Assembly (NCBI GenBank): GCA_021838445.1
Contig: JAKCDU010000023.1
Coordinates: 1 to 58,690 of the forward strand
Direction: 5' to 3'
Length of the DNA: 58,690 nt
Origin: Actinomycetes bacterium
Lineage (GTDB): Bacteria > Actinomycetota > Acidimicrobiia > Acidimicrobiales > Palsa-688
This document shows positions 1 through 58,690 of this stretch, piece by piece. A program made the position numbers and the translations under genes. Numbering within the stretch: position 1 is the first letter of the stretch; every line of letters starts with the position of its first letter. A model generated the notes under the pieces. The model had not been told where the DNA came from, searched no databases, and saw only the letters and a list, made by a program, of their open reading frames with translations.

Positions 1-2
1 GA

Positions 3-704
3 GTGGCGGCCATGACCGGGACGCGCAGGGGCGAAGTGTGTGGGCTGCGCTGGTCCGACGTCGACCTCGACGCGGCTCGTATCGAGGTTCGGCAGCAGCT
101 GAACGTGGTCCGCTCTCCCGGCGCTCCTAACGGTGGACTTGTCTTCTCCGAGCGCACGAAGACGGACCACGGGCGTCGGTCCATCGACCTCGACCCGGCG
201 ACGGTCGCGGTGCTGCGCCATCAACGCAAGCGCCAGATCGCGAACCGGTTGCTCGTCGGCGCCGGCTGGTCGAACGAGCACAACCTCGTGTTCACCGACC
301 CGGCCGGGCGTCCACTCGATCCCGAGTCAGTAGCCAAGGTCTTCGACCGTCGGGTAGCCCGGCTCGGGCTCAGACGAATTCGCTTCCACGACTTGAGGCA
401 TACGCATGTCGCTCACCCCATCGCGGCCAAGCAGCAGCCCCTCAAGATCGCCAAACGGCCTGGTCACGCGTCAGCCGCCTTCACCCAAGACCGATACGGC
501 CACCTGTTCGAAGACGCCGACTCCCAGGCCGCGGCCGCAGTTGCGGCCATGGTCGACGGCGATTGTGATCAATCTGTGATCACGGCAGGCACTTCATGGC
601 ATTTCCACGGAGAGCCCGGGCCTGTGACCAGCGGAAACGCCGAAGATACGGGGTGCCCGGAGCGGGAATCGAACCCGCACGGCCTTGCGGCCAATGGTGT
701 TTGA
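3..704 (+). CDS. Tyrosine recombinase/integrase, C-terminal catalytic part (5' end outside window)
   Basis: Site-specific recombinase of the phage integrase family, which cuts and rejoins DNA at attachment sites. The catalytic set is visible: first Arg in GTRRGE (about residue 8), Lys in ERTKTD, HDLRH with the second Arg (about 132), GHAS, and the Tyr nucleophile in RYGHLF (about 165). The segment between HDLRH and GHAS (AHPIAAKQQPLKIAKRP) is unlike the usual helix, so activity is uncertain. The N-terminal arm-binding part lies upstream of the window. The frame runs on past the catalytic domain into the 3' half of the neighbouring tRNA-Leu, which is typical of an integrase at the edge of an element inserted in a tRNA gene. 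Family is sure; function of this copy is not. Confidence 0.85.
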   Translation: MAAMTGTRRGEVCGLRWSDVDLDAARIEVRQQLNVVRSPGAPNGGLVFSERTKTDHGRRSIDLDPATVAVLRHQRKRQIANRLLVGAGWSNEHNLVFTDPAGRPLDPESVAKVFDRRVARLGLRRIRFHDLRHTHVAHPIAAKQQPLKIAKRPGHASAAFTQDRYGHLFEDADSQAAAAVAAMVDGDCDQSVITAGTSWHFHGEPGPVTSGNAEDTGCPERESNPHGLAANGV

Positions 705-737
705 GACCATCGCGTCTGCCTGTTCCGCCATCCGGGC
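654..737 (-). tRNA. tRNA-Leu (anticodon CAA)
   Basis: On the minus strand the sequence folds as a class II (long variable arm) tRNA. The acceptor stem is GCCCGGA/TCCGGGC with discriminator A. The anticodon stem ATGGT/ACCAT encloses loop CTCAAAC, giving anticodon CAA for UUG leucine codons. The variable arm is built on GGCCG..CGGCC, and the T arm contains GGTTCGATTCC. The CCA end is not encoded. The integrase frame overlaps its 3' half, so this tRNA is the likely integration target of the element to the left. Confidence 0.95.
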
Positions 738-861
738 GGGCACTGTGACCTGCGGTTTTACAGCTTAGCGCACCCGACAGCGGCGTCTCGATCCCGACCC
801 AGAGCACCAACTGACCACCGGGTCGTGGCCGCGTCCCTCTCTAACAGCGTTGTCAGGTAAC

Positions 862-867
862 TACGAT
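862..867 (+). promoter_or_regulatory. Candidate -10 (TACGAT) for the TetR gene
   Basis: TACGAT ends 8 nt before the ATG at 876, with no Shine-Dalgarno sequence between, so a leaderless or near-leaderless start is likely. A loose GTT(N7)AAC inverted repeat just upstream (849-861) could be an autoregulatory operator; that is weak. Confidence 0.45.
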
Positions 868-875
868 GCTTTCCG

Positions 876-1538
876 ATGTCCGAGTCGTCTCCAGATCGAC
901 GGCGCCGCAAGGAATCCCCGAAGTCCCGCGCCACCCGCGAGGCCCTCGTCGACTTGGCCGCTGAGATGTTCGCCGAGGGCGGCTACGTGCAAACGTCGAT
1001 TCGCGACATCAGCCGCCGGGCGGAGGTCACCAGCGGGGCCATCTACGGCCACTTCCGCAACAAGGCCGACCTCCTGGCGGCCGCCATCAGCGCCCGTACG
1101 ACTGACGAGCTCGAAGCGCGATCTGTGATCGGCGAGGAGGCGGATTACATAGAGACGCTCACCCGGTTGGCCCTCGGATACCGCCAGCGGCGCCAGCTCC
1201 GGGCCTTGATCCTGCAGGGTGCGGCGGCGGCACAGACCGACGAGGAGACCAGGCAGTCGCTTCGCGACGAACAGCTCGGTCACCTGGAGGACTGGCTGAA
1301 GCAGTACGAGGAGAATCGCGACCGGATGGGCATCCACCCCAGCGTGGACATGGAGGCGGCCCTGCTCTACACCTGGGCGGTCGAGCTCGGACTCGGCGTG
1401 CTCGAAGGCATCGGCATCGAACCACGCTCGGTGCAAGGTTGGTCCGAGGTGCAGAACCGTCTCGCTCGCTCGCTCCAGCTGCCGCCCGACCCACAGGTAC
1501 GCCGGCGGCGGCCCAGGACCGGGCCGGCGACTCCTTAG
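876..1538 (+). CDS. TetR family transcriptional regulator
   Basis: One-component repressor-type regulator of 220 residues, normal for the family. After a basic N-terminus, residues about 18-65 form the TetR helix-turn-helix: REALVDLAAEMFAEGGY, then TSIRDISRRAEV, then TSGAIYGHFRNKADLL. The rest is the helical ligand-binding and dimerisation domain, whose ligand cannot be read from sequence. The gene converges on the amidohydrolase at 1535-2725, their stop codons overlapping by 4 bp. The TAACGTTA-centred palindrome at 3262-3283 between the SnoaL and LLM genes is a possible target, so it may control this catabolic block (inference). Confidence 0.9.
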   Translation: MSESSPDRRRRKESPKSRATREALVDLAAEMFAEGGYVQTSIRDISRRAEVTSGAIYGHFRNKADLLAAAISARTTDELEARSVIGEEADYIETLTRLALGYRQRRQLRALILQGAAAAQTDEETRQSLRDEQLGHLEDWLKQYEENRDRMGIHPSVDMEAALLYTWAVELGLGVLEGIGIEPRSVQGWSEVQNRLARSLQLPPDPQVRRRRPRTGPATP

Positions 1539-2725
1539 GGAACGAGAGGGTCGCCCATGCGGGCGAAGCACTCGGCCAGGTTGGCGCCCATGAAGGCCAA
1601 CCGGGCCTCGTCGCTCACCGAGGCCAGCTCCTTCTCGTAGTGTCCGGCGGGATCACCGCTGCCTTCGAAGTGGGGATAGTCGGAGGAGAAGATCGGCACC
1701 TCGGGCATCCACTCCAAGGTGATATTGGGCAGCTCGTGAGCTACCGGCAGCGGCGTGACCCGAATATTCCTTCGCACGTACTCGCTCGGCAGCAGGGGAA
1801 GGCGGTACTCCCCTAGGAGCAGCGGGCTGAGCCCGGGCGAGGCCAGGGCGTCCATCCGCATGGTGGCGGGCATGATCCAGTCGATACCGTGCTCGGCGAA
1901 TACCACAGTCAGGTCGGGATGGCGCTCGAGCACCCCGCCCAGGACCATGGCGTTCAGGAAGACCAGTGCCTGCTGGAACGGCTGCAGGACCGAGATCACC
2001 CGGATCAGCGCCGGGTCGTCGGTGTTGGCCCACGCCGGGTGGTAGACGGCCGGGCTGAGCCCCACGTGGACGATCGGCACCATGGCGAGATCGGTCACGG
2101 CCGACCAGAAGCGGTCGTAGTCGGGATGATTCGGGGGCGTGTCACCCGTCGGCTCGGATGGGAGCAGGAAGGTCCGACAGCCGCGACCGCGCATCCTGGT
2201 CAGTTCGGCGATGGCCCAATCAAGGTCCTCGTAGCGGAGGTTGGCCGACAGGAGCAGCCGACCGCCGGCGTCGGCCAGGCGATCGGTCATCCATGTGTTG
2301 AGGGCCTCGAGGGCCTCTCTACCCAGGGCGGGATCGTCGATGGCTCGAGCTAGGGTGTAGCCCGTCCCGCTGATCACGTTCTGCACGTCGATGCCCTGGG
2401 CGTCCATCCACTCGAGACGGGGCCGGGGATCGCCCAGAGGCAGGTGTTGGTCCGATCCCGGGTACCCAACCGCCAGACCGCGGTCAGGGTCGTAGAGGGC
2501 CCGCATTCCCGCTGTCACTATGCGTTCCATGGGCATGCGCCGGTCGCGGGGAACGGCGCGCAGGAGATCGTCCGAGACGAACCAGGCGAACATCTCCGGC
2601 GTAGCCATCTCGAATCTCGGATCGTCGGTGGGGAAGCGAACGGGGAGCTTCCGCTCGAGAGCTGGAAATTCGTCCAGCCAGTCGTGGCCCGGCTCGAAAT
2701 GCGAGTCGACGTCTACAACGGTCAT
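1535..2725 (-). CDS. Amidohydrolase family 2 protein (metal-dependent TIM barrel)
   Basis: Predicted metal-dependent hydrolase or decarboxylase of the amidohydrolase 2 (ACMSD-like) family, 396 residues from the chosen start. It opens with VDVDSHFEP, the usual N-terminal metal-binding strand, has FAEHGIDWI in the middle and SSDYPHFEG near the C-terminus, matching the family's His and Asp positions. The ATG at 2725 is chosen because AGGAGG lies 6 nt upstream; an in-frame ATG at 2761 would add 12 residues but has no such site. It follows the SnoaL-like gene with a 46-nt gap, so the two probably form one unit. Substrate unknown. Confidence 0.85.
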   Translation of the reverse strand: MTVVDVDSHFEPGHDWLDEFPALERKLPVRFPTDDPRFEMATPEMFAWFVSDDLLRAVPRDRRMPMERIVTAGMRALYDPDRGLAVGYPGSDQHLPLGDPRPRLEWMDAQGIDVQNVISGTGYTLARAIDDPALGREALEALNTWMTDRLADAGGRLLLSANLRYEDLDWAIAELTRMRGRGCRTFLLPSEPTGDTPPNHPDYDRFWSAVTDLAMVPIVHVGLSPAVYHPAWANTDDPALIRVISVLQPFQQALVFLNAMVLGGVLERHPDLTVVFAEHGIDWIMPATMRMDALASPGLSPLLLGEYRLPLLPSEYVRRNIRVTPLPVAHELPNITLEWMPEVPIFSSDYPHFEGSGDPAGHYEKELASVSDEARLAFMGANLAECFARMGDPLVP

Positions 2726-2771
2726 GCCAGGCCTCCTGTGTGTGGTGTCGGACGATCCCATGACCCTGATC

Positions 2772-3221
2772 TCAGCCGCGTACCTTGCTGAACACGTCGG
2801 AGTCGGCGGTGTCGAGGATCACGTGCATCTCGCTGATCCTGAGGGCGCTGCCCTCGTCGATGACCGCCCCGTGGACTATCCCCGACGACAGCGGTGCCGG
2901 TGCGCCTCGCACCATGTGGGTCACGGATATGTAGGAGGAAAAGGCCGTCCTCTCCCCGGCGCGGTCGACGACGTGCACGTTCGTCCCGTTGTGCCGAAGC
3001 GGGTACGGGCTGTTGATCCTGTGATCGACCTGCCATGCCATGACGGGCTCCCGGCCCCGGACATCGGCTCGCACGAACTCCTCCCATTCGGTCTCGCCGG
3101 TGTCGGTGCGGCAAGTGAAGTGCACGTCGTCGGAGAGCAGAGACGCCAGCACGTCGAAGTTGCCCTCGTCGTAATTCCACCACCAGCAGCCGATCAGGTC
3201 GTGCAACTCCCCTCGATCCAT
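2772..3221 (-). CDS. SnoaL-like (NTF2-fold) protein
   Basis: Small alpha+beta cone-fold protein of 149 residues, similar to SnoaL_4 hydratase/isomerase-like proteins. The pattern is an N-terminal helix (ELHDLIGCWWWNYDEGNFD), then LASLLSDDVHFTC, then strands ending in ISEMHVILDTADSD. The ATG at 3221 has GGGAG 8 nt upstream; an upstream start at 3263 would add 14 residues but run into the palindrome region. It is the first gene of a pair with the amidohydrolase and diverges from the LLM oxidoreductase. NTF2-fold proteins bind many ligands, so no substrate is proposed. Confidence 0.75.
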   Translation of the reverse strand: MDRGELHDLIGCWWWNYDEGNFDVLASLLSDDVHFTCRTDTGETEWEEFVRADVRGREPVMAWQVDHRINSPYPLRHNGTNVHVVDRAGERTAFSSYISVTHMVRGAPAPLSSGIVHGAVIDEGSALRISEMHVILDTADSDVFSKVRG

Positions 3222-3261
3222 CGTTGCGACTCCCTCCTCGACCGCCCACCGGGGCGGACCC

Positions 3262-3283
3262 ATATAGAATAACGTTACTATAT
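3262..3283. promoter_or_regulatory. AT-rich palindromic operator/promoter between divergent genes
   Basis: ATATAG and CTATAT form inverted arms around a 10-bp centre that contains the perfect palindrome TAACGTTA. Such an AT-rich island stands out in this GC-rich DNA. It lies 40 bp before the SnoaL start and 73 bp before the LLM start, where a repressor could control both directions. Size and symmetry fit TetR-family operators; the regulator at 876 is a candidate, but this is inference. Confidence 0.5.
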
Positions 3284-3343
3284 TCCAGCCAGGGGTTCAG
3301 GGCATGGCGGATCCGACCGGGCCCTCCCGACCGACCGGCTGGC

Positions 3344-3349
3344 TATGGT
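3344..3349 (+). promoter_or_regulatory. Candidate -10 (TATGGT) for the LLM gene
   Basis: TATGGT sits 7 nt before the ATG at 3357, with no Shine-Dalgarno sequence. This favours 3357 over the upstream in-frame ATG at 3345, which lies inside the hexamer. Confidence 0.45.
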
Positions 3350-3356
3350 TCGTCCG

Positions 3357-4244
3357 ATGGATCTCGAACTGGGCCCCGTGGGGATCTGGACCTCAGCTCT
3401 CGAAGCGCACCCGGCACACGTGGCCCGCCAGGCCGCCCAGGAGCTCGAGTCGATGGGCTTTCCGATCCTGTGGATCAACGAGACGACCGGACGCGACCCG
3501 TTCGTGCTGGCCACGCTGCTGCTGGACGCGACATCGAGCCTCGAGGTGGCGACGGGCATCGCCAACATCTACGCCCGGGACGCGCTCACCATGTCAGCCA
3601 GCCAGAAGACCCTCGCCGAGGCCTTTCCTGACCGGTTCCTCCTCGGGCTGGGGGTGAGCAGCCCGGTGCTGGTCGAGAAGGTCCGGAGGCATTCATACGC
3701 CAAGCCCCTGTCGTTCATGCGCTCCTACCTCGACGCCATGGACAGCGCCCCCTACAGCTCGGTGCCTCCGCAGACCCCGCCGCCCCGGGTCCTCGCCGCC
3801 CTCGGCCCGAAGATGCTCGAACTGGCGGCGTCCCGAGCCGATGGCGTCCACCCCTACCTCACCACCCCCGACCACACCCGCGAGGCGCGCCAGATCATCG
3901 GCCCCGACGCGGTCCTGGCGCCCGAGCAGATGGTCGTCCTCGAGACCGATCCGGGCGTGGCCCGCGACATAGCCCGGGCGTCTGTGAGCTTCTACCTGCG
4001 GGCCCCCGGCTACCTGGCCAACCTACGGCGCATGGGGTTCAGCGACGACGACTGGGCCGATCCGAGGGATCCGTCCAACCGGCTCATCGACGGCATCGTC
4101 GCCTGGGGCGACATGGACGCCGTAGTCCGCCGCATCGCCGAGCACCGCGACGCCGGAGCCGATCATGTCTGCGTGCAGGTCCTGACCCCCCAGGGGGAGC
4201 TGCCCCTCGACCAGTGGCGTGAACTCGCGGCGGCGGTCCTCTAG
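3357..4244 (+). CDS. LLM class (luciferase-like) oxidoreductase, probably F420-dependent
   Basis: TIM-barrel oxidoreductase of 295 residues, like the actinobacterial LLM-class F420-dependent subfamily. Recognisable stretches are GPVGIWTSAL at the start, AQELESMGFPILWINE, VATGIANIYARDALTMSA, FPDRFLLGLGVSS, and the C-terminal RIAEHRDAGADHVCVQVL. F420 rather than FMN is inferred from the subfamily and the actinobacterial setting. It diverges from the SnoaL/amidohydrolase pair across the palindrome at 3262. The start is set by the -10 at 3344; an ATG four codons earlier is possible. Confidence 0.85.
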   Translation: MDLELGPVGIWTSALEAHPAHVARQAAQELESMGFPILWINETTGRDPFVLATLLLDATSSLEVATGIANIYARDALTMSASQKTLAEAFPDRFLLGLGVSSPVLVEKVRRHSYAKPLSFMRSYLDAMDSAPYSSVPPQTPPPRVLAALGPKMLELAASRADGVHPYLTTPDHTREARQIIGPDAVLAPEQMVVLETDPGVARDIARASVSFYLRAPGYLANLRRMGFSDDDWADPRDPSNRLIDGIVAWGDMDAVVRRIAEHRDAGADHVCVQVLTPQGELPLDQWRELAAAVL

Positions 4245-4258
4245 GTCCCTCTGAGGTG

Positions 4259-6784
4259 CTAGGCCTCGACGGTCACGGTGACCCGGGCCACGATGTCGGC
4301 CGAGGACGGGCCGATCAGCAGTTCGTAGGCCCCGGGATCGACCTGCCAGCCCGGCTCGCGGCTCTCGCCCAGCGGGGCCAGGCCGCCCAGTCGGCCGCTG
4401 TCGATGCGGGCTTTGATGTCGTCCCGGTCGCGGCGACCCGGATCCCAGTAGGCGAACGACCGGTCGTCCAGGTCGATCTCGGCCCGGACCGTTCGGCCGG
4501 GGTCCACCCGGACCTTGGCGAAGCCCTTCAGCTCCTTGGTCGGCCGGTCCAAGCGGGCCGCGCCCGGGGCCACGTAGCACTGGACCACGTCTGATCCCGG
4601 TCTGGTCCCGGTGTTGGTCACGGGCACCGACACCCGGAGGGTCTCACCGGGACGGAAGGTGGGCGACGACAGCTCCACCGGCCCGTATGCGAAGCTGGTG
4701 TAGCTGAGTCCGTGACCGAACGGGTAGCGGACCTCCACTCCCCGCAGGTCGTAGCCCCGGTAACCCATGAACAGGCCCTCACCGTAGCGGACCTGCCCAT
4801 TCTCGCCGGGGAAGTTGCCGTGGGAGGGGACGTGCTCCACGCGGTGAGGGATGCTGGTCGGGAGCCTTCCCCCCGGTTCGGCCCGACCCGTCAGCAGGTC
4901 GGCCACCGCCCCGTCCATCTCCTCGCCGCCGAACCAGACCTGCACGACGGCGGCCACCTCGTCGGCCCAGGCCAGATCGACCGGGGCTCCGGAGTTGACC
5001 ACCACCACGGTGCGGGGGTTGGCCCGGGCCACCCTTCTCACCAGTTCGTCCTGGGCCCCCGGGAGGGCCCACGTCTCCCGGTCGCGACCCTCGCCCTCCC
5101 ACTCGTGGGTGGTACCCACGAACACGACGGCGACATCGGCCTGGCCCGCCGCCTCCTCGGCCCGCTCGAGCAGGCGCCCGCCGTCCACCGTGGCGAAGCC
5201 GACCCGGAAGCCGGCCACCCCGGCGGAGGCCCGGTCGAACTCGACGACCAGCTCCGCCGGGACCGCCTCGGTCAGGTCCACCTCGGCGACGAGGTCCTGG
5301 CTGAGCAGGCCCATCAGATCGGAACCTCCCGGCCGGGGCGGGTCCGAGTAGCCGTCGAGCAGCACCTGCCCGTCCATCAGCAACCGGGCCCGCCCGGCCT
5401 GGGCCAGGGCCAGGCGGTAGCGGCCGGACTCCTCGGGGAGGACCGTTCCCCGCACCCGCATGGACCAGTCCCCGCCGAGCAGGCCCTTCTCGACGGCGCT
5501 GAAGACGACCATCCGCAGCTCGTCGAGCCGGCGGGTCTCGGCCGGCGGTCCCTCCCGGCCGGGACCGGCGAAGATCTCGGCGGCGAAACCGTCAGGGGCG
5601 CTGAGCACCGGGCCGCCGAGCACGGCCACCGAGCGGTCGATCTCGCATCCGCGCTCGTAAACGATCTCGGCCGCGGCGCACGCCTCGTGCAGCCGATCCA
5701 GCGGGCTGGCCCTCCGGCCGGGGGTGACCTGGGCCGAGCCGCCCCCCATGATGCACGCCGCCCTGGCCGGCGCACCGATCACGGCCAGGCGCAGCGCGGC
5801 CCGGGGATCGATGGGCAGGGTGCCGTCGTTGCGGAGCAGCACGGCCGCATCGGCGGCCGCCGCCCGCAGCCGGGCCCGGTCCTCCTCGGGGAGCGGCTGC
5901 GGGGCCGTCGGCGGGGTCGGGCCGTCCAACGCCCCGGCCCGGTCCAGCGCCGACAGGTAACTCCGGACGGCCCGGTCGAGGTCCTCGACCGCGACCTCGC
6001 CCGAAGCTATCGACTCGACCACGCCGGCTCCGAGGGCCCGGCCCGGGCCGGGCATCTCCAGGTCGAGGCCGCAGCGCAGCGAATCGACGCGGTCCACCAC
6101 TGCGAACCAGTCGGTCATCACCAGGCCCTCGAAACCCCACTCGTCGCGGAGCAGTCCCGTGAGCACATCGGCCCGCTGGGTCAACCACAGCCCGTTCAGC
6201 CGGTTGTACGACGTCATGACCGCGTGGGCCCCGCCGGCGCGCACGGCCATCTCGAAAGGCACGAGGTACAGCTCCCGCAGGGCCCGGTCGTCGATCACCG
6301 AGTCGATGGTGGCTCGCTCGAACTCGGCTTCGTTTCCCACGAGGTGCTTCACCGTGGCGAACACGCCCTGCGTCTGCACCCCCCGCACGTAGCCGACGGC
6401 GAGCTTTCCGCTCAGATAGGGGTCCTCCGAGAAGCACTCGAAGTTCCGCCCGGAGAGCAGCGACCGGTGCAGGTTCACCGTCGGGGCCAGCAGGCCTCGG
6501 CAGCCCCGGTCGAGGGCCTCCCGGCCGACGAGGGCGCCGATCATCTCGGCCGTGGCCGGATCCCACGTGGCGCCCAGCGCCGAGCCGCACGGCACACAGG
6601 TCGAGGGCGACCCGCCGGAGCCGGGCAGGAAGGCTCCGCGCGCCCCATTGGGCCCGTCGGTGACCCGCACCTTGGGTATGCCCAGCCGCTCCACCGCCAC
6701 CGTCGAGAAGAGATCCTCGCCGGCGGTCAACGCCGCCTTTTCCTCGAGGGTCAGGGCGCGCAGCAGCCCGTCCACGTCAGCCAT
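4259..6784 (-). CDS. Glycoside hydrolase family 3 beta-glucosidase with PA14 insert
   Basis: Exo-acting beta-glycosidase of 841 residues. The GH3 N-terminal barrel comes first (LTLEEKAALTAGED, TDGPNGARG, TVKHLVGNEAEFER), with the nucleophile Asp in MTDWFAVVDRV at about residue 225. The C-terminal GH3 domain starts near 300 and is interrupted at about 385-530 by a PA14-type carbohydrate-binding insert (LPEESGRYRLAL, ARLLMDGQVLLDG). A fibronectin-III-like tail follows (VPVTNTGTRPGSDVVQCYV). This order matches bacterial beta-glucosidases with PA14. There is no signal peptide, so it is probably cytoplasmic. AGGAAG precedes the ATG. The exact sugar cannot be read. Confidence 0.93.
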   Translation of the reverse strand: MADVDGLLRALTLEEKAALTAGEDLFSTVAVERLGIPKVRVTDGPNGARGAFLPGSGGSPSTCVPCGSALGATWDPATAEMIGALVGREALDRGCRGLLAPTVNLHRSLLSGRNFECFSEDPYLSGKLAVGYVRGVQTQGVFATVKHLVGNEAEFERATIDSVIDDRALRELYLVPFEMAVRAGGAHAVMTSYNRLNGLWLTQRADVLTGLLRDEWGFEGLVMTDWFAVVDRVDSLRCGLDLEMPGPGRALGAGVVESIASGEVAVEDLDRAVRSYLSALDRAGALDGPTPPTAPQPLPEEDRARLRAAAADAAVLLRNDGTLPIDPRAALRLAVIGAPARAACIMGGGSAQVTPGRRASPLDRLHEACAAAEIVYERGCEIDRSVAVLGGPVLSAPDGFAAEIFAGPGREGPPAETRRLDELRMVVFSAVEKGLLGGDWSMRVRGTVLPEESGRYRLALAQAGRARLLMDGQVLLDGYSDPPRPGGSDLMGLLSQDLVAEVDLTEAVPAELVVEFDRASAGVAGFRVGFATVDGGRLLERAEEAAGQADVAVVFVGTTHEWEGEGRDRETWALPGAQDELVRRVARANPRTVVVVNSGAPVDLAWADEVAAVVQVWFGGEEMDGAVADLLTGRAEPGGRLPTSIPHRVEHVPSHGNFPGENGQVRYGEGLFMGYRGYDLRGVEVRYPFGHGLSYTSFAYGPVELSSPTFRPGETLRVSVPVTNTGTRPGSDVVQCYVAPGAARLDRPTKELKGFAKVRVDPGRTVRAEIDLDDRSFAYWDPGRRDRDDIKARIDSGRLGGLAPLGESREPGWQVDPGAYELLIGPSSADIVARVTVTVEA

Positions 6785-6833
6785 CGGTAGGTCTTCCTGT
6801 AGGCAGTAGAGCTGCGACCAGGCCCGGGCCCGT

Positions 6834-8120
6834 TCAGGCCGAGGCGCTGGTCCCTCGGGCCAGGTCGAGGACGTTGACAGTGGTGCTGCCGGTCTTCTTC
6901 AGCCGCGTCGACGAACGGAAGCTCAGGTCCACGTCCTTGGCCTGGGCCCGCAGGGCGGCGACGGTGGCCTGCTCCTTGGGGATACGACTGAAAGGGTCGA
7001 AGTTGAAGATCCGCATGGCGTTGAGGTGGGTGATCTTGTCGATGTCGGCGCCGTCCACACCCTCGAAGTGCTCGGCCAGGCACTCGGGACCGGCCGGCCA
7101 GGTCGAGTCGGAATGGGGGTAGTCGAGCTCCCAGGTGATGTTGTCCACGTTCAGCCAGCGTCGGCTCTCGACGCCGAACCGGTCGTCGATGAAGCAGGTG
7201 ACGATCCTCTCGTTGAACACCTCGCTCGGCAGGCGGTCACCGAAGCTCTGCTTGGTCCAGGCCCGGTGCTGCTTGTAGACCCGGTCGACCCGCTCCAGGA
7301 AGTAGGGGATCCAGCCGATCCCGCCTTCGCTCAGAGCCACGGTCAGGTCCGGGAACTTGCGCAGCACCGGTGACCACAGAAGGTCGGCGGCGGCCTGCAC
7401 GATGTTGATGGGGGTCAGGGTGATCAGCGTGTCGATAGGAGCCTCGATGGAGGTGACCACCTGGGTCGACGACGAGCCGATGTGCAGGCACACGACCGTC
7501 TGATCCTCGCTGCAGGCCTTCCAGAACGGGTCCCAATGGTCGCTGTGAAACGACGGAAGCCCGAGCTTCTCGGGGTTCTCCGAGAAGGTGACGGCGTGGC
7601 AGCCCTTGGCCGTCATGCGGTGCACCTCGTCGGCCATCAGGTCGGGCGACCAGATGGGAGGCAGGGCCAGGGGTATGAACCGGCCCGGGTAGGCGCCGCA
7701 CCACGAGTCGACGTGCCAGTCGTTGTAGGCCCGCAGCACGGCCAGACCCAGATCCTTGTCCTGGGCCCGGGCGAAGTACTGGCCGCAGAACTGGGGGAAG
7801 GACGGGAAGTTCATCGAGGCCAGTACCCCACCGGCGTTCATGTCGTCTACCCGCCGGGCCACGTCGTAGCAGCCTTCGCGGATCTCGCTCAGCTTGGTCG
7901 GCTCCACCCCGTACTCGTCGGGGGGCCGCCCGGCGACGGCGTTGAGGCCGACGTTGGTGGCCTCCTGGCCCTCGAACACCCAGGCGTTGGTGCCGTCGGG
8001 GCGCTCGATGAGCTTGGGGACGTCATCGCGGTAGCGGGCCGGTATGTGGCCCTCGAACAGGTCGGGGGGCTCGACCACGTGGTCGTCCACCGACACCAGA
8101 ACGAGATCGTTGATGTCCAT
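6834..8120 (-). CDS. Amidohydrolase family 2 protein (second copy)
   Basis: Metal-dependent TIM-barrel hydrolase/decarboxylase family protein of 428 residues, related to but distinct from the gene at 1535. Family marks are LVSVDDHVVEPPDLFEGHIP at the N-terminus, NFPSFPQFCGQ, SEGGIGWIPYFLERVD and WELDYPHSDSTWP. GGAGGAAGG lies upstream of the ATG at 8120; a GTG two codons earlier is possible. The GH3 gene starts 49 nt downstream in the same direction, so they may be co-transcribed. This subfamily is frequent in actinobacteria that degrade steroids or aromatics, but nothing here fixes the substrate. Confidence 0.85.
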   Translation of the reverse strand: MDINDLVLVSVDDHVVEPPDLFEGHIPARYRDDVPKLIERPDGTNAWVFEGQEATNVGLNAVAGRPPDEYGVEPTKLSEIREGCYDVARRVDDMNAGGVLASMNFPSFPQFCGQYFARAQDKDLGLAVLRAYNDWHVDSWCGAYPGRFIPLALPPIWSPDLMADEVHRMTAKGCHAVTFSENPEKLGLPSFHSDHWDPFWKACSEDQTVVCLHIGSSSTQVVTSIEAPIDTLITLTPINIVQAAADLLWSPVLRKFPDLTVALSEGGIGWIPYFLERVDRVYKQHRAWTKQSFGDRLPSEVFNERIVTCFIDDRFGVESRRWLNVDNITWELDYPHSDSTWPAGPECLAEHFEGVDGADIDKITHLNAMRIFNFDPFSRIPKEQATVAALRAQAKDVDLSFRSSTRLKKTGSTTVNVLDLARGTSASA

Positions 8121-8234
8121 CAACACCTTCCTCCCCGAAACCTGTCCGGGCCTCCCCGAAACCGGTTCCAGTATGTCAGCAGGTGGCCGCCGAGTCCCAC
8201 CCCCCGGCGAGCGTCGCCCCGGCCGAGCGGCCGG

Positions 8235-8855
8235 TCAGTGCCCCCGGCGCAGCCACTCCTCGAGGTCGGGGGCTTCCCGGCCGACGGTGGTGGACTCCCC
8301 GTGACCGGTGTGCACCAGCGTTTCGGGGGGCAGGGTGAGCAGGCGCCGGCGGATCGACTCGATGATCACCGAGAAGTCGCTGAAGCTGCGCCCGGTGGCC
8401 CCCGGTCCCCCGCAGAAGAGGGTGTCCCCACTGAAGACGTGGGGCCCGTCGTCGACCACGAAGCAACAGCCACCCGGCGAATGTCCCGGGGTGTGCAGCA
8501 CCCGAAGCTCGGTGGCGCCGGCGGCTATGGTCGCCCCGTCGACGAGATCGACGTCGGGGCCCCGGTCCGGGTAGACCTGGTCCCAGAGCATCCGGTCGGC
8601 GGGGTGCAGCAGGATGGGGGCGTCGACGGCGTCCTGCAGATCGGCGGCGGCGTTGATGTGGTCGTTGTGACCGTGGGTCAGGGCGATGGCCACCACCCTC
8701 CGGCCGGCGACGGCGGCGGCGATGGGCGCCGGGTCGTGGGCCGCGTCCACGACGATCACCTGGCGGTCGTCGCCGATGAGCCAGATGTTGTTGGTGACCT
8801 CCCACTCGCCACCGTCGAGGCGGAACAGTCCGTCGGTGGTGACGAGCTCGATCAC
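8235..8855 (-). CDS. Metallo-beta-lactamase-fold hydrolase, probable S-formylmycothiol hydrolase
   Basis: MBL-fold metal hydrolase of 206 residues. The binuclear site motif is THGHNDH (HxHxDH) near residue 62, followed by [20 protein letters not shown] and VHTGHGEST, the usual His/Asp set. It starts with GTG at 8855, which overlaps the TGA of the upstream dehydrogenase as GTGA, so the two are translationally coupled. In mycobacteria an MBL protein is likewise paired with MscR (Rv2259/Rv2260), and hydrolysis of the S-formylmycothiol product is the logical role. That role is inferred from context. Confidence 0.8.
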
Positions 8856-9940
8856 AGGACCACGACGCTGCGCAGCACCTCGCCGCGCTCCATCTTGTGA
8901 AAAGCCTCCTCCACTCCGTCGAGGCCGATGCGCTCCGACACGAAGCGGTCGAGGGGTAACCGGCCCTGCAGGTAGAGGTCCACGAGGAGCGGGAAGTCCC
9001 GGCTCGGCAGGCAGTCGCCGTACCAGGACGGCTTGAGGGCCCCGCCCCGCCCGAAGAACTCGATCATGGGTATGTCGGGGAACTGCATATCGGGCGTGGG
9101 CACCCCCACCTGCACCACGGTGCCGGCCAGGTCGCGGGCGAAGAACGCCTGCTCGAGCACCTTGGGATGCCCGACCGCCTCGACGCACACGTCGGCTCCG
9201 TACCCTCCCGTGGCGGCCCGCACTCCCTCTACCGCGTCCTCCGTGGAGCCGTTGACCGTGTGGGTGGCCCCGAACTGGCGGGCCAACTGCAGCTTGCGGT
9301 CGTCGAGGTCCACGGCCACGATGGTGGTGGCTCCGGCCAGCCGGGCGCCGGCGATGGCGGCGTCACCGACGCCACCGCAGCCGAACACCGCCACCGAATC
9401 CCCCGGGCCCACGTTGCCGGTGAGCATCGAGGCTCCGAGTCCGGCCATCACCCCGCACCCGAGCAGCCCGACCACCGCCGGGTCGGCCCGCTGCGACACC
9501 GGAGTGCACTGGCCGGCGGCCACGAGGGTCTTCTCGGCGAAGGCGCCGATACCGAGGGCCGGCGAGAGCACCGTGCCGTCTTCGAGGGTCATCTTCTGCG
9601 TGGCGTTGTGGGTGGCGAAACAGTACTGGGGGCGCCCCCGGCGACAGGCCCGGCACTGGCCGCAGACCGCCCTCCAGTTGAGCACCACGAAGTCGCCTGG
9701 GGAGACGTCGGTGACCCCTTCGCCCACGGCCGCAACCCGGCCGGCAGCCTCGTGACCGAGGAGGAAGGGGAAGTCGTCGTTGATACCGCCCTCGCGGTAA
9801 TGGAGGTCCGTGTGGCAGACACCGCAGGCCAGCACGTCGACGAGCGCCTCCCCGGGACCGGGGTCTGGGACCATGACCTTCTCGATGGTCACCGGAGCCC
9901 CTTTGGCGGCGGCGACCACACCTCTGACCTCGTGTGCCAT
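8852..9940 (-). CDS. mscR: S-(hydroxymethyl)mycothiol dehydrogenase (formaldehyde detoxification)
   Basis: Zinc-dependent medium-chain dehydrogenase of 362 residues that oxidises the formaldehyde-mycothiol adduct with NAD and, in this family, also reduces S-nitrosomycothiol. Visible are the catalytic zinc ligands in [12 protein letters not shown] and [13 protein letters not shown], the structural zinc cysteines [15 protein letters not shown], and the Rossmann motif [20 protein letters not shown] of assignment: the [13 protein letters not shown] stretch and overall length fit the MscR/AdhE2 subgroup rather than ordinary alcohol dehydrogenases. It heads a two-gene unit with the MBL hydrolase. 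A mycothiol synthase gene at 44759 supports the presence of the thiol cofactor. Confidence 0.85.
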
Positions 9941-9946
9941 GCCGCC

Positions 9947-9952
9947 AAGCTA
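9947..9952 (-). promoter_or_regulatory. Candidate -10 (TAGCTT) for mscR
   Basis: TAGCTT lies 6 nt before the ATG at 9940 on the minus strand, with no Shine-Dalgarno sequence between. It fits a leaderless start. Confidence 0.45.
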
Positions 9953-9965
9953 CCCGGCCCGCCGC

Positions 9966-10044
9966 CGGGCAGGACCAGCCGGGCAGGACCAGCCGGGCAG
10001 GACCAGCCGGGCAGGATCAGCCGGTCAGGATCAGCCGGTCAGGG
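9966..10044. repeat. Tandem repeat, 14-bp unit, about 5.6 copies
   Basis: The unit CGGGCAGGACCAGC is perfect three times, then drifts to CGGGCAGGATCAGC and CGGTCAGGATCAGC, and ends partway through a sixth copy. The array lies upstream of mscR, and its last bases run into the 3' end of the alkyltransferase-like gene. The gradient from identical to diverged copies suggests slippage growth from one end. Confidence 0.9.
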
Positions 10045-10347
10045 ACCCCCCCTCCCGGTGGCCACCACCCGCCCGTCGCGGACCGTCACCCCTTCGGCCT
10101 CGAGCAGCCGGGCCTGGACGGGTTCGTGACCGGGCGCGAGACGGCCGTCGGCGTAGACGACCCGCCACCAGCACAGGCCCTCCGCCGGCGAACTCGAGGC
10201 CAGGACCGCACCCACCCCCCTGGCTGCTCCGGCCCGGCCGGCCTGGGCGGCGAGGTCCCCGTAGCTCACCACCTGACCGGGGCCGACGGTGGACAGCGCT
10301 TCGATGACCGCCCGGCGGAAGTCGGCCCTGGCCGGTCGGTCGCTCAC
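10039..10347 (-). CDS. Alkyltransferase-like protein (MGMT-fold, no nucleophile cysteine)
   Basis: DNA-binding protein of 102 residues with the fold of O6-alkylguanine-DNA alkyltransferase. The helix-turn-helix part VVSYGDLAAQAGRAGAARGVGAVLASS is clear. The active-site box, PCHRV in true MGMT, reads LCWWRVV: the nucleophile position is Trp, and the Cys sits one place earlier where Pro is usual. This is the alkyltransferase-like (ATL) pattern, whose members bind alkylated bases and flag them for nucleotide excision repair. GTG start at 10347 overlaps the stop of the upstream gene (GTGA), so it is co-translated with the coiled-coil protein. Confidence 0.85.
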   Translation of the reverse strand: MSDRPARADFRRAVIEALSTVGPGQVVSYGDLAAQAGRAGAARGVGAVLASSSPAEGLCWWRVVYADGRLAPGHEPVQARLLEAEGVTVRDGRVVATGRGGP

Positions 10348-11135
10348 GCCAGCTGCAGCCGGGCCTCGATCCGGCCGGGTCCGCTGGTGACCGACAGCGT
10401 CAGCCCCCCGGCGGAGGCCACTGCGGTCAGCCCGGACAGGTCGGGCGGCGCCTCATCGGGCCATACCGGCTGTACCACGGTCAATGCCTCGGCGCTCAGC
10501 GTCACCTCCATCTCCTCCCCGGAACGGGCGAGAGTGCGCAGCATCTCGACACTGACGCGGGCCGCGACCGCGGCGTGAGCCGGACCGGCCGGCACCGCCG
10601 GGCCCAGGAGGGTCAGCTCGCTCGGGGTGCCGATGGTCTCGCGTATCACCGCCAGTTCAGTGGCCACCACCGGGGCGATGGTCCCGTCCCACGGCTGGGG
10701 GAGGCCTATACCGGGGCCCGCCACGTCGAGCCATTCCCGCCTCATGCGCAGGTGCTCCAGTTCCCACACCGCGGTGGTCGCCGGACCGGCCGCTCCCGGA
10801 CGGACCGCCTCGTCGGCCTCCAGGCGGGCCTCGTCGGCCCGCCGCATGGCCTCGGCCACCCGCTTCTCGGCCTCCCCGGCCCGCCGCTCGGCGTCGCTCG
10901 CCCGTTGCTCGGCGGCTCGCACCCGACCCTCGGCGGCGGTGACCCTGGCCTCCACGGCCCGTCTGTCCTGCTCCACCTCGTCGAGGCGGGCCGACGCCGC
11001 GCTCAGCCGGGCCTGCAGATCGTCGCGCGCCGCGGCGTGGCGACGACGAGCGCCGGCCTCCCGCCGGGCCACGACGGCCAGTATCACGGCCAGCACGGCG
11101 GCTACCACGGCGGAAACGGCGAGGGCGATGCTCAT
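10344..11135 (-). CDS. Membrane-anchored coiled-coil protein of unknown function
   Basis: From the ATG at 11135 this gives 263 residues. An N-terminal hydrophobic segment (about 2-23, Ala/Val/Leu-rich, then RREAGARRRH) looks like a signal anchor. A long coiled coil follows (about 30-125) with repeated E/R heptads. The C-terminal 130 residues (from WELEHLRMRREWLD) are a globular domain ending TSGPGRIEARLQLA, vaguely like the last strands of a GHKL ATPase but without its nucleotide motifs. The start is uncertain: a GTG at 11168 also exists. It diverges from the HATPase protein at 11218. Function unknown. Confidence 0.65.
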   Translation of the reverse strand: MSIALAVSAVVAAVLAVILAVVARREAGARRRHAAARDDLQARLSAASARLDEVEQDRRAVEARVTAAEGRVRAAEQRASDAERRAGEAEKRVAEAMRRADEARLEADEAVRPGAAGPATTAVWELEHLRMRREWLDVAGPGIGLPQPWDGTIAPVVATELAVIRETIGTPSELTLLGPAVPAGPAHAAVAARVSVEMLRTLARSGEEMEVTLSAEALTVVQPVWPDEAPPDLSGLTAVASAGGLTLSVTSGPGRIEARLQLA

Positions 11136-11217
11136 CAGCAGCCACGGTAGTGAGAGCGGCTCCCCCACCGGGAGACAATGGGAGTCAAAAAACGCCCATC
11201 GCGGTACAGCTTGGGAC

Positions 11218-12558
11218 ATGGACTGGTGTGTCGATACCCGGGTGGCGGGAGCTGCCGATCTGATCGAGTCCGACATCGCCGATCATCTGAGTCGTCACGC
11301 CGCCGAGCCGGGCGTGGTCGAGCTGGCCCGACCCATCCTCCACGACGGCCTTCGAGGGGTGGAGCCGGGCCCGGTGTGGGCCAGCCTCGACTGGTCGGGG
11401 CGCCACTGCCTGCTGCGGCTGCGGCCGCTGCCCGACGGAGAGCTGCCCGGTGACCCGGTCGGCGACGGTGCCACCCGGGCCCACGACCATTCGGCCCGCC
11501 TGGTGTCGGGCCTGGGACCGAACGGGGAGGCGACGGAGGCGACGGTCGTCGCCCTCGGGGTGGCCCGCATACCGCAGCGAGACCTGGACCTCCCCCCGTC
11601 GGACCTGGACCGTTGGGCCGCCGGTCCGCTACAGGCCGGCCACGTGCTGGGGTTGCTCAGCTCGGAGATCTGGTCGGGCCGCGGCCTCGAGGAAGCCGCC
11701 GCGTGCACCGGCAGCACCATGGCCGCCCACCTGGCCGCCCACCTCGGCACCCCGGCCGACGGTCGAGCCCTCGGCGAGGCGGTCATCGAGATGGAACGTC
11801 AGCTCGGCGCCGACTTCGAGTTGGTCGACGCGGACCAGACCCGTCTCGTCTTGCGCAACCGCCGCTGCCCGTTCGGTCCGCTCACCAGCCCCGGGATGTG
11901 CCGCTTCACCTCGGCCCTGGCCGGCGCCGCGGCGGCGCGGGTGGGGGGCCACGCCGCCGTTTCGATGATGGAGAGCCTGGCCCAGGGGGACCGCGAGTGC
12001 CGGATGGTCGTGGACCTGGCGTCCGAGCTGGATCCCGAGGTGGCCCACGGCTACCGCTGGCCCCCGCCGCCCTCAGAGGAGGGCGCGGCCGACGACGAGG
12101 AGGGGCAGCGCCGCTTCCAGGTCACCCTGTCCCTGGAGCTGCCCCGGGACCTTCTGAGCGTGCCGGTGACCCGGCACCTGATCCGCGCCGCCATGGACGA
12201 GGTGGGGGTGGTCTCCGACGATGCCGACGCGGTGGACCTGGCCGTCACCGAGGCCTGTGCCAACGTCATCGACCACTCCGGTCCGGGGGACGCCTACGAC
12301 GTGGCCGTGACCATCAACCCGAGCGCCGCCCACATCCGGGTGGTGGACGTGGGAAGGGGCTTCGACCACCAATCCCTCGCTTTGTCCGAGATGGCCGACT
12401 CCGAGGCTGAGCACGGCCGCGGCCTGGCTCTGATGCACGCCCTCGTGGACCAGGTCCGCTTCGAGTCCGCACCCGAGCGCGGCACGGTGGTCCACCTGGT
12501 CAAGACGCTGCACTTCGAGGACGACGCCACGGCCCATCGCCTGATGGGCCGGGACTGA
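11218..12558 (+). CDS. Anti-sigma-type HATPase protein with N-terminal cysteine-containing sensor-like domain
   Basis: Protein of 446 residues. The C-terminal third is an RsbW/SpoIIAB-like ATPase: N box EACANVIDHS (Asn about 349), G1 VDVGRGFD, G2 EHGRGLALM. Such proteins bind sigma factors or anti-anti-sigma factors and act as serine kinases. The N-terminal two thirds have a Cys-bearing core (RCPFG, GMCRFTSALAG, GDRECRMVVDL) resembling the methanogen output domain 1 type of sensor module; this match is from memory. No sigma or anti-anti-sigma gene is adjacent. The ATG at 11218 lacks a ribosome site and could be leaderless, though no clean -10 is seen. Confidence 0.7.
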   Translation: MDWCVDTRVAGAADLIESDIADHLSRHAAEPGVVELARPILHDGLRGVEPGPVWASLDWSGRHCLLRLRPLPDGELPGDPVGDGATRAHDHSARLVSGLGPNGEATEATVVALGVARIPQRDLDLPPSDLDRWAAGPLQAGHVLGLLSSEIWSGRGLEEAAACTGSTMAAHLAAHLGTPADGRALGEAVIEMERQLGADFELVDADQTRLVLRNRRCPFGPLTSPGMCRFTSALAGAAAARVGGHAAVSMMESLAQGDRECRMVVDLASELDPEVAHGYRWPPPPSEEGAADDEEGQRRFQVTLSLELPRDLLSVPVTRHLIRAAMDEVGVVSDDADAVDLAVTEACANVIDHSGPGDAYDVAVTINPSAAHIRVVDVGRGFDHQSLALSEMADSEAEHGRGLALMHALVDQVRFESAPERGTVVHLVKTLHFEDDATAHRLMGRD

Positions 12559-12602
12559 AGCGCCCCTCGCCTGATGGGCCGGGACCGAGGTGGGCGCCCA
12601 CC

Positions 12603-12628
12603 GGTGGGTTACCCCTGGGTAACCCACC
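12603..12628. promoter_or_regulatory. Perfect 12-bp inverted repeat upstream of the fatty-acid operon
   Basis: Arms GGTGGGTTACCC and GGGTAACCCACC are exact complements around a 2-bp CT centre. The palindrome is 124 bp before the fabD start and 45 bp after the preceding stop. A terminator is unlikely because the loop would be 2 nt and no T-run follows. An operator for a dimeric fatty-acid regulator (FasR-like role) is the better reading; the regulator itself is not in the window. Confidence 0.6.
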
Positions 12629-12751
12629 CGCCGCGGCGAGACCTAGTTAGCTGGAGGGGATCCGCCGTTACGTTTCAGCGATCGGGCCGGTCAGAAAGCC
12701 CGGGCGTCCCGCTCGCCCGAGTCGTCACACCCTGAGGAGGACCGAAACCAA

Positions 12752-13954
12752 GTGCCCGCCTTCGTCTTCCCCGGCCAAGGAGCGCAGAGGCCGGGGATGG
12801 GTTCGCCCTGGGTCGACCATCCCTCGTGGGAGGTCGTCGAGGAGGCCTCGGTAGCCGCCGATCGGGACGTCGGCCATCTGCTGACCGAGGCCGGCGAGGC
12901 CGAGCTGACCGAGACCCGAAACGCCCAGGTCGCCACCTTCACCTTCAGCCTGCTCGTGCTCGACGCGGTTGAACGTCTCGGCATAGAGCCGACCCGCCTG
13001 GCCGGGCACTCGGTGGGCGAGTACACCGCGCTGGCGGCCAGCGGGGCCCTCGGGTTCGAGGAGTCGGTGCGCCTGGTGGCCGAGCGGGGCGAGGCCATGC
13101 AGGCCGCGGCCGACGCATCGCCGGGCGTGATGACCGTCGTGGCGGGGTGCCCGGCCGACACCGTCGACATCGCCTGCCGCCTGGCCGACGGAGAGGTCTG
13201 GGTGGCCAACTTCAACGGCCCCGAGGAGACGGTGATCGCCGGACACCCCGAATCGGTGGAGCGCGCCGTGGAGGTAGCCATGGAGATGGGGGCCAAACGG
13301 ACCTTCGCGGTGCGCGTCGGGGGCGCGTTCCACACGCCGTTCATGGCCCCGGCGCGCGACCGCCTGCGCAAGATGCTGGCCACGGTGACCATCCACGACC
13401 CCGACACGCCGGTCGTGGCCAACGTGGACAGCCGCTTCCACCATCGGGGCGAGGACTGGAAGGTGCTCCTGTCGGCCCAGCTGTGCAGCCCCATCCGCTG
13501 GTACCAGAGCGTGCTGCGACTGGCCGGCCTCGACGACGTCCACCTCGACCCCGAAACCTGTTTCGTGGAGCTGGGGCCGGGCGACTCGCTGCGTTCCATG
13601 ATCGCCGCCACCCTCCCGAGCGCCACCACCCTCACCATCTCCACCCCCGGCGACCTGGACGTGCTGGTGGGGGCTCTGACCGGCGACGACGCCCTGCACG
13701 CCTACGCCCTCGACCACCAGGGCGAGCTGCTGTACGTCTCCGAGCGGGTGGTGATCAGCCCTGTCGCCGGAGTGTTCGAGCCGGCGCCCGGCGGACCCGG
13801 GCCGGGTGAACGTATCGAGGTGGGGACCAGGCTCGGGACGGTCGGCCAGGACGAGGTGCTGGCCGGTTTCGGGGGTCGTCTCGAGGGTTGGCTGGCCCAC
13901 CCGGGCGAGAGGGTCCAAGCCGGCCAGCCCATCGTGTGGTTGCATACCGCATGA
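12752..13954 (+). CDS. fabD: Malonyl-CoA:ACP transacylase with C-terminal lipoyl-like domain
   Basis: Moves malonyl from CoA to acyl carrier protein, the entry step of type II fatty-acid synthesis. PGQGAQ opens the protein, the nucleophile Ser is in GHSVGEY (Ser87), and the catalytic His is in AFHTPFM (His194). Normal FabD is about 310 residues; this one has 400. The extra C-terminal part (about 312-400) has the rhythm of a biotinyl/lipoyl barrel: VVISPVAGVFEP, VGTRLGTVGQ, then GRLEGWLAHPGERVQAGQP, but lacks the modified Lys in an MKM-type turn. GTG start at 12752 with AGGAGG upstream. It overlaps fabH by ATGA and leads fabD-fabH-acpP-fabF. Confidence 0.9.
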   Translation: MPAFVFPGQGAQRPGMGSPWVDHPSWEVVEEASVAADRDVGHLLTEAGEAELTETRNAQVATFTFSLLVLDAVERLGIEPTRLAGHSVGEYTALAASGALGFEESVRLVAERGEAMQAAADASPGVMTVVAGCPADTVDIACRLADGEVWVANFNGPEETVIAGHPESVERAVEVAMEMGAKRTFAVRVGGAFHTPFMAPARDRLRKMLATVTIHDPDTPVVANVDSRFHHRGEDWKVLLSAQLCSPIRWYQSVLRLAGLDDVHLDPETCFVELGPGDSLRSMIAATLPSATTLTISTPGDLDVLVGALTGDDALHAYALDHQGELLYVSERVVISPVAGVFEPAPGGPGPGERIEVGTRLGTVGQDEVLAGFGGRLEGWLAHPGERVQAGQPIVWLHTA

Positions 13955-14943
13955 CCGGAGTGACGATCACCGGGTGGGGCACCGCCCTACCACCGCGGGT
14001 GGTGACCAACGCCGACATCACCACTCTGTTCGAGACCACCGACGAGTGGATCTTCGAGCGCAGCGGTATCCGCAGCCGGCACAACGCCACCGGGCCCTTC
14101 GTGAGCCCTCCCCCGCCCGCTGATCCCCCCGACAGCGGGCTGGGCACCACCGGCACCCTCGCCGCCGAGGCCGGCCGCCAGGCCCTCGAACGGGCCGGGG
14201 TCTCACCTGACGACATCGGGCTGGTGATCGTCTGCACCACCACACCGGATCAGCTGATCCCCGCCAACTCGGCCTCGGTGGCCGCCGCGCTCGGAATCCG
14301 CAGCGGAGCCATGGACCTGAACGCCGCTTGCGCCGGCTTCACCTACGGCCTGGTCACGGCCAGCGGCCTGATCTCGGCGGGCGCCGAACGGGTGCTGCTG
14401 ATCGGTGCCGAGACCCTGAGCCGGGCCACCAACTGGTCCGATCGGACCAACGCTTTCCTCTTCGGCGACGGAGCGGGCGCGGTGGTGCTCGAAGCGGTCC
14501 CCGGCGAGGGGTCGCTGCTCGGCTGGGATCTCGGCGTGGACGGCAACCTGGTCCCGCTGCTGTACGCCCAGCACGGGTCGGGCATGGTCATGCGCGGCAA
14601 GGAGGTCTTCCGCCGGGCCGTGCTGGCCACCGTGGAGTCGGCCACCAAGTCGCTGGAGCGGGCCAAGGTCGGCGTCGACGACATCGCCCTCTTCGTGCCC
14701 CACCAGGCCAACATTCGCATCATCGAGGCCGCGGCGTCGCGCCTGGGCCTGGGCAAGGACCGCATCGCCACGGTGATCGAGCGCACGGGCAACACCAGCT
14801 CGGCCTCCATCCCCCTGGCGCTCATAGACGCCATCGAGAAGGGTCGCATCCACCATGGCGACCATCTCCTCCTGGCCGGCTTCGGTGCCGGCATGACCTG
14901 GGCGTCGGCCGTCTGGCGCTGGCAGGACCACCCTGGCCGCTGA
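13951..14943 (+). CDS. fabH: Beta-ketoacyl-ACP synthase III
   Basis: Condenses a starter acyl-CoA with malonyl-ACP to begin chain elongation. 330 residues, normal length. The catalytic triad is present: Cys127 in NAACAGF, His in PHQANIR and Asn in GNTSSAS; GFGAGMTWAS closes the protein. The ATG at 13951 overlaps the fabD stop (ATGA), so they are coupled. An acidic/proline insert (VSPPPPADPPD) after residue 49 is a minor lineage feature. Because FabH chooses the starter unit, it helps decide straight or branched chains, but specificity cannot be read here. Confidence 0.95.
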   Translation: MTGVTITGWGTALPPRVVTNADITTLFETTDEWIFERSGIRSRHNATGPFVSPPPPADPPDSGLGTTGTLAAEAGRQALERAGVSPDDIGLVIVCTTTPDQLIPANSASVAAALGIRSGAMDLNAACAGFTYGLVTASGLISAGAERVLLIGAETLSRATNWSDRTNAFLFGDGAGAVVLEAVPGEGSLLGWDLGVDGNLVPLLYAQHGSGMVMRGKEVFRRAVLATVESATKSLERAKVGVDDIALFVPHQANIRIIEAAASRLGLGKDRIATVIERTGNTSSASIPLALIDAIEKGRIHHGDHLLLAGFGAGMTWASAVWRWQDHPGR

Positions 14944-14989
14944 CGCCGGGGACTACATTCACAGATCAAACCTGAAGCCGGGAGTGGTG

Positions 14990-15256
14990 ATGGAACAACA
15001 ACAGCAGCCGATGGGCGAAGCCGAAGCCGAAGCCTTCGAGAAGTTCAAGCAGTGCGCCGTCGAGGTGCTCCAGGTGGACGCCAAAGCGGTCACCCCGGAT
15101 GCCAACTTCGCTGACGACCTGGACGCCGACAGCCTCGATCTGGTCGAGCTGGTCATGGCCCTCGAGGAGCAATTCGACATCTCGGTCGACGAATCCGAGC
15201 TCGAGGGAGTCAAGACCGTGCGTCAGGCCTTCGAGCTGGTCACCTCCAAGCTCTGA
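14990..15256 (+). CDS. acpP: Acyl carrier protein
   Basis: Carries growing acyl chains on a phosphopantetheine arm. 88 residues; the attachment Ser is Ser48 in DADSLDLVEL, with the usual acidic surface (VMALEEQFDISVDESE). The ATG at 14990 is preceded by GGGAG with 6-nt spacing; two GTG codons just upstream (14984, 14987) are possible starts. The N-terminus has an unusual Gln run (EQQQQPM) before the first helix. Its stop overlaps the fabF start (TGATG). Confidence 0.95.
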   Translation: MEQQQQPMGEAEAEAFEKFKQCAVEVLQVDAKAVTPDANFADDLDADSLDLVELVMALEEQFDISVDESELEGVKTVRQAFELVTSKL

Positions 15257-16470
15257 TGCTGGCCGTCTTCCCCTCCGGGGGCCACCCCGGCATCCCCGGT
15301 CGGCGCGTCGCGGTCACCGGGCTGGGCGTGGTGGCACCGTGCGGCATCGGTCGGGAGGCCTTCTGGTCCGGCCTGCTCGGGCCGGCCCCCGAGGGTCCCC
15401 GGCGGGTGAAGGACTTCGACGCCTCGTCGATCTACGGGCCCAAAGAGCTGCGCCGCGTGGACCGCTTCACCCAGTTCGCGGCGGTCGCCGCGGACGAAGC
15501 CGTGGCCGACGCCGGCGGGGTGGCGGCCATGGGCGTGGACCCGTCGCGTGCCGGGGTGCTGATCGGCACCGGCATCGGCGGCATCGAGACCCTCGAGGAC
15601 CAGATCCACCTGATGATGGAGAAGGGCGCCCGGCGGGTGACCCCGTTCCTCGTGCCGATGATGATGGGCAACCGCGCCGCTGCCGACGTGTCGATGCGCT
15701 ACGGCATGTGCGGCCCCTGCGAGGCCATCGTCACGGCCTGTGCGGCGGGCACCCAGAGCGTGGCCGCCGGCGCCCGCCTGGTGGCCTCAGGCCGCTGCGA
15801 CGTCGTCCTGGCCGGTTCCTCCGAGGCGGCCATGACCCCCATCGGCGTGGCCGGCTTCGCCAACATGACGGCCCTGTCCACCAGCGGATTGTCCATGCCC
15901 TTCGACGCCAAACGGGACGGCTTCGTGATGGGCGAGGGTGGCGCGGTGCTCGTCCTCGAGGAGTACGAGCGGGCCGTGGCCCGCGGCGCCCGGATCTACG
16001 CCGAGCTGGCCGGCGGGGCGAGCACCGCCGACGCCCATCACATCACCGCCCCCGCCCCGGGCGGTTCGGGCGCGGTGGCCTGCATGGAGCTGGCCATCCT
16101 CGACGCCGGGTTGTCAGCCGCCGACATCGTCCATGTCAACGCCCACGGCACGTCCACGCCGGCCAACGACATGGCCGAGAGCCAGGCGCTGAACAAGGTG
16201 TTCGGGATGCCCGGACCGTTGGTCACATCGGTCAAGGGGATCACCGGGCACTCCCTCGGCGCGGCCGGCGCCATCGAGGCGGTGGCCCTGGCCCTCACCA
16301 TCGCCAACCAGACCATCCCGCCCACCGCCGGCCTGACCGAGATGGACCCCGAGATCCACCTCGACGTGGTCACCGGCGAAGCCCGGCCGTGGACTCCGGG
16401 GCCGTCGCTGTCCAACAGCTTCGGCTTCGGCGGCCACAACGGCACCATCGTGATGGTCCCGCCCAGCTGA
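15256..16470 (+). CDS. fabF: Beta-ketoacyl-ACP synthase II
   Basis: Elongating condensing enzyme of type II fatty-acid synthesis, 404 residues. Catalytic residues are Cys162 in TACAAGTQ, His in NAHGTST and His in GHSLGAAG, with the C-terminal SNSFGFGGHNG loop. The ATG at 15256 overlaps the acpP stop by one base. It is the last gene of the operon; no fabG, fabZ or fabI is in the window, so reduction and dehydration must be encoded elsewhere. Confidence 0.95.
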   Translation: MLAVFPSGGHPGIPGRRVAVTGLGVVAPCGIGREAFWSGLLGPAPEGPRRVKDFDASSIYGPKELRRVDRFTQFAAVAADEAVADAGGVAAMGVDPSRAGVLIGTGIGGIETLEDQIHLMMEKGARRVTPFLVPMMMGNRAAADVSMRYGMCGPCEAIVTACAAGTQSVAAGARLVASGRCDVVLAGSSEAAMTPIGVAGFANMTALSTSGLSMPFDAKRDGFVMGEGGAVLVLEEYERAVARGARIYAELAGGASTADAHHITAPAPGGSGAVACMELAILDAGLSAADIVHVNAHGTSTPANDMAESQALNKVFGMPGPLVTSVKGITGHSLGAAGAIEAVALALTIANQTIPPTAGLTEMDPEIHLDVVTGEARPWTPGPSLSNSFGFGGHNGTIVMVPPS

Positions 16471-16502
16471 TCGGCGGGACCGCCGGCCAGGCCCCGTGAC
16501 CT

Positions 16503-16961
16503 TCAGGGGGTCAGGGCGGCGAGCAGCTTCTTGGGTGTGTCGGCCGGCGAGATCTTGTACCAGACCCCGGCCAGCCGACCGTCGCCGGCGACGAGGAAAG
16601 CCGACCGGATGATGCCCATGTAGGTCTTGCCGTAGTTCTTCTTCTCGCCCCACACCCCGTAGGCCTCGGCCACGGCGTGGTCCTCGTCGGCGAGCAGCGG
16701 GAAACCCAGCCCGTACTTCTCGTCGAACTTGGCCTGCTTGGCCGGCTTGTCGGGGCTCATGCCGATCACCGCGCTGTCGCCGATGTCACCGAGGATGTCC
16801 CGCAGGCCGCAGGCCTGGGTGGTGCAGCCCGGCGTGTCAGCCTTGGGATAGAAGTAGACGAGGACGTTGCGGCCCCGGTAGTCCTCCAGCGACGTCGAAC
16901 TGCCATGCTGGTCCGTGAGTGTGAAGCCCGGGGCCGGGTCACCCACCGCGAGTTGAGCCAT
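16503..16961 (-). CDS. bcp: Thioredoxin-dependent peroxiredoxin, BCP/PrxQ type
   Basis: Reduces hydrogen and organic peroxides using thiols from thioredoxin. 152 residues. The peroxidatic Cys46 lies in DTPGCTTQAC and the resolving Cys51 is five residues later, the PrxQ arrangement; RSAFLVAGDGRLAGVWYK is the usual C-terminal strand region. It converges on fabF with a 32-nt gap. The ATG at 16961 is preceded by a -10-like TAGATT and no ribosome site. Confidence 0.93.
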   Translation of the reverse strand: MAQLAVGDPAPGFTLTDQHGSSTSLEDYRGRNVLVYFYPKADTPGCTTQACGLRDILGDIGDSAVIGMSPDKPAKQAKFDEKYGLGFPLLADEDHAVAEAYGVWGEKKNYGKTYMGIIRSAFLVAGDGRLAGVWYKISPADTPKKLLAALTP

Positions 16962-16967
16962 CCCCGC

Positions 16968-16973
16968 AATCTA
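16968..16973 (-). promoter_or_regulatory. Candidate -10 (TAGATT) for bcp
   Basis: TAGATT lies 6 nt before the bcp ATG on the minus strand. The spacer has no Shine-Dalgarno sequence, so transcription probably starts at or next to the A of ATG. Confidence 0.5.
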
Positions 16974-17341
16974 GGAGCTGGCACCCCCCGGCGGCGACCG
17001 AAGGCGACCCGCCACAGAACCAGGGGCGGCCGCCCTCAGGAGCGACGGGGCCCAGGGACTTGTCAGGGGCCCGAGAAACTTGCTCGGGGGCTCAGGACCG
17101 GCGGGGGTTGGACGGGCCGCTGCGGGGATGATCGGGCCGACCGCCGCTTTCGGAATGGCAGTCGCAGCCGCAGTCGGGAATGATGCGTCGCTCCTCGCAG
17201 TAGCGGTGATCGCCGACCCGACAGGCGGAGGAGGTGTATCCCACTCCGGGGATATTTCGCCGATCCGTTCCCCTCGGGTAGGGCCCAAAGTCACATCCGG
17301 GGGAACGGGCGGCGGGTCCCCTCGACCCGGCGGGTATCCGC
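16974..17341. other. Intergenic stretch without recognisable gene
   Basis: Divergent spacer of about 370 bp between bcp and the nitrobindin-like gene. A short open frame on the plus strand has no ribosome site, low-complexity Gly/Ala content and no family resemblance, so I do not call it. A partial repeat (GGGACTTGTCAGGGGCCCG, then GAAACTTGCTCGGGG) is near 17056-17090. No tRNA or clear hairpin terminator is seen. Confidence 0.5.
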
Positions 17342-17347
17342 TAACTT
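17342..17347 (+). promoter_or_regulatory. Candidate -10 (TAACTT) for the nitrobindin-like gene
   Basis: TAACTT lies 7 nt before the ATG at 17355 with no ribosome site between; it fits a leaderless start. Confidence 0.45.
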
Positions 17348-17354
17348 CCAGGCG

Positions 17355-17918
17355 ATGAGCGAATTCGATGCCTGGGGTCCTCTTGCGCCCCTGATCGGCG
17401 AGTGGGTCGGCGACGAGGGCCTGGATGTGTCCTATAGCAATGAGAAGGGCGAGATCGTGGAGACGCCCTTCACCGAGAAGACCACCATGAAGGCCTTCGG
17501 CCCGGTGGCCAACGGCACCCAGAGCCTCTACGGCCTCGACTACCGGACCGCCGCCTGGCGGGCTGGCGAGGAAAATCCGTTCCACACCGAGGTCGGCTAC
17601 TGGCTGTGGGACGCCGCCGACAGGGTGGTGATGCGCTGCTTCATGGTGCCGCGCGGCTCGACCGTGCTGGCCGGCGGCGACGCCTCGCCCGAGTCACGCA
17701 GCTACACCATGCGGGCCGAGAGCGGGTCGGAGGTGTTCGGCATCCTGTCCAACCCCTTCCTCGCCCGCTCGGCCCGCACCAGCTCCTACGACGTGAACGT
17801 CACCGTCCACGACGACGGCTCGTGGTCCTACGAGGAGACCTCCCGGATCGAGCACGCCCGCTGGAGCGACGTGGTCGTGCACACCGACCGCAACCGGATG
17901 CGCCCCGCCGCTTCCTGA
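17355..17918 (+). CDS. Nitrobindin-like heme-binding beta-barrel protein (THAP4-like/DUF1794)
   Basis: Small beta-barrel of 187 residues. The N-terminal LAPLIGEWVGDEGLD is the family's PLxGxWxGxG box, and the C-terminal VVVHTDRNRMRP resembles the HTDRNxLxR strand end seen in this family. Known nitrobindins bind ferric heme through a C-terminal His and may process nitric oxide or peroxynitrite. Whether the His ligand is conserved needs alignment. It stands between bcp and an oxidoreductase, which loosely fits redox defence. Family fairly sure, activity unknown. Confidence 0.7.
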   Translation: MSEFDAWGPLAPLIGEWVGDEGLDVSYSNEKGEIVETPFTEKTTMKAFGPVANGTQSLYGLDYRTAAWRAGEENPFHTEVGYWLWDAADRVVMRCFMVPRGSTVLAGGDASPESRSYTMRAESGSEVFGILSNPFLARSARTSSYDVNVTVHDDGSWSYEETSRIEHARWSDVVVHTDRNRMRPAAS

Positions 17919-17937
17919 GCGGAGCGGGTGGCCACCC

Positions 17938-18930
17938 TCAGGAGCTGGTGGCCACCACGTAACGGCCCGTCACGCCGCCCCGCAGGATGGTGTCGAGGAC
18001 CCCGTCCAGGTCGTCGAGGGAGATGTCGGTGCCGATGCTGTCGAGCAGCCCGGGCCGGAGGTCGTCGGCGAGGCGGTGCCACACCTCCCGGCGGCGCTCG
18101 ATGGGGGTCTGCACCGAGTCGATGCCGAGGAGGGACACGCCCCGGAGGATGAACGGCATGACGGTGGTCGGCACCTGGGCGCCTCCGGTCAGTCCGCTGG
18201 CCGCCACCGCGCCTCCGTAGCGGATCCCGGCCAGCACGTTGGCGAGGGTCACCCCGCCCACGCAGTCGACGGCGCCGGCCCAGCGCATCGAGTCGAGCGG
18301 CCGCCCGACCGACTCACCGAGGGTGTGGCGGTCGACGATGTCGATGGCACCGAGGGAGCGCAGGTACTCGTGGGCGTCGGCCTTCCCGGTGCTGGCCACC
18401 ACCTCGTAGCCCAGCCCGGCCAGGATGTTGACGGCGCTGCTGCCCACCCCCCCGGTGGCTCCGGTCACCAGGATGGAACCGTGGTCGGGGGTGATCCCGT
18501 GGTCCTGCAGGGCGAGGACCGACAGCGCGGCGGTGAACCCGGCGGTGCCGATGACCATGGCGTCGCGGGCGTCGAGGCCGGTGGGGAGGGGCACGAGCCA
18601 CTCCTCGGGGACACGGGCCAGGGACGCGAACCCCCCGTGCCGCGACACCCCGATGTCGTAGCCGTGGGCCAGCACCGCCGTCCCCGCCGACAGGTGACCG
18701 GCGTCCTCGGCCAGCGTGCCGGCCAGGTCGATCCCCGGCACCAGCGGCGAGATGCGGGCGACCCGACCCTCGGAGCTGGAAGCCAGGGCGTCCTTGTAGT
18801 TGACACTCGACCACGAGACGTCGACGAGGACCCCGTCGGGCAGATCGGTGACGGGCACCTCCTTGACGGCGCGTTCGAAACCTTCGTCGGTCTGGGCGGC
18901 CACGAAGGCCCGGAACGTGTCAGCGGTCAT
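17938..18930 (-). CDS. Medium-chain oxidoreductase, YhdH/AcuI (acrylyl-CoA reductase) family
   Basis: NADPH-dependent, zinc-free medium-chain reductase of 330 residues. Typical are SSVNYKDALA, SPLVPGIDLAGTLAED, GTAGFTAALSVLALQDHG, and the cofactor loop VTGATGGVGSSAVNILAGLGYEV; GIDSVQTP(I)ERRREVW near the C-terminus is a strong YhdH/AcuI signature. Members reduce acrylyl-CoA or small quinones/enones. The ATG at 18930 follows a -10-like TACGGT; upstream in-frame codons are not supported. Confidence 0.88.
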   Translation of the reverse strand: MTADTFRAFVAAQTDEGFERAVKEVPVTDLPDGVLVDVSWSSVNYKDALASSSEGRVARISPLVPGIDLAGTLAEDAGHLSAGTAVLAHGYDIGVSRHGGFASLARVPEEWLVPLPTGLDARDAMVIGTAGFTAALSVLALQDHGITPDHGSILVTGATGGVGSSAVNILAGLGYEVVASTGKADAHEYLRSLGAIDIVDRHTLGESVGRPLDSMRWAGAVDCVGGVTLANVLAGIRYGGAVAASGLTGGAQVPTTVMPFILRGVSLLGIDSVQTPIERRREVWHRLADDLRPGLLDSIGTDISLDDLDGVLDTILRGGVTGRYVVATSS

Positions 18931-18937
18931 GGTCGAC

Positions 18938-18943
18938 ACCGTA
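18938..18943 (-). promoter_or_regulatory. Candidate -10 (TACGGT) for the YhdH-family gene
   Basis: TACGGT is 7 nt before the ATG at 18930 on the minus strand, without a ribosome site. Confidence 0.45.
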
Positions 18944-19013
18944 CCGGGCCGGCCCCGAACGACGCCCCTGACGAAGCCGCTCGACACCGCGCCGTTTGAC
19001 TCCGGGCCTGCGA

Positions 19014-19019
19014 TACGGT
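19014..19019 (+). promoter_or_regulatory. Candidate -10 (TACGGT) for the UbiB-family gene
   Basis: TACGGT is 6 nt before the ATG at 19026, without a ribosome site. The same hexamer serves the divergent gene at 18938-18943. Confidence 0.45.
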
Positions 19020-19025
19020 GCGCCG

Positions 19026-20636
19026 ATGCCGACCGTCATTCCGGCCGACCTGACCGTCGGCGCTTTCAGCAGCGAGCCGCCCTGGTTGGTCGACCCCGAC
19101 CGGATGGAATGGCGCGTCGCCGCCCCGGCGAGACGCCGGGCCACGCAAGCCACCGTCCCCGGCCTCCTGCGCCGCCGGGCCCTGCCGCCCGGCGGCCGGG
19201 TGCTGACCGTAGCCGGCCGCCTGGCCCGGGCGCTGGGCGGCTGGTACCTGGTGGACCGCCGGGCGGCGCGGCGTCAGGACCGCCCCGAGCTGTCGCGTGC
19301 CGGATTGTCCAAGCGGCTTCGCCACGCCTTCGCCGATCTCGGCCCGACCTACATCAAGCTGGGTCAGATCCTGTCCTCGGGCGAGGGGTTGTTCCCCTCC
19401 GAGTTGGTCCAGGAGTTCCGCCTGCTGCGCGACCGGGTCCCGCCGGAGACCTTCGACACCGTGCGGCGGGTGGTGGAGGCCGACCTCGGCTCCACCGTCG
19501 AGGAGGTCTTCGCCACCTTCGACCGCCAGCCGCTGGCCGCCGCCTCCATCGCCCAGGTGCACGCCGCCACCCTCCACTCGGGGGAAGCGGTGGTGGTGAA
19601 GGTGCAGCGGCCGTCGGTGGCCGACACCGTGCGGCGCGACCTGGCCGCCATGAGCTGGATCGCCCCCCACCTGATCGGGCGCATCCCCGTCTCGGCGCTG
19701 GCCAACCCTCCCGCCCTGGTCGAGCTGTTCGCCGAGACCATCGTCGAGGAGCTCGATTTCCGCCTGGAAGCGGACAACATGCTGGATGTGGCTGCGGTGC
19801 TGGCCGCCACCGACCAGCGGTCGGTGGTCGTGCCCCGCCCCCATCCCCAGCTCGTCACCCGCCGGGTACTGGTCATGGAGCGCCTGAGCGGCTTCTCCTT
19901 CGAGGACGTGGCGGGGATGAAGTCGGCCGGGATCGACACCACCGAGGTGGTCCGGGCCCTCATGATCTCATTCCTCGAAGGGGCCATCATCCACGGGGTG
20001 TTCCACGGCGACCTGCACGGCGGCAACCTCCTGGTGCAGTCCGACGGCCGGGTGGCCCTGCTCGACTACGGGATCACCGGACGGCTCGACCAGGCCCGCC
20101 GGCACGCTTTCCTGCGCATGTTGATGGGTGGCACCATCAACGACCCGAGGATGCAGATGGCCGCGGTACGCGACCTCGGGGCTCTGCCCGCCGACACCGA
20201 CATCGACGCAGTGATCCGCGACCTCGGCATAGACCAGCCCGTGAAGGACCCGACCCAGATGTCCCCCGACGAATTGCTGGCGGAGATCCGCGACGTCATC
20301 AAGAAGCTGCTCGATTACGGCGCCCGGCTGCCCAAGGTGCTGATGCTGTACGTGAAGGACCTGCTGTTCATCGACGGGGCGCTCGCCACGCTGGCCCCCG
20401 ACCTGGACCTCTTCGAGGAGATCACCCGGGTCGCCATGTACTTCACCCAGCGCTACGGCGAGCGTATCGCCAGCGAGGTCGGCGTCGACCCCCGCGAGAG
20501 GGAACTGGACCTCGGAAGCGTCCGGGCCCAACTGGGGGTCTCCGAGGACGTCAACTCGATGACCTACAGGGAGTTGCAGGAACGGCGGGCCCTGATCCGG
20601 AGGCGGATGCACGAGCACCACCAGCGCCGGCGCTGA
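19026..20636 (+). CDS. UbiB/ABC1/ADCK family atypical protein kinase-like protein
   Basis: Protein of 536 residues with the full ABC1 signature: KxGQ motif in TYIKLGQILSSGEGLFP (about residue 110), Ala-rich loop PLAAASIAQVHAA, VVVKVQRP with the ion-pair Lys, ExD-type FRLEADN, catalytic-loop analogue FHGDLHGGNLLV, and LLDYGITG as the DFG equivalent. The family supports isoprenoid-quinone synthesis by an ATPase activity. Here menaquinone genes lie about 28 kb away. No C-terminal transmembrane pair is obvious. The ATG at 19026 is set by the adjacent -10. Confidence 0.9.
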   Translation: MPTVIPADLTVGAFSSEPPWLVDPDRMEWRVAAPARRRATQATVPGLLRRRALPPGGRVLTVAGRLARALGGWYLVDRRAARRQDRPELSRAGLSKRLRHAFADLGPTYIKLGQILSSGEGLFPSELVQEFRLLRDRVPPETFDTVRRVVEADLGSTVEEVFATFDRQPLAAASIAQVHAATLHSGEAVVVKVQRPSVADTVRRDLAAMSWIAPHLIGRIPVSALANPPALVELFAETIVEELDFRLEADNMLDVAAVLAATDQRSVVVPRPHPQLVTRRVLVMERLSGFSFEDVAGMKSAGIDTTEVVRALMISFLEGAIIHGVFHGDLHGGNLLVQSDGRVALLDYGITGRLDQARRHAFLRMLMGGTINDPRMQMAAVRDLGALPADTDIDAVIRDLGIDQPVKDPTQMSPDELLAEIRDVIKKLLDYGARLPKVLMLYVKDLLFIDGALATLAPDLDLFEEITRVAMYFTQRYGERIASEVGVDPRERELDLGSVRAQLGVSEDVNSMTYRELQERRALIRRRMHEHHQRRR

Positions 20637-20661
20637 CCCGACGCCCCCGGGGCGGGGCGAT

Positions 20662-21591
20662 TCAGAAGGTGCGACGCGCCGCCTGGTGGGCCCGGAAAAA
20701 GCGCCGGGCCCCGGGGGCGCTCCAGTTATCGTGGTCTTCCCCGAAGCAGTCCACCCCGTCGAGCTTCCACTCGGTCAGGGAGTTGACGGTGAACAGATTG
20801 GGGTTGAGGTGCAGGGCGATGTGGTTGAGGCAGCGCCCCTCGGCCTCGAACGATCTCCCGGTCTCATCGGTGCCGGATATCTCCACCCGGGCCGGGAACC
20901 CGCTGGCATGGCGCTCGACGACGGTCCGGGTGGCGGCGGCCACCTTGGCCCACACCCCGTCGCGCATGTAATAGCCGTGGATGGACTGGTAGCCCTGCCC
21001 GAAATCCATGGTGATGGTGTGGAAGCCGTGATCGGGGCCGGCCGTGGCGTAGTCGTAGCCGCTCGAGCCGTAGCCCTCACCGAACTGCGGGCGCGGTCCC
21101 CACGACCGGTCCCGGAAACCGTAGGCGTCGACGGCGATCTCCTCCCCGTCGAGCAGGATCGTGCCCCGGTAGCGGCCGGGCTGGTCGAGGTGGCTCTCGC
21201 CGAGGTAGTTGGGTCGGGCCACCGCCTCGTAGGTGAGCTCGATGTGCAGGTCGTCGCCGTCGGGGTCGTGGTAGGTGAGCTCGTAGGACTGCTGGGGCGA
21301 GAGGCAGCGGTAGCGGATGCCGTTGGCCAAGGTGATGTCCGACAGGGGCTGGTCGGGGATCGGTAGGTGCCAGAAGTTCTTGGCGTAGCGCACATTCCAC
21401 GGCTGATCGCCGGTCTCGTCCCATACGTAGGCGGCCGCCGCGCACACTTTCTGGTTGGTGCGGAAGAACGGGTACAGCTGGCCCGACAGGCGCCGCTCGG
21501 GGACGGCGAAGGTGAACCAGCAGGTCTCGGTCCAGTAGGGGTCGTCGGAGGTCGGCGGGTGGAACTCGTCGTCGGGGTGGGCGTCGCTCAT
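20662..21591 (-). CDS. Lipocalin-like/AttH-type (DUF7064-like) protein
   Basis: Beta-rich protein of 309 residues, reminiscent of the two-lipocalin AttH/hydroxyneurosporene-hydratase fold. Signature-like pieces are YWTETCWFTFAVPERR, LSPQQSYELTYHDPDGDD, AYGFRDRSWGPRPQFG and HGFHTITMDFGQGYQ. No catalytic function is established. Its ATG at 21591 overlaps the stop of the phosphotransferase gene (ATGA), so the two are made together. Related pairs occur in mycobacteria, where they are likewise uncharacterised (from memory). Confidence 0.65.
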   Translation of the reverse strand: MSDAHPDDEFHPPTSDDPYWTETCWFTFAVPERRLSGQLYPFFRTNQKVCAAAAYVWDETGDQPWNVRYAKNFWHLPIPDQPLSDITLANGIRYRCLSPQQSYELTYHDPDGDDLHIELTYEAVARPNYLGESHLDQPGRYRGTILLDGEEIAVDAYGFRDRSWGPRPQFGEGYGSSGYDYATAGPDHGFHTITMDFGQGYQSIHGYYMRDGVWAKVAAATRTVVERHASGFPARVEISGTDETGRSFEAEGRCLNHIALHLNPNLFTVNSLTEWKLDGVDCFGEDHDNWSAPGARRFFRAHQAARRTF

Positions 21592-22619
21592 GACAGAAGG
21601 GCCTCCAGGCAGGCGGTCGACTGGTTCTCCCGCCAGTAGACGTTGTCGGCGGGCATCAGGCCCCGTTCGACAGTGCGGTTCATCACCCGCACGACGATGG
21701 AGCAATACCGAGCGGCGGCGAACACCTCGTACCAGTAGGTGTCGATGGGAGGGCGGCCGCTGGCCTCGAAGTAGGCGGCGGCCTGCTCCTCCCGGGTCGG
21801 CTCGCCGGGCAGGCGGACGGCGTCGGAGTGCTCGTGGGACCAGCGGTCGAACATCAGCCACCAGCCGAGGTCCATCCCGTAGGGGGCGATCGAGGCGGCC
21901 TCGAAGTCGGTGACGCACACGGGGCGGAAGTCCCGCCAGATCACGTTGCCGAGCCTCGGATCCCCCCAATTGACCGTCACTTCGGCGGGGTCGTGGGCCG
22001 GGGCGTGGGCCTCCAGCCAGTCGTAGGCGTCGGTCACGAGGGGCAGCTCCCGGCCGGCCAGCTCCCGGGTGGTGTAGTCCCGCCAGATGCGGAGTTGGCG
22101 CAGGATGGTCGGCTCCTCGCCGTCGGGCAGGAGCCAGTCGAGCCCGTGCTTCTGCCAGTCGAGGGTGTGCAGTTCGGCCAGCACCTCTACCCCGCCGCGC
22201 ACCATCCGGCGGCGCTCGTCGGGCGTGGCGTCGGCGAAGAAACCCTCGGCCGCGTAGCTGGGGGAGACGACCGGCACGACACCCTCGACGAAGCCCATCA
22301 CGAAAAAGGAGGAGCCGATGACGTCGGGGGACGCCTCGTAGCCCACGAGCGGGGCGAGGGGGATCCCCGTGCCGGCCGCCAACGCCGACATCAGCCGGTA
22401 CTGGATGTCGATCTCCACGTCGAAGCCCGGGGCCTGCTGGGGGTAGACGGCGGGATCGGGACTCTCGACGCGCAGCACCAGCCGGCCGGCGGAGGTGTCG
22501 AGCTGGATGGTCTCGGCCGAGAACCCGAACGACAGGGGACTCGAATCGTCGAGGCGGACCGACTCGCCGAGGCGGTCGCCGAGCCAACCCTCCAGGGCGG
22601 CCACCTGTGCTGCTTCCAT
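21588..22619 (-). CDS. Phosphotransferase of the aminoglycoside phosphotransferase/choline kinase fold
   Basis: Kinase-like protein of 343 residues. The catalytic loop is VNWGDPRLGNVIW (Brenner-type HxDxxxxN, with Asn for the first His) and the metal-binding DFG equivalent is VTDFEAASIAPYG. FFVMGFVEGVVPV and VEVLAELHTLDW are typical helices. This subgroup resembles the kinase domains fused to acyl-CoA dehydrogenases (ACAD10/11 type), which phosphorylate hydroxyacyl-CoAs; real substrate unknown. ATG at 22619 chosen over 22646 because TACGAT lies 9 nt upstream. First gene of a coupled pair. Confidence 0.8.
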   Translation of the reverse strand: MEAAQVAALEGWLGDRLGESVRLDDSSPLSFGFSAETIQLDTSAGRLVLRVESPDPAVYPQQAPGFDVEIDIQYRLMSALAAGTGIPLAPLVGYEASPDVIGSSFFVMGFVEGVVPVVSPSYAAEGFFADATPDERRRMVRGGVEVLAELHTLDWQKHGLDWLLPDGEEPTILRQLRIWRDYTTRELAGRELPLVTDAYDWLEAHAPAHDPAEVTVNWGDPRLGNVIWRDFRPVCVTDFEAASIAPYGMDLGWWLMFDRWSHEHSDAVRLPGEPTREEQAAAYFEASGRPPIDTYWYEVFAAARYCSIVVRVMNRTVERGLMPADNVYWRENQSTACLEALLS

Positions 22620-22628
22620 GGGGCCAGG

Positions 22629-22634
22629 ATCGTA
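22629..22634 (-). promoter_or_regulatory. Candidate -10 (TACGAT) for the phosphotransferase gene
   Basis: TACGAT is 9 nt before the ATG at 22619 on the minus strand, without a ribosome site; a leader of at most 2-3 nt would result. Confidence 0.4.
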
Positions 22635-22718
22635 GCCAGCACCCACCGGCCCCGGCGGGTGGCCGACCCGTAGCGGCCCACTGAGCGGTCCGGGGCAGCC
22701 CGGGGCGGCCCGGCCCGG

Positions 22719-22724
22719 TAGGCT
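22719..22724 (+). promoter_or_regulatory. Candidate -10 (TAGGCT) for typA
   Basis: TAGGCT is 14 nt before the typA ATG, implying a leader of about 7 nt. Confidence 0.35.
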
Positions 22725-22738
22725 GGCCCGTACCCCCC

Positions 22739-24601
22739 ATGAAGCACAGAACCGACATCCGAAACGTGGCCATCGTGGCCCACGTCGACCACGGCAAGAC
22801 CACTCTCGTCGACGCCATGCTCCGCCAGTCCGGCGCGTTCCGAGCCAACCAGGAGGTGGCCGACCGCGTCATGGACTCCATGGACCTCGAGCGCGAGAAG
22901 GGCATCACCATCCTGGCCAAGAACACGGCCGTCCGCTACGGGGACATGACCGTCAACATCGTGGACACCCCCGGCCACGCCGACTTCGGAGGCGAGGTCG
23001 AACGGGGCCTCACCATGGTCGACGGCGTCCTGCTGCTCGTCGATGCCAGCGAGGGTCCCCTCCCCCAGACCCGCTTCGTCCTGCGCAAGACCCTCGAGGC
23101 CCGGCTGCCGGTGATCTGCGTGATCAACAAGATCGACCGTCCCGACGCCCGCCCCCAGGAGGTCGTCGACGACGTCTACGAGCTGTTCCTCGACCTCGGC
23201 GCCGACGAGTCGCAGATCGAGTTCCCCATCGTGTACTGCAACGCCCGGGCCGGACGGGCGGCGCTGGCCGCCGAGGACGTGGCCGAGGCCCCCGACCTCA
23301 AGGTCCTGCTCGACCTGCTGGTGGAGCGCATACCGCCGCCCACCTACGAGGAGGGCCACCCCTTCCAGGCCCTGGTCACCAACCTGGACGCCTCCCCCTA
23401 CGTCGGTCGTCTGGCGTTGTGCCGGATCCGCAACGGCTACATCCGCAAGGGCCAGTCGGTGGCGTGGTGCCGCCACGACGGCACGGCGGAGCGGGTACGC
23501 CTCTCGGAGGTCTACGTCACCGAGGCGCTCGACCGGGTGGACGCGCCCCCCGAGGGGGCCGGGCCGGGCGACATCATCGCCGTGGCCGGCATCCCCGAGA
23601 TCATGATCGGCGACACCCTGGCCGACCCCGACGACCCCCGGCCGCTCCCGGTGATCACCATCGACGACCCGAGCATCGGCATGACCCTCGGGGTCAACAC
23701 GTCGCCGTTGGCCGGCAAGGCCTCGGGCACGCTGCCCCCGGGCACCAAGCTGACGGCCCGCTTGCTCAAGAGCCGGCTCGACGCCGAGCTGGTGGGCAAC
23801 GTGAGCATCCGGGTCCTACCCACCGACCGGCCCGACACCTGGGAGGTCCAAGGCCGCGGGGAGCTGGCCCTGGCCGTTCTGGTCGAGATCATGCGCCGAG
23901 AAGGCTTCGAGCTCACCGTCGGCAAACCGCAGGTCCTCACCCGGGAGATCGACGGCAAGCTGCACGAACCGATGGAGCGGGTCAGCGTCGACGTCCCCGA
24001 GGACTTCATGGGTGTGGTCACCCAGCTCCTGTCGCTGCGCAAGGGGCGCATGGAGGACATGGTCAACCACGGGACCGGTTGGGTGCGCATGGACTGGATC
24101 GTCCCGTCGCGGGGCCTGATCGGGTTCCGCACCGAGTTCCTCACCGAGACCCGCGGCACGGGCCAGCTGCACCACGTCTTCGAGGGCTACGAGCCCTGGC
24201 ACGGTGAGCTGCGCACCCGACCCAACGGTTCGCTGGTCGCCGATCGGCGGGGCCCCACCACCGCCTACGCCCTCACCAACCTGCAGGAGCGCGGCGCCAT
24301 GTTCATCGGCCCCGGCGTCGAGGTCTACGAGGGGATGATCGTCGGCGAGAACGCCCGGTCGGAGGACATGGACGTCAACCCCACCAAGGAGAAGAAGCTG
24401 ACCAACATGAGGGCGGCCGCCTCCGACGAGACGGTGCGGCTGGTACCGCCCCTCCAGCTGTCGCTGGAGCAGGCCCTCGAGTTCATCCGAGAGGACGAGT
24501 GCGTCGAGGTCACCCCCTCGGTGGTGCGGCTGCGCAAGGTGCTGCTCGACCAGTCCGAGCGGGCCCGCCGGCGGTCCGCGGCCCGACCGCCGCGAACCTG
24601 A
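22739..24601 (+). CDS. typA: Ribosome-associated GTPase TypA/BipA
   Basis: Translational GTPase of 620 residues that acts on ribosomes, mainly under stress. G1 [10 protein letters not shown], switch [10 protein letters not shown]3 [15 protein letters not shown] and G4 NKIDRPDA are intact. The elongation-factor-like domain II, domain III and V regions follow, and the BipA-specific C-terminal domain is present ([18 protein letters not shown] and [13 protein letters not shown]-like [12 protein letters not shown]). Length matches the family. It diverges from the phosphotransferase gene. Confidence 0.97.
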
Positions 24602-24636
24602 AACCGTGGGGTAACGCCCCGGAAACATGATGCTGG

Positions 24637-24642
24637 CAGACT
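24637..24642 (+). promoter_or_regulatory. Weak -10 (CAGACT) for the ATP-grasp gene
   Basis: CAGACT is 7 nt before the ATG at 24650. Only the A and final T of the -10 consensus fit, so support is modest. Confidence 0.3.
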
Positions 24643-24649
24643 GAGGGCC

Positions 24650-26266
24650 ATGGGGGATCTCTTCGAGGGATACACCCCGGCCCGGCCTTACGGCCGACCG
24701 GCCTGGGACGAGATGTTCGAGGCTCCCGGCGTGCCGCGGCCCGCGAGCCGTTGTCTCTTCGACGCTCTCCAGGAGCTGCCCCCCGATGATTTCGAGGCCC
24801 GCGCCGCAGCCCGGGACCGCAGCTTCCGCGACCGCGGCATCACCTTCCAGCTGTCGGGTGAGGAGCGGCCCTTCCCGCTCGACCTGATCCCCCGGGTCAT
24901 CGCCGAGGACGAGTGGGCGGTACTCGAGTCGGGCATCGTCCAGCGGGTCAAGGCCATGGAGGCCCTGCTCAAGGATCTCTACGGGGCGGGAGAGATCCTC
25001 GAGGACGGAGTGATCCCCCGCCGCCTGGTGACCTCGTCGCAGCACTTCCATCGCGCCGCATGGGGCATCGAGCCCCCCAACGGGGTCCGGGTCCAAGTCG
25101 CCGGGATAGACGTCGTGCGCGGCGGCGACGGGCGGTTCTACGTGCTCGAGGACAACATCCGCTGCCCGTCGGGTGTCTCCTACGTGATCGAGAACCGCCG
25201 CATGATGGCCCGCATCTTCCCGGAGCTGTTCCGCAGCCACCGGGTGCTGTCGGTGAACGGTTATCCGGCCAAACTGCTGGAGGCCCTGCGGGCCGCCGCC
25301 CCCGAGGGGACCCGCAACCCCACGGTGGTGGTGATGACCCCGGGCGTGTACAACTCGGCCTTCTTCGAGCACTCCTTCCTGGCTCGCCAGATGGGGGTGG
25401 AACTGGTGGAGGGCCGGGACCTGGTGTGCCGGTCGGGACGGGTGTACATGCGCACCTCCCACGGCGAGGAACGCGTCGATGTGGTCTACCGCCGGGTCGA
25501 CGACGAGTTCCTCGACCCGCTCCACTTCCGCAGCGACTCGCTGGTGGGCTGCCCCGGCCTGCTCAACGCGGCGCGGGCGGGCAACGTCACCATCGCCAAC
25601 GCCGTGGGCAACGGCGTGGCCGACGACAAGCTGACCTACACCTACATGCCCGAGGTCATCCGCTACTACCTCGGTGAGGAGCCGATCCTGCCCAACGTGC
25701 AGACATACCGGCTCGAGGACCCCGACCAGCTGAGCGAAGTGCTCGCCCGCCTCGACGAGCTGGTCCTCAAACCGGTGGCCGGGTCGGGGGGATACGGCAT
25801 CCTGATCGGCCCGCAGGCCACCGACGAGGAGCTGGCCACTGCGGCGGCCACCCTCACTGCCGACCCGCGGGCGTGGACCGCTCAGGAGGTCGTCGCGCTG
25901 TCCACCGCCCCGACGCGCGTCGGGGACCGGCTGGCGCCGCGGCACCTCGACCTGCGGCCCTTCGCCATCAACGACGGCAACCAGATCTGGGTGCTCCCCG
26001 GCGGCCTGACCCGGGTGGCCCTGCCCGAGGGCAGCCTGGTGGTCAACTCCAGCCAGGGCGGCGGCTCCAAGGACACCTGGGTCACCGTCAGCCCGACCGT
26101 GCCGACCGGCGCCGACGGCCTGATCCGCCACCACGACGTCCCGCCCGACCCCGTGGTCAACCCGGCGCCCCCGGCCTCGGTGCGCCCCGAGGCCGGCCCC
26201 GGCTGGGAGGACCCCGACCGGGCCCAACAGCAGCAGCAACAACAGCAACAGCAACCGCCGTGCTGA
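24650..26266 (+). CDS. Circularly permuted ATP-grasp peptide/amide ligase-like protein
   Basis: ATP-grasp enzyme of 538 residues of the circularly permuted type, predicted to form peptide or amide bonds. Visible are DNIRCPSGVSYVIENR, GNVTIANAVGNGVADDKLTYTYMPEVIRYYLGEEP, LDELVLKPVAGSGGYGI (ATP-binding Lys) and LRPFAINDG(N). Families of this kind sit next to alpha-E and transglutaminase-like proteins, exactly as here. The tail is odd: a run of ten Gln encoded by mixed CAG/CAA codons just before PPC and the stop. The next gene starts inside this tail (7-nt overlap). Product unknown. Confidence 0.87.
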   Translation: MGDLFEGYTPARPYGRPAWDEMFEAPGVPRPASRCLFDALQELPPDDFEARAAARDRSFRDRGITFQLSGEERPFPLDLIPRVIAEDEWAVLESGIVQRVKAMEALLKDLYGAGEILEDGVIPRRLVTSSQHFHRAAWGIEPPNGVRVQVAGIDVVRGGDGRFYVLEDNIRCPSGVSYVIENRRMMARIFPELFRSHRVLSVNGYPAKLLEALRAAAPEGTRNPTVVVMTPGVYNSAFFEHSFLARQMGVELVEGRDLVCRSGRVYMRTSHGEERVDVVYRRVDDEFLDPLHFRSDSLVGCPGLLNAARAGNVTIANAVGNGVADDKLTYTYMPEVIRYYLGEEPILPNVQTYRLEDPDQLSEVLARLDELVLKPVAGSGGYGILIGPQATDEELATAAATLTADPRAWTAQEVVALSTAPTRVGDRLAPRHLDLRPFAINDGNQIWVLPGGLTRVALPEGSLVVNSSQGGGSKDTWVTVSPTVPTGADGLIRHHDVPPDPVVNPAPPASVRPEAGPGWEDPDRAQQQQQQQQQQPPC

Positions 26267-27210
26267 GCCGCATCGCCGAAAGCCTGTTCTGGATAGGGCG
26301 TTACGTCGAGCGGGCCGAGGACACCGCCCGCATCCTCGATGTGAACATCCACCACCTGCTCGAGGCGCCGCTCACCAGCGAAGCCGAGATGTGCCGCTCC
26401 CTCCTGTCGGTCATGGGCGTGACCCTGCCCCCCGAGCAGATGCAGACCCTGTCGGCGCGTCGGGTCACCGACGTCCTGGCCTTCGATCCCGCCAACCCGA
26501 GCTCCATCGTGTCCTCGCTCACCGCCGCCCGGGTCAACGCCCGGGGGGTGAGCGAGGCCATCAGCTCGGAGATGTGGGAGGCCCTGAACGTCACCTACAA
26601 CGGCCTGCCCACCGCCTTGGATCTGGCCGCCCGCACCGCGCCCTACGCCTTCTTCCGGTTCGTCCGGGAGCGGGCCGCCATCATCGCCGGTCTGAGCGAG
26701 TCGACCATGAGCCGTGACGAAGCGTGGCGCTTCATGGTGCTCGGTCGCAGCCTCGAGCGGGTCGACATGCTCACCCGGCTCCTCGCCGCCGCGGTCACCA
26801 CCGCCGACCAGGACTGGGTGGTCCTGCTGCGGTCCTGCTCGGCCCACGAGGCCTTCCTGCGCACCTACCGACGCGAACCCGAACCGACCCTCGCCACCGA
26901 GTTCCTGCTCCTCGACCGGCTGTTCCCCCGCTCGGTGTTCTACTCCCTCGTCACCGCCGAGGAGTGCCTGGCCGAGCTCGATCCCCGCTCGGGACGGGCC
27001 GGTATGCCCGACGAGGGCCGCCGGGTCCTCGGGCACCTGCGCACCAGCCTCGAGTTCCGCCGCATCGACGACCTCGTCGACGAGCTCGACGAGCTCCTGG
27101 TCAGCCTGCAGAAGGGCTGCGGGGCGGCGAGCGCGGCGGTGGCGGCCCGCTACTTCCGCCAGACCAGCCCCATCGAATGGAGCGTCGAGGTCGTGGGGGT
27201 GGAGAGGTGA
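26260..27210 (+). CDS. Alpha-E domain protein
   Basis: All-helical protein of 316 residues matching the alpha-E family: SRIAESLFWIGRYVERAEDTAR at the N-terminus is the signature, with LNVTYNGLPTALD, FMVLGRSLERVDMLTRLL and FLLLDRLFPRSVFYSL further on. Function is unproven; it is constantly found beside circularly permuted ATP-grasp ligases and transglutaminases. GTG start at 26260 overlaps the ATP-grasp stop, and its own stop overlaps the next gene (GTGA), so all three are coupled. Confidence 0.88.
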   Translation: MLSRIAESLFWIGRYVERAEDTARILDVNIHHLLEAPLTSEAEMCRSLLSVMGVTLPPEQMQTLSARRVTDVLAFDPANPSSIVSSLTAARVNARGVSEAISSEMWEALNVTYNGLPTALDLAARTAPYAFFRFVRERAAIIAGLSESTMSRDEAWRFMVLGRSLERVDMLTRLLAAAVTTADQDWVVLLRSCSAHEAFLRTYRREPEPTLATEFLLLDRLFPRSVFYSLVTAEECLAELDPRSGRAGMPDEGRRVLGHLRTSLEFRRIDDLVDELDELLVSLQKGCGAASAAVAARYFRQTSPIEWSVEVVGVER

Positions 27211-28121
27211 CCTATCGAATCCGAGTCGAGCACGTCAGCCGCTACCGCTACGCCGCGCCGGTGCAGTCGTCCTACAACGAGACCCGCCTCACCCCACTGA
27301 CCACCCCCTGGCAGCTCGTCCTCGACTCCCGGGTGACCGTCGAACCGGCCACCACCCTGTTCGGCTATGTCGACTACTGGGGCACGGTGGTGCACGCCTT
27401 CGACCTCCACCAGGCCCACGACGAGCTGGTGATCACCGGCCGGTCGGTGGTCGAGACATCGCACAGTCCCGGCGACGTGTTCGACGGGACGCCGCTGCCG
27501 GGCCTGGAGTGGTTCCGGGCCAGCCCCTCCACGTTGACCTGGGCCGAGCTCGAGACCGCCACCGGCGGCCGTCACGCCGAGTTCCTGGCCCCCACCGCCC
27601 AGGTTCCCCGCGACGAGCGGCTCGACGAGGTGGCCGCCTCCATCCGTTCGTCCACCGCCGGGTCCGGCGGGTCCGGCGGGTCGGGGCCGGCGGCCGCCGC
27701 CGAAGCGGCGGTGGCCTGGGTCGGCGAGCAGCTCCGTTACGTGGCCGGTACGACCGGGGTGCACACGTCGGCTGTCCAGGCATGGGAAGGAGGCGAGGGG
27801 GTCTGCCAGGACTTCGCCCATCTGACCCTGGCGGTGCTGCGGGCCATGGCCATCCCGGCCCGTTACTGCTCGGGCTACGTCCATCCCCACGGAGACGCCG
27901 CGGTCGGCCAGACGGTCAGAGGCGAGAGCCACGCCTGGATCGAGTACTGGGCCGGTGACTGGGCTCCCGTGGACCCCACCGCGGGGCGCTCCACGGGCGA
28001 GCACCACGTCCTCGTCGCCCGCGGTCGGGACTACTCCGACGTGCCCCCCGTCAAGGGCATCTTCCACGGCGGCCCCACCGTCGGCCTGGATGTGACAGTG
28101 GATTTGACACGCCTGGCCTGA
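27207..28121 (+). CDS. Transglutaminase-like cysteine peptidase family protein
   Basis: Protein of 304 residues with an N-terminal beta domain (YRIRVEHVSRYRYAAPVQSSYNE is the bacterial transglutaminase-like N-terminal box) and a C-terminal transglutaminase-like core. The triad is Cys200 in GVCQDFAHL, His242 in ESHAWIEYW and Asp256 in VDPTAGR. Such enzymes can cleave or re-form isopeptide or peptide bonds. A Gly/Ser linker (STAGSGGSGGSG) sits before the core. Third gene of the ligase trio; it likely acts on the product of the ATP-grasp enzyme (inference). Confidence 0.9.
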   Translation: MTYRIRVEHVSRYRYAAPVQSSYNETRLTPLTTPWQLVLDSRVTVEPATTLFGYVDYWGTVVHAFDLHQAHDELVITGRSVVETSHSPGDVFDGTPLPGLEWFRASPSTLTWAELETATGGRHAEFLAPTAQVPRDERLDEVAASIRSSTAGSGGSGGSGPAAAAEAAVAWVGEQLRYVAGTTGVHTSAVQAWEGGEGVCQDFAHLTLAVLRAMAIPARYCSGYVHPHGDAAVGQTVRGESHAWIEYWAGDWAPVDPTAGRSTGEHHVLVARGRDYSDVPPVKGIFHGGPTVGLDVTVDLTRLA

Positions 28122-28134
28122 GGGCCCGACGGGC

Positions 28135-28187
28135 GGGCGGCGGGCGGCGGGCGGCGGGCGGCGGGCGGCGGGCGGCGGGCGGCGGGC
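28135..28187. repeat. GGGCGGC heptamer tandem repeat, 7.5 copies
   Basis: Seven perfect copies of GGGCGGC plus GGGC fill the gap between the convergent transglutaminase and UPF0301 genes and end at the UPF0301 stop. The plus strand has runs of GGG at 7-bp spacing, so a G-quadruplex is possible. It could stop transcription from both sides or simply be a slippage-prone array. Confidence 0.9.
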
Positions 28188-28801
28188 TACTGGTTGGTGG
28201 GGTCGGCGGGGTACCACGACACGAAAGCCAGCGGATAGGGCTGGCGGCGCAGGACCTGCTTCCACAGCTCGGCCGGGTCGAGGGTGAAGGCGTCGGACGT
28301 CTCGGTGTCGACCACCCACCACGCCCCCGCCTCTATCTCCCCTTCGAGCTGGCCCGCCGACCAGCCGGCGTAGCCGGCGAACATGCGCACCTCGCCCACC
28401 GAATCGCCCACCCGGCTCGGGTCCTGGTCCAAGTCGACGGTCCCGATGCCGGGGGCCACCTCCTTCCACTCGCCGGGCGACGTCGCCGCCTCGATTCCCG
28501 CCGCCGGGGTCGGGTCGGAATTGCGGCCGGCTCCGGGGTCGCGGCCGGCCCCGGGGTCGCTGCGGGCCAAGCAGATCACCGCCTGGTGCTGGACCGGGCC
28601 CCCGAGGAAGAGGACCGCCGGCTCGGCGGCCAGGTGCTCCCACTGGGGCAGCGGCTCCCCGACCTCCATCTGGGAGGGACGGTTGAGGACCAACCCGAGG
28701 GCCCCCTCCTCGCCGTGGGCGAGGAGCAGCACCACGGTGCGGTCGAAGTTGGGGTCCGGCAGGAGGGGGTTGGCGACCAGCAGGCACCCGGCGCGCAGCA
28801 C
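28187..28801 (-). CDS. UPF0301 (YqgE/AlgH) family protein
   Basis: Conserved cytoplasmic protein of 204 residues and uncertain biochemical role. Family marks: LRAGCLLVANPLLPDPNFDRTVVLLLAH, GALGLVLNRPS, LFLGGPVQ, RMFAGYAGWSAGQLE and AFTLDPAELW. A lineage-specific insert near residue 80 carries two DPGAGR repeats. GTG start at 28801; GGAGGG lies immediately before it, too close for a normal ribosome site, while CAAGCT 6 nt upstream could be a -10 for a leaderless start. Confidence 0.9.
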   Translation of the reverse strand: MLRAGCLLVANPLLPDPNFDRTVVLLLAHGEEGALGLVLNRPSQMEVGEPLPQWEHLAAEPAVLFLGGPVQHQAVICLARSDPGAGRDPGAGRNSDPTPAAGIEAATSPGEWKEVAPGIGTVDLDQDPSRVGDSVGEVRMFAGYAGWSAGQLEGEIEAGAWWVVDTETSDAFTLDPAELWKQVLRRQPYPLAFVSWYPADPTNQ

Positions 28802-28807
28802 CCCTCC

Positions 28808-28813
28808 AGCTTG
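28808..28813 (-). promoter_or_regulatory. Weak -10 (CAAGCT) for the UPF0301 gene
   Basis: CAAGCT is 6 nt before the GTG start on the minus strand. It fits only the loose NANNNT pattern. Confidence 0.25.
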
Positions 28814-28874
28814 CCACCGCCCGGGCCGGACACGGCGATCGGGTGGTATGGCCCCCCGGGGCCGTCCCGGTGAC

Positions 28875-28880
28875 TACGGT
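28875..28880 (+). promoter_or_regulatory. Candidate -10 (TACGGT) for the glucose dehydrogenase gene
   Basis: TACGGT is 6 nt before the ATG at 28887, without a ribosome site. Confidence 0.5.
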
Positions 28881-28886
28881 GCGTGC

Positions 28887-29930
28887 ATGCGCGCGGTGAC
28901 GGTTGTGCCCCTCCAGAAGGACTCGGTGGATCTCACCGACCTCCCCGAACCTCCCGAGTCCGACGGCCCCGTCCTGGTCAAGACCCGGGCGGTGGGCGTG
29001 TGCGGCACCGACCTGGAGATCATCGGCGGGGAGTACGGTTGGGCTCCCCCGGGAGAGGAACGTCTGACCATCGGGCACGAGTCCCTCGGCGAGATCATCG
29101 AAGCGCCGGACGACTCCGGCCTCGCCGCCGGCGACCTGGTGGTGGCCATCGTCCGGCGTCCCGATCCGGTCCCCTGCTCCAACTGCGCCATCGGCGAATG
29201 GGACATGTGCCGCAACGGCCAGTACACCGAGTGGGGTATCAAGGAGCACCACGGCTACGCCCGGGAGCGCTACCGGATCACCCCCGATTTCGTGGTCAAG
29301 GTGGACTCGGCCCTGGGTAACCTGGGCGTGCTGCTCGAACCGACGACGGTGGTGGCCAAGGCCTGGGACCACATCGAGCGCATCGGCACCCGGGCCGACT
29401 GGAAGCCCAAGACCGTGCTGGTGACCGGGGCCGGCCCCATCGGGCTGCTGGCCGCCCTCCTCGGCGTCGAGCGGGGCCTCGAGGTGCACGTCCTGGACCG
29501 GGTCACCGACGGGCTCAAGCCGGAGCTGGTGTCGGCCATCGGCGCCCACTACCACCACGGCACGGTGGCCGACATGGGGATCGAGCCGGACGTGGCCATC
29601 GAGTGCACCGGCGTCGCCTCACTCATCTTCGACGTGATGGACCATGCCGGCGCCAACGGCATCGTCTGCCTCACCGGCGTGTCGTCGGGCGGGCGGGACC
29701 TGTCGGTCGACGTAGGACTGCTCAACCGCCGGCTGGTGCTGGAGAACGACGTGGTGTTCGGCTCGGTCAACGCCAACCGCCGCCACTACGAAGCGGGGGC
29801 CAAGGCCCTGGCCGAGGCCGACCAGGCCTGGCTGGGCCGGATCATCTCCCGGTCGGTACCGATCGACAGCTGGCGCGACGCTTACACCCGCCAGCCCACC
29901 GACGTGAAGGTAGTGCTCGAGCTCGCATGA
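28887..29930 (+). CDS. Zinc-dependent glucose 1-dehydrogenase (archaeal-type MDR)
   Basis: NAD(P)-dependent medium-chain dehydrogenase of 347 residues that oxidises aldoses such as glucose to lactones. VGVCGTDLEIIGGEYG carries the first zinc ligand, TIGHESLGEI the second; PVPCSNCAIGEWDMC is a shortened structural-zinc-like loop; VTGAGPIGLLAALLGVERG is the Rossmann motif; and the VNANRRHYEAGAKAL C-terminal region matches the glucose-dehydrogenase C-terminal domain. It overlaps the next gene by ATGA. Exact sugar unknown. Confidence 0.87.
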   Translation: MRAVTVVPLQKDSVDLTDLPEPPESDGPVLVKTRAVGVCGTDLEIIGGEYGWAPPGEERLTIGHESLGEIIEAPDDSGLAAGDLVVAIVRRPDPVPCSNCAIGEWDMCRNGQYTEWGIKEHHGYARERYRITPDFVVKVDSALGNLGVLLEPTTVVAKAWDHIERIGTRADWKPKTVLVTGAGPIGLLAALLGVERGLEVHVLDRVTDGLKPELVSAIGAHYHHGTVADMGIEPDVAIECTGVASLIFDVMDHAGANGIVCLTGVSSGGRDLSVDVGLLNRRLVLENDVVFGSVNANRRHYEAGAKALAEADQAWLGRIISRSVPIDSWRDAYTRQPTDVKVVLELA

Positions 29931-30871
29931 TCGGCCGACCCTGGCGATCGGCCGGAGCGGTACCGTCGGCGTCGCCCGGCGGCGGCGGTCGCCGCCCGCC
30001 CCTCGAGCGCTCCGGGTGGGGCCGCACCGGCACTTACCCCGCCGTCGCGCCCGGGCAGGTCCGGCCGGCAGTGCAGGTACCCCCCGAGCCGATGCCCCTG
30101 ATCCGCTCCGGACGTCCGCTCAAGGAGTGGACCTACGCCGGGATATTCGCCCCCGACCTGATGATCAGTGCCGGCCGGGCCCAGGTGGGCGGCGTTCCCC
30201 AGAGCTTCTGGGCCGTCTGGGACCGTCGCCGGGGGGTGCTCGAGACCGAGACCCTGCTCGTGGCGGCGCGTCGGGTGGAGGTCAGCGACCGGGAGATGAC
30301 GGTGCGTTCCGGGCCGGCCCGCCTGGAGGTGGCCTTCACCCCCGTCGGCGATCCGGTGGAGGTGGTCAGCCCCCACGGCCGCTCCTACATCTGGACCCGC
30401 AAGACCCCGGTGCGCGCCGACGGCCACCTGACCCTCGGCATGGAGGTCCGGCCGGTGTCGGCCCTAGGGCTGCTCGACCAGTCCGCCGGCTACCACGCCC
30501 GGGTGACCGAATGGGAGTGGTCGGCCGGCGTCGGCACCACCGTCGACGGGTGGCCGGTGGTGTGGAACCTGGTGCGGGGCATCCACGACGCCGAGTCGAT
30601 GAGCGAGCGCACCGTATGGGTCGACGGGCACGCCGTCGAGGCGCCGCCGGTCCGCTTCGCCGCCGACCTCGACGAGCTGTGGGGCGACGACGGGTCGCTG
30701 CTGTGTTTCGAGGAGGAAGGGGCCCGCCTGCAGCGGATCCGCCTCGGCCTGCTCAGCAGCGACTACGTGCAGCCCTTCGGCCGGTTCCACGGCCGCCTGC
30801 CGGGCGGGGTGGAGCTATCCGAGCACGAACCGGCGCTCGGGGTGATGGAGCGCCACCGGGCCCGCTGGTAG
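29927..30871 (+). CDS. DUF2804-like protein
   Basis: Protein of 314 residues. The central segment WTYAGIFAPDLMISAGRAQVG followed by QSFWAVWDRRRGVLETE, and later WPVVWNLVRGIHDA, resembles the DUF2804 family (match from memory). No catalytic motif is evident; the pattern is beta-rich. The first 60 residues are Arg/Pro/Gly-rich and probably disordered, so a later start is possible, but the ATG at 29927 overlaps the dehydrogenase stop (ATGA), which favours coupling. The pairing hints at a role in carbohydrate metabolism (inference). Confidence 0.6.
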   Translation: MIGRPWRSAGAVPSASPGGGGRRPPLERSGWGRTGTYPAVAPGQVRPAVQVPPEPMPLIRSGRPLKEWTYAGIFAPDLMISAGRAQVGGVPQSFWAVWDRRRGVLETETLLVAARRVEVSDREMTVRSGPARLEVAFTPVGDPVEVVSPHGRSYIWTRKTPVRADGHLTLGMEVRPVSALGLLDQSAGYHARVTEWEWSAGVGTTVDGWPVVWNLVRGIHDAESMSERTVWVDGHAVEAPPVRFAADLDELWGDDGSLLCFEEEGARLQRIRLGLLSSDYVQPFGRFHGRLPGGVELSEHEPALGVMERHRARW

Positions 30872-30916
30872 TACCTCCGCCGGGGGTGTTCCTCAGAAGC
30901 GGCCGGAGGACGCCGC

Positions 30917-31699
30917 TCAGGCCGAGTCGAGAGCCCGCCGGATGTCCGCGACGGCGGCGCCGACGGCGTCGGGGCCGCCCCCGTCGAGCAACATGCGCAT
31001 CAGGGCCGAGGCCACCACCACCCCGTCGGACTCGGCGGCGGCGGCCACCGCCTGGTCAGGCCCCGATATCCCAAAGCCCATGACCACCGGACGGTCGGTG
31101 GCCGCCTTGAGACGCCGGGCCAGCACCGCAGCGGCCCCCGAGACCGTGGCCCGCTCCCCGGTGACGCCCATCAGGTTGACGCCGTAGACGAACCCCCGGG
31201 AACGTCGGCATATCTCGGCCAGTCGGTCGTCGGGGGTGACCGGGGCGGCGAGCAGCACCGGGGCCACCCCGGCGGCCTCGGCCTCGGCCTCCCACTCGCC
31301 GGACTCCTCCAGGGGCAGGTCGGGCACGATGGCGCCGCGCACGCCGGCCTGGGCGAGCAGGCTGGCGAAGCGCTGGTGGCCGGAGCGGAACACGACGTTG
31401 TAGTAGGTCATGGCGACCAGGGGCACCGCCACGGGGACCCGGGCCACGGCATCGAGGATGGACGCCGGGTTGGCTCCTTCGGCCAGCGCCCGGGCCGAGG
31501 CTTCCTGGATGGTGGGGCCGTCCATGACCGGGTCGGAGTAGGGAATACCGATCTCGACCAGGTCGGCGCCGGCCGCGACCATGGCCTCCAGGGCGTCGAC
31601 CCACCCCGGCCCCAGCCCGCCGGTGACGTAGGTGACCAGGATCTTGCGCCCCTCGGCCCGGACCTGGCGGAGATGGGCCTCGACCTCCACCCCCTTCAC
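30917..31699 (-). CDS. trpA: Tryptophan synthase alpha subunit
   Basis: Splits indole-3-glycerol phosphate and channels indole to TrpB. 260 residues. Catalytic Glu49 ([10 protein letters not shown]) and Asp60 (VMDGPTIQ) fall at the same positions as in the enterobacterial enzyme. Loop 6 and the phosphate-binding [10 protein letters not shown] are present. GTG start at 31699 overlaps the trpB stop (GTGA). Last gene of the trpC-F-B-A run. Confidence 0.95.
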
Positions 31700-32874
31700 T
31701 TGAGCAGGCCCATGACCGTCTCGGCGTCCTTGTCGCCGCGCCCGGAGAGGGTCATCAGCACCGTCGAGCCGGCCTCGACCTCTCCACGTCGGGTCGCCCC
31801 GACCAGCCAGGCCAGAGCATGGGCCGGCTCGAGGGCGGGGATGATGCCCTCGGTGCGGGCGAGGAGCTGGAGCGCGTCGAGCACCTCGTCATCGGAGGCC
31901 TGGGCGTAGCGGGCCCGCCCGCTGTCACCGAGGTAGGAGTGCTCGGGTCCGATGCCCGGGTAATCCAGCCCCGCCGATATCGACTCGGCTTCGAGGATCT
32001 GGCCCCATTCGTCCTGCAGCAGATAGGACCGCATGCCGTGGAGGATCCCCGGGATACCCCGGTCCATCGCCGCGCCCCCCGCCGCTTCGACACCGACCAA
32101 GTCGGCTCCGGTCTCGACGAAACCGGCGAAGGTGCCCGCGGCATTGGAGCCGCCGCCCACACACGCCAGCACCAGGTCGGGGTCGGCGCCGCCGAGAAGG
32201 GCCCGGCACTGTTCACGGGCCTCGTGGCCGACCACGCTCTGCAGCTCCCTGACCATCCACGGGAACGGGTGCGGCCCCATGACCGACCCGATGCAGTAAT
32301 GGGTGTGCTCCACCGTGGCCACCCAGTCCCGCAGCGCCTCGTTGACGGCGTCCTTGAGGGTTCGGCTGCCCGAGCGCACGGGGCGCACCTCGGCTCCGAG
32401 CAGGCGCATCCGGAACACGTTGAGCTCCTGGCGCTCGGTGTCCACCTCCCCCATGTAGACCACGCACTCGAGCCCGAACAGGGCGGCGGCGGTGGCACTG
32501 GCCACGCCGTGCTGGCCGGCGCCGGTCTCGGCCAGCATTCGGGTCTTGCCCATCTGGAGGGTCAGCAACCCCTGACCCAGCACGTTGTTGATCTTGTGGG
32601 AGCCGGTGTGGGTCAGGTCCTCCCGCTTGAGCAGGATCCGCACCCCGAGCTCCTCCGACAGCCGCTTGGCCTCGGTGACCGGGGTGGGGCGTCCGGCGTA
32701 GTCGCGCAGTAGATCATCGAGGCGCCCCCGGAACACCGGATCGGCCCATGCCGAGCGGAACGCCTGCTCCACCTCCAGGCAGGCGGGCACCAGCGATTCG
32801 GGAATGAACCTCCCACCGAAATCACCGAAGCGCCCGTCGGGGCCCGGGTCGGTCATGTGCACCGCTGCGCTCAC
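31696..32874 (-). CDS. trpB: Tryptophan synthase beta subunit
   Basis: PLP enzyme joining indole with serine to give tryptophan. 392 residues. PLP Lys94 is in [14 protein letters not shown], the catalytic Glu in [13 protein letters not shown], and the phosphate loop in [10 protein letters not shown]. Its GTG start overlaps the trpF stop (GTGA); an ATG six codons later is possible. The GAGQHG and [13 protein letters not shown] motifs mark the classic TrpB1 form. Confidence 0.96.
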
Positions 32875-33566
32875 TGATCCTCCTGCCAGTCGTATACGTC
32901 GGTCGCCGGTTCCGGGGCCGGTTCCTCCCCGGCCAGCTCCTCGAACGAGGCGTCGCCGATGGCAGCGAAACCTCGCTGGGCGGCCTGGATGAATGCTCTC
33001 ACCTTGATCGGGTCCTTGGTCCCGGGCCGCGACTCCACCCCAGAGGAGACGTCCACTCCCCAGCAGCCGGTCTGGGCGATGGCCATCTCCACGTTGGTGG
33101 AGTCGAGACCACCGGCGACGATGACCCGCTGACCGGCCGGCACCTCGGCGGCGAGGGACCAGTCGAACAGCTGGGCCGACCCCGGGCTGGGCGCGTCGAG
33201 AAGCACGGCGTCCACGCCGTACTCGCCGGCCCGGCGCACCCGGATGTCACCAGCCGAGAAGGCCTGGATCACCATGGGCACCCGGGTCTTCAACCACTTG
33301 GCCATGTCGGGCGTCTCGTGCCCGTGTAACTGCACCGCCCGCAGCCCGGCGGCGTGGGCCACGTCGGACACCCGCTGGGGGACCTCGTCGCGAAAGACAC
33401 CGACGGTCATCACCTCTGGGGGGAGCCGCTTGGCGATGTCGGCGGCGATCTGGGGAGCCACCTGGCGGGGGGAGGGAGCGAACACGAAGCCGACGGCGCT
33501 GGCCCCCATGGCCACGGCGAGCAGCGCGTCCTCCTCGGAGGTGATCCCGCAGATCTTGATGAACAT
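32871..33566 (-). CDS. trpF: Phosphoribosylanthranilate isomerase
   Basis: Third step of tryptophan synthesis, an Amadori rearrangement. 231 residues, TIM barrel. Catalytic Cys6 is in FIKICGITS and the general-acid Asp follows in [11 protein letters not shown]; phosphate-binding [10 protein letters not shown] and [15 protein letters not shown] are present. A 25-residue acidic tail is extra. Streptomyces and Mycobacterium lack trpF and use PriA, so its presence here is informative. TGATG overlap with trpC. Confidence 0.94.
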
Positions 33567-34357
33567 CAGGTACGGGCCCGATCCACCCGCATCTCGGCCA
33601 GGGCGCGCGCCGGGTCGGAGGAGCGCACCAGAGTCTCGCCGACGAGCACCGCGGCGAACCCGGCGTCGGCCAGGCGCCGGACGTCGTCGCCGTCGCGTAT
33701 CCCCGATTCGGCCACCCGGGTCACCGAATCGGGCAGAACCGCGGCCACCCGGCAGGCCCGGTCGGTGTCCACCTCGAAGGTGAACAGATCCCGCTGGTTG
33801 ACCCCGATCAAGCTGGCCCCGGAGGCCAGGGCCAGCTCCGCTTCGGGCTCGTCGTGGACCTCCACCAGGGCGTCGATACCGCTCGCCCGGGCCAACCCGA
33901 GCAGCTCGGGCAACTCGTCGGACCCGAGAGCGGCGACGATGAGCAGCACGGCGTCGGCGCCCATGATCCGGGCGTCGAGGACGTCGAGGGGCGACACCGT
34001 GAAGTCCTTGCGCAGCACCGGCAGGTCGACCGCCGCCCGGGCGGCGGTGAGGTCGGCCACCGAGCCGGCGAAGAACTCCTGGTCGGTGAGCACCGACAGC
34101 GCCGCCGCCCCACCCCGGCGGTAGCTGCGGGCCAGTTCGGCGGGATCGAGGTCGGCGGCGAGATCGCCCTTGCTCGGGCTGCGCCGCTTGATCTCGGAGA
34201 TCACCGCCACCGTGGGCGATTCCCGTAGCGCCGCCTCGAAACCCCGAGCCGGGGCGGCCCTGGCGGCCTCGACCTGGAGGGCCGCCCGGTCCCGCCGGTC
34301 GGCGGTGGCTTCGGCGCGGTGAGCGGCGACGATACGGTCGAGGTAGGTGGTCGCCAT
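33566..34357 (-). CDS. trpC: Indole-3-glycerol phosphate synthase
   Basis: Closes the indole ring. 263 residues, single-function TIM barrel. The signature VISEIKRRSPSKGDL is intact, as are VLRKDFTVSPLDVLDARIMGADAVLLIVAAL, ALVEVHDEPE, LIGVNQRDL and VAESGI. The ATG at 34357 has TAGGCT 9 nt upstream and starts a unit of its own, trpC-trpF-trpB-trpA, separate from trpE. No trpD or trpG is in the window. Confidence 0.95.
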   Translation of the reverse strand: MATTYLDRIVAAHRAEATADRRDRAALQVEAARAAPARGFEAALRESPTVAVISEIKRRSPSKGDLAADLDPAELARSYRRGGAAALSVLTDQEFFAGSVADLTAARAAVDLPVLRKDFTVSPLDVLDARIMGADAVLLIVAALGSDELPELLGLARASGIDALVEVHDEPEAELALASGASLIGVNQRDLFTFEVDTDRACRVAAVLPDSVTRVAESGIRDGDDVRRLADAGFAAVLVGETLVRSSDPARALAEMRVDRART

Positions 34358-34366
34358 GAGTGATTG

Positions 34367-34372
34367 AGCCTA
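34367..34372 (-). promoter_or_regulatory. Candidate -10 (TAGGCT) for trpCFBA
   Basis: TAGGCT is 9 nt before the trpC ATG on the minus strand, without a ribosome site. It supports a separate promoter for the downstream trp genes. Confidence 0.45.
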
Positions 34373-34413
34373 CCGTGGGCGGCGCGGCTACCCCCATCGA
34401 CTTACGAGGCCGA

Positions 34414-35391
34414 TCAGCACTGGCCGAAGGCCAGGACGGTGGTCGTCGTCCGGTCCCCCGGCGGGGTGGTGGGGCAGGTCGTCGAGGTGACGCCCGGCCC
34501 GAGGAGGGTGGTGGTGGTCGTGGGCGGCGGGGCGCACGAGGGAAGCTTCAGCGCCACCGGCGGATCGGAACCGGCCTGAGCGGCGAGAGGGTCGGAGCCG
34601 ACCGCGGTGCACTCGACCTCGAACACCGCCTGGCCGGCGGCGTCGGTGAGGAGGGGGTTGCCGTTGTTCACCTGCCAGCCCGATCCGTTGACGAGCAGGA
34701 CCGGGGCGTCGGCCACAGGGGTGGCGGCCAGGACCCCGTTGGCGTCGATGGACAGCTTGTTGACCTGCACGGCCAGGTTGGTCGGCTGCCCCACGGCCGG
34801 AGCGGCGGGAGCGAGGGAGGTCTGCAGCTGAAGGTCGGCGTAGGAAGCCACCTGCAGGGACACCGTCTGGGGCTGGCCGGCGACCACGAACACCGACACG
34901 GGGGTCTCCATGTCGAGGTCGGGGGCCAGCCAGGCCCGGATCCGGTACTGGCCCCCGAGAACGCCGCGGAAGGCCCAGGTACCGTCGGCCGCGGTCTGGG
35001 TGCGCACCGGGGCGGAGGCGTCGCCGACGAAACGGTCGGCCTCGACGGTGGCGCCGGCGACGGGACCCTGGGGTCCGGTCACCGTACCGTTGATCGACGC
35101 CGGTCCGGGCGACACCAGCGGAGCGGTGGTGGTGGTAACCCCGGCGACGGGGGTCTCGTTCTGCGCTGCCAGCCCGGGGGGCAGGGTCGGGGCCGGGTCC
35201 GGCAGCGAGGCACTGGTGAGAGGCGGAGGCGGGAAGGACAGGTTCTCGATCCCACCCGAGGAGCAACCGGCGGCCAGCACCGCCACGACCACGGCGAGTA
35301 CCGCGGCCCGGGGCCCGGCCAGTACCGCGGCCCGGGGCCCGTCGGCCCGGGGCCTTCCCCCCCGGGCGCTGTTGGCACGACCGCTTCTCAG
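34414..35391 (-). CDS. Putative lipoprotein with carboxypeptidase-regulatory-like domain; start uncertain
   Basis: Likely surface lipoprotein of about 325 residues. A basic N-region precedes a hydrophobic stretch ending in the lipobox VLAAGCSSGG. A beta-sandwich of the carboxypeptidase-regulatory type follows (INGTVTGPQGPVAGATVEA, DGTWAFRGVLGGQYRI), then a second beta region and a Pro/Thr tail with several TTTT runs. There is no ATG, GTG or TTG between the ygfZ stop and the hydrophobic core: the first usable codon is CTG at 35391, overlapping the ygfZ TGA (CTGA). Either CTG is used or the start lies inside ygfZ. The signal region contains a duplicated 8-residue unit. Confidence 0.6.
   Translation of the reverse strand: MRSGRANSARGGRPRADGPRAAVLAGPRAAVLAVVVAVLAAGCSSGGIENLSFPPPPLTSASLPDPAPTLPPGLAAQNETPVAGVTTTTAPLVSPGPASINGTVTGPQGPVAGATVEADRFVGDASAPVRTQTAADGTWAFRGVLGGQYRIRAWLAPDLDMETPVSVFVVAGQPQTVSLQVASYADLQLQTSLAPAAPAVGQPTNLAVQVNKLSIDANGVLAATPVADAPVLLVNGSGWQVNNGNPLLTDAAGQAVFEVECTAVGSDPLAAQAGSDPPVALKLPSCAPPPTTTTTLLGPGVTSTTCPTTPPGDRTTTTVLAFGQC
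35297..35341. repeat. 24-bp in-frame duplication in the lipoprotein signal region
   Basis: A 21-bp core beginning AGTACCGCGG and ending CGGGGCCCG occurs at 35297-35317 and again at 35321-35341, period 24 bp. In the lipoprotein frame it encodes GPRAAVLA twice, lengthening the N-region/hydrophobic segment by eight residues. Confidence 0.85.
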
Positions 35392-36302
35392 AACGGCAGC
35401 TCCCGCTGGGTCACCTCGATGCCCGACCCGGCGACGAGCAGCGTCTCGGATCCGTCTATACCCCGGCGTACGTAGCCGAGCGCCACCGATTCCCCGGCGG
35501 CCAAGGCGGCCACGCTGGTGATCACCCCGGCGGGACGACCGTCGACGGTCACCAGCTCGGAGCCGGCCCCCACTGAGTCCGCCGACCCGGACGCCGCAGC
35601 CGCCGGGGGGGCGGGGCCCGAGCCGGCGGCCAAGCGGAGCCGTCTCAGGCGGCGGGCCACGTTGGCGCCTCTGGAGTCGATCCGGGCGACCAGCTCCTGG
35701 CCGGTGTAGCACCCCTTGGTGAAACTCACGGTGAAGCCCACCAGCCCGGTCTCACCGGGGATGGTCCGCTCGTCGAGCTCCGACCCCATCCTCGGCAGGC
35801 CGGCCTCGATCCGAACCGCTTCGTACCCGGCGGGGTCGATCTCGGCCACCCCGGACGGGGCGGCCTCGCCGCCGAGCAGGTCCACGCCGGTCATCCCCGG
35901 CCAGGGCGGGGACACCCGGGCCAGGGCCGTCACCGACTCGGAGGGTTCCTCCCATCCAGGACCGCGCAGGCCGATCACCGCCATGTCGGTCAGGGTGAAC
36001 TCGACGCGGGTGCGCAGCTTGAAGCGGTCGAGGCGGGCCGTCACCCCCGGACCCCACCCGGCGTCGGTGTCGAGCAGCCACTCCTCGGCCGACAGGCGGG
36101 TGACCCGCAGCAGAGCGTCCACCTTGCCGTTGGGGGCGAGGAGCCACGACCACGCCGAGGCGCCGTCGGCGAAGGACCCGACGTCCTGGCTGAGCTGACC
36201 CTGCAGGTACGAGGTCGCCTCGGGACCCCGGCCGACGATCACGTCGCGGGCCAGGCGCAGCGCGTGGAGCGCTTCGGGAGGGGTGGCGGGGTGGTCAGAC
36301 AC
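35388..36302 (-). CDS. ygfZ: YgfZ-like folate-binding protein (GcvT family)
   Basis: Folate-dependent protein that assists iron-sulfur enzymes. From the GTG at 36302 it has 304 residues. The diagnostic motif KGCYTGQE is intact, with FTVSFTKG before and ELVARIDSRGANVARRLRRL after it. SYLQGQLSQDV and LLAPNGKVDALLRV are the usual N-terminal parts. A Gly/Ala/Pro-rich loop (AAGSGPAPPAAAASGSAD) interrupts the C-terminal barrel. It overlaps the trpE stop, so it is made as part of that unit; a GTG at 36311 is also possible. Confidence 0.88.
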   Translation of the reverse strand: MSDHPATPPEALHALRLARDVIVGRGPEATSYLQGQLSQDVGSFADGASAWSWLLAPNGKVDALLRVTRLSAEEWLLDTDAGWGPGVTARLDRFKLRTRVEFTLTDMAVIGLRGPGWEEPSESVTALARVSPPWPGMTGVDLLGGEAAPSGVAEIDPAGYEAVRIEAGLPRMGSELDERTIPGETGLVGFTVSFTKGCYTGQELVARIDSRGANVARRLRRLRLAAGSGPAPPAAAASGSADSVGAGSELVTVDGRPAGVITSVAALAAGESVALGYVRRGIDGSETLLVAGSGIEVTQRELPF

Positions 36303-37830
36303 GGGACGCACCCTGTCCCCGGGCGGCGGTGATCCGGCGGGCCCCGGGGACCGCGGCCAGCAGGGCGGCCGCCTTGTTGCGGCACTCGAGGTCCTCGTCG
36401 TCGGCGTCGCTGTCGGCGACTATGCCGGCACCGGCCTGCACGCTGGCCCGCCCGTCGGGACCGACCAGCATGGTGCGGATGGTGATGGCGGTGTCGAGGT
36501 TCCCCGAGAAATCGAAGTATCCGATGACGCCGGCGTAAGGCCCCCGCCGGGCCGGCTCGAGCTGGTCGACGATCTGCATGGCCCGGACTTTGGGCGCCCC
36601 CGACACGGTGCCCGCCGGGAGGGTGGCCCGCAGGACGTCTATGGGCCCCAGACCGGACCGGAGCCGGCCCGACACCTGCGACGTCAGGTGCATCACGTGA
36701 CTGTAGCGCTCCAGGGTCATCAGCTCATCCACCTGCTCCGACCCGTAGTCGACCACCCGCCCCACGTCGTTGCGGGCCAGGTCCACGAGCATCACGTGCT
36801 CGGCCCGCTCCTTGGGGTGCTCGGTCAGCTCCGCAGCGAGCCGGCGGTCGTGCTCGTCGGTCCGTCCCCGCCGGCGGGTCCCGGCTATGGGCCGCGAGAC
36901 CACCCGGCCGTCGAGCAACTGCACCATGGGCTCGGGCGACGAGCCGACCACGCACAGCTCGGGGTGGCGCAGGAAGTACATGTACGGGCTCGGGTTCACC
37001 TGGCGCAGGGACCGGTACAGGTCGAACGGGTCGGCTTCGAGGTCGAGGTCGAATCTCTGCGAGAGGACCACCTGGAATATGTCCCCGGCCAGGATGTGCT
37101 CCTTGGCCACCTCCACCGCAGCCCGGAACATCTCCGGGGTGGTGCGGCGGCGCACCTCCGGCAGCTCGTCCTCGCGCTCGGGAGGCACGACCAGGGGCTC
37201 GTCGACGGGGGTGGCACCCTCGGCGGCGAACTGGTCGAGGCGGGCCAGGGCCTGGTCGTAGAGCCCATCGAGAGCGGCGCGATCGGACTGGGCCGCCTCG
37301 GGCACCAGCACCGCCTCGATCAGCGTCACCCGCTGGCGCCAGTAGTCGTAGGCGGCCACCTGGCCCACCACCGACAGAACCGCGTCGGGGTAGCCGAGCT
37401 CGTCGGGGGGCAGGTCGGGGAGGCGCTCGATCTCGCGCACCACGTCGTATCCGAGGTAGCCGACCACTCCCCCGTAGAAGGGGGGGAGGGCGTCGATCAC
37501 CGGGGAACGGTAGACGTCGAGCAGGCCGGCGACGGCGGCCAGGACACCCCGATCGAGCGGCACGCCGGCCGGCACGGCCCCCTCCACCGATATGCGACGG
37601 CCGTGGGCGATGAGCGTCGCCGACGGGCGGCGCCCGACGAACGACCACCGACCCCAGCGCTCGGCGTGCTCCACCGACTCGAGCAGGAAGGCCCGCTCGG
37701 AGCGGTCACCGGCCAGGCGGGTGAAGGCGGCCACCGGCGTGGTCAGGTCGGCGAGCAGCTCGCGCCACACCGGCACCACGCTGTAGCGGGCGGCCAGAGA
37801 GGCGAACTCGTCGCGCGACAGCGAGGTCAA
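36295..37830 (-). CDS. trpE: Anthranilate synthase component I
   Basis: Makes anthranilate from chorismate with a glutaminase partner (TrpG, not in the window). 511 residues. The chorismate-binding core is clear: [75 protein letters not shown] and [10 protein letters not shown]. It starts with TTG at 37830, overlapping the hisI stop (TTGA). The feedback-site element LLESVEH (LLES motif) near residue 46 is present, so tryptophan inhibition is likely. Confidence 0.95.
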
Positions 37831-38219
37831 CGCGCAGCCGTCGAGTAGGTCGGTGCCGGGTCGGTCTCCGAGCCGAACGACCGGAAGAAACACGAGCGGT
37901 GGCCGGTGTGGCAGGCCCCTCCCCCCTCCTGCTCGACGAGGAACAGGAGGGTATCGCCGTCGCAGTCGTAGTAGGCGCCCTTCACCCATTGGCGCTCACC
38001 GGAGGTGTCACCTTTGCGCCAGCGCTCCTGACGGCTGCGGGACCAGAACACCGTACGGCCCGACTCGAGCGTCTCGGCCAGGGTCTCGGCGTTCATGTAC
38101 GCCATCATCAGCACCTGGCCGGAGCGGTGGTCCTGGACGATGGCGGGCACCAGCCCGGACGCGTCGTACTTGACGGCGTCGAGCTGTTCGGGCGAGGCGG
38201 CGATGGAGGGGGCCGGCAT
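37827..38219 (-). CDS. hisI: Phosphoribosyl-AMP cyclohydrolase
   Basis: Third step of histidine synthesis, opening the adenine ring of PR-AMP. 130 residues, cyclohydrolase only (no fused HisE). Metal-binding DCDGDTLLF and Cys-rich [14 protein letters not shown] are intact, with [14 protein letters not shown] and [15 protein letters not shown] upstream. Coupled to trpE by TTGA. A -10-like TACGAT stands 6 nt before the ATG, so it may have its own promoter. Confidence 0.95.
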
Positions 38220-38225
38220 GCGCCC

Positions 38226-38231
38226 ATCGTA
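38226..38231 (-). promoter_or_regulatory. Candidate -10 (TACGAT) for hisI-trpE
   Basis: TACGAT is 6 nt before the hisI ATG on the minus strand, without a ribosome site. It could drive hisI, trpE, ygfZ and the lipoprotein gene. Confidence 0.45.
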
Positions 38232-38268
38232 GGGGCGTCCCCGGCCGGGCGGGCGGAGTTGAGGCCCC

Positions 38269-38592
38269 CTACAGGTACAGCCCGGTGCCCCCGGCGACCC
38301 GCTCGGAGGCGACGGCGTGGATGTCCCTCTCCCGCAGGATCAGGTAGTCCTCCCCCTGCACCTCGACCTCGTAGCGGTCCTCGGGGTTGAACAGGACCTG
38401 GTCGCCGGCCTTGACCGTCCGCACGTGGGGCCCGGTGGCCACCACTTCCGCCCACGCCAGGCGGCGCGCCACCTGGGCGGTGGCCGGGATGAGTATCCCG
38501 GCGCGCGACTTGCGCTCGCCCTCGCTGCGGGGGATCTGCACCAGAACCCGATCCGTGAGCATCTCGATGCCCTGCTTGGGCGAGCCGTCCAT
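38269..38592 (-). CDS. GroES/Cpn10-like co-chaperonin family protein
   Basis: Protein of 107 residues with the Cpn10 barrel pattern: [30 protein letters not shown] (first strands and mobile loop), then [22 protein letters not shown] and [14 protein letters not shown]. No groEL is next to it. The mobile loop ends AGILIP rather than the more usual GGIVLP, and an eleven-residue N-extension and a VAGGTGLYL tail are additional. It may be a diverged, stand-alone GroES-like protein rather than the main co-chaperonin. The ATG at 38592 is set by the adjacent -10. Confidence 0.82.
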
Positions 38593-38599
38593 TCGATAC

Positions 38600-38605
38600 A
38601 GGCTA
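38600..38605 (-). promoter_or_regulatory. Candidate -10 (TAGCCT) for the GroES-like gene
   Basis: TAGCCT lies 7 nt before the ATG at 38592; its first three bases are the hisF stop codon. A promoter at this spot would separate the GroES-like gene from the his operon. Confidence 0.45.
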
Positions 38606-39436
38606 GCTACGGTCGCGCCGCAGCGCGGCGCCGACCCCTCCGGAGGGCGCACCGGGCGCCGGGAGGGACGCCGCCGGGCGCACCACCACACCCGCCGCGC
38701 TCAGCACAGCCTTGGCCTCGGCGATGGTCGCCTCCCCGTAGTGGAAGATCGACGCCGCCAGCACAGCGTCGGCACCACCCTCCACGGCCCCCTCGACGAG
38801 GTGCTCCAACCGGCCCACCCCACCGCTGGCCACCACCGGGATCCCTACCGCGTCGACGACCCGGCGGGTCAGCTCCAGGTCGAATCCCTCCCTGGTCCCG
38901 TCGCGGTCCATGGAGTTCAGCACGATCTCGCCCGCCCCTCGCCCCTCGGCCTCGACGGCCCAGCGCAGGGCGTCGATGCCCGTCGGTGTGCGCCCCCCGT
39001 GGGTGAGCACCTCGAACCCGCTGCCCACGGCGGGGCTGCGGCGGACGTCCATGCCGAGCACCGCGCACTGCGCCCCGAAGGTGTCGGCCACCTCGTCGAT
39101 GAGCCCGGGACGCCCGACCGCCGCCGAGTTGACGCTCACCTTGTCGGCGCCGACACGAAGCAGCCGCCGGGCGTCGGCGAGGGTGCGCACCCCCCCGCCC
39201 ACCGTCAAGGGGATGAACACCTGCTCGGCGGTGCGGGCCACGACCTCGACCATCGTCTCCCGTCCGCCCGACGAGGCCGTGATGTCGTAGAACACGAGCT
39301 CGTCGGCCCCCTCGGCGTCGTAGCGGGCGGCCAGCTCGACGGGGTCCCCGGCGTCGCGGAGGTTCTCGAAGCGCACCCCTTTGACCACCCGGCCGGCGTC
39401 CACGTCGAGGCAGGGCACCACCCGCACCGACCTCAC
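38603..39436 (-). CDS. hisF: Imidazole glycerol phosphate synthase, cyclase subunit
   Basis: With HisH converts PRFAR and glutamine-derived ammonia to imidazole glycerol phosphate and AICAR. 277 residues. Catalytic Asp11 is in [14 protein letters not shown] and the second Asp in [30 protein letters not shown] and [13 protein letters not shown] are phosphate sites. About 20 extra residues at the C-terminus are Pro/Ala/Gly-rich. GTG start overlaps the hisA stop (GTGA). Confidence 0.96.
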
Positions 39437-40158
39437 GCCAGCACCCCCAGGGCCTCGGCCACGTCGAGTCGCCCTTCGTAGATGGCCTTGCCGGCGATGA
39501 CCCCGGCCAGCCCGTCTATGGCCGCCAAGGCCCGGATGTCCTGCAGGGAGGCCACCCCGCCCGAGGCGATCACCGGCGCGCCGGTGAGCGACACGAGACG
39601 GTCCAGACCCTCCACATCCGGCCCGCTCAGGCGCCCGTCGCGGGAAATGTCAGTGACTATGACGGCAGTGGCGCCGGCGGCGACCACCTCGGGGACCAGC
39701 TCCTCCACCGAGCGGCCGCCGGCCTCGGTCCAACCCCGGAGACGGACCTCGCCGCCGCGGTGGTCCAGCCCGACGGCCACCTGGCCGGGCCACCGCCGGG
39801 CCAGTTCGCCGACGAGCCGGGGATTCTCCACCGCCGCCGTGCCGACCACCACCCGGGCCACGCCGGCCTCAATGAGGGCCGCGGCATCGTCGACCGTGCG
39901 CACCCCGCCCCCGGTCTGGACGGCCACCCCGAGCGGGGCCACTGCCGCCGCCAGCGCCGCCACCACCGGCCGGTTGACGGGGTCACCCGAGCGGGCCGCG
40001 TCGAGGTCGACGACGTGGATCCACCTGGCCCCGGCGGCGGCGAAGGAGCGGGCCACGCCGAGCGGATCGTCGCCGTAGACCGTCTCGCGCCCGAAATCGC
40101 CTTCGACCAGGCGGACGCACCTGCCGGCCCGCAGGTCGATGGCCGGGTAGAGGTCCAT
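39433..40158 (-). CDS. hisA: Phosphoribosylformimino-AICAR isomerase
   Basis: Amadori isomerase of the histidine pathway, 241 residues, TIM barrel. Catalytic Asp8 ([14 protein letters not shown]) and the second Asp in [14 protein letters not shown] are present, with [16 protein letters not shown]. In many actinobacteria this enzyme (PriA) also replaces TrpF; since trpF is encoded at 32871, dual function is not required here. TGATG overlap with hisH and GTGA with hisF. Confidence 0.95.
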
Positions 40159-40760
40159 CAGCGGCACGTCGCGGCGAAGTTGGCGAGCAACTGCAGTCCG
40201 ACGGGGCCGGACTTCTCGGGGTGGAACTGCGTCGCCCACATCCGATCGCGTCCCACGGCGGCGACGACGGGACCGCCGTAGTCGCAGGTCGCCACCACCT
40301 CGTCGCCGTCGGGGGCGGCGTAGGAGTGGACGAAATAGACCCACGGGTCGTCGCCCAGGCCGGCCAGCAGGGGGCAGTCGCGGCGGCGAGACAAAAGCGC
40401 GTTCCACTGCATCTGCGGGCGCTTGACCCCCTCGGGCAGCAGCCGCACCGTGCCGGCCAGGACACCCAGGCCGGAGACCCCCGGGGACTCTTCGGAGCCG
40501 TCGTAGAGCATCTGCATCCCGACGCATATCCCGAGAAACGGTTTGCCCGCGGCCACCGCGTCGAGCGCCACCCGGTCCAGGCCCGACCGCCGCAGGGCCT
40601 CCATGCAGCGCCCGAAGCTGCCGACGCCGGGCAGCACCACGCCCTCGGCGCGGGAGGCCACCTCGGGATCGTCGACCAGCGCGGCGTCGGCCCCGACCCG
40701 CTGCAGGGCCTTCTCGGCCGAGCGCAGGTTGCCGATCCCGTAGTCCAAGACGGCGATCAA
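40158..40760 (-). CDS. hisH: Imidazole glycerol phosphate synthase, glutaminase subunit
   Basis: Class I glutamine amidotransferase that feeds ammonia to HisF. 200 residues. Nucleophile Cys in FLGICVGMQML, His-x-Glu pair in QFHPEKSG, and oxyanion-region VLPGVGSFG. It starts with TTG at 40760, overlapping the hisB stop (TTGA); no other start fits the conserved N-terminus IAVLDYGIGNLRS. Confidence 0.95.
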   Translation of the reverse strand: MIAVLDYGIGNLRSAEKALQRVGADAALVDDPEVASRAEGVVLPGVGSFGRCMEALRRSGLDRVALDAVAAGKPFLGICVGMQMLYDGSEESPGVSGLGVLAGTVRLLPEGVKRPQMQWNALLSRRRDCPLLAGLGDDPWVYFVHSYAAPDGDEVVATCDYGGPVVAAVGRDRMWATQFHPEKSGPVGLQLLANFAATCR

Positions 40761-41356
40761 AGGGTCCCCTTGGTGGACGGCACCCCACCGCCCTCCACCC
40801 GTACCGCGTCGCGCAGCGACCGGGCCACCGCTTTGAACGACGCCTCGAGGATGTGGTGGGTGTTGCGCCCCGACAGCATCCGCACGTGCAGGGTGATGCC
40901 AGCGGCGGTGACCAGAGCTCTCCAGAACTCCTCGGCGAGCTGCGGATCGAACGGCGGCGAGCCGAGCGGTCGGGCCTCCCCGCCGGCCCCGGGGTCCACG
41001 GCGTAGACCAGGTACGGGCGGCCCGACAGGTCCAGTGCCACCGACACCAGGGCCTCGTCGAGGGGCAGGTCGATGGAGGCGAAGCGCCGGACGCCGGCCT
41101 TGTCGCCGAGCGCGTCCCTCAGGCACTCCCCGAGGGCGATGCCCACGTCCTCGACGGTGTGGTGGGCGTCCACGGCCAGATCTCCCTCGGCTCGCACTCT
41201 CAGGTCGAAACCGCCGTGCTTGCCGAGCTGGGACACCATGTGGTCGAAGAAGGGCAGCCCGGTCTCGACGGTGACCTCCCCGGAGCCGTCGAGGTCGATG
41301 GCGACGTCGATGGTGGTCTCCTTGGTGGTCCTGGACCGACTGGCGGTGCGCGTCAC
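40757..41356 (-). CDS. hisB: Imidazoleglycerol-phosphate dehydratase
   Basis: Manganese-dependent dehydratase, single-function form without the phosphatase domain; 199 residues. Metal-binding motifs AHHTVEDVGIALG and NTHHILEASFKAVAR are intact, with FFDHMVSQLGKHGGFD and the terminal PSTKGTL. GTG start at 41356 overlaps the hisC stop (GTGA). Confidence 0.96.
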   Translation of the reverse strand: MTRTASRSRTTKETTIDVAIDLDGSGEVTVETGLPFFDHMVSQLGKHGGFDLRVRAEGDLAVDAHHTVEDVGIALGECLRDALGDKAGVRRFASIDLPLDEALVSVALDLSGRPYLVYAVDPGAGGEARPLGSPPFDPQLAEEFWRALVTAAGITLHVRMLSGRNTHHILEASFKAVARSLRDAVRVEGGGVPSTKGTL

Positions 41357-42411
41357 ACGGCCTCCCTGAGCGCGTCGATGAAAGCGTCGTTCTCCTCGGG
41401 GGTGCCCACGGTGACCCTGAGGCACCCGGACAGCCCGGGCCAGCTGGAGGTGTCGCGGATGAGCACCCCCCTTTCGAGCAGGGCGGCCCAGACCTCCCCG
41501 CCCTTGCGGGACTCGGGCCGGAACAGGACGAAGTTGGACTGCGACGGCCACGCCGTCACCGCCATCGGGCCCATGGCCGCCAGGATGCGTTGGCGTTCAC
41601 GCACGATGAGCCCGACCCGCTCCTCCATCTCGCCGGTGAACTCGAGGGCGAGGCGGCCGGCCAGCTGTTTGAAAGCGTCGAGGTGGTAGGGCAGCGCCAC
41701 CCTTTCGAGGTTGGCCACGACCTCCGCCGGTCCCACGAGGTAGCCGAGACGGGCGGCGGCCATCGACCAGGTCTTGGAGAAGGTGCGGGTGACGACGAGG
41801 GGGCGGGTATCTTCGACCAGGCTCAGGGCCGACCAGTCGGCGAACTGACCGTAGGCCTCGTCCACGACCACCAAGCCGGGAGCCAGGTCGAGCACGGCGC
41901 GCACCGACGCCGGGTCCTCGGCCAGCCCGGTCGGGTTGTTCGGCGAGCAGAGGAAGGTGATCACCGGTTGGTGGGCGGCGACCACGTCGGCCACCTGGCC
42001 GAGATCCAGCGAGAAGTCGTCCCGGCGGCGACCCTGGACCACCCCGGTCACGGCCAGGTGGGCGATGTGGGCGTGCAGGGCGTAGGTCGGCTCGAAGGTG
42101 GCCACGCGGCGGCCCGGCCCGCCGTAGGCCAGGCACAGGCACTGCAGCACCTCGTTGGAACCGTTGGCGCAGAACACCTGCTCGACGCGCACCCCGTGGA
42201 ACGCGGCCAGGGCGGCGCGCAACTCTCCGGCCTGGCGGTCGGGGTAGCGGTTCCACTCGATGCTCCCCACCTCTTCGGCCAGCCGGGCGCTCCAGCCCGG
42301 CGGCGGGGGCAGCGGGGACTCGTTGGTGTTGAGCCGGACCGGCACGTCGACCTGCGGCGAGTGGTAGCCGTCCCGCAGACCGAGATCCGGGCGCGGCTCG
42401 GGAAGGGTCAC
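41353..42411 (-). CDS. hisC: Histidinol-phosphate aminotransferase
   Basis: PLP-dependent class II aminotransferase, 352 residues. The N-terminal LNTNESPLPPPP and GSNEVLQCLCLAYG are HisC-typical; PLP contacts are SPNNPTGLAEDP and VVDEAYGQF; the Schiff-base Lys is in TRTFSKTWSMAAARLGY. GTG start overlaps the hisD stop (GTGA). Confidence 0.95.
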   Translation of the reverse strand: MTLPEPRPDLGLRDGYHSPQVDVPVRLNTNESPLPPPPGWSARLAEEVGSIEWNRYPDRQAGELRAALAAFHGVRVEQVFCANGSNEVLQCLCLAYGGPGRRVATFEPTYALHAHIAHLAVTGVVQGRRRDDFSLDLGQVADVVAAHQPVITFLCSPNNPTGLAEDPASVRAVLDLAPGLVVVDEAYGQFADWSALSLVEDTRPLVVTRTFSKTWSMAAARLGYLVGPAEVVANLERVALPYHLDAFKQLAGRLALEFTGEMEERVGLIVRERQRILAAMGPMAVTAWPSQSNFVLFRPESRKGGEVWAALLERGVLIRDTSSWPGLSGCLRVTVGTPEENDAFIDALREAV

Positions 42412-43739
42412 CGGGAACGCCTCAAGCGGATGGAATCGGCGTGGGCGGCCAGGCCCTCGGCCACCGCCAGCGCTTCCACGACGGGAGCGAGGCGGTCGAA
42501 GCCGCTCGGCGAGATGTCCACCACGTGGATGTACTTGCAGAAGTCGTCGACCCGCAGGGCGCTGCCGAAGCGGGCCGAACGAGCCGTCGGCAGCACGTGG
42601 TTGGGACCGGCCGCGTAGTCACCGGCGCTGGCCGGGGCGAGCGGGCCGAGGAACACCGCTCCGGCGCTGCGGATGAGGGGCACCAGAGCCTCGGGCCGGT
42701 CGCACATGATCTCGAGGTGCTCGGCGGCGACGGCGTTGGCCACCGCCGCCGCGGCCTCGGGGCCGTCCACCAGCACCGTGTAGCCACCCCGGGCCAGGGT
42801 GGCCTCGATCTCCGCCCGCCGGGGCGAGACGGCCGTGATGCGGTCCACCTCGGCGGAGATGGCCTCGGCGGCGCTCTCCGACCAGGTGATCAGGTAGGCC
42901 AGCCCGTCCGGTCCGTGCTCGGCTTGGACGACCAGGTCGACGGCCGCGTAGGTCGGGTCGGTCGAAGCATCGGCGATGACCGCCACCTCGGACGGCCCGG
43001 TGAACGCCGACGGTACGCCGACCGCCCCCTCTCCGGCCACCAAACGCTCGGCGAGGGCGACGTAGCGGTTGCCGGGGCCGACGATCACGTCGACGGCGGG
43101 CACGGACTCGGTGCCGTAGGCCATGGCGGCCACCGCCTGGGCTCCCCCGACGCGGTACACGTCGTCAACTCCGGCTATGGCCGCGGCGGCCAGGACCGAC
43201 GCCGCGATGTGGCCATCGGGACCGGGCGGCGAGCAGACGGCGATGCTCGCCACCCCAGCGACCCGGGCCGGCACCGCGGTCATCAGCACCGTCGACGCGA
43301 GAGGGGCCCGGCCGCCGGGTACGTAGCAGCCGGCCCGGTCGACGGGGCGGCGCAGCTCCCTGATGACCACGCCGTCTCGCTCGTAGCGGGTGTCAGGGTG
43401 CACCTGGGTCCGGTGGTAGTCGGCGATGTTGGCGTGAGCCGCTTCGAGCGCCTGGCGCAACTGGGCGGGCACCGCGTCGAGGGAGGCCTCGATCTCGGCG
43501 CAGGGGACCCGGATGTCGTCGAGGAGGACCCCGTCGTAGCGCTGCGTGGCGGCCCGCAGGCCGGCGTCGCCGTCGCGGCGCACCTCGGCCAGGATGGACC
43601 TCACCGTGTCGGCCGCGGCCCGGTCATCGGCGATCTCGAGAGCGGGAAGCAGGGACCCGACAGGTGCCTGCACCCCGCGCAGGTCGAGACGGCGGAGTAG
43701 GCCGCCGGGCTGGCGCGCCGATTCGTCGGGGGGAGTCAT
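42408..43739 (-). CDS. hisD: Histidinol dehydrogenase
   Basis: Zinc enzyme for the last two oxidation steps of histidine synthesis; about 443 residues from the chosen ATG. Typical are YVPGGRAPLASTVLMTAVPARVAG, GVDDVYRVGGAQAVAAMAYGT, VDVIVGPGNRYV, VQAEHGPDGLAYLI and AAEHLEIM. Two starts are possible, 43739 and 43748. I prefer 43739 because a CATCAT hexamer lies 7 nt upstream. It heads hisD-C-B-H-A-F; hisG and hisE are not in the window. Confidence 0.95.
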   Translation of the reverse strand: MTPPDESARQPGGLLRRLDLRGVQAPVGSLLPALEIADDRAAADTVRSILAEVRRDGDAGLRAATQRYDGVLLDDIRVPCAEIEASLDAVPAQLRQALEAAHANIADYHRTQVHPDTRYERDGVVIRELRRPVDRAGCYVPGGRAPLASTVLMTAVPARVAGVASIAVCSPPGPDGHIAASVLAAAAIAGVDDVYRVGGAQAVAAMAYGTESVPAVDVIVGPGNRYVALAERLVAGEGAVGVPSAFTGPSEVAVIADASTDPTYAAVDLVVQAEHGPDGLAYLITWSESAAEAISAEVDRITAVSPRRAEIEATLARGGYTVLVDGPEAAAAVANAVAAEHLEIMCDRPEALVPLIRSAGAVFLGPLAPASAGDYAAGPNHVLPTARSARFGSALRVDDFCKYIHVVDISPSGFDRLAPVVEALAVAEGLAAHADSIRLRRSR

Positions 43740-43746
43740 GGGGTCC

Positions 43747-43754
43747 ATGATGGT
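43747..43754. promoter_or_regulatory. Overlapping divergent -10 hexamers, hisD and the small gene at 43761
   Basis: GATGGT (43749-43754, plus) ends 6 nt before the ATG at 43761. CATCAT (43752-43747, minus) ends 7 nt before the hisD ATG at 43739. The two share four base pairs. Both fit only the loose NANNNT pattern. Confidence 0.35.
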
Positions 43755-43760
43755 ATCCCT

Positions 43761-43943
43761 ATGACTGCTCGCGCCGAACTGAGTTCCGTCGCCACCCGCC
43801 TCGGGGAGCTGGTCGGCCGCGTCGCGGAGATCGCCAACGGCCTGGGCGGCGACGACAAGGACGGGGTCGGCCCCGAACTGTTCGAAGTGGAGCGCATGTT
43901 GCGCAACGCCGAGCGTCGCCTCAGCCGGGTTCTGGACCGCTGA
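43761..43943 (+). CDS. Small helical protein of unknown function
   Basis: Predicted protein of 60 residues, mostly amphipathic helix: a Leu/Val-rich first helix (VATRLGELVGRVAEIANGL), an acidic turn (GGDDKDGVG) and a second helix ([22 protein letters not shown]). Codon third positions are GC-rich like true genes nearby. It diverges from hisD with only 12-21 bp between start codons, and its 3' end overlaps the nth 3' end by 23 bp. I do not recognise a family. Confidence 0.65.
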   Translation: MTARAELSSVATRLGELVGRVAEIANGLGGDDKDGVGPELFEVERMLRNAERRLSRVLDR

Positions 43944-44703
43944 GACGGGCCCGCCGGCCCGCCCCGCCCGGCCCGTCGGACCCCGCCTTCGCCGGGCCCC
44001 GGCGTCGGCTCCCGGCCGGCCCGGACGGGGTGGCGGCCCGGGCCACCGGAGCGGCCCGGAAGGCCGAGGGGCAGAAGTCGTTGAGCAGGCACTCCCCGCA
44101 GCTCGGCCGGCGGGCCACGCAGACCCGCCGGCCGTGCAGTATGAGCCGCAGGCCGAAACCCCCCCAGGCGGCGGGACGCAGCAGGGTGCACACCTCCGAC
44201 TCGATCTTGACCGGGTCGTCCGACCCGGTCAGTCCGAGCAGCCGGGTGAGGCGGGTCACATGGGTGTCCACGGCCAGGCCGGGCAGGTCGAAAGCCACGC
44301 TGCGAATGACGTTGCCGGTCTTGCGCCCGACCCCGGGGATGGTCACCAGCTCGTCGAGGTCCTTCGGCACCTCGCTGTCGTAGCGGTCCCGCAGGGCCGC
44401 GCCCAGGCCGATCAGGTTGCGGGCCTTGGCCCGGAAGAACCCGGTCGAGTGGATGAGGCCCTCGAGCTCCTCGGTCTGGGCTTCGGCCAGGTCGGCGGGC
44501 TCGGGATAGCGGGCGAAGAGCGCGGGTGTGACCATGTTGACCCGCTCGTCGGTGGTCTGCGCCGACAAGACGGTGGCCACGAGGAGCTGGAAGGGGGTGT
44601 CGAAGCGCAGCTCGCAGAGATCGCGCGCCGAGCCCGGATACAGCTCCGAGAGGCGCCGGTCGGTCTCCACGGCCCGGCCTCGGGGCGAACGGGGTTTCGG
44701 CAC
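43921..44703 (-). CDS. nth: Endonuclease III (DNA glycosylase/AP lyase)
   Basis: Base-excision repair enzyme removing oxidised pyrimidines. 260 residues. Helix-hairpin-helix [12 protein letters not shown] holds the catalytic Lys, and VDTHVTRL the catalytic Asp. The 4Fe-4S loop is complete: [17 protein letters not shown] (C-x6-C-x2-C-x5-C). A basic Gly/Pro/Arg-rich tail of about 45 residues is extra. GTG start at 44703 with TACGCT 6 nt upstream; an earlier start would overlap the mshD promoter. Confidence 0.95.
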
Positions 44704-44709
44704 GGTCGA

Positions 44710-44715
44710 AGCGTA
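44710..44715 (-). promoter_or_regulatory. Candidate -10 (TACGCT) for nth
   Basis: TACGCT is 6 nt before the GTG start on the minus strand, without a ribosome site. Confidence 0.45.
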
Positions 44716-44745
44716 CCGGCGGCGCGCCCGGCGCCCACCGGTCGG

Positions 44746-44751
44746 TAGCCT
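44746..44751 (+). promoter_or_regulatory. Candidate -10 (TAGCCT) for mshD-rlmN
   Basis: TAGCCT is 7 nt before the GTG at 44759 and decides that start, since no other initiation signal is near. Confidence 0.45.
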
Positions 44752-44758
44752 GCCGTCG

Positions 44759-45691
44759 GTGCACCGGATCGAGATCAAGAGCCAGTTCGGGCGGCCCGAC
44801 ATCGAGGCGGTGTCGGGGCTGCTGGCCGAAGCCGCCGAGGTGGACGCCCACGCCCCCATCGATGAGCACGCCTGGCTCGACCTGGTCCAGGGCGGCCGAG
44901 CCGGCTTCGCCGGGCTGGTGGCCTGGGACGCCGGCGACCAGCACCCCGTCGGCTACGCCCAGGTGAGCCGGGGGCACGAGAGCTGGGCGCTCGAGTACGT
45001 GGTCCACCCCCGCCACCGGACCCCCGACCATCTGATCGCTTCCGACCTGGTGGCCGCCGCCGCCCGCGTCATCGGCGAGGCCGGAGGCGGCCATGTGCAC
45101 ATGTGGGTCAACCAGCCCCGGCCCGAGCACGACCGGGTGGCGGCCTCCATCGGCCTCGTCCCCGGCCGCATCCTCTACCAGATGCGCCGCCCCCTCCCCT
45201 ACGATCTCGAGCCTCCCGATCCCGAGTTCGTGACCCGGCCCTTCCGCGTCGGAATGGACGAGAAGGCCTGGCTCGAGGTCAACAACCGGGCCTTCTCCTG
45301 GCACCCCGAGCAGGGCGGCTGGGACGTGGAAACCCTCGAGCAGCGCGAGGCGGAGCCCTGGTTCGACCCCGAGGGCTTCTTGCTCCACGAAGGTCCCGAC
45401 GGGGAGCTGGACGGGTTCTGCTGGACCAAGGTCCACGCCGACCACGATCCCCCGCTAGGCGAGATCTACGTCATCGCCGCCGACCCCCAGGCGCCCCGCC
45501 AGCCCGGTCTGGGCCGCCGCCTGGTGGTCGCCGGGCTCCACCACCTTCACCGGGTCGGCTTGTCGGTCGGCATGCTCTACGTGGACGCCGCCAACGCCCG
45601 GGCTCTCAAGCTCTACGTGGACATGGGGTTCGTGGTGAACCACCTGGACCAGGCCTACGTGGGCGATATCGCCCCCACCCATCCGTCGTGA
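44759..45691 (+). CDS. mshD: Mycothiol synthase (double-GNAT acetyltransferase)
   Basis: Acetylates the cysteine amine of Cys-GlcN-Ins to complete mycothiol, the actinobacterial thiol. 310 residues, two GNAT domains. MshD signatures are in the second: [49 protein letters not shown] and the acetyl-CoA loop [14 protein letters not shown], then [18 protein letters not shown]. The first domain (residues about 1-150) is more diverged, as usual. GTG start; stop overlaps rlmN (GTGA). Works with MscR at 8852, whose substrate is a mycothiol adduct. Confidence 0.93.
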
Positions 45692-46827
45692 GCACAGCGG
45701 TGCCCGCCGGGGGCAGCGCCACCACCCGGCGCGGGAGTGTCAAGGGCGCGGCTCGCAGCATCTACGACCTGTCCGAGCAGGACCTGGCCCACCACCTCGC
45801 CGACCAGCCGGCCTACCGGGGCCGGCAGGTCTGGCAGGCGCTGTACGGGCAGGACCGCCGACCCGAGGAGATGACGGCCCTCCCCTTGACGGTCCGCCAC
45901 CGCCTGGCCACGGCGCTGCCGCCGGCGCTGGCGGCGACCGCCGAATCGGTCTCGGCCGACGGCGGGACGGTCAAGTGGCTGTGGTCGGGGGCCGACGGCG
46001 CCGCCGTGGAGACGGTGCTCATGCTCTACCCCGACCGGGCCACCGCCTGCGTGTCCAGCCAGGCCGGGTGCGCCATGAACTGTTCCTTCTGCGCCACCGG
46101 CCAGGCCGGCTTCCGGCGCAACCTCAGCAGCGGGGAGATCCTCGAGCAGGTCGCCGCAGCCCGCCGGCGGGCCCAACCACGGCGCCTCTCCAACATCGTG
46201 TTCATGGGGATGGGTGAGCCGCTGGCCAACTACGAGCGGGTGTGGTCGGCCGTCGAGCGGATACACGCCGACATGGGCATATCGGCCCGCCACATCACCG
46301 TGTCCACCGTCGGGATCATCCCGGGTATCCGGCGCCTGTCCCACGAGGCCCTCCCGGTCAACCTGGCGGTGTCGCTGCACGCCGCCAACGACGAACTGCG
46401 CAACCGCCTGGTGCCGGTCGGTCGGCGCTACCCCCTCGCCGACCTGGTCGAGGCCTGCCGCCAGTACACTGCGGCCAAGGGCCGGCGCCTCAGCTTCGAG
46501 TGGGCTCTCATCGCCGGGGTCAACGACCGGCCGTCCGACGCCCGGGAACTGGCCGCCATCGCCGTTCCCCTCGCCGCCCACGTGAACCTCATCCCCCTCA
46601 ACCCGACGCCGGGCTACCGGGTGCGCGGCACCGACCGCGACGGCGTCCGCCGCTTCCGGGACGACCTGCGCCGCCAGGGCGTGAACGCCACCGTGCGGGC
46701 CAACCGGGGCACCGACATCGACGCCGCCTGCGGACAGCTGGCCGCCCGCGCCGCCGGCGAGACGACCGGACCGGTCGAGCCGGGCCCGGGCGGCGGCCCG
46801 GCCAGCCCCGGCGGCCCGGTCGAGTAA
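45688..46827 (+). CDS. rlmN: 23S rRNA/tRNA adenine C2-methyltransferase (radical SAM)
   Basis: Methylates A2503 of 23S rRNA and A37 of some tRNAs. 379 residues. The radical-SAM cluster cysteines are C128, C132 and C135 (CAMNCSFC); RlmN motifs [40 protein letters not shown] and ALIAGVND are intact. GTG start at 45688 overlaps the mshD stop. The last 20 residues ([18 protein letters not shown]) are low-complexity and come from a repeated DNA segment, so the true family end is about residue 357. Confidence 0.95.
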
Positions 46828-46881
46828 GGGCTCGGCGGGACGACCGGACCGGGACGACCAGCCCCGGCGGCCCGGTCGAGT
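46802..46881. repeat. 24-bp direct repeat spanning the rlmN stop
   Basis: A 24-bp sequence starting CCAGCCCCGGCGG and ending GGTCGAGT occurs at 46802-46825 and 46858-46881, period 56 bp; GACGACCGGACCG also recurs around it. The first copy codes the rlmN tail and its stop (GAGTAA), the second is non-coding. Confidence 0.85.
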
Positions 46882-46977
46882 CGGGCCCGGCGGGGAGGCA
46901 GGGGCGGCGAGGCGGAATTAGCCGAAGGCGGGGAGCGCTCCGGTCGCCCCGACCGCCGGTTCGGGCCCCGGGGGTGC

Positions 46978-46983
46978 CACACT
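46978..46983 (+). promoter_or_regulatory. Weak -10 (CACACT) for the membrane protein gene
   Basis: CACACT is 6 nt before the ATG at 46990; only the A and last T match the consensus. Confidence 0.25.
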
Positions 46984-46989
46984 GGTGCC

Positions 46990-47349
46990 ATGCCGTCGTC
47001 ACCGATTCGCTGGGTGAGCCGAAGCCAGCCCCAGACCCTCTCATCGGCGACCATCATCTTGTACATCAACGCCGTGCTGGGTCTGATCGGCGGCCAGCTC
47101 TGGGCGAGCTACTACGGGTTCCCCCTCGGCGCGGTGCTGGTGCTCGGCCAGGGCGCAGCCGGGCTGGGTATCGCCAACGAGAAGAAGTGGGGTTATTGGC
47201 TGGGCGTGGTGCTCGTCGCCGTCTGGGTCCTGTTCCTCATCAAGTACTTCGCCTTCGTCGACATCATCACGCTGATCTTCTATGCCGCCCTGCTGGCCCT
47301 GCTGCTGCACCGCCAGAGCCGGTCGTACCAGAAGATCTGGTTCCGCTAG
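46990..47349 (+). CDS. Small integral membrane protein of unknown function
   Basis: Protein of 119 residues with three to four predicted membrane helices: about 18-38 (SSATIILYINAVLGLIGGQL), 45-62, 67-86 (GYWLGVVLVAVWVLFLI) and 88-106. The C-terminus is basic (HRQSRSYQKIWFR), so it probably faces the cytoplasm. No family motif is recognised. It stands alone between rlmN and the MaoC gene. Confidence 0.75.
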   Translation: MPSSPIRWVSRSQPQTLSSATIILYINAVLGLIGGQLWASYYGFPLGAVLVLGQGAAGLGIANEKKWGYWLGVVLVAVWVLFLIKYFAFVDIITLIFYAALLALLLHRQSRSYQKIWFR

Positions 47350-47383
47350 CCGACCGGAATGGGGTTAGGGGGCAACCCTGACC

Positions 47384-47389
47384 TAGCCT
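47384..47389 (+). promoter_or_regulatory. Candidate -10 (TAGCCT) for the MaoC-menG-menF unit
   Basis: TAGCCT is 7 nt before the ATG at 47397, without a ribosome site. Confidence 0.45.
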
Positions 47390-47396
47390 TGGTGAC

Positions 47397-47852
47397 ATGA
47401 CCACCAAGATCGAGGGTATCGACGGCCTCAAGGCGGCTGTCGGCCAGCACGTCGGCTACAGCGCATGGCACCAGGTGACCCAGGAACAGGTCAACAAGTT
47501 CGCCGACGCCACCGGTGACCATCAGTGGATCCACGTCGACGTGGAGCGGGCCAAGGGCGGCCCCTTCGGCGGCCCCATCGCCCACGGCTATCTGACACTG
47601 TCACTGACCCCGACGCTTCTCACCGAGGTGTTCGTGGTCAGCGGGGTTTCCATGGCCATCAACTACGGCCTCAACAAGGTGCGGTTCCCGTCGCCGGTCC
47701 CGGTCGGCTCGCAGGTGCGGGCCGGTATAGAGATCGCCAGCGTGGAAGAGGTGTCGGGGGGCGCGCAGGTCGGGCTCGCCGTCACCTACGAGATCGAGGG
47801 TGGCACCAAGCCGGTGTGCGTGGCAGAGATCCTGTTCCGCTACTACCTCTGA
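47397..47852 (+). CDS. MaoC-like (R)-enoyl hydratase
   Basis: Hot-dog-fold hydratase of 151 residues. The hydratase-2 motif is complete: FADATGDHQWIHVDVERAKGGPFGGPIAHGYLTLSL condensed as Asp-x4-His with downstream GPIAHGYLTL. Strong overall likeness to mycobacterial Rv0130/HtdZ-type hydratases (from memory), which act on enoyl thioesters. It precedes menG by 11 nt, though a role in menaquinone synthesis is not implied by the family. Confidence 0.88.
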   Translation: MTTKIEGIDGLKAAVGQHVGYSAWHQVTQEQVNKFADATGDHQWIHVDVERAKGGPFGGPIAHGYLTLSLTPTLLTEVFVVSGVSMAINYGLNKVRFPSPVPVGSQVRAGIEIASVEEVSGGAQVGLAVTYEIEGGTKPVCVAEILFRYYL

Positions 47853-47863
47853 CATCACCGGCC

Positions 47864-48565
47864 GTGCACGCCGAGGGCGACCTCCCCCAGGGCGCCGAGA
47901 AGGTGGTGGCGGTGCGGACGATGTTCGACACCATCGCCCCCCGCTACGACCTGGTCAACCGGATCATGACCTTCGGACTCGACCGCCTCTGGCGGGACCG
48001 GACGGTCTCCGCCTTGGATCTCGGTCCGGGGGCGGTGGTCGTCGACCTGGCCTGCGGCACCGGTGACCTCTGCCGTGACCTGGCCGGCGCCGGTTACCAA
48101 CCGGTGGGGGTGGACCTCTCGCTGGGCATGCTCCGCCACGCCCGCACCGCCGCCCCCCTGCTGCAGGGTGACGGCACGAACCTGCCCTTCCCCGACCGTT
48201 CCGTCGACGGGGTGGTGAGCGGCTTCGCGCTGCGGAACTTCGTGGCCCTGCCGCCGGTGTTCGCCGAACTGGCCAGAGTGGTGCGGCCCGGGGGCCGGAT
48301 CGCCCTGCTCGACGTGGCGACCCCCGCCAATCCGGTCCTGCGGGCCGGTCACGGGTTGTACTTCGGCAAGGTCGTACCGAGGATCGGGGGGGCGCTGTCG
48401 GACCGGGCCGCCTACCGCTACCTGCCCCGGTCGGTGTCGTACCTGCCCCCTGGCGACACCATCTTGGAGTTGCTCCAGGCGGCCGGATTCGGGGTGACCC
48501 GGCGGCGGCTCCTCTCGGGGGGTGTCACCCAGTTGATCACCGCCACCCGGAAGGTCCTGATTTGA
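47864..48565 (+). CDS. menG: Demethylmenaquinone methyltransferase
   Basis: Last step of menaquinone synthesis, SAM-dependent C-methylation of the naphthoquinone ring. 233 residues. UbiE/MenG signatures: MFDTIAPRYDLVNRIMTFGLDRLWR, the SAM motif VVDLACGTGDLCRDL, DGVVSGFALRNFV and RYLPRSVSYLP. GTG start at 47864 is the first codon after the MaoC stop that keeps the N-terminus; no ribosome site is seen. Overlaps menF as TTGA. Confidence 0.93.
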   Translation: MHAEGDLPQGAEKVVAVRTMFDTIAPRYDLVNRIMTFGLDRLWRDRTVSALDLGPGAVVVDLACGTGDLCRDLAGAGYQPVGVDLSLGMLRHARTAAPLLQGDGTNLPFPDRSVDGVVSGFALRNFVALPPVFAELARVVRPGGRIALLDVATPANPVLRAGHGLYFGKVVPRIGGALSDRAAYRYLPRSVSYLPPGDTILELLQAAGFGVTRRRLLSGGVTQLITATRKVLI

Positions 48566-49818
48566 CCGCGCCCGCGACATTCCTCGAGGCCCGAACCGTC
48601 GCCCTCGACGAACCGCCCGACCTGCTGGCCTGCGCCGGCTCCGACGGCCTCCTGTTCCACGGCGAGACCGGCGGGTTGGCCGCCCGAGGCGAGGCCCTGC
48701 GCATCGACCTGCCCCACGGGCTGTCCGATACCGGGGCGCTGGCCGACGTGTCCCACCTGCTCCGGCGGATCTCTCGGGAAGACGACGTGCGCCTCCCCGG
48801 CACCGGACCGCTGGTGGTGGGCGCCCTGCCTTTCGACCCGTCCGCTCCCGGCCACCTGGTGGTCCCCGAGGTGATCTACGGCCGCCTCGGCCGGCAGGGG
48901 TGGGTCACGACCATCGGGGCGCACCGAGCGGGGGGAGCCGCCACCCCCACCGGGGGCCCACCGGCGCCGGTGCCGGGACCTCCCGCCGCGCCCCCCGATC
49001 GCTTCGAGTTGGTCCCGACGATGAGCCACGCCGAGTGGAAGGAAGTGGTGTCCGACGCGGTGGCGCGAATCGAGGCCGGCGAGCTCACCAAAGTGGTGCT
49101 GGCCCGCCGCATCGACATCCTGGCCAACCGGCCGTTCGTGCTCAGCGACGTCCTGGAGCGGCTGGGTGCCCTGTACCCGTCGTGCATGATCTTCTCGGTC
49201 GAGGGTTTCGTCGGCGCCAGCCCCGAGCTGCTGGTGCGCCGAGACGGGCCGCAGGTCGAGTGCCATCCCCTGGCCGGCACGGTGGCCCGCTCCGGCGACG
49301 TCCGCGGCGACGAGATCCTGGTGGCCCGCCTCATGGACTCCGCCAAGATCCGCCGGGAGCACCGACTCGTCGTGGAGGCCATCGCCGCCGCCCTCGCCCC
49401 CTACTGCGAGGAGATGGACGTTCCCGAACAGCCGTCGGTGCTGGGCCTGCGCAACGTGTCCCACCTGGCCACCCGCCTGACCGGCCGGCTGGCCGACGGT
49501 CAGAGCCCGTCGGTCCTGGAGCTGGCCGCCCGCATCCACCCCACGCCGGCCGTCGGTGGCGTGCCCACCGAGGAGGCCATCCGCTACATCCAGAAAGTGG
49601 AGGGATTCGACCGGGGTCGCTACACCGGGCCGGTCGGCTGGATGGACGCCGACGGCAACGGCAGCTTCGCGCTCGGTATCCGCTCGGCCGAGCTCGACGG
49701 GGCCACGGCGAGGATCTACGCCGGCAACGGCATCGTCGCCGGCTCCGATCCCTCCGACGAGCTGGCCGAGACCCAGCTCAAGCTGCAGGCCCTGCTGGCT
49801 GCCCTGGTCCGACCCTAG
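48562..49818 (+). CDS. menF: Isochorismate synthase
   Basis: Converts chorismate to isochorismate, the entry to menaquinone. 418 residues. Chorismate-binding core: ELTKVVLARRIDI, FVGASPELLVRRDG, HPLAGTVARSG, DSAKIRREHRLVVEAI, HPTPAVGGVPTEEAI and YAGNGIVAGSDP. The TTG start overlaps the menG stop. MenF rather than a siderophore or salicylate enzyme is inferred from the surrounding men genes. It converges on menD. Confidence 0.92.
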   Translation: MTAPATFLEARTVALDEPPDLLACAGSDGLLFHGETGGLAARGEALRIDLPHGLSDTGALADVSHLLRRISREDDVRLPGTGPLVVGALPFDPSAPGHLVVPEVIYGRLGRQGWVTTIGAHRAGGAATPTGGPPAPVPGPPAAPPDRFELVPTMSHAEWKEVVSDAVARIEAGELTKVVLARRIDILANRPFVLSDVLERLGALYPSCMIFSVEGFVGASPELLVRRDGPQVECHPLAGTVARSGDVRGDEILVARLMDSAKIRREHRLVVEAIAAALAPYCEEMDVPEQPSVLGLRNVSHLATRLTGRLADGQSPSVLELAARIHPTPAVGGVPTEEAIRYIQKVEGFDRGRYTGPVGWMDADGNGSFALGIRSAELDGATARIYAGNGIVAGSDPSDELAETQLKLQALLAALVRP

Positions 49819-49927
49819 ACCCGACCCAGGGCCTCCTCGGCCCGGGCCGCGGTACCGGCCCTTCGGTCAGGACGGCTGCCACCGGCCCATTCCCAGCCTG
49901 CGCCGCGAGCCGTCCCCCGATGGCCGA

Positions 49928-51664
49928 TCAGCCCAGCGCCGCGGTCACCTCGGAGCCCACCGCGGCTACGAGGCGGTCGTGAGCCGCCACGTTGGTCGCC
50001 CGGTCGGAGCGGACCACTCCCACGGCCACGCCCGCCGGGCCCCCGGCGAGGAAGCGGCCGAGGTCGTCCCGGTCGGCCAGGGTCTCGGCGCCCACCCCGT
50101 AGGCGGCGGCCAGAGCGACCAGGTCCACGCCGTGGGGCGTGCCCCAGTACCGCTCGAAGCGTTCCGGCGCCAGGTGCCCGGCCTGGGGCAGGAACGAGAA
50201 GATGCCTCCGCCGTCGTTATCCACGACTACCAGGCGGAGGTCCACGTCTCGCTGCGCCGCCCACAGCAGGGCGCCGGCGTCGTAGAGGAAGGCCAGGTCG
50301 CCGAGCAGGCCGACGGTCCGGCCCCGGGGGGCGGCCAGCGCCGCTCCGATGGCGGTGGAGACCACCCCGTCTATCCCGTTGGCCCCCCGGTTGGAGAGGA
50401 CCCGGCCGCCCCGACCGGCCCGGCCATACCACTCGACGTCGCGTACCGGCATCGACGATGACACCACAAGGGTCCCGTCGGGCTGCACCGCGTCGAGGGC
50501 GGCGACCGCCACCGCCGGCTCCGACAGAGCCAGCTCCCCGCCGGGCCCGAGGAGCCCGTCGATCGCCCGCCGGGCCGCCGCGTCGGCGTGTGACCACAGC
50601 CGCAGCCAGTCCCTGTCGGGCGAGTGGTCGCCGCTCAGCGCGCCGGCGAGCGCGGCAGCGGTCGTGCGGGCCACCACCGCGGCCCGGCGGTCGGGATCGG
50701 CCCAGCGGCCCCACGGGTCGCAGAGCACCTGGGGGACCGACGGGGGCAGGGCGGCCAACCACTGGCTGAGGACCTTCGACGCCCACGGGGCGCCGATCCT
50801 CAGCACCACGTCGGGGGTCTCGCTCGCCACGCGGCCCACCCGCAGCAGCGAGTCGGCGGTGGACACCACCAGCGGCGACCCCACCCGGCAGCCCGACCGG
50901 GGCTCGGCCAGGACCGGCCAGCCCAGCGCCTCGGCCAGGGCCAGCACCGCGTCGGGACCGCCCGGCTGGTCGGCCCCGGACCCGGCGACGATCAGACCCC
51001 GGCCACCGGCGAGACGGCCGAGGAGGGCGGCCAGCTCAGCAACGGGCGCCGCCGGAGGGGGCGGGGCCAGGTGCCAGGGAGCCCCGTCGGGACGGCCGGG
51101 AGGGGCGTCGAAGGCCTCGGGACGGCCGATCAGCGGCTCCCGGAAAGCCAGGTTCAGGTGCACTGGACCGGGCCCGCTGGCATGCCCGAGCGCCTCGGCC
51201 ACGCAGCGCGAGGCGAGCGATCGCCACGACCCGGCCATCGCCTCGTCGGCTACGCCCGGTTCGACCGACCATCTGACGGCAGCCGCGAACAGGCCGACCT
51301 GCTCGACGGTCTGAGGCGCCCCGACGTGGTGCAGCTCGGGGGGCCGGTCAGTGGTGACGGCGATGAGCGGCAACAGCGCCTGGGAGGCTTCGACCACGGC
51401 GGGGTGCAACTCGACCGAGGCGGTCCCGCTGGTGGTGACCACCACTGCCGGGCGGCCCGTCGCCAGCCCGAGGCCCAAAGCCACGAAACCGGCCGATCGC
51501 TCGTCGAGCACCACCGTCACCCGGATACGTCGGTCGGCGTCGAGGGCCAGGACCATCGGGGTGGAGCGCGATCCGGGGGCGACCACTGCGTCGGTCACCC
51601 CGGCCCGGGCCCACTCGTCGCAGAGCACGGCGCAGAACGCGGCCTGAACGTCGCTCGGGCTCAT
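49928..51664 (-). CDS. menD: SEPHCHC synthase (MenD)
   Basis: ThDP enzyme joining isochorismate and 2-oxoglutarate. 578 residues. Motifs: DERSAGFVALGLGLATGRPAVVVTTSGTA, TDRPPELHHVGAPQTVEQ, SSSMPVRDVEWYGR, SNRGANGIDG and the ThDP/Mg motif VVDNDGGGIFSFLPQ. The ATG at 51664 is only 14 bp from the divergent menH start. Confidence 0.95.
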   Translation of the reverse strand: MSPSDVQAAFCAVLCDEWARAGVTDAVVAPGSRSTPMVLALDADRRIRVTVVLDERSAGFVALGLGLATGRPAVVVTTSGTASVELHPAVVEASQALLPLIAVTTDRPPELHHVGAPQTVEQVGLFAAAVRWSVEPGVADEAMAGSWRSLASRCVAEALGHASGPGPVHLNLAFREPLIGRPEAFDAPPGRPDGAPWHLAPPPPAAPVAELAALLGRLAGGRGLIVAGSGADQPGGPDAVLALAEALGWPVLAEPRSGCRVGSPLVVSTADSLLRVGRVASETPDVVLRIGAPWASKVLSQWLAALPPSVPQVLCDPWGRWADPDRRAAVVARTTAAALAGALSGDHSPDRDWLRLWSHADAAARRAIDGLLGPGGELALSEPAVAVAALDAVQPDGTLVVSSSMPVRDVEWYGRAGRGGRVLSNRGANGIDGVVSTAIGAALAAPRGRTVGLLGDLAFLYDAGALLWAAQRDVDLRLVVVDNDGGGIFSFLPQAGHLAPERFERYWGTPHGVDLVALAAAYGVGAETLADRDDLGRFLAGGPAGVAVGVVRSDRATNVAAHDRLVAAVGSEVTAALG

Positions 51665-51678
51665 GGCAGCATCGGGGC

Positions 51679-52437
51679 ATGATCAGCTACGAGCAGACCG
51701 GCTCGGGACCGCCGCTGGTGATGCTGCACGGCTTCACCCAGTCGGCCCGGACCTGGGGCAAGGCGGCCGACGCGCTGGCCGCCTCGCACCGGCTGCTGCT
51801 CGTCGACGCTCCCGGCCACGGCCGCTCGGCCGGGGTGACCGCCGATCTGACCACCGGGGCCGACCTGATGGCCCGGGCGGTCGGGCCGGTGGCGGGGCCG
51901 GCCGCTTGGCTCGGCTACTCCATGGGCGGCCGCTTCGCCCTCCACGTGGCCCTCGGCCATCCCGACCTGGTGGACCGCCTGATCCTGGTCAGCACCACCG
52001 CCGGTATCGCCGACGCCGACGAGCGCGCCGCCCGCCGGCAGTGGGACGAGGACCTGGCCCGGCGGGTGGAGAGCGAGGGCGTCGGGCCGTTCGTGACCTG
52101 GTGGCTGCGCCAACCGCTGTTCGCCACCCTCCCCGAGGAGTCGGCTCAGATGGAAGGCCGCATGGGCGGTGACGCGGCGGGGCTGGCGGCCAGCCTGCGC
52201 CTGGCCGGCACGGGCGCCCAGGAGCCGTTGTGGGCGAGGCTGGACGAGCTGGCCATGCCGGTGCTGGTCGTAGCCGGCCGGCTCGACACCAGGTACGTGG
52301 ACCTGGCCGAGCGGCTGGTCGAGGCCATAGGGCCCAACGCCTCGATCCGGGTGATCGAAGAAGCCGGTCACGCCTGCCACCTCGAGCAGCCGGAGCGCTT
52401 CACCGACCTCGTCGCCGGCTGGCTGGCCGAGCCGTAA
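51679..52437 (+). CDS. menH: Alpha/beta hydrolase, probable SHCHC synthase (MenH)
   Basis: Lyase of the alpha/beta hydrolase fold, 252 residues, predicted to release pyruvate from the MenD product. Ser nucleophile in LGYSMGGRFAL, Asp in AGRLDTRYVDLA, His in EAGHACHLEQPE. VMLHGFTQSARTW and APGHGRSAG match MenH enzymes closely. The men context makes MenH the best call; a generic hydrolase is the alternative. Confidence 0.87.
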   Translation: MISYEQTGSGPPLVMLHGFTQSARTWGKAADALAASHRLLLVDAPGHGRSAGVTADLTTGADLMARAVGPVAGPAAWLGYSMGGRFALHVALGHPDLVDRLILVSTTAGIADADERAARRQWDEDLARRVESEGVGPFVTWWLRQPLFATLPEESAQMEGRMGGDAAGLAASLRLAGTGAQEPLWARLDELAMPVLVVAGRLDTRYVDLAERLVEAIGPNASIRVIEEAGHACHLEQPERFTDLVAGWLAEP

Positions 52438-52449
52438 CGGCACCGGCGC

Positions 52450-53319
52450 TCAGATCCACAGGCCGATGGCCAGCATCAGGCCGAAGGCCAGCTGGGCCCG
52501 CCCCGTCTCGCCGAGCACCGGGATCAGGTCCCGTCCCGCGGCCCCGGCCCTCACCCGCCCGAGCGGGGAGAGGAAGATGGGCAGCGAGACCAGAGCCAGC
52601 AGGGCCCCCAACCGGAGGGCGGCGGCGCCCGCGGCGAAGGCAAAAGGCACCAGGACGCAGGCGCCGTAGAGGACCCGGGTGGCCGGCGCGCCGACCCGGA
52701 CGGCCAGCGTGTGCTTGCCGGCGGCGGTGTCACCGGGAATGTCACGCAGATTGTTGACCACGAGGAGGGCGACCGCCAGCAGCCCGACCGGTACCGCCGC
52801 CACCCAGGCCAGCGCGGTGAAGTGCTGGAGCTGCACGTAGGCCGTCCCGACGGTTGCCACCAGGCCGAAGAACACGAAGACGAACAGTTCCCCGAGACCG
52901 GCGTAGCCGTAGGGCCGGGGACCTCCCGTGTAGAGCCACCCGGCGGCCACCGACGCCGCCCCGACGGCGACCAGCCACCATCCCGCCACCGCGGCGAGGG
53001 CCAGCCCGGCGACCGCGGCCAGGGCGAATGCGCCGATGGCGGCCGCCTTCACCGACGAGGCGGGGCGCAGACCGGACGCCACCAACCGCACCGGGCCCAC
53101 CCGGGCGTCGTCGGTGCCCCGTATACCGTCGCTGTAGTCGTTGGCGTAGTTGGTGCCGACCTGCAGCGCCACCGCCACCACCAGGGCGGCGACGGCGCGC
53201 CACCAGACCACGTGGCCCCCGGCGTGGGCCACCGCGGTGCCCACGAACACGGGCACCGCCGAGGCCGGCAGCGTGCGGGGCCGGGCTCCGGCCACCCAGG
53301 GATGTCGCGGCGGGTTCAC
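52450..53319 (-). CDS. menA: 1,4-dihydroxy-2-naphthoate polyprenyltransferase
   Basis: Membrane prenyltransferase attaching the isoprenoid tail to DHNA. 289 residues, about eight hydrophobic helices. The Asp-rich prenyl-diphosphate site is [15 protein letters not shown], the second motif is [20 protein letters not shown], both MenA-specific. GTG at 53319 is chosen: TAGTTT lies 8 nt upstream and the conserved [14 protein letters not shown] begins soon after. Divergent from menE. Confidence 0.93.
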
Positions 53320-53326
53320 CGCTTGG

Positions 53327-53333
53327 CAAACTA
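53327..53333. promoter_or_regulatory. Overlapping divergent -10 elements, menA and menE
   Basis: On the minus strand TAGTTT (53333-53328) is 8 nt before the menA GTG. On the plus strand CAAACT (53327-53332) is 7 nt before the menE ATG. The hexamers share five base pairs, so one melted site could serve both directions. Confidence 0.45.
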
Positions 53334-53339
53334 CCTGTG

Positions 53340-54479
53340 ATGTCGGACTTGGTGGCAATCGACGTGGCCGGAGGACCGCTGTTCGTCCGCCTCCTGCACC
53401 AGATCTGGGACCGAGGTGACGCCGCCCTGCCCGTCGACCAGCGCCTCCCCCACCGCGCCAAGGAGGCGCTGCTGTCGACCCTCGCCGCGGCGTGGGTGGT
53501 CGGAGCCGACGGGGAGGCCGTGCGCCGGACCGGCGGGCAGCCCGTCGATCCGGGCGACGCCCTGGTGATGGCGACCAGCGGAACCACCGGACAGCCCAAG
53601 GGGGTGATCCTCACCCACGACGCCGTGGCCGCTTCGGCGCGGGCCACCTCGGCCCGCCTCGGCGTCGACCCCGCCACCCACCGGTGGCTGGCCTGCCTGC
53701 CGCTCAACCACGTCGGGGGACTGTCGGTGGTGACGCGCAGCCTGGTGACCGGCACCCCCTGCGACGTCCTGGCCGGATACGACGCCGACGCGGTGGGCGC
53801 CCTCGCCGGTGACCACGTCATGGTGTCGCTGGTGGCCACCGCCCTGCGGCGCACCCCGCCGGAACTCTTTCACACGGTGGTGCTCGGGGGCTCGGCGCCA
53901 CCCCAGGGGCTGGCCCCCAACGTGGTGACGACCTACGGCCTGACCGAGACCGGCAGCGGGGTGGTCTACGACGGGGTGCCCCTCGAGGGCGTCGAGGTGG
54001 ACATCGGGGCCCGGACCGGCGAGATCAGGCTGCGGGGCCCGATGCTCCTGCGCGCCTACCGGGACGGCACCCCGGCGCTCGACGCCGACGGGTGGTTGGC
54101 CACCGGCGACAGCGGCCGGCGCTCACCCGACGGGCGCCTGACGGTGACCGGGCGGATGTCCGACCTGATCATCTCCGGCGGCGAGAACGTGTGGCCGGGC
54201 CCCGTGGAAGAGGCCATTCGGCGCCACCCGGCGGTGTCCGAGGTGGCGGTGGCCGGAAGACCCGACCCCGAGTGGGGCCAGCGGGTCGTGGCCTGGGTGG
54301 TCCCCGTCCCCGGGGCCGACCCGCCCTCCCTGGACGAGCTGCGCGACCTCGTCGGCGAGTCGATGCCCCGCTACGCCGCTCCCCGCCACCTGGTGGTCAC
54401 CGCAGCGCTGCCCCGCACCTCGATCGGCAAGGTCCGCCGCGACGCCCTGCCCCTCGACGGGGACCCCCCGGCGGGCTGA
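53340..54479 (+). CDS. menE: o-succinylbenzoate-CoA ligase
   Basis: Adenylate-forming CoA ligase activating o-succinylbenzoate. 379 residues, short for the superfamily, as in actinobacterial MenE. P-loop MATSGTTGQPKGVILTH, then LPLNHVGGLSVVTRSL, TYGLTETGSG, GWLATGDSG, GRMSDLIISGGENVWP and C-terminal Lys in PRTSIGKVRRDAL. menB and menC are not in the window. Its start is set by the divergent promoter. Confidence 0.92.
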   Translation: MSDLVAIDVAGGPLFVRLLHQIWDRGDAALPVDQRLPHRAKEALLSTLAAAWVVGADGEAVRRTGGQPVDPGDALVMATSGTTGQPKGVILTHDAVAASARATSARLGVDPATHRWLACLPLNHVGGLSVVTRSLVTGTPCDVLAGYDADAVGALAGDHVMVSLVATALRRTPPELFHTVVLGGSAPPQGLAPNVVTTYGLTETGSGVVYDGVPLEGVEVDIGARTGEIRLRGPMLLRAYRDGTPALDADGWLATGDSGRRSPDGRLTVTGRMSDLIISGGENVWPGPVEEAIRRHPAVSEVAVAGRPDPEWGQRVVAWVVPVPGADPPSLDELRDLVGESMPRYAAPRHLVVTAALPRTSIGKVRRDALPLDGDPPAG

Positions 54480-54569
54480 CCGGGGCCGGGCGGCGTACCT
54501 ACGGACACTGGAACCTGTTCTGATCTAGGGTGGCGGGCCAGACCGGAAACTGTGGAGTAGGGAGGGCCA

Positions 54570-55682
54570 GTGCAGACCGAAGCGGCCATTTTGTGGGGCC
54601 AGAACGAGCAGTGGAGCGTGGAGAGCATCGAGCTCGATCCGCCCAAGGACGGCGAGGTCCTGGTGAAGCTGGCGGCGTCGGGGATGTGCCACTCCGACGA
54701 GCACCTCGTGACGGGCGACCTGGGCGGCGTGTACCCCATCATCGGGGGCCACGAAGGGGCCGGGGTGGTCCTCGAGGTGGGACCCGGGGTCACCAAGGTC
54801 AAGCCCGGCGACCACGTGGTGTTCGGTTTCATACCGGCCTGCGGGCAGTGCCCCTCCTGCGCCCGGGGTCACTCCAACCTGTGTGACAACGGCGCCGCCC
54901 TCCTCATCGGACTGCAGATGGACGGCACCTCCCGCCACCACGCCCGGGGCCAGGACATCGCCACCATGGTCTGCCTCGGGACCTTCGGCAAGCACTCCGT
55001 GGTCAACCAGATGTCCTGCGTGAAGATCCCCGAGGACATCCCGCTGGAGCTGGCCTGCCTGGTCGGTTGCGGGGTGACCACGGGGTGGGGCTCGTCGGTG
55101 TACGCCGCCGAGATCGAACCGGGCGACAATGTCGCGGTCATCGGGGTCGGGGGCATCGGGGCGGCCGCCATCCAGGGAGCCCGGCTGGCCGGCGCCGACC
55201 GCATCTTCGCCATCGACCCGGTGGAGCTCAAGCGGGAGCTGGCCCCCAAGTTCGGGGCGACCCACACCTATTCGTCGGTCGAGGAGGCCACCGAGGCCAT
55301 CCGGGCCGAGACCTGGGGCACCATGTGCCAGAAGGTCATCTGCGCCATGGGCGTGGGCAAGGGCGACATGATGGCCTCCATCATGGGCATCGTCTCCAAG
55401 CGGGGGCGCTGCGTCGTGACCAACATCCACCCGATGGCCGAGATGGAGGTGTCGCTCAATCTCTGCGATCTGACCCTCATGGAGAAGCAGATCGTGGGGA
55501 CCATCTTCGGGTCGGCCAACATCAACTACGACATCCCCCACCTGCTGCAGCTCTACCGGCTCGGTCAGCTCGACCTCGAGGGCATGGTCACCAACCGCTA
55601 CAAGCTCGGCGACATCAACCAGGGCTACCAGGACATGCGCGACGGCAAGAACATCCGGGGCGTCCTGATCTACGACGACTGA
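54570..55682 (+). CDS. NDMA-dependent alcohol dehydrogenase (zinc MDR)
   Basis: Medium-chain zinc dehydrogenase of 370 residues of the NDMA-dependent type, whose bound nicotinamide cofactor is not exchanged freely and which is often linked to mycofactocin. Catalytic zinc: SGMCHSDEHLVTGD and GGHEGAGVV; structural zinc: ACGQCPSCARGHSNLC; Rossmann: IGVGGIGAAAIQGARLAG. GTQMDGT-like LQMDGTSRHHARGQD and FGSANINYDIPHLLQLYRLGQLDL fit that subfamily. GTG start with GGAGGG just upstream. No mycofactocin genes are in the window. Confidence 0.87.
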   Translation: MQTEAAILWGQNEQWSVESIELDPPKDGEVLVKLAASGMCHSDEHLVTGDLGGVYPIIGGHEGAGVVLEVGPGVTKVKPGDHVVFGFIPACGQCPSCARGHSNLCDNGAALLIGLQMDGTSRHHARGQDIATMVCLGTFGKHSVVNQMSCVKIPEDIPLELACLVGCGVTTGWGSSVYAAEIEPGDNVAVIGVGGIGAAAIQGARLAGADRIFAIDPVELKRELAPKFGATHTYSSVEEATEAIRAETWGTMCQKVICAMGVGKGDMMASIMGIVSKRGRCVVTNIHPMAEMEVSLNLCDLTLMEKQIVGTIFGSANINYDIPHLLQLYRLGQLDLEGMVTNRYKLGDINQGYQDMRDGKNIRGVLIYDD

Positions 55683-55710
55683 CGCCGAGTCTCGCGATCG
55701 CCACCCGCCC

Positions 55711-56547
55711 GTGCACAGCTTCGTTCGTTCCGGCCTGACCTTCGACGTCACCGACGAGGGTCCCGCTGACGGCCGGGTGGTGATCGCCCTGCACGGCTTC
55801 CCCGAGGACCGCCGGTCGTGGTCGGGAGTGATCCCCGCGCTGACCGGCGCCGGCCACCGGGTCCTGGCCCCCGACCAACGGGGCTACTCGCCCGGAGCCC
55901 GGCCGGCGGGCCGCCGCAGCTACGTATTGTCCGAGCTGGCCGCCGACGTGCTGGCCCTGGCCGACGTGGCCGGAGCCGACCGCTTCGATGTCGTGGGCCA
56001 CGACTGGGGGGCCATCGTGGCCTGGGAGCTGGCCTGCCGCAACCCGGGCCGGGTGCGCACCCTCACCGCCCTGTCGGTCCCCCACCCGGCCGCTTTCCGC
56101 GAGGCGGTGCTGCGCAGCAACCAGCTGCTCCGATCGTGGTACATGCTCTTCTTCCAGCTTCCGGTGGTACCCGAAGCCGTCTTCGCCGCGGCCGGGGCCA
56201 AGCGCCTGGCCTCGGGCCTGGAAGCCGACGGCCTCGACGCCGAGTCGGCCCGCCGCTACACCGCCCGCCTGGCCCGAAGAGCGGACATCCACGGGCCGCT
56301 CAACTGGTACCGGGCCCTCCCCCTGGGTGCCCGACAGGGATTCCCGCCGGTGCACGTACCCACCCTGTACATCTTCGGTGACCGCGACCGCTACCTGAGC
56401 CGGGTGGCGGCCGAGCGGACGGGACGCCACGTGGTCGGCTCTTACCGCTTCGAGGTGCTCCAGGACCAGTCGCACTGGCTCCCCACGGGCGCATCCGAGC
56501 GGGTGGCGACCCTGATCAACGAGCACCTGGCGGCCCATCCCACCTGA
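55711..56547 (+). CDS. Alpha/beta hydrolase, epoxide-hydrolase-like
   Basis: Hydrolase of 278 residues. The nucleophile elbow has Asp (VVGHDWGAIVAWELA), as in epoxide hydrolases and haloalkane dehalogenases; HGFPEDRRSW is the oxyanion HGxP motif of epoxide hydrolases; DRDRYLS carries the charge-relay Asp and DQSHWLP the His. The GTG at 55711 is 28 nt after the alcohol dehydrogenase stop, so they may be co-transcribed. Epoxide hydrolase is the most likely activity; substrate unknown. Confidence 0.82.
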   Translation: MHSFVRSGLTFDVTDEGPADGRVVIALHGFPEDRRSWSGVIPALTGAGHRVLAPDQRGYSPGARPAGRRSYVLSELAADVLALADVAGADRFDVVGHDWGAIVAWELACRNPGRVRTLTALSVPHPAAFREAVLRSNQLLRSWYMLFFQLPVVPEAVFAAAGAKRLASGLEADGLDAESARRYTARLARRADIHGPLNWYRALPLGARQGFPPVHVPTLYIFGDRDRYLSRVAAERTGRHVVGSYRFEVLQDQSHWLPTGASERVATLINEHLAAHPT

Positions 56548-56668
56548 GCGGCCCGCCAGGGACCAGGTCGATTCCCCCTCAGGTCACCCTGTATGACAAA
56601 AAAGAGACCAGCAAGGCCCGATCCGATCTGTCTACGGCTCCCTTCGCCCACGCGGGCGGAGCCCCGGC

Positions 56669-56847
56669 GACCGTGTCAGCAGACGGTCACCCACTGACTA
56701 TGGGAACCGGCCAAAGGCTTTCAGATGAATCGGACCCTGCTGGAGAACTGATCGATGAAGCGCACCTCAATGGTGACTCCATCTGCTTTTCTGGTCCTGA
56801 TGCTAAGGCCGCCAGCAGGCGTCCGGCAGAGCCGAAAGACCCTTTGG
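56669..56847 (+). ncRNA. Candidate structured RNA element (unclassified)
   Basis: By hand folding: a 6-bp hairpin GACCGT/ACGGTC (56669-56688, 8-nt loop) is followed by a multibranched domain. P1 pairs CCAAAGG (56711-56717) with CCTTTGG (56841-56847) and CTTTC (56718-56722) with GAAAG (56834-56838), leaving a 2-nt bulge. Nested inside are GGACC/GGTCC (56732-56736 with 56793-56797), GGAG/CTCC (56742-56745 with 56777-56780), CACC/GGTG (56763-56766 with 56772-56775) and CGCC/GGCG (56810-56813 with 56818-56821). The stretch is clearly AT-richer than its neighbours. It matches no riboswitch class I can recall. An alternative is a coding N-terminal extension of the next gene. Confidence 0.4.
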
Positions 56848-56913
56848 AACGCCCGCCGACGGAGAGTGAGCCCACCTTGTCACGATTAGGCAACTGGCAA
56901 CCACTGACTATGG
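56691..56913. repeat. Pair of 13-bp direct repeats, 210 bp apart
   Basis: CCACTGACTATGG occurs at 56691-56703 and 56901-56913. Each contains an ATG and both ATGs are in the same frame. Between them lies the AT-richer structured segment. Confidence 0.9.
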
Positions 56914-57443
56914 AGGAACGACTCGACCGCCTCGAGTCTCTCGCCGCCATCCAGCAACTGCCCTACCGCTACGGCGTAGCCATCGACTCGCGCGACATGG
57001 ACATGATGGTCGACCTGTTCGTGGCCGATGTCCGGGTGGGCCGCGATCAGACCGGACGCGACGCCCTGAAGCGCTGGTACACCACGACCATGGCCGCGCA
57101 CGGACCCTCCTGTCACTTCATCGGCAACCACGTGGTGGACTTCGACGACGCCGACCACGCCCGGGGGATCGTCTACTGCCACGACGAGCTCGGTCACACC
57201 GACGATTGGGAACAGGGTCAACTGCAGTACTGGGACACCTACGTCCGCGTCGACGGCGAGTGGTACTTCCAGCGTCGCCGCTTCCACCGCCTCTACATGG
57301 TCGACTGGCTGGAACGGCCCAGTCACGGGGCCATGAGTCACGACGACGCGCTCACCACCCACCGGCTGCCGGAGGCCTACCCGTCGTGGTCGGCCTTCTG
57401 GGAGGGCGTCGAGCGCGACCGGGTCCGCCCTGACGGCTCATAA
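56910..57443 (+). CDS. SnoaL-like (NTF2-fold) protein with low-GC leader
   Basis: Cone-fold protein of 177 residues from the ATG at 56910. Family pattern: RLDRLESLAAIQQLPYRYGVAIDSRDMDMMVDLFVADVRVG, then HFIGNHVVDFDDADHARGIVYC and YWDTYVRVDGEWYFQRRRF, as in SnoaL-like hydratases/isomerases. The same frame stays open upstream to a GTG at 56673 (79 extra residues) and has another ATG at 56700, but that part has atypical codon use and no family similarity, so I treat it as leader. No ribosome site precedes 56910. Confidence 0.75.
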   Translation: MEERLDRLESLAAIQQLPYRYGVAIDSRDMDMMVDLFVADVRVGRDQTGRDALKRWYTTTMAAHGPSCHFIGNHVVDFDDADHARGIVYCHDELGHTDDWEQGQLQYWDTYVRVDGEWYFQRRRFHRLYMVDWLERPSHGAMSHDDALTTHRLPEAYPSWSAFWEGVERDRVRPDGS

Positions 57444-57568
57444 CCTGCTGTTAATACAGGTGCAACCCCGCCGAAATACCCGGAGGGCCATCCTGGGGCG
57501 GTGCAGCGAGCCGTCGGCCGGACCGTCCCGAGACGCCGGCCGGTAGTTACGGGCCGACGGCCCGGCCG

Positions 57569-58309
57569 GTGAGGCCGGTGAGGCCGGCGGCGGCTCGAGC
57601 TGCGGAACGGACGATCATGGTCGTCAACCCCAACACCACCTCCTCGATGACCGAGGCCGTGGTCTCCGCCGCAGCGCGGGTCGCGGCCGTGGGCACCATG
57701 GTCGTCGGCAGCACGGCCAGCCGCGGGGTCCCCGCCATCGAGTCCAACGTCGACGAGGTGTGGGGGGCCCTCGGGGTGCTCGAGCAGGTCCGGGCCGGAG
57801 AGAAGCGGGGGCTGGACGGCTACGTCATCGCCTGCTTCGGCGATACCGGCCTGGCCGCGGCCAAGGAGGCGGCGCGCGGCCCGGCGGTGGGCATGACCGA
57901 GGCCGCCCTCTTCACCGCCGCTCTGGTCGCCGCCCGGTTCACGATCATCACCCTCCCTCCCCGCACCCGTGAGCAGTCCCGCCGGGTGCTCAGGGACACG
58001 GGTCTCGAGCGGCGGGCCACCGTCCGGGCCATCGACGTGGGCGTGGCCGACCTCGCCGCCGGGGCCGCAGCGGTGTTGGAAGCCATGCTCGACGAGGGGC
58101 GCCGGGCCGTAGCCGAGGACTCGGCCGAAGCGGTCGTGCTCGGCTGCGCCGGCCTGGCCGACCTCGTCGCCCCCCTCCAGCAGGAACTCGCCGTACCGGT
58201 CATCGATGGCGTGGCGGCAGCCGTCAAGGCGGTCGAAGGTCTCCTGGCACAGGGACTGTCGACTTCGCGGGCGGGGACCTACGCCCGGACCGCCGATGTC
58301 GGACGGTGA
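57569..58309 (+). CDS. Aspartate/glutamate/hydantoin racemase family protein
   Basis: Cofactor-independent racemase fold, 246 residues. The conserved N-terminal strand MVVNPNTTSSMTEAVV, Cys in VIACFGDTGLAAAKE and second Cys in VVLGCAGLADL match hydantoin/allantoin racemases, which use two cysteines as acid and base. GTG at 57569 is one of several possible starts; repeats of GTGAGGCCG make the choice unsure. It overlaps the following amidohydrolase by 14 nt, suggesting joint action on a cyclic amide (inference). Confidence 0.8.
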   Translation: MRPVRPAAARAAERTIMVVNPNTTSSMTEAVVSAAARVAAVGTMVVGSTASRGVPAIESNVDEVWGALGVLEQVRAGEKRGLDGYVIACFGDTGLAAAKEAARGPAVGMTEAALFTAALVAARFTIITLPPRTREQSRRVLRDTGLERRATVRAIDVGVADLAAGAAAVLEAMLDEGRRAVAEDSAEAVVLGCAGLADLVAPLQQELAVPVIDGVAAAVKAVEGLLAQGLSTSRAGTYARTADVGR

Positions 58310-58690
58310 CGCCCTGACCGTGCTCTTCAAAGACGTCCTCGTCTACCACCCTGACGGGATCACCGGTCCCGTCGATGTCATGGTGAGCGGCCAGCGGATC
58401 GCCGGTATCGGCTCGGTGCCGGCCGGCCCGGCCGACCTGGTGGTGGAGGGGCGATCGCATCATCTTCTCGTACCCGGTCTGCTGAACGCCCACTTCCACT
58501 CCCCGGCCAACCACCTCAAAGGGTCTCTGCCGAGCATGCCGCTCGAGATGTTCATGCTCTACGAGAGCCCCGCCGACGAGAGCCTGCGGCCCTCCCCCAG
58601 AGAGGCCTATCTGCGCACCATGCTCGCGGCCACCGAGATGCTGCGCAACGGGACGACGTCGGTCCAAGACGACGCCTTCCTCATGCCCTC
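58296..58690 (+). CDS. Amidohydrolase (cytosine deaminase/chlorohydrolase-like), 3' end outside window
   Basis: First 131 residues of a metal-dependent amidohydrolase; the frame is open to the window end. An N-terminal beta sandwich (VLFKDVLVYHPDGI, VDVMVSGQRIAGIGSV) leads to the metal-binding HxH in VPGLLNAHFHSP, followed by MLAATEMLRNGTTSVQDD, as in the TrzN/AtzB/guanine-deaminase-like subgroup. Starts with ATG at 58296 inside the racemase gene. A role in hydantoin, purine or triazine-like ring breakdown is possible; the rest of the protein is needed. Confidence 0.8.
   Translation, partial: MSDGDALTVLFKDVLVYHPDGITGPVDVMVSGQRIAGIGSVPAGPADLVVEGRSHHLLVPGLLNAHFHSPANHLKGSLPSMPLEMFMLYESPADESLRPSPREAYLRTMLAATEMLRNGTTSVQDDAFLMP

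Follow-up and report, generated by a model that had tools for sequence, protein, structure and literature searches.

The stretch examined here is best explained as having two parts: an ordinary intergenic 5' leader (56548-56876), non-coding and preceding a SnoaL-like gene, and the opening 12 codons of the gene itself. We assign this reading a probability of roughly 78%. The stretch forms part of a 58,690-nucleotide window, i.e. the whole stretch of DNA that was analysed (genome G000). The leader would sit at the junction of a lineage-specific block placed behind an alcohol dehydrogenase (ADH)-hydrolase pair, which would leave it with no counterpart outside two sister genomes, G000 and G001. 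Promoter, operator and ribosome-binding signals are presumably carried by this leader. The coordinates of all features are collected in Table 1.

Table 1. Features in and around the spacer upstream of the SnoaL-like gene; G001 is the sister genome.
Feature	Position	Strand	Basis or remark
NDMA-dependent alcohol dehydrogenase gene, upstream neighbour	54570..55682	+	NCBIfam TIGR03989, E 3.7e-161; in several family genomes it forms a pair with the hydrolase gene
Alpha/beta hydrolase gene, directly 5' of the spacer	55711..56547	+	Pfam PF00561, E 3.3e-24; synteny with the ADH gene
Non-coding spacer between the two genes (62% G+C), presumed to serve the SnoaL-like gene as 5' leader	56548..56876	+	Detected in G000 and G001 alone
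Sub-domain A, outer helix CCAGCAAGGCCCGAT 56608-56622 / ATCGGACCCTGCTGG 56729-56743	56608..56743	+	Encloses hairpins 56636-56663, 56669-56688 and 56690-56704
Perfect 6-bp hairpin, GACCGT 56669-56674 / ACGGTC 56683-56688	56669..56688	+	Only loop base 56682 differs in G001
Repeat CCACTGACTATGG, copy 1	56691..56703	+	In the spacer; identical in G001
Sub-domain B (multibranched), P1 56711-56722 / 56834-56847, 12 bp with a 2-nt bulge	56711..56847	+	Arm 56731-56743 / 56812-56825
1-bp deletion site in G001, between the repeat copies	56728..56730	+	Sister-genome alignment
Likely Shine-Dalgarno site GGAGAG	56861..56866	+	10 nt before TTG 56877 (GGAG core 12 nt before); invariant in G001
SnoaL-like (SnoaL_4) gene	56877..57443	+	PF13577, E 6.5e-23, and N-terminal alignment with ATG-starting homologues
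Repeat CCACTGACTATGG, copy 2	56901..56913	+	Lies in the SnoaL-like gene as codons 9-12 (Pro Leu Thr Met); G001 has CCACGGACCTTGG
Asp/Glu/hydantoin racemase-family gene, the following member of the lineage-specific block	57617..58309	+	PF01177, E 6e-47

Start codon of the SnoaL-like gene and the direct repeat

The protein encoded downstream of the spacer scores 81.5 bits against the SnoaL_4 profile PF13577, well above the cut-off of 24, and nothing about it is unusual for this family besides its corrected start. A mechanical ORF call puts that start at GTG 56673. To place it by homology, the protein was aligned with homologues from G002 (L008, 67% identical) and from a MAG contig (L031, 66% identical). 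Both open with ATG-SRLG, which aligns with TTG 56877, and both start directly 3' of Shine-Dalgarno sites, of the GGAGG and GAGGAG type: the N-terminus of L008 reads MSRLGAWAPVSMEERM behind GGGAGGACGGCG, and that of L031 reads MSRLGPWNPVTVEERL behind GAGGAGCGTCAC. The codons from 56877 are TTG-TCA-CGA-TTA-GGC, giving (M)SRLGNWQPLTMEERL, so that the protein would begin with (M)SRLGNWQPLTMEERLDRLES. Because the homologues begin in this way behind Shine-Dalgarno sites, and because the sister genome retains both the TTG and the GGAGAG, the alignment indicates that the gene most likely starts at TTG 56877.

The sequence-only reading had taken the ATG in each repeat copy as a start codon, and neither assignment is confirmed by this comparison. 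ATG 56910 is codon 12 of the SnoaL-like gene, where L008 has Met, G001 has Leu (TTG) and L031 has Val; judged from these codons it is an internal, non-conserved methionine and not a start. The frame of the first ATG is broken in the sister genome by the 1-bp deletion between the two copies, for which reason an extension from ATG 56700 was not kept. More generally, a foreign N-terminal coding extension that yields two protein forms had been put forward; whether begun at ATG 56700 or at GTG 56673, we consider it highly improbable. In G000 the frame stays open upstream for over 120 codons, and the four substitutions nearest the gene (56798, 56849, 56855 and 56870) all fall on third codon positions, though they lie before the start placed by homology. 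However, those nearest the deletion on its 3' side (56734, 56770, 56776 and 56779) are all residue-changing second-position substitutions, and the homologues start with MSRLG; L031 has a normal ribosome-binding site there, and in G002 the frame is closed by a stop codon 13 codons further upstream. Given the third-position changes, a shorter extension beginning at TTG 56844 may be possible, though the homologues argue against it.

The two identical copies of CCACTGACTATGG are indeed present, 210 bp apart and in one frame, as had been described. Copy 1 plus one flanking base on each side folds into its own 4-bp hairpin (CCCA/TGGG), and copy 2 of the sister genome carries three mismatches relative to CCACTGACTATGG. 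When the 383-bp stretch alone is shuffled, a 13-mer repeat appears in 2 of 2000 shuffles. The whole 58.7-kb window contains about a dozen further exact direct repeats that are at least 13 bp long, are not in tandem and have their copies within 350 bp, so that one such repeat is unremarkable in a scan of the window. The 13-bp repeat is real but coincidental, one copy lying in the leader and the other in coding sequence. Since copy 2 is coding and degraded in G001, and since comparable repeats occur elsewhere in the window, the repeat at 56691/56901 marks no unit, and both alternative N-termini and a target-duplicating insertion are left unsupported. Gene conversion making copy 2 identical in G000 was also considered, as the three differences in G001 cluster; as the outgroup has Val at the Leu/Arg codon, at least one of these changes seems to have arisen in G001, and this idea was rejected.

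Composition, distribution and divergence of the spacer

With respect to base composition, the segment had been called AT-rich. The lowest G+C content among 300-bp windows does fall here (0.600 at 56701-57000, most windows having 0.65-0.78), but the spacer, 329 bases long, is still 62% G+C; it is less G+C-rich, not truly AT-rich.

This composition dip, together with the exact 13-bp direct repeat, the imperfect inverted repeats 56608-56630 / 56722-56743 and the location at a synteny junction, could be seen as traces of a mobile element, MITE-like or another insert, lying between the repeat copies with a duplicated 13-bp target. We hold such an insertion to be scarcely credible. A target duplication fits poorly because copy 2 of the repeat is coding sequence, conserved as such and different in G001, and the inverted repeats are not located at the direct repeats. 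DNA and RNA-model searches show the stretch to be single copy in its own genome, and G001 and G002 contain no second good copy, only weak second matches at E 0.7-2. Neither phages nor plasmids gave a match, viral contigs contained no exact 20-mer match, and no empty site, that is an allele shorter by exactly 210 bp, was seen in the genomes searched. A separate search for MITE-like terminal inverted repeats gave 38/39/42 for the motif in forward plus reverse orientation versus 31/31/35 for the reversed control, without clear enrichment, and this candidate was dropped.

Among the genomes searched, the spacer is restricted to two. Among 32 genomes of the family the stretch was found only in G001, three others giving just 26-33-bp matches. 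A covariance-model search with strict filters over approximately 400 genomes of the order and approximately 395 of the class detected none with the stretch besides itself, and covariance model R1 retrieved only G000 and G001. The sister genome aligns collinearly with the window for 14.7 kb (94.6% identity), and the two leaders are 94.5% identical. Divergence in the spacer amounts to 18 of 327 sites, versus 50 of 425 four-fold sites in three adjacent genes. The spacer thus appears to change at about half the neutral rate, a constraint that any promoter-bearing spacer could show.

With regard to signals in the leader, no consensus promoter was found by a method that covers actinobacterial promoters poorly, and no terminator was found on the + strand. 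On the - strand, a terminator-like stem at 56605-56624 is followed by CTTTTTTGTC, the T run being shorter in G001. A remnant gene in the spacer was also considered and rejected, as its translations, judged by eye, reveal no recognisable protein.

Folding of the leader RNA

The hairpin, the bulged 12-bp P1 and the long arm enclosed by it, all drawn by hand in the sequence-only reading, can be found in the leader (Table 1). A cis-regulatory RNA had been proposed on this basis. Expressed in terms of the folds described here, the leader would be a lineage-specific structured RNA in which two exclusive folds switch access to the SnoaL ribosome-binding site or switch transcription, arm 56729-56743 pairing either with 56608-56622 (domain A) or with 56812-56826 (domain B). 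We regard this as unlikely. Its position as a true 5' leader fits, as does the change at about half the four-fold rate, and the two sub-domains are indeed mutually exclusive, since both use arm 56729-56743. Three 15-mers of related sequence that alternate in orientation (56608-56622, 56729-56743 and 56812-56826) permit two exclusive long helices.

In the case of fold stability, the whole 345-nt stretch has a z of only -0.68, with 27 of 100 shuffles folding as well. Sub-windows A (56604-56747) and B (56705-56850), each of approximately 145 nt and selected after the fact, reach z values of -2.9 and -3.1 in G000 and of -3.8 and -4.2 in G001 against dinucleotide shuffles. These values would favour a structured RNA; against it, z values of -2.9 and -3.8 are attained by about 1.5% and 0.5%, respectively, of same-size windows across the sequence. 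The stable-looking folds of the leader are at most modest. The best inverted repeat of the stretch is equalled in 3 of 120 shuffles.

In the case of covariation, the outer helix of A shows one compensatory pair in G001 (56621/56730, A-U to G-C) and one mismatch restored to a pair (56617/56734), and P1 of B is unchanged, all of which would be expected to count in favour of an RNA. Set against this, only two sequences with 94.5% identity can be compared, and the compensatory count on the fold from G000 alone gives P 0.08, or 0.05 for both criteria together, which is not significant. A fold drawn to suit both sequences gives P 0.0009, a circular value, and an alternative gap placement for the G001 deletion leaves zero compensatory pairs. 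The inner three-helix arm of B takes up different folds in G000 and G001, a cmscan of Rfam 15, at gathering level and up to E 10, gave no relevant match, and the stretch does not recur in further lineages in front of related genes, model R1 retrieving it from G000 and G001 alone. As a whole, the leader resembles riboswitches and structured leader RNAs in its 5' position, its closed multibranched fold and its possible alternative pairing, and it differs from them in lacking an Rfam family, phylogenetic spread, convincing covariation and an identified expression platform. The proposed regulatory RNA has the true 5' leader position and the locally stable folds in two genomes on its side, against a negative Rfam search, a comparison limited to two sequences and a compensatory pair that is single.

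The ordinary-leader explanation has its own difficulties: folds with z from -2.9 to -4.2 in both genomes, an inverted repeat matched in so few shuffles, a compensatory pair and no consensus promoter. Like other bacterial 5' leaders, the spacer is non-coding, precedes a gene that has a Shine-Dalgarno site of its own, is moderately conserved between sister species and has a G+C content below the coding mean. It is unlike them in its length, 329 bp here compared with a very short spacer before the L031 homologue, and in local folds that are somewhat more stable.

The synteny junction and its gene block

Several genera of the family retain the ADH-hydrolase pair without SnoaL and racemase genes behind it, and among 41 relatives the racemase-family gene is linked only in G000 and G001. 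Therefore, judged by gene order, the spacer is the junction at which the conserved pair meets a lineage-specific SnoaL/racemase/amidohydrolase block. Along 56877-58690 and on contig C159 of the sister genome (L034, L035), SnoaL-like, racemase-family and amidohydrolase-like genes form a block here only in G000 and G001, and in G001 it continues with genes that appear to be of polysaccharide-deacetylase and sensor-kinase/phosphatase type; the amidohydrolase-like, polysaccharide-deacetylase-type and sensor-kinase/phosphatase-type identities were judged by eye.

The SnoaL/racemase/amidohydrolase block is possibly a catabolic island. That it would be controlled by an orphan RNA switch with the alternately pairing arm 56729-56743 seems more doubtful still than a structured leader as such; if true, an alternative-pairing leader would be a new regulatory RNA, on evidence that is thin. 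In conclusion, the main value of the ordinary-leader explanation lies in a correction: TTG 56877 is most likely where the SnoaL-like gene begins, and the segment between the repeat copies does not form a unit.
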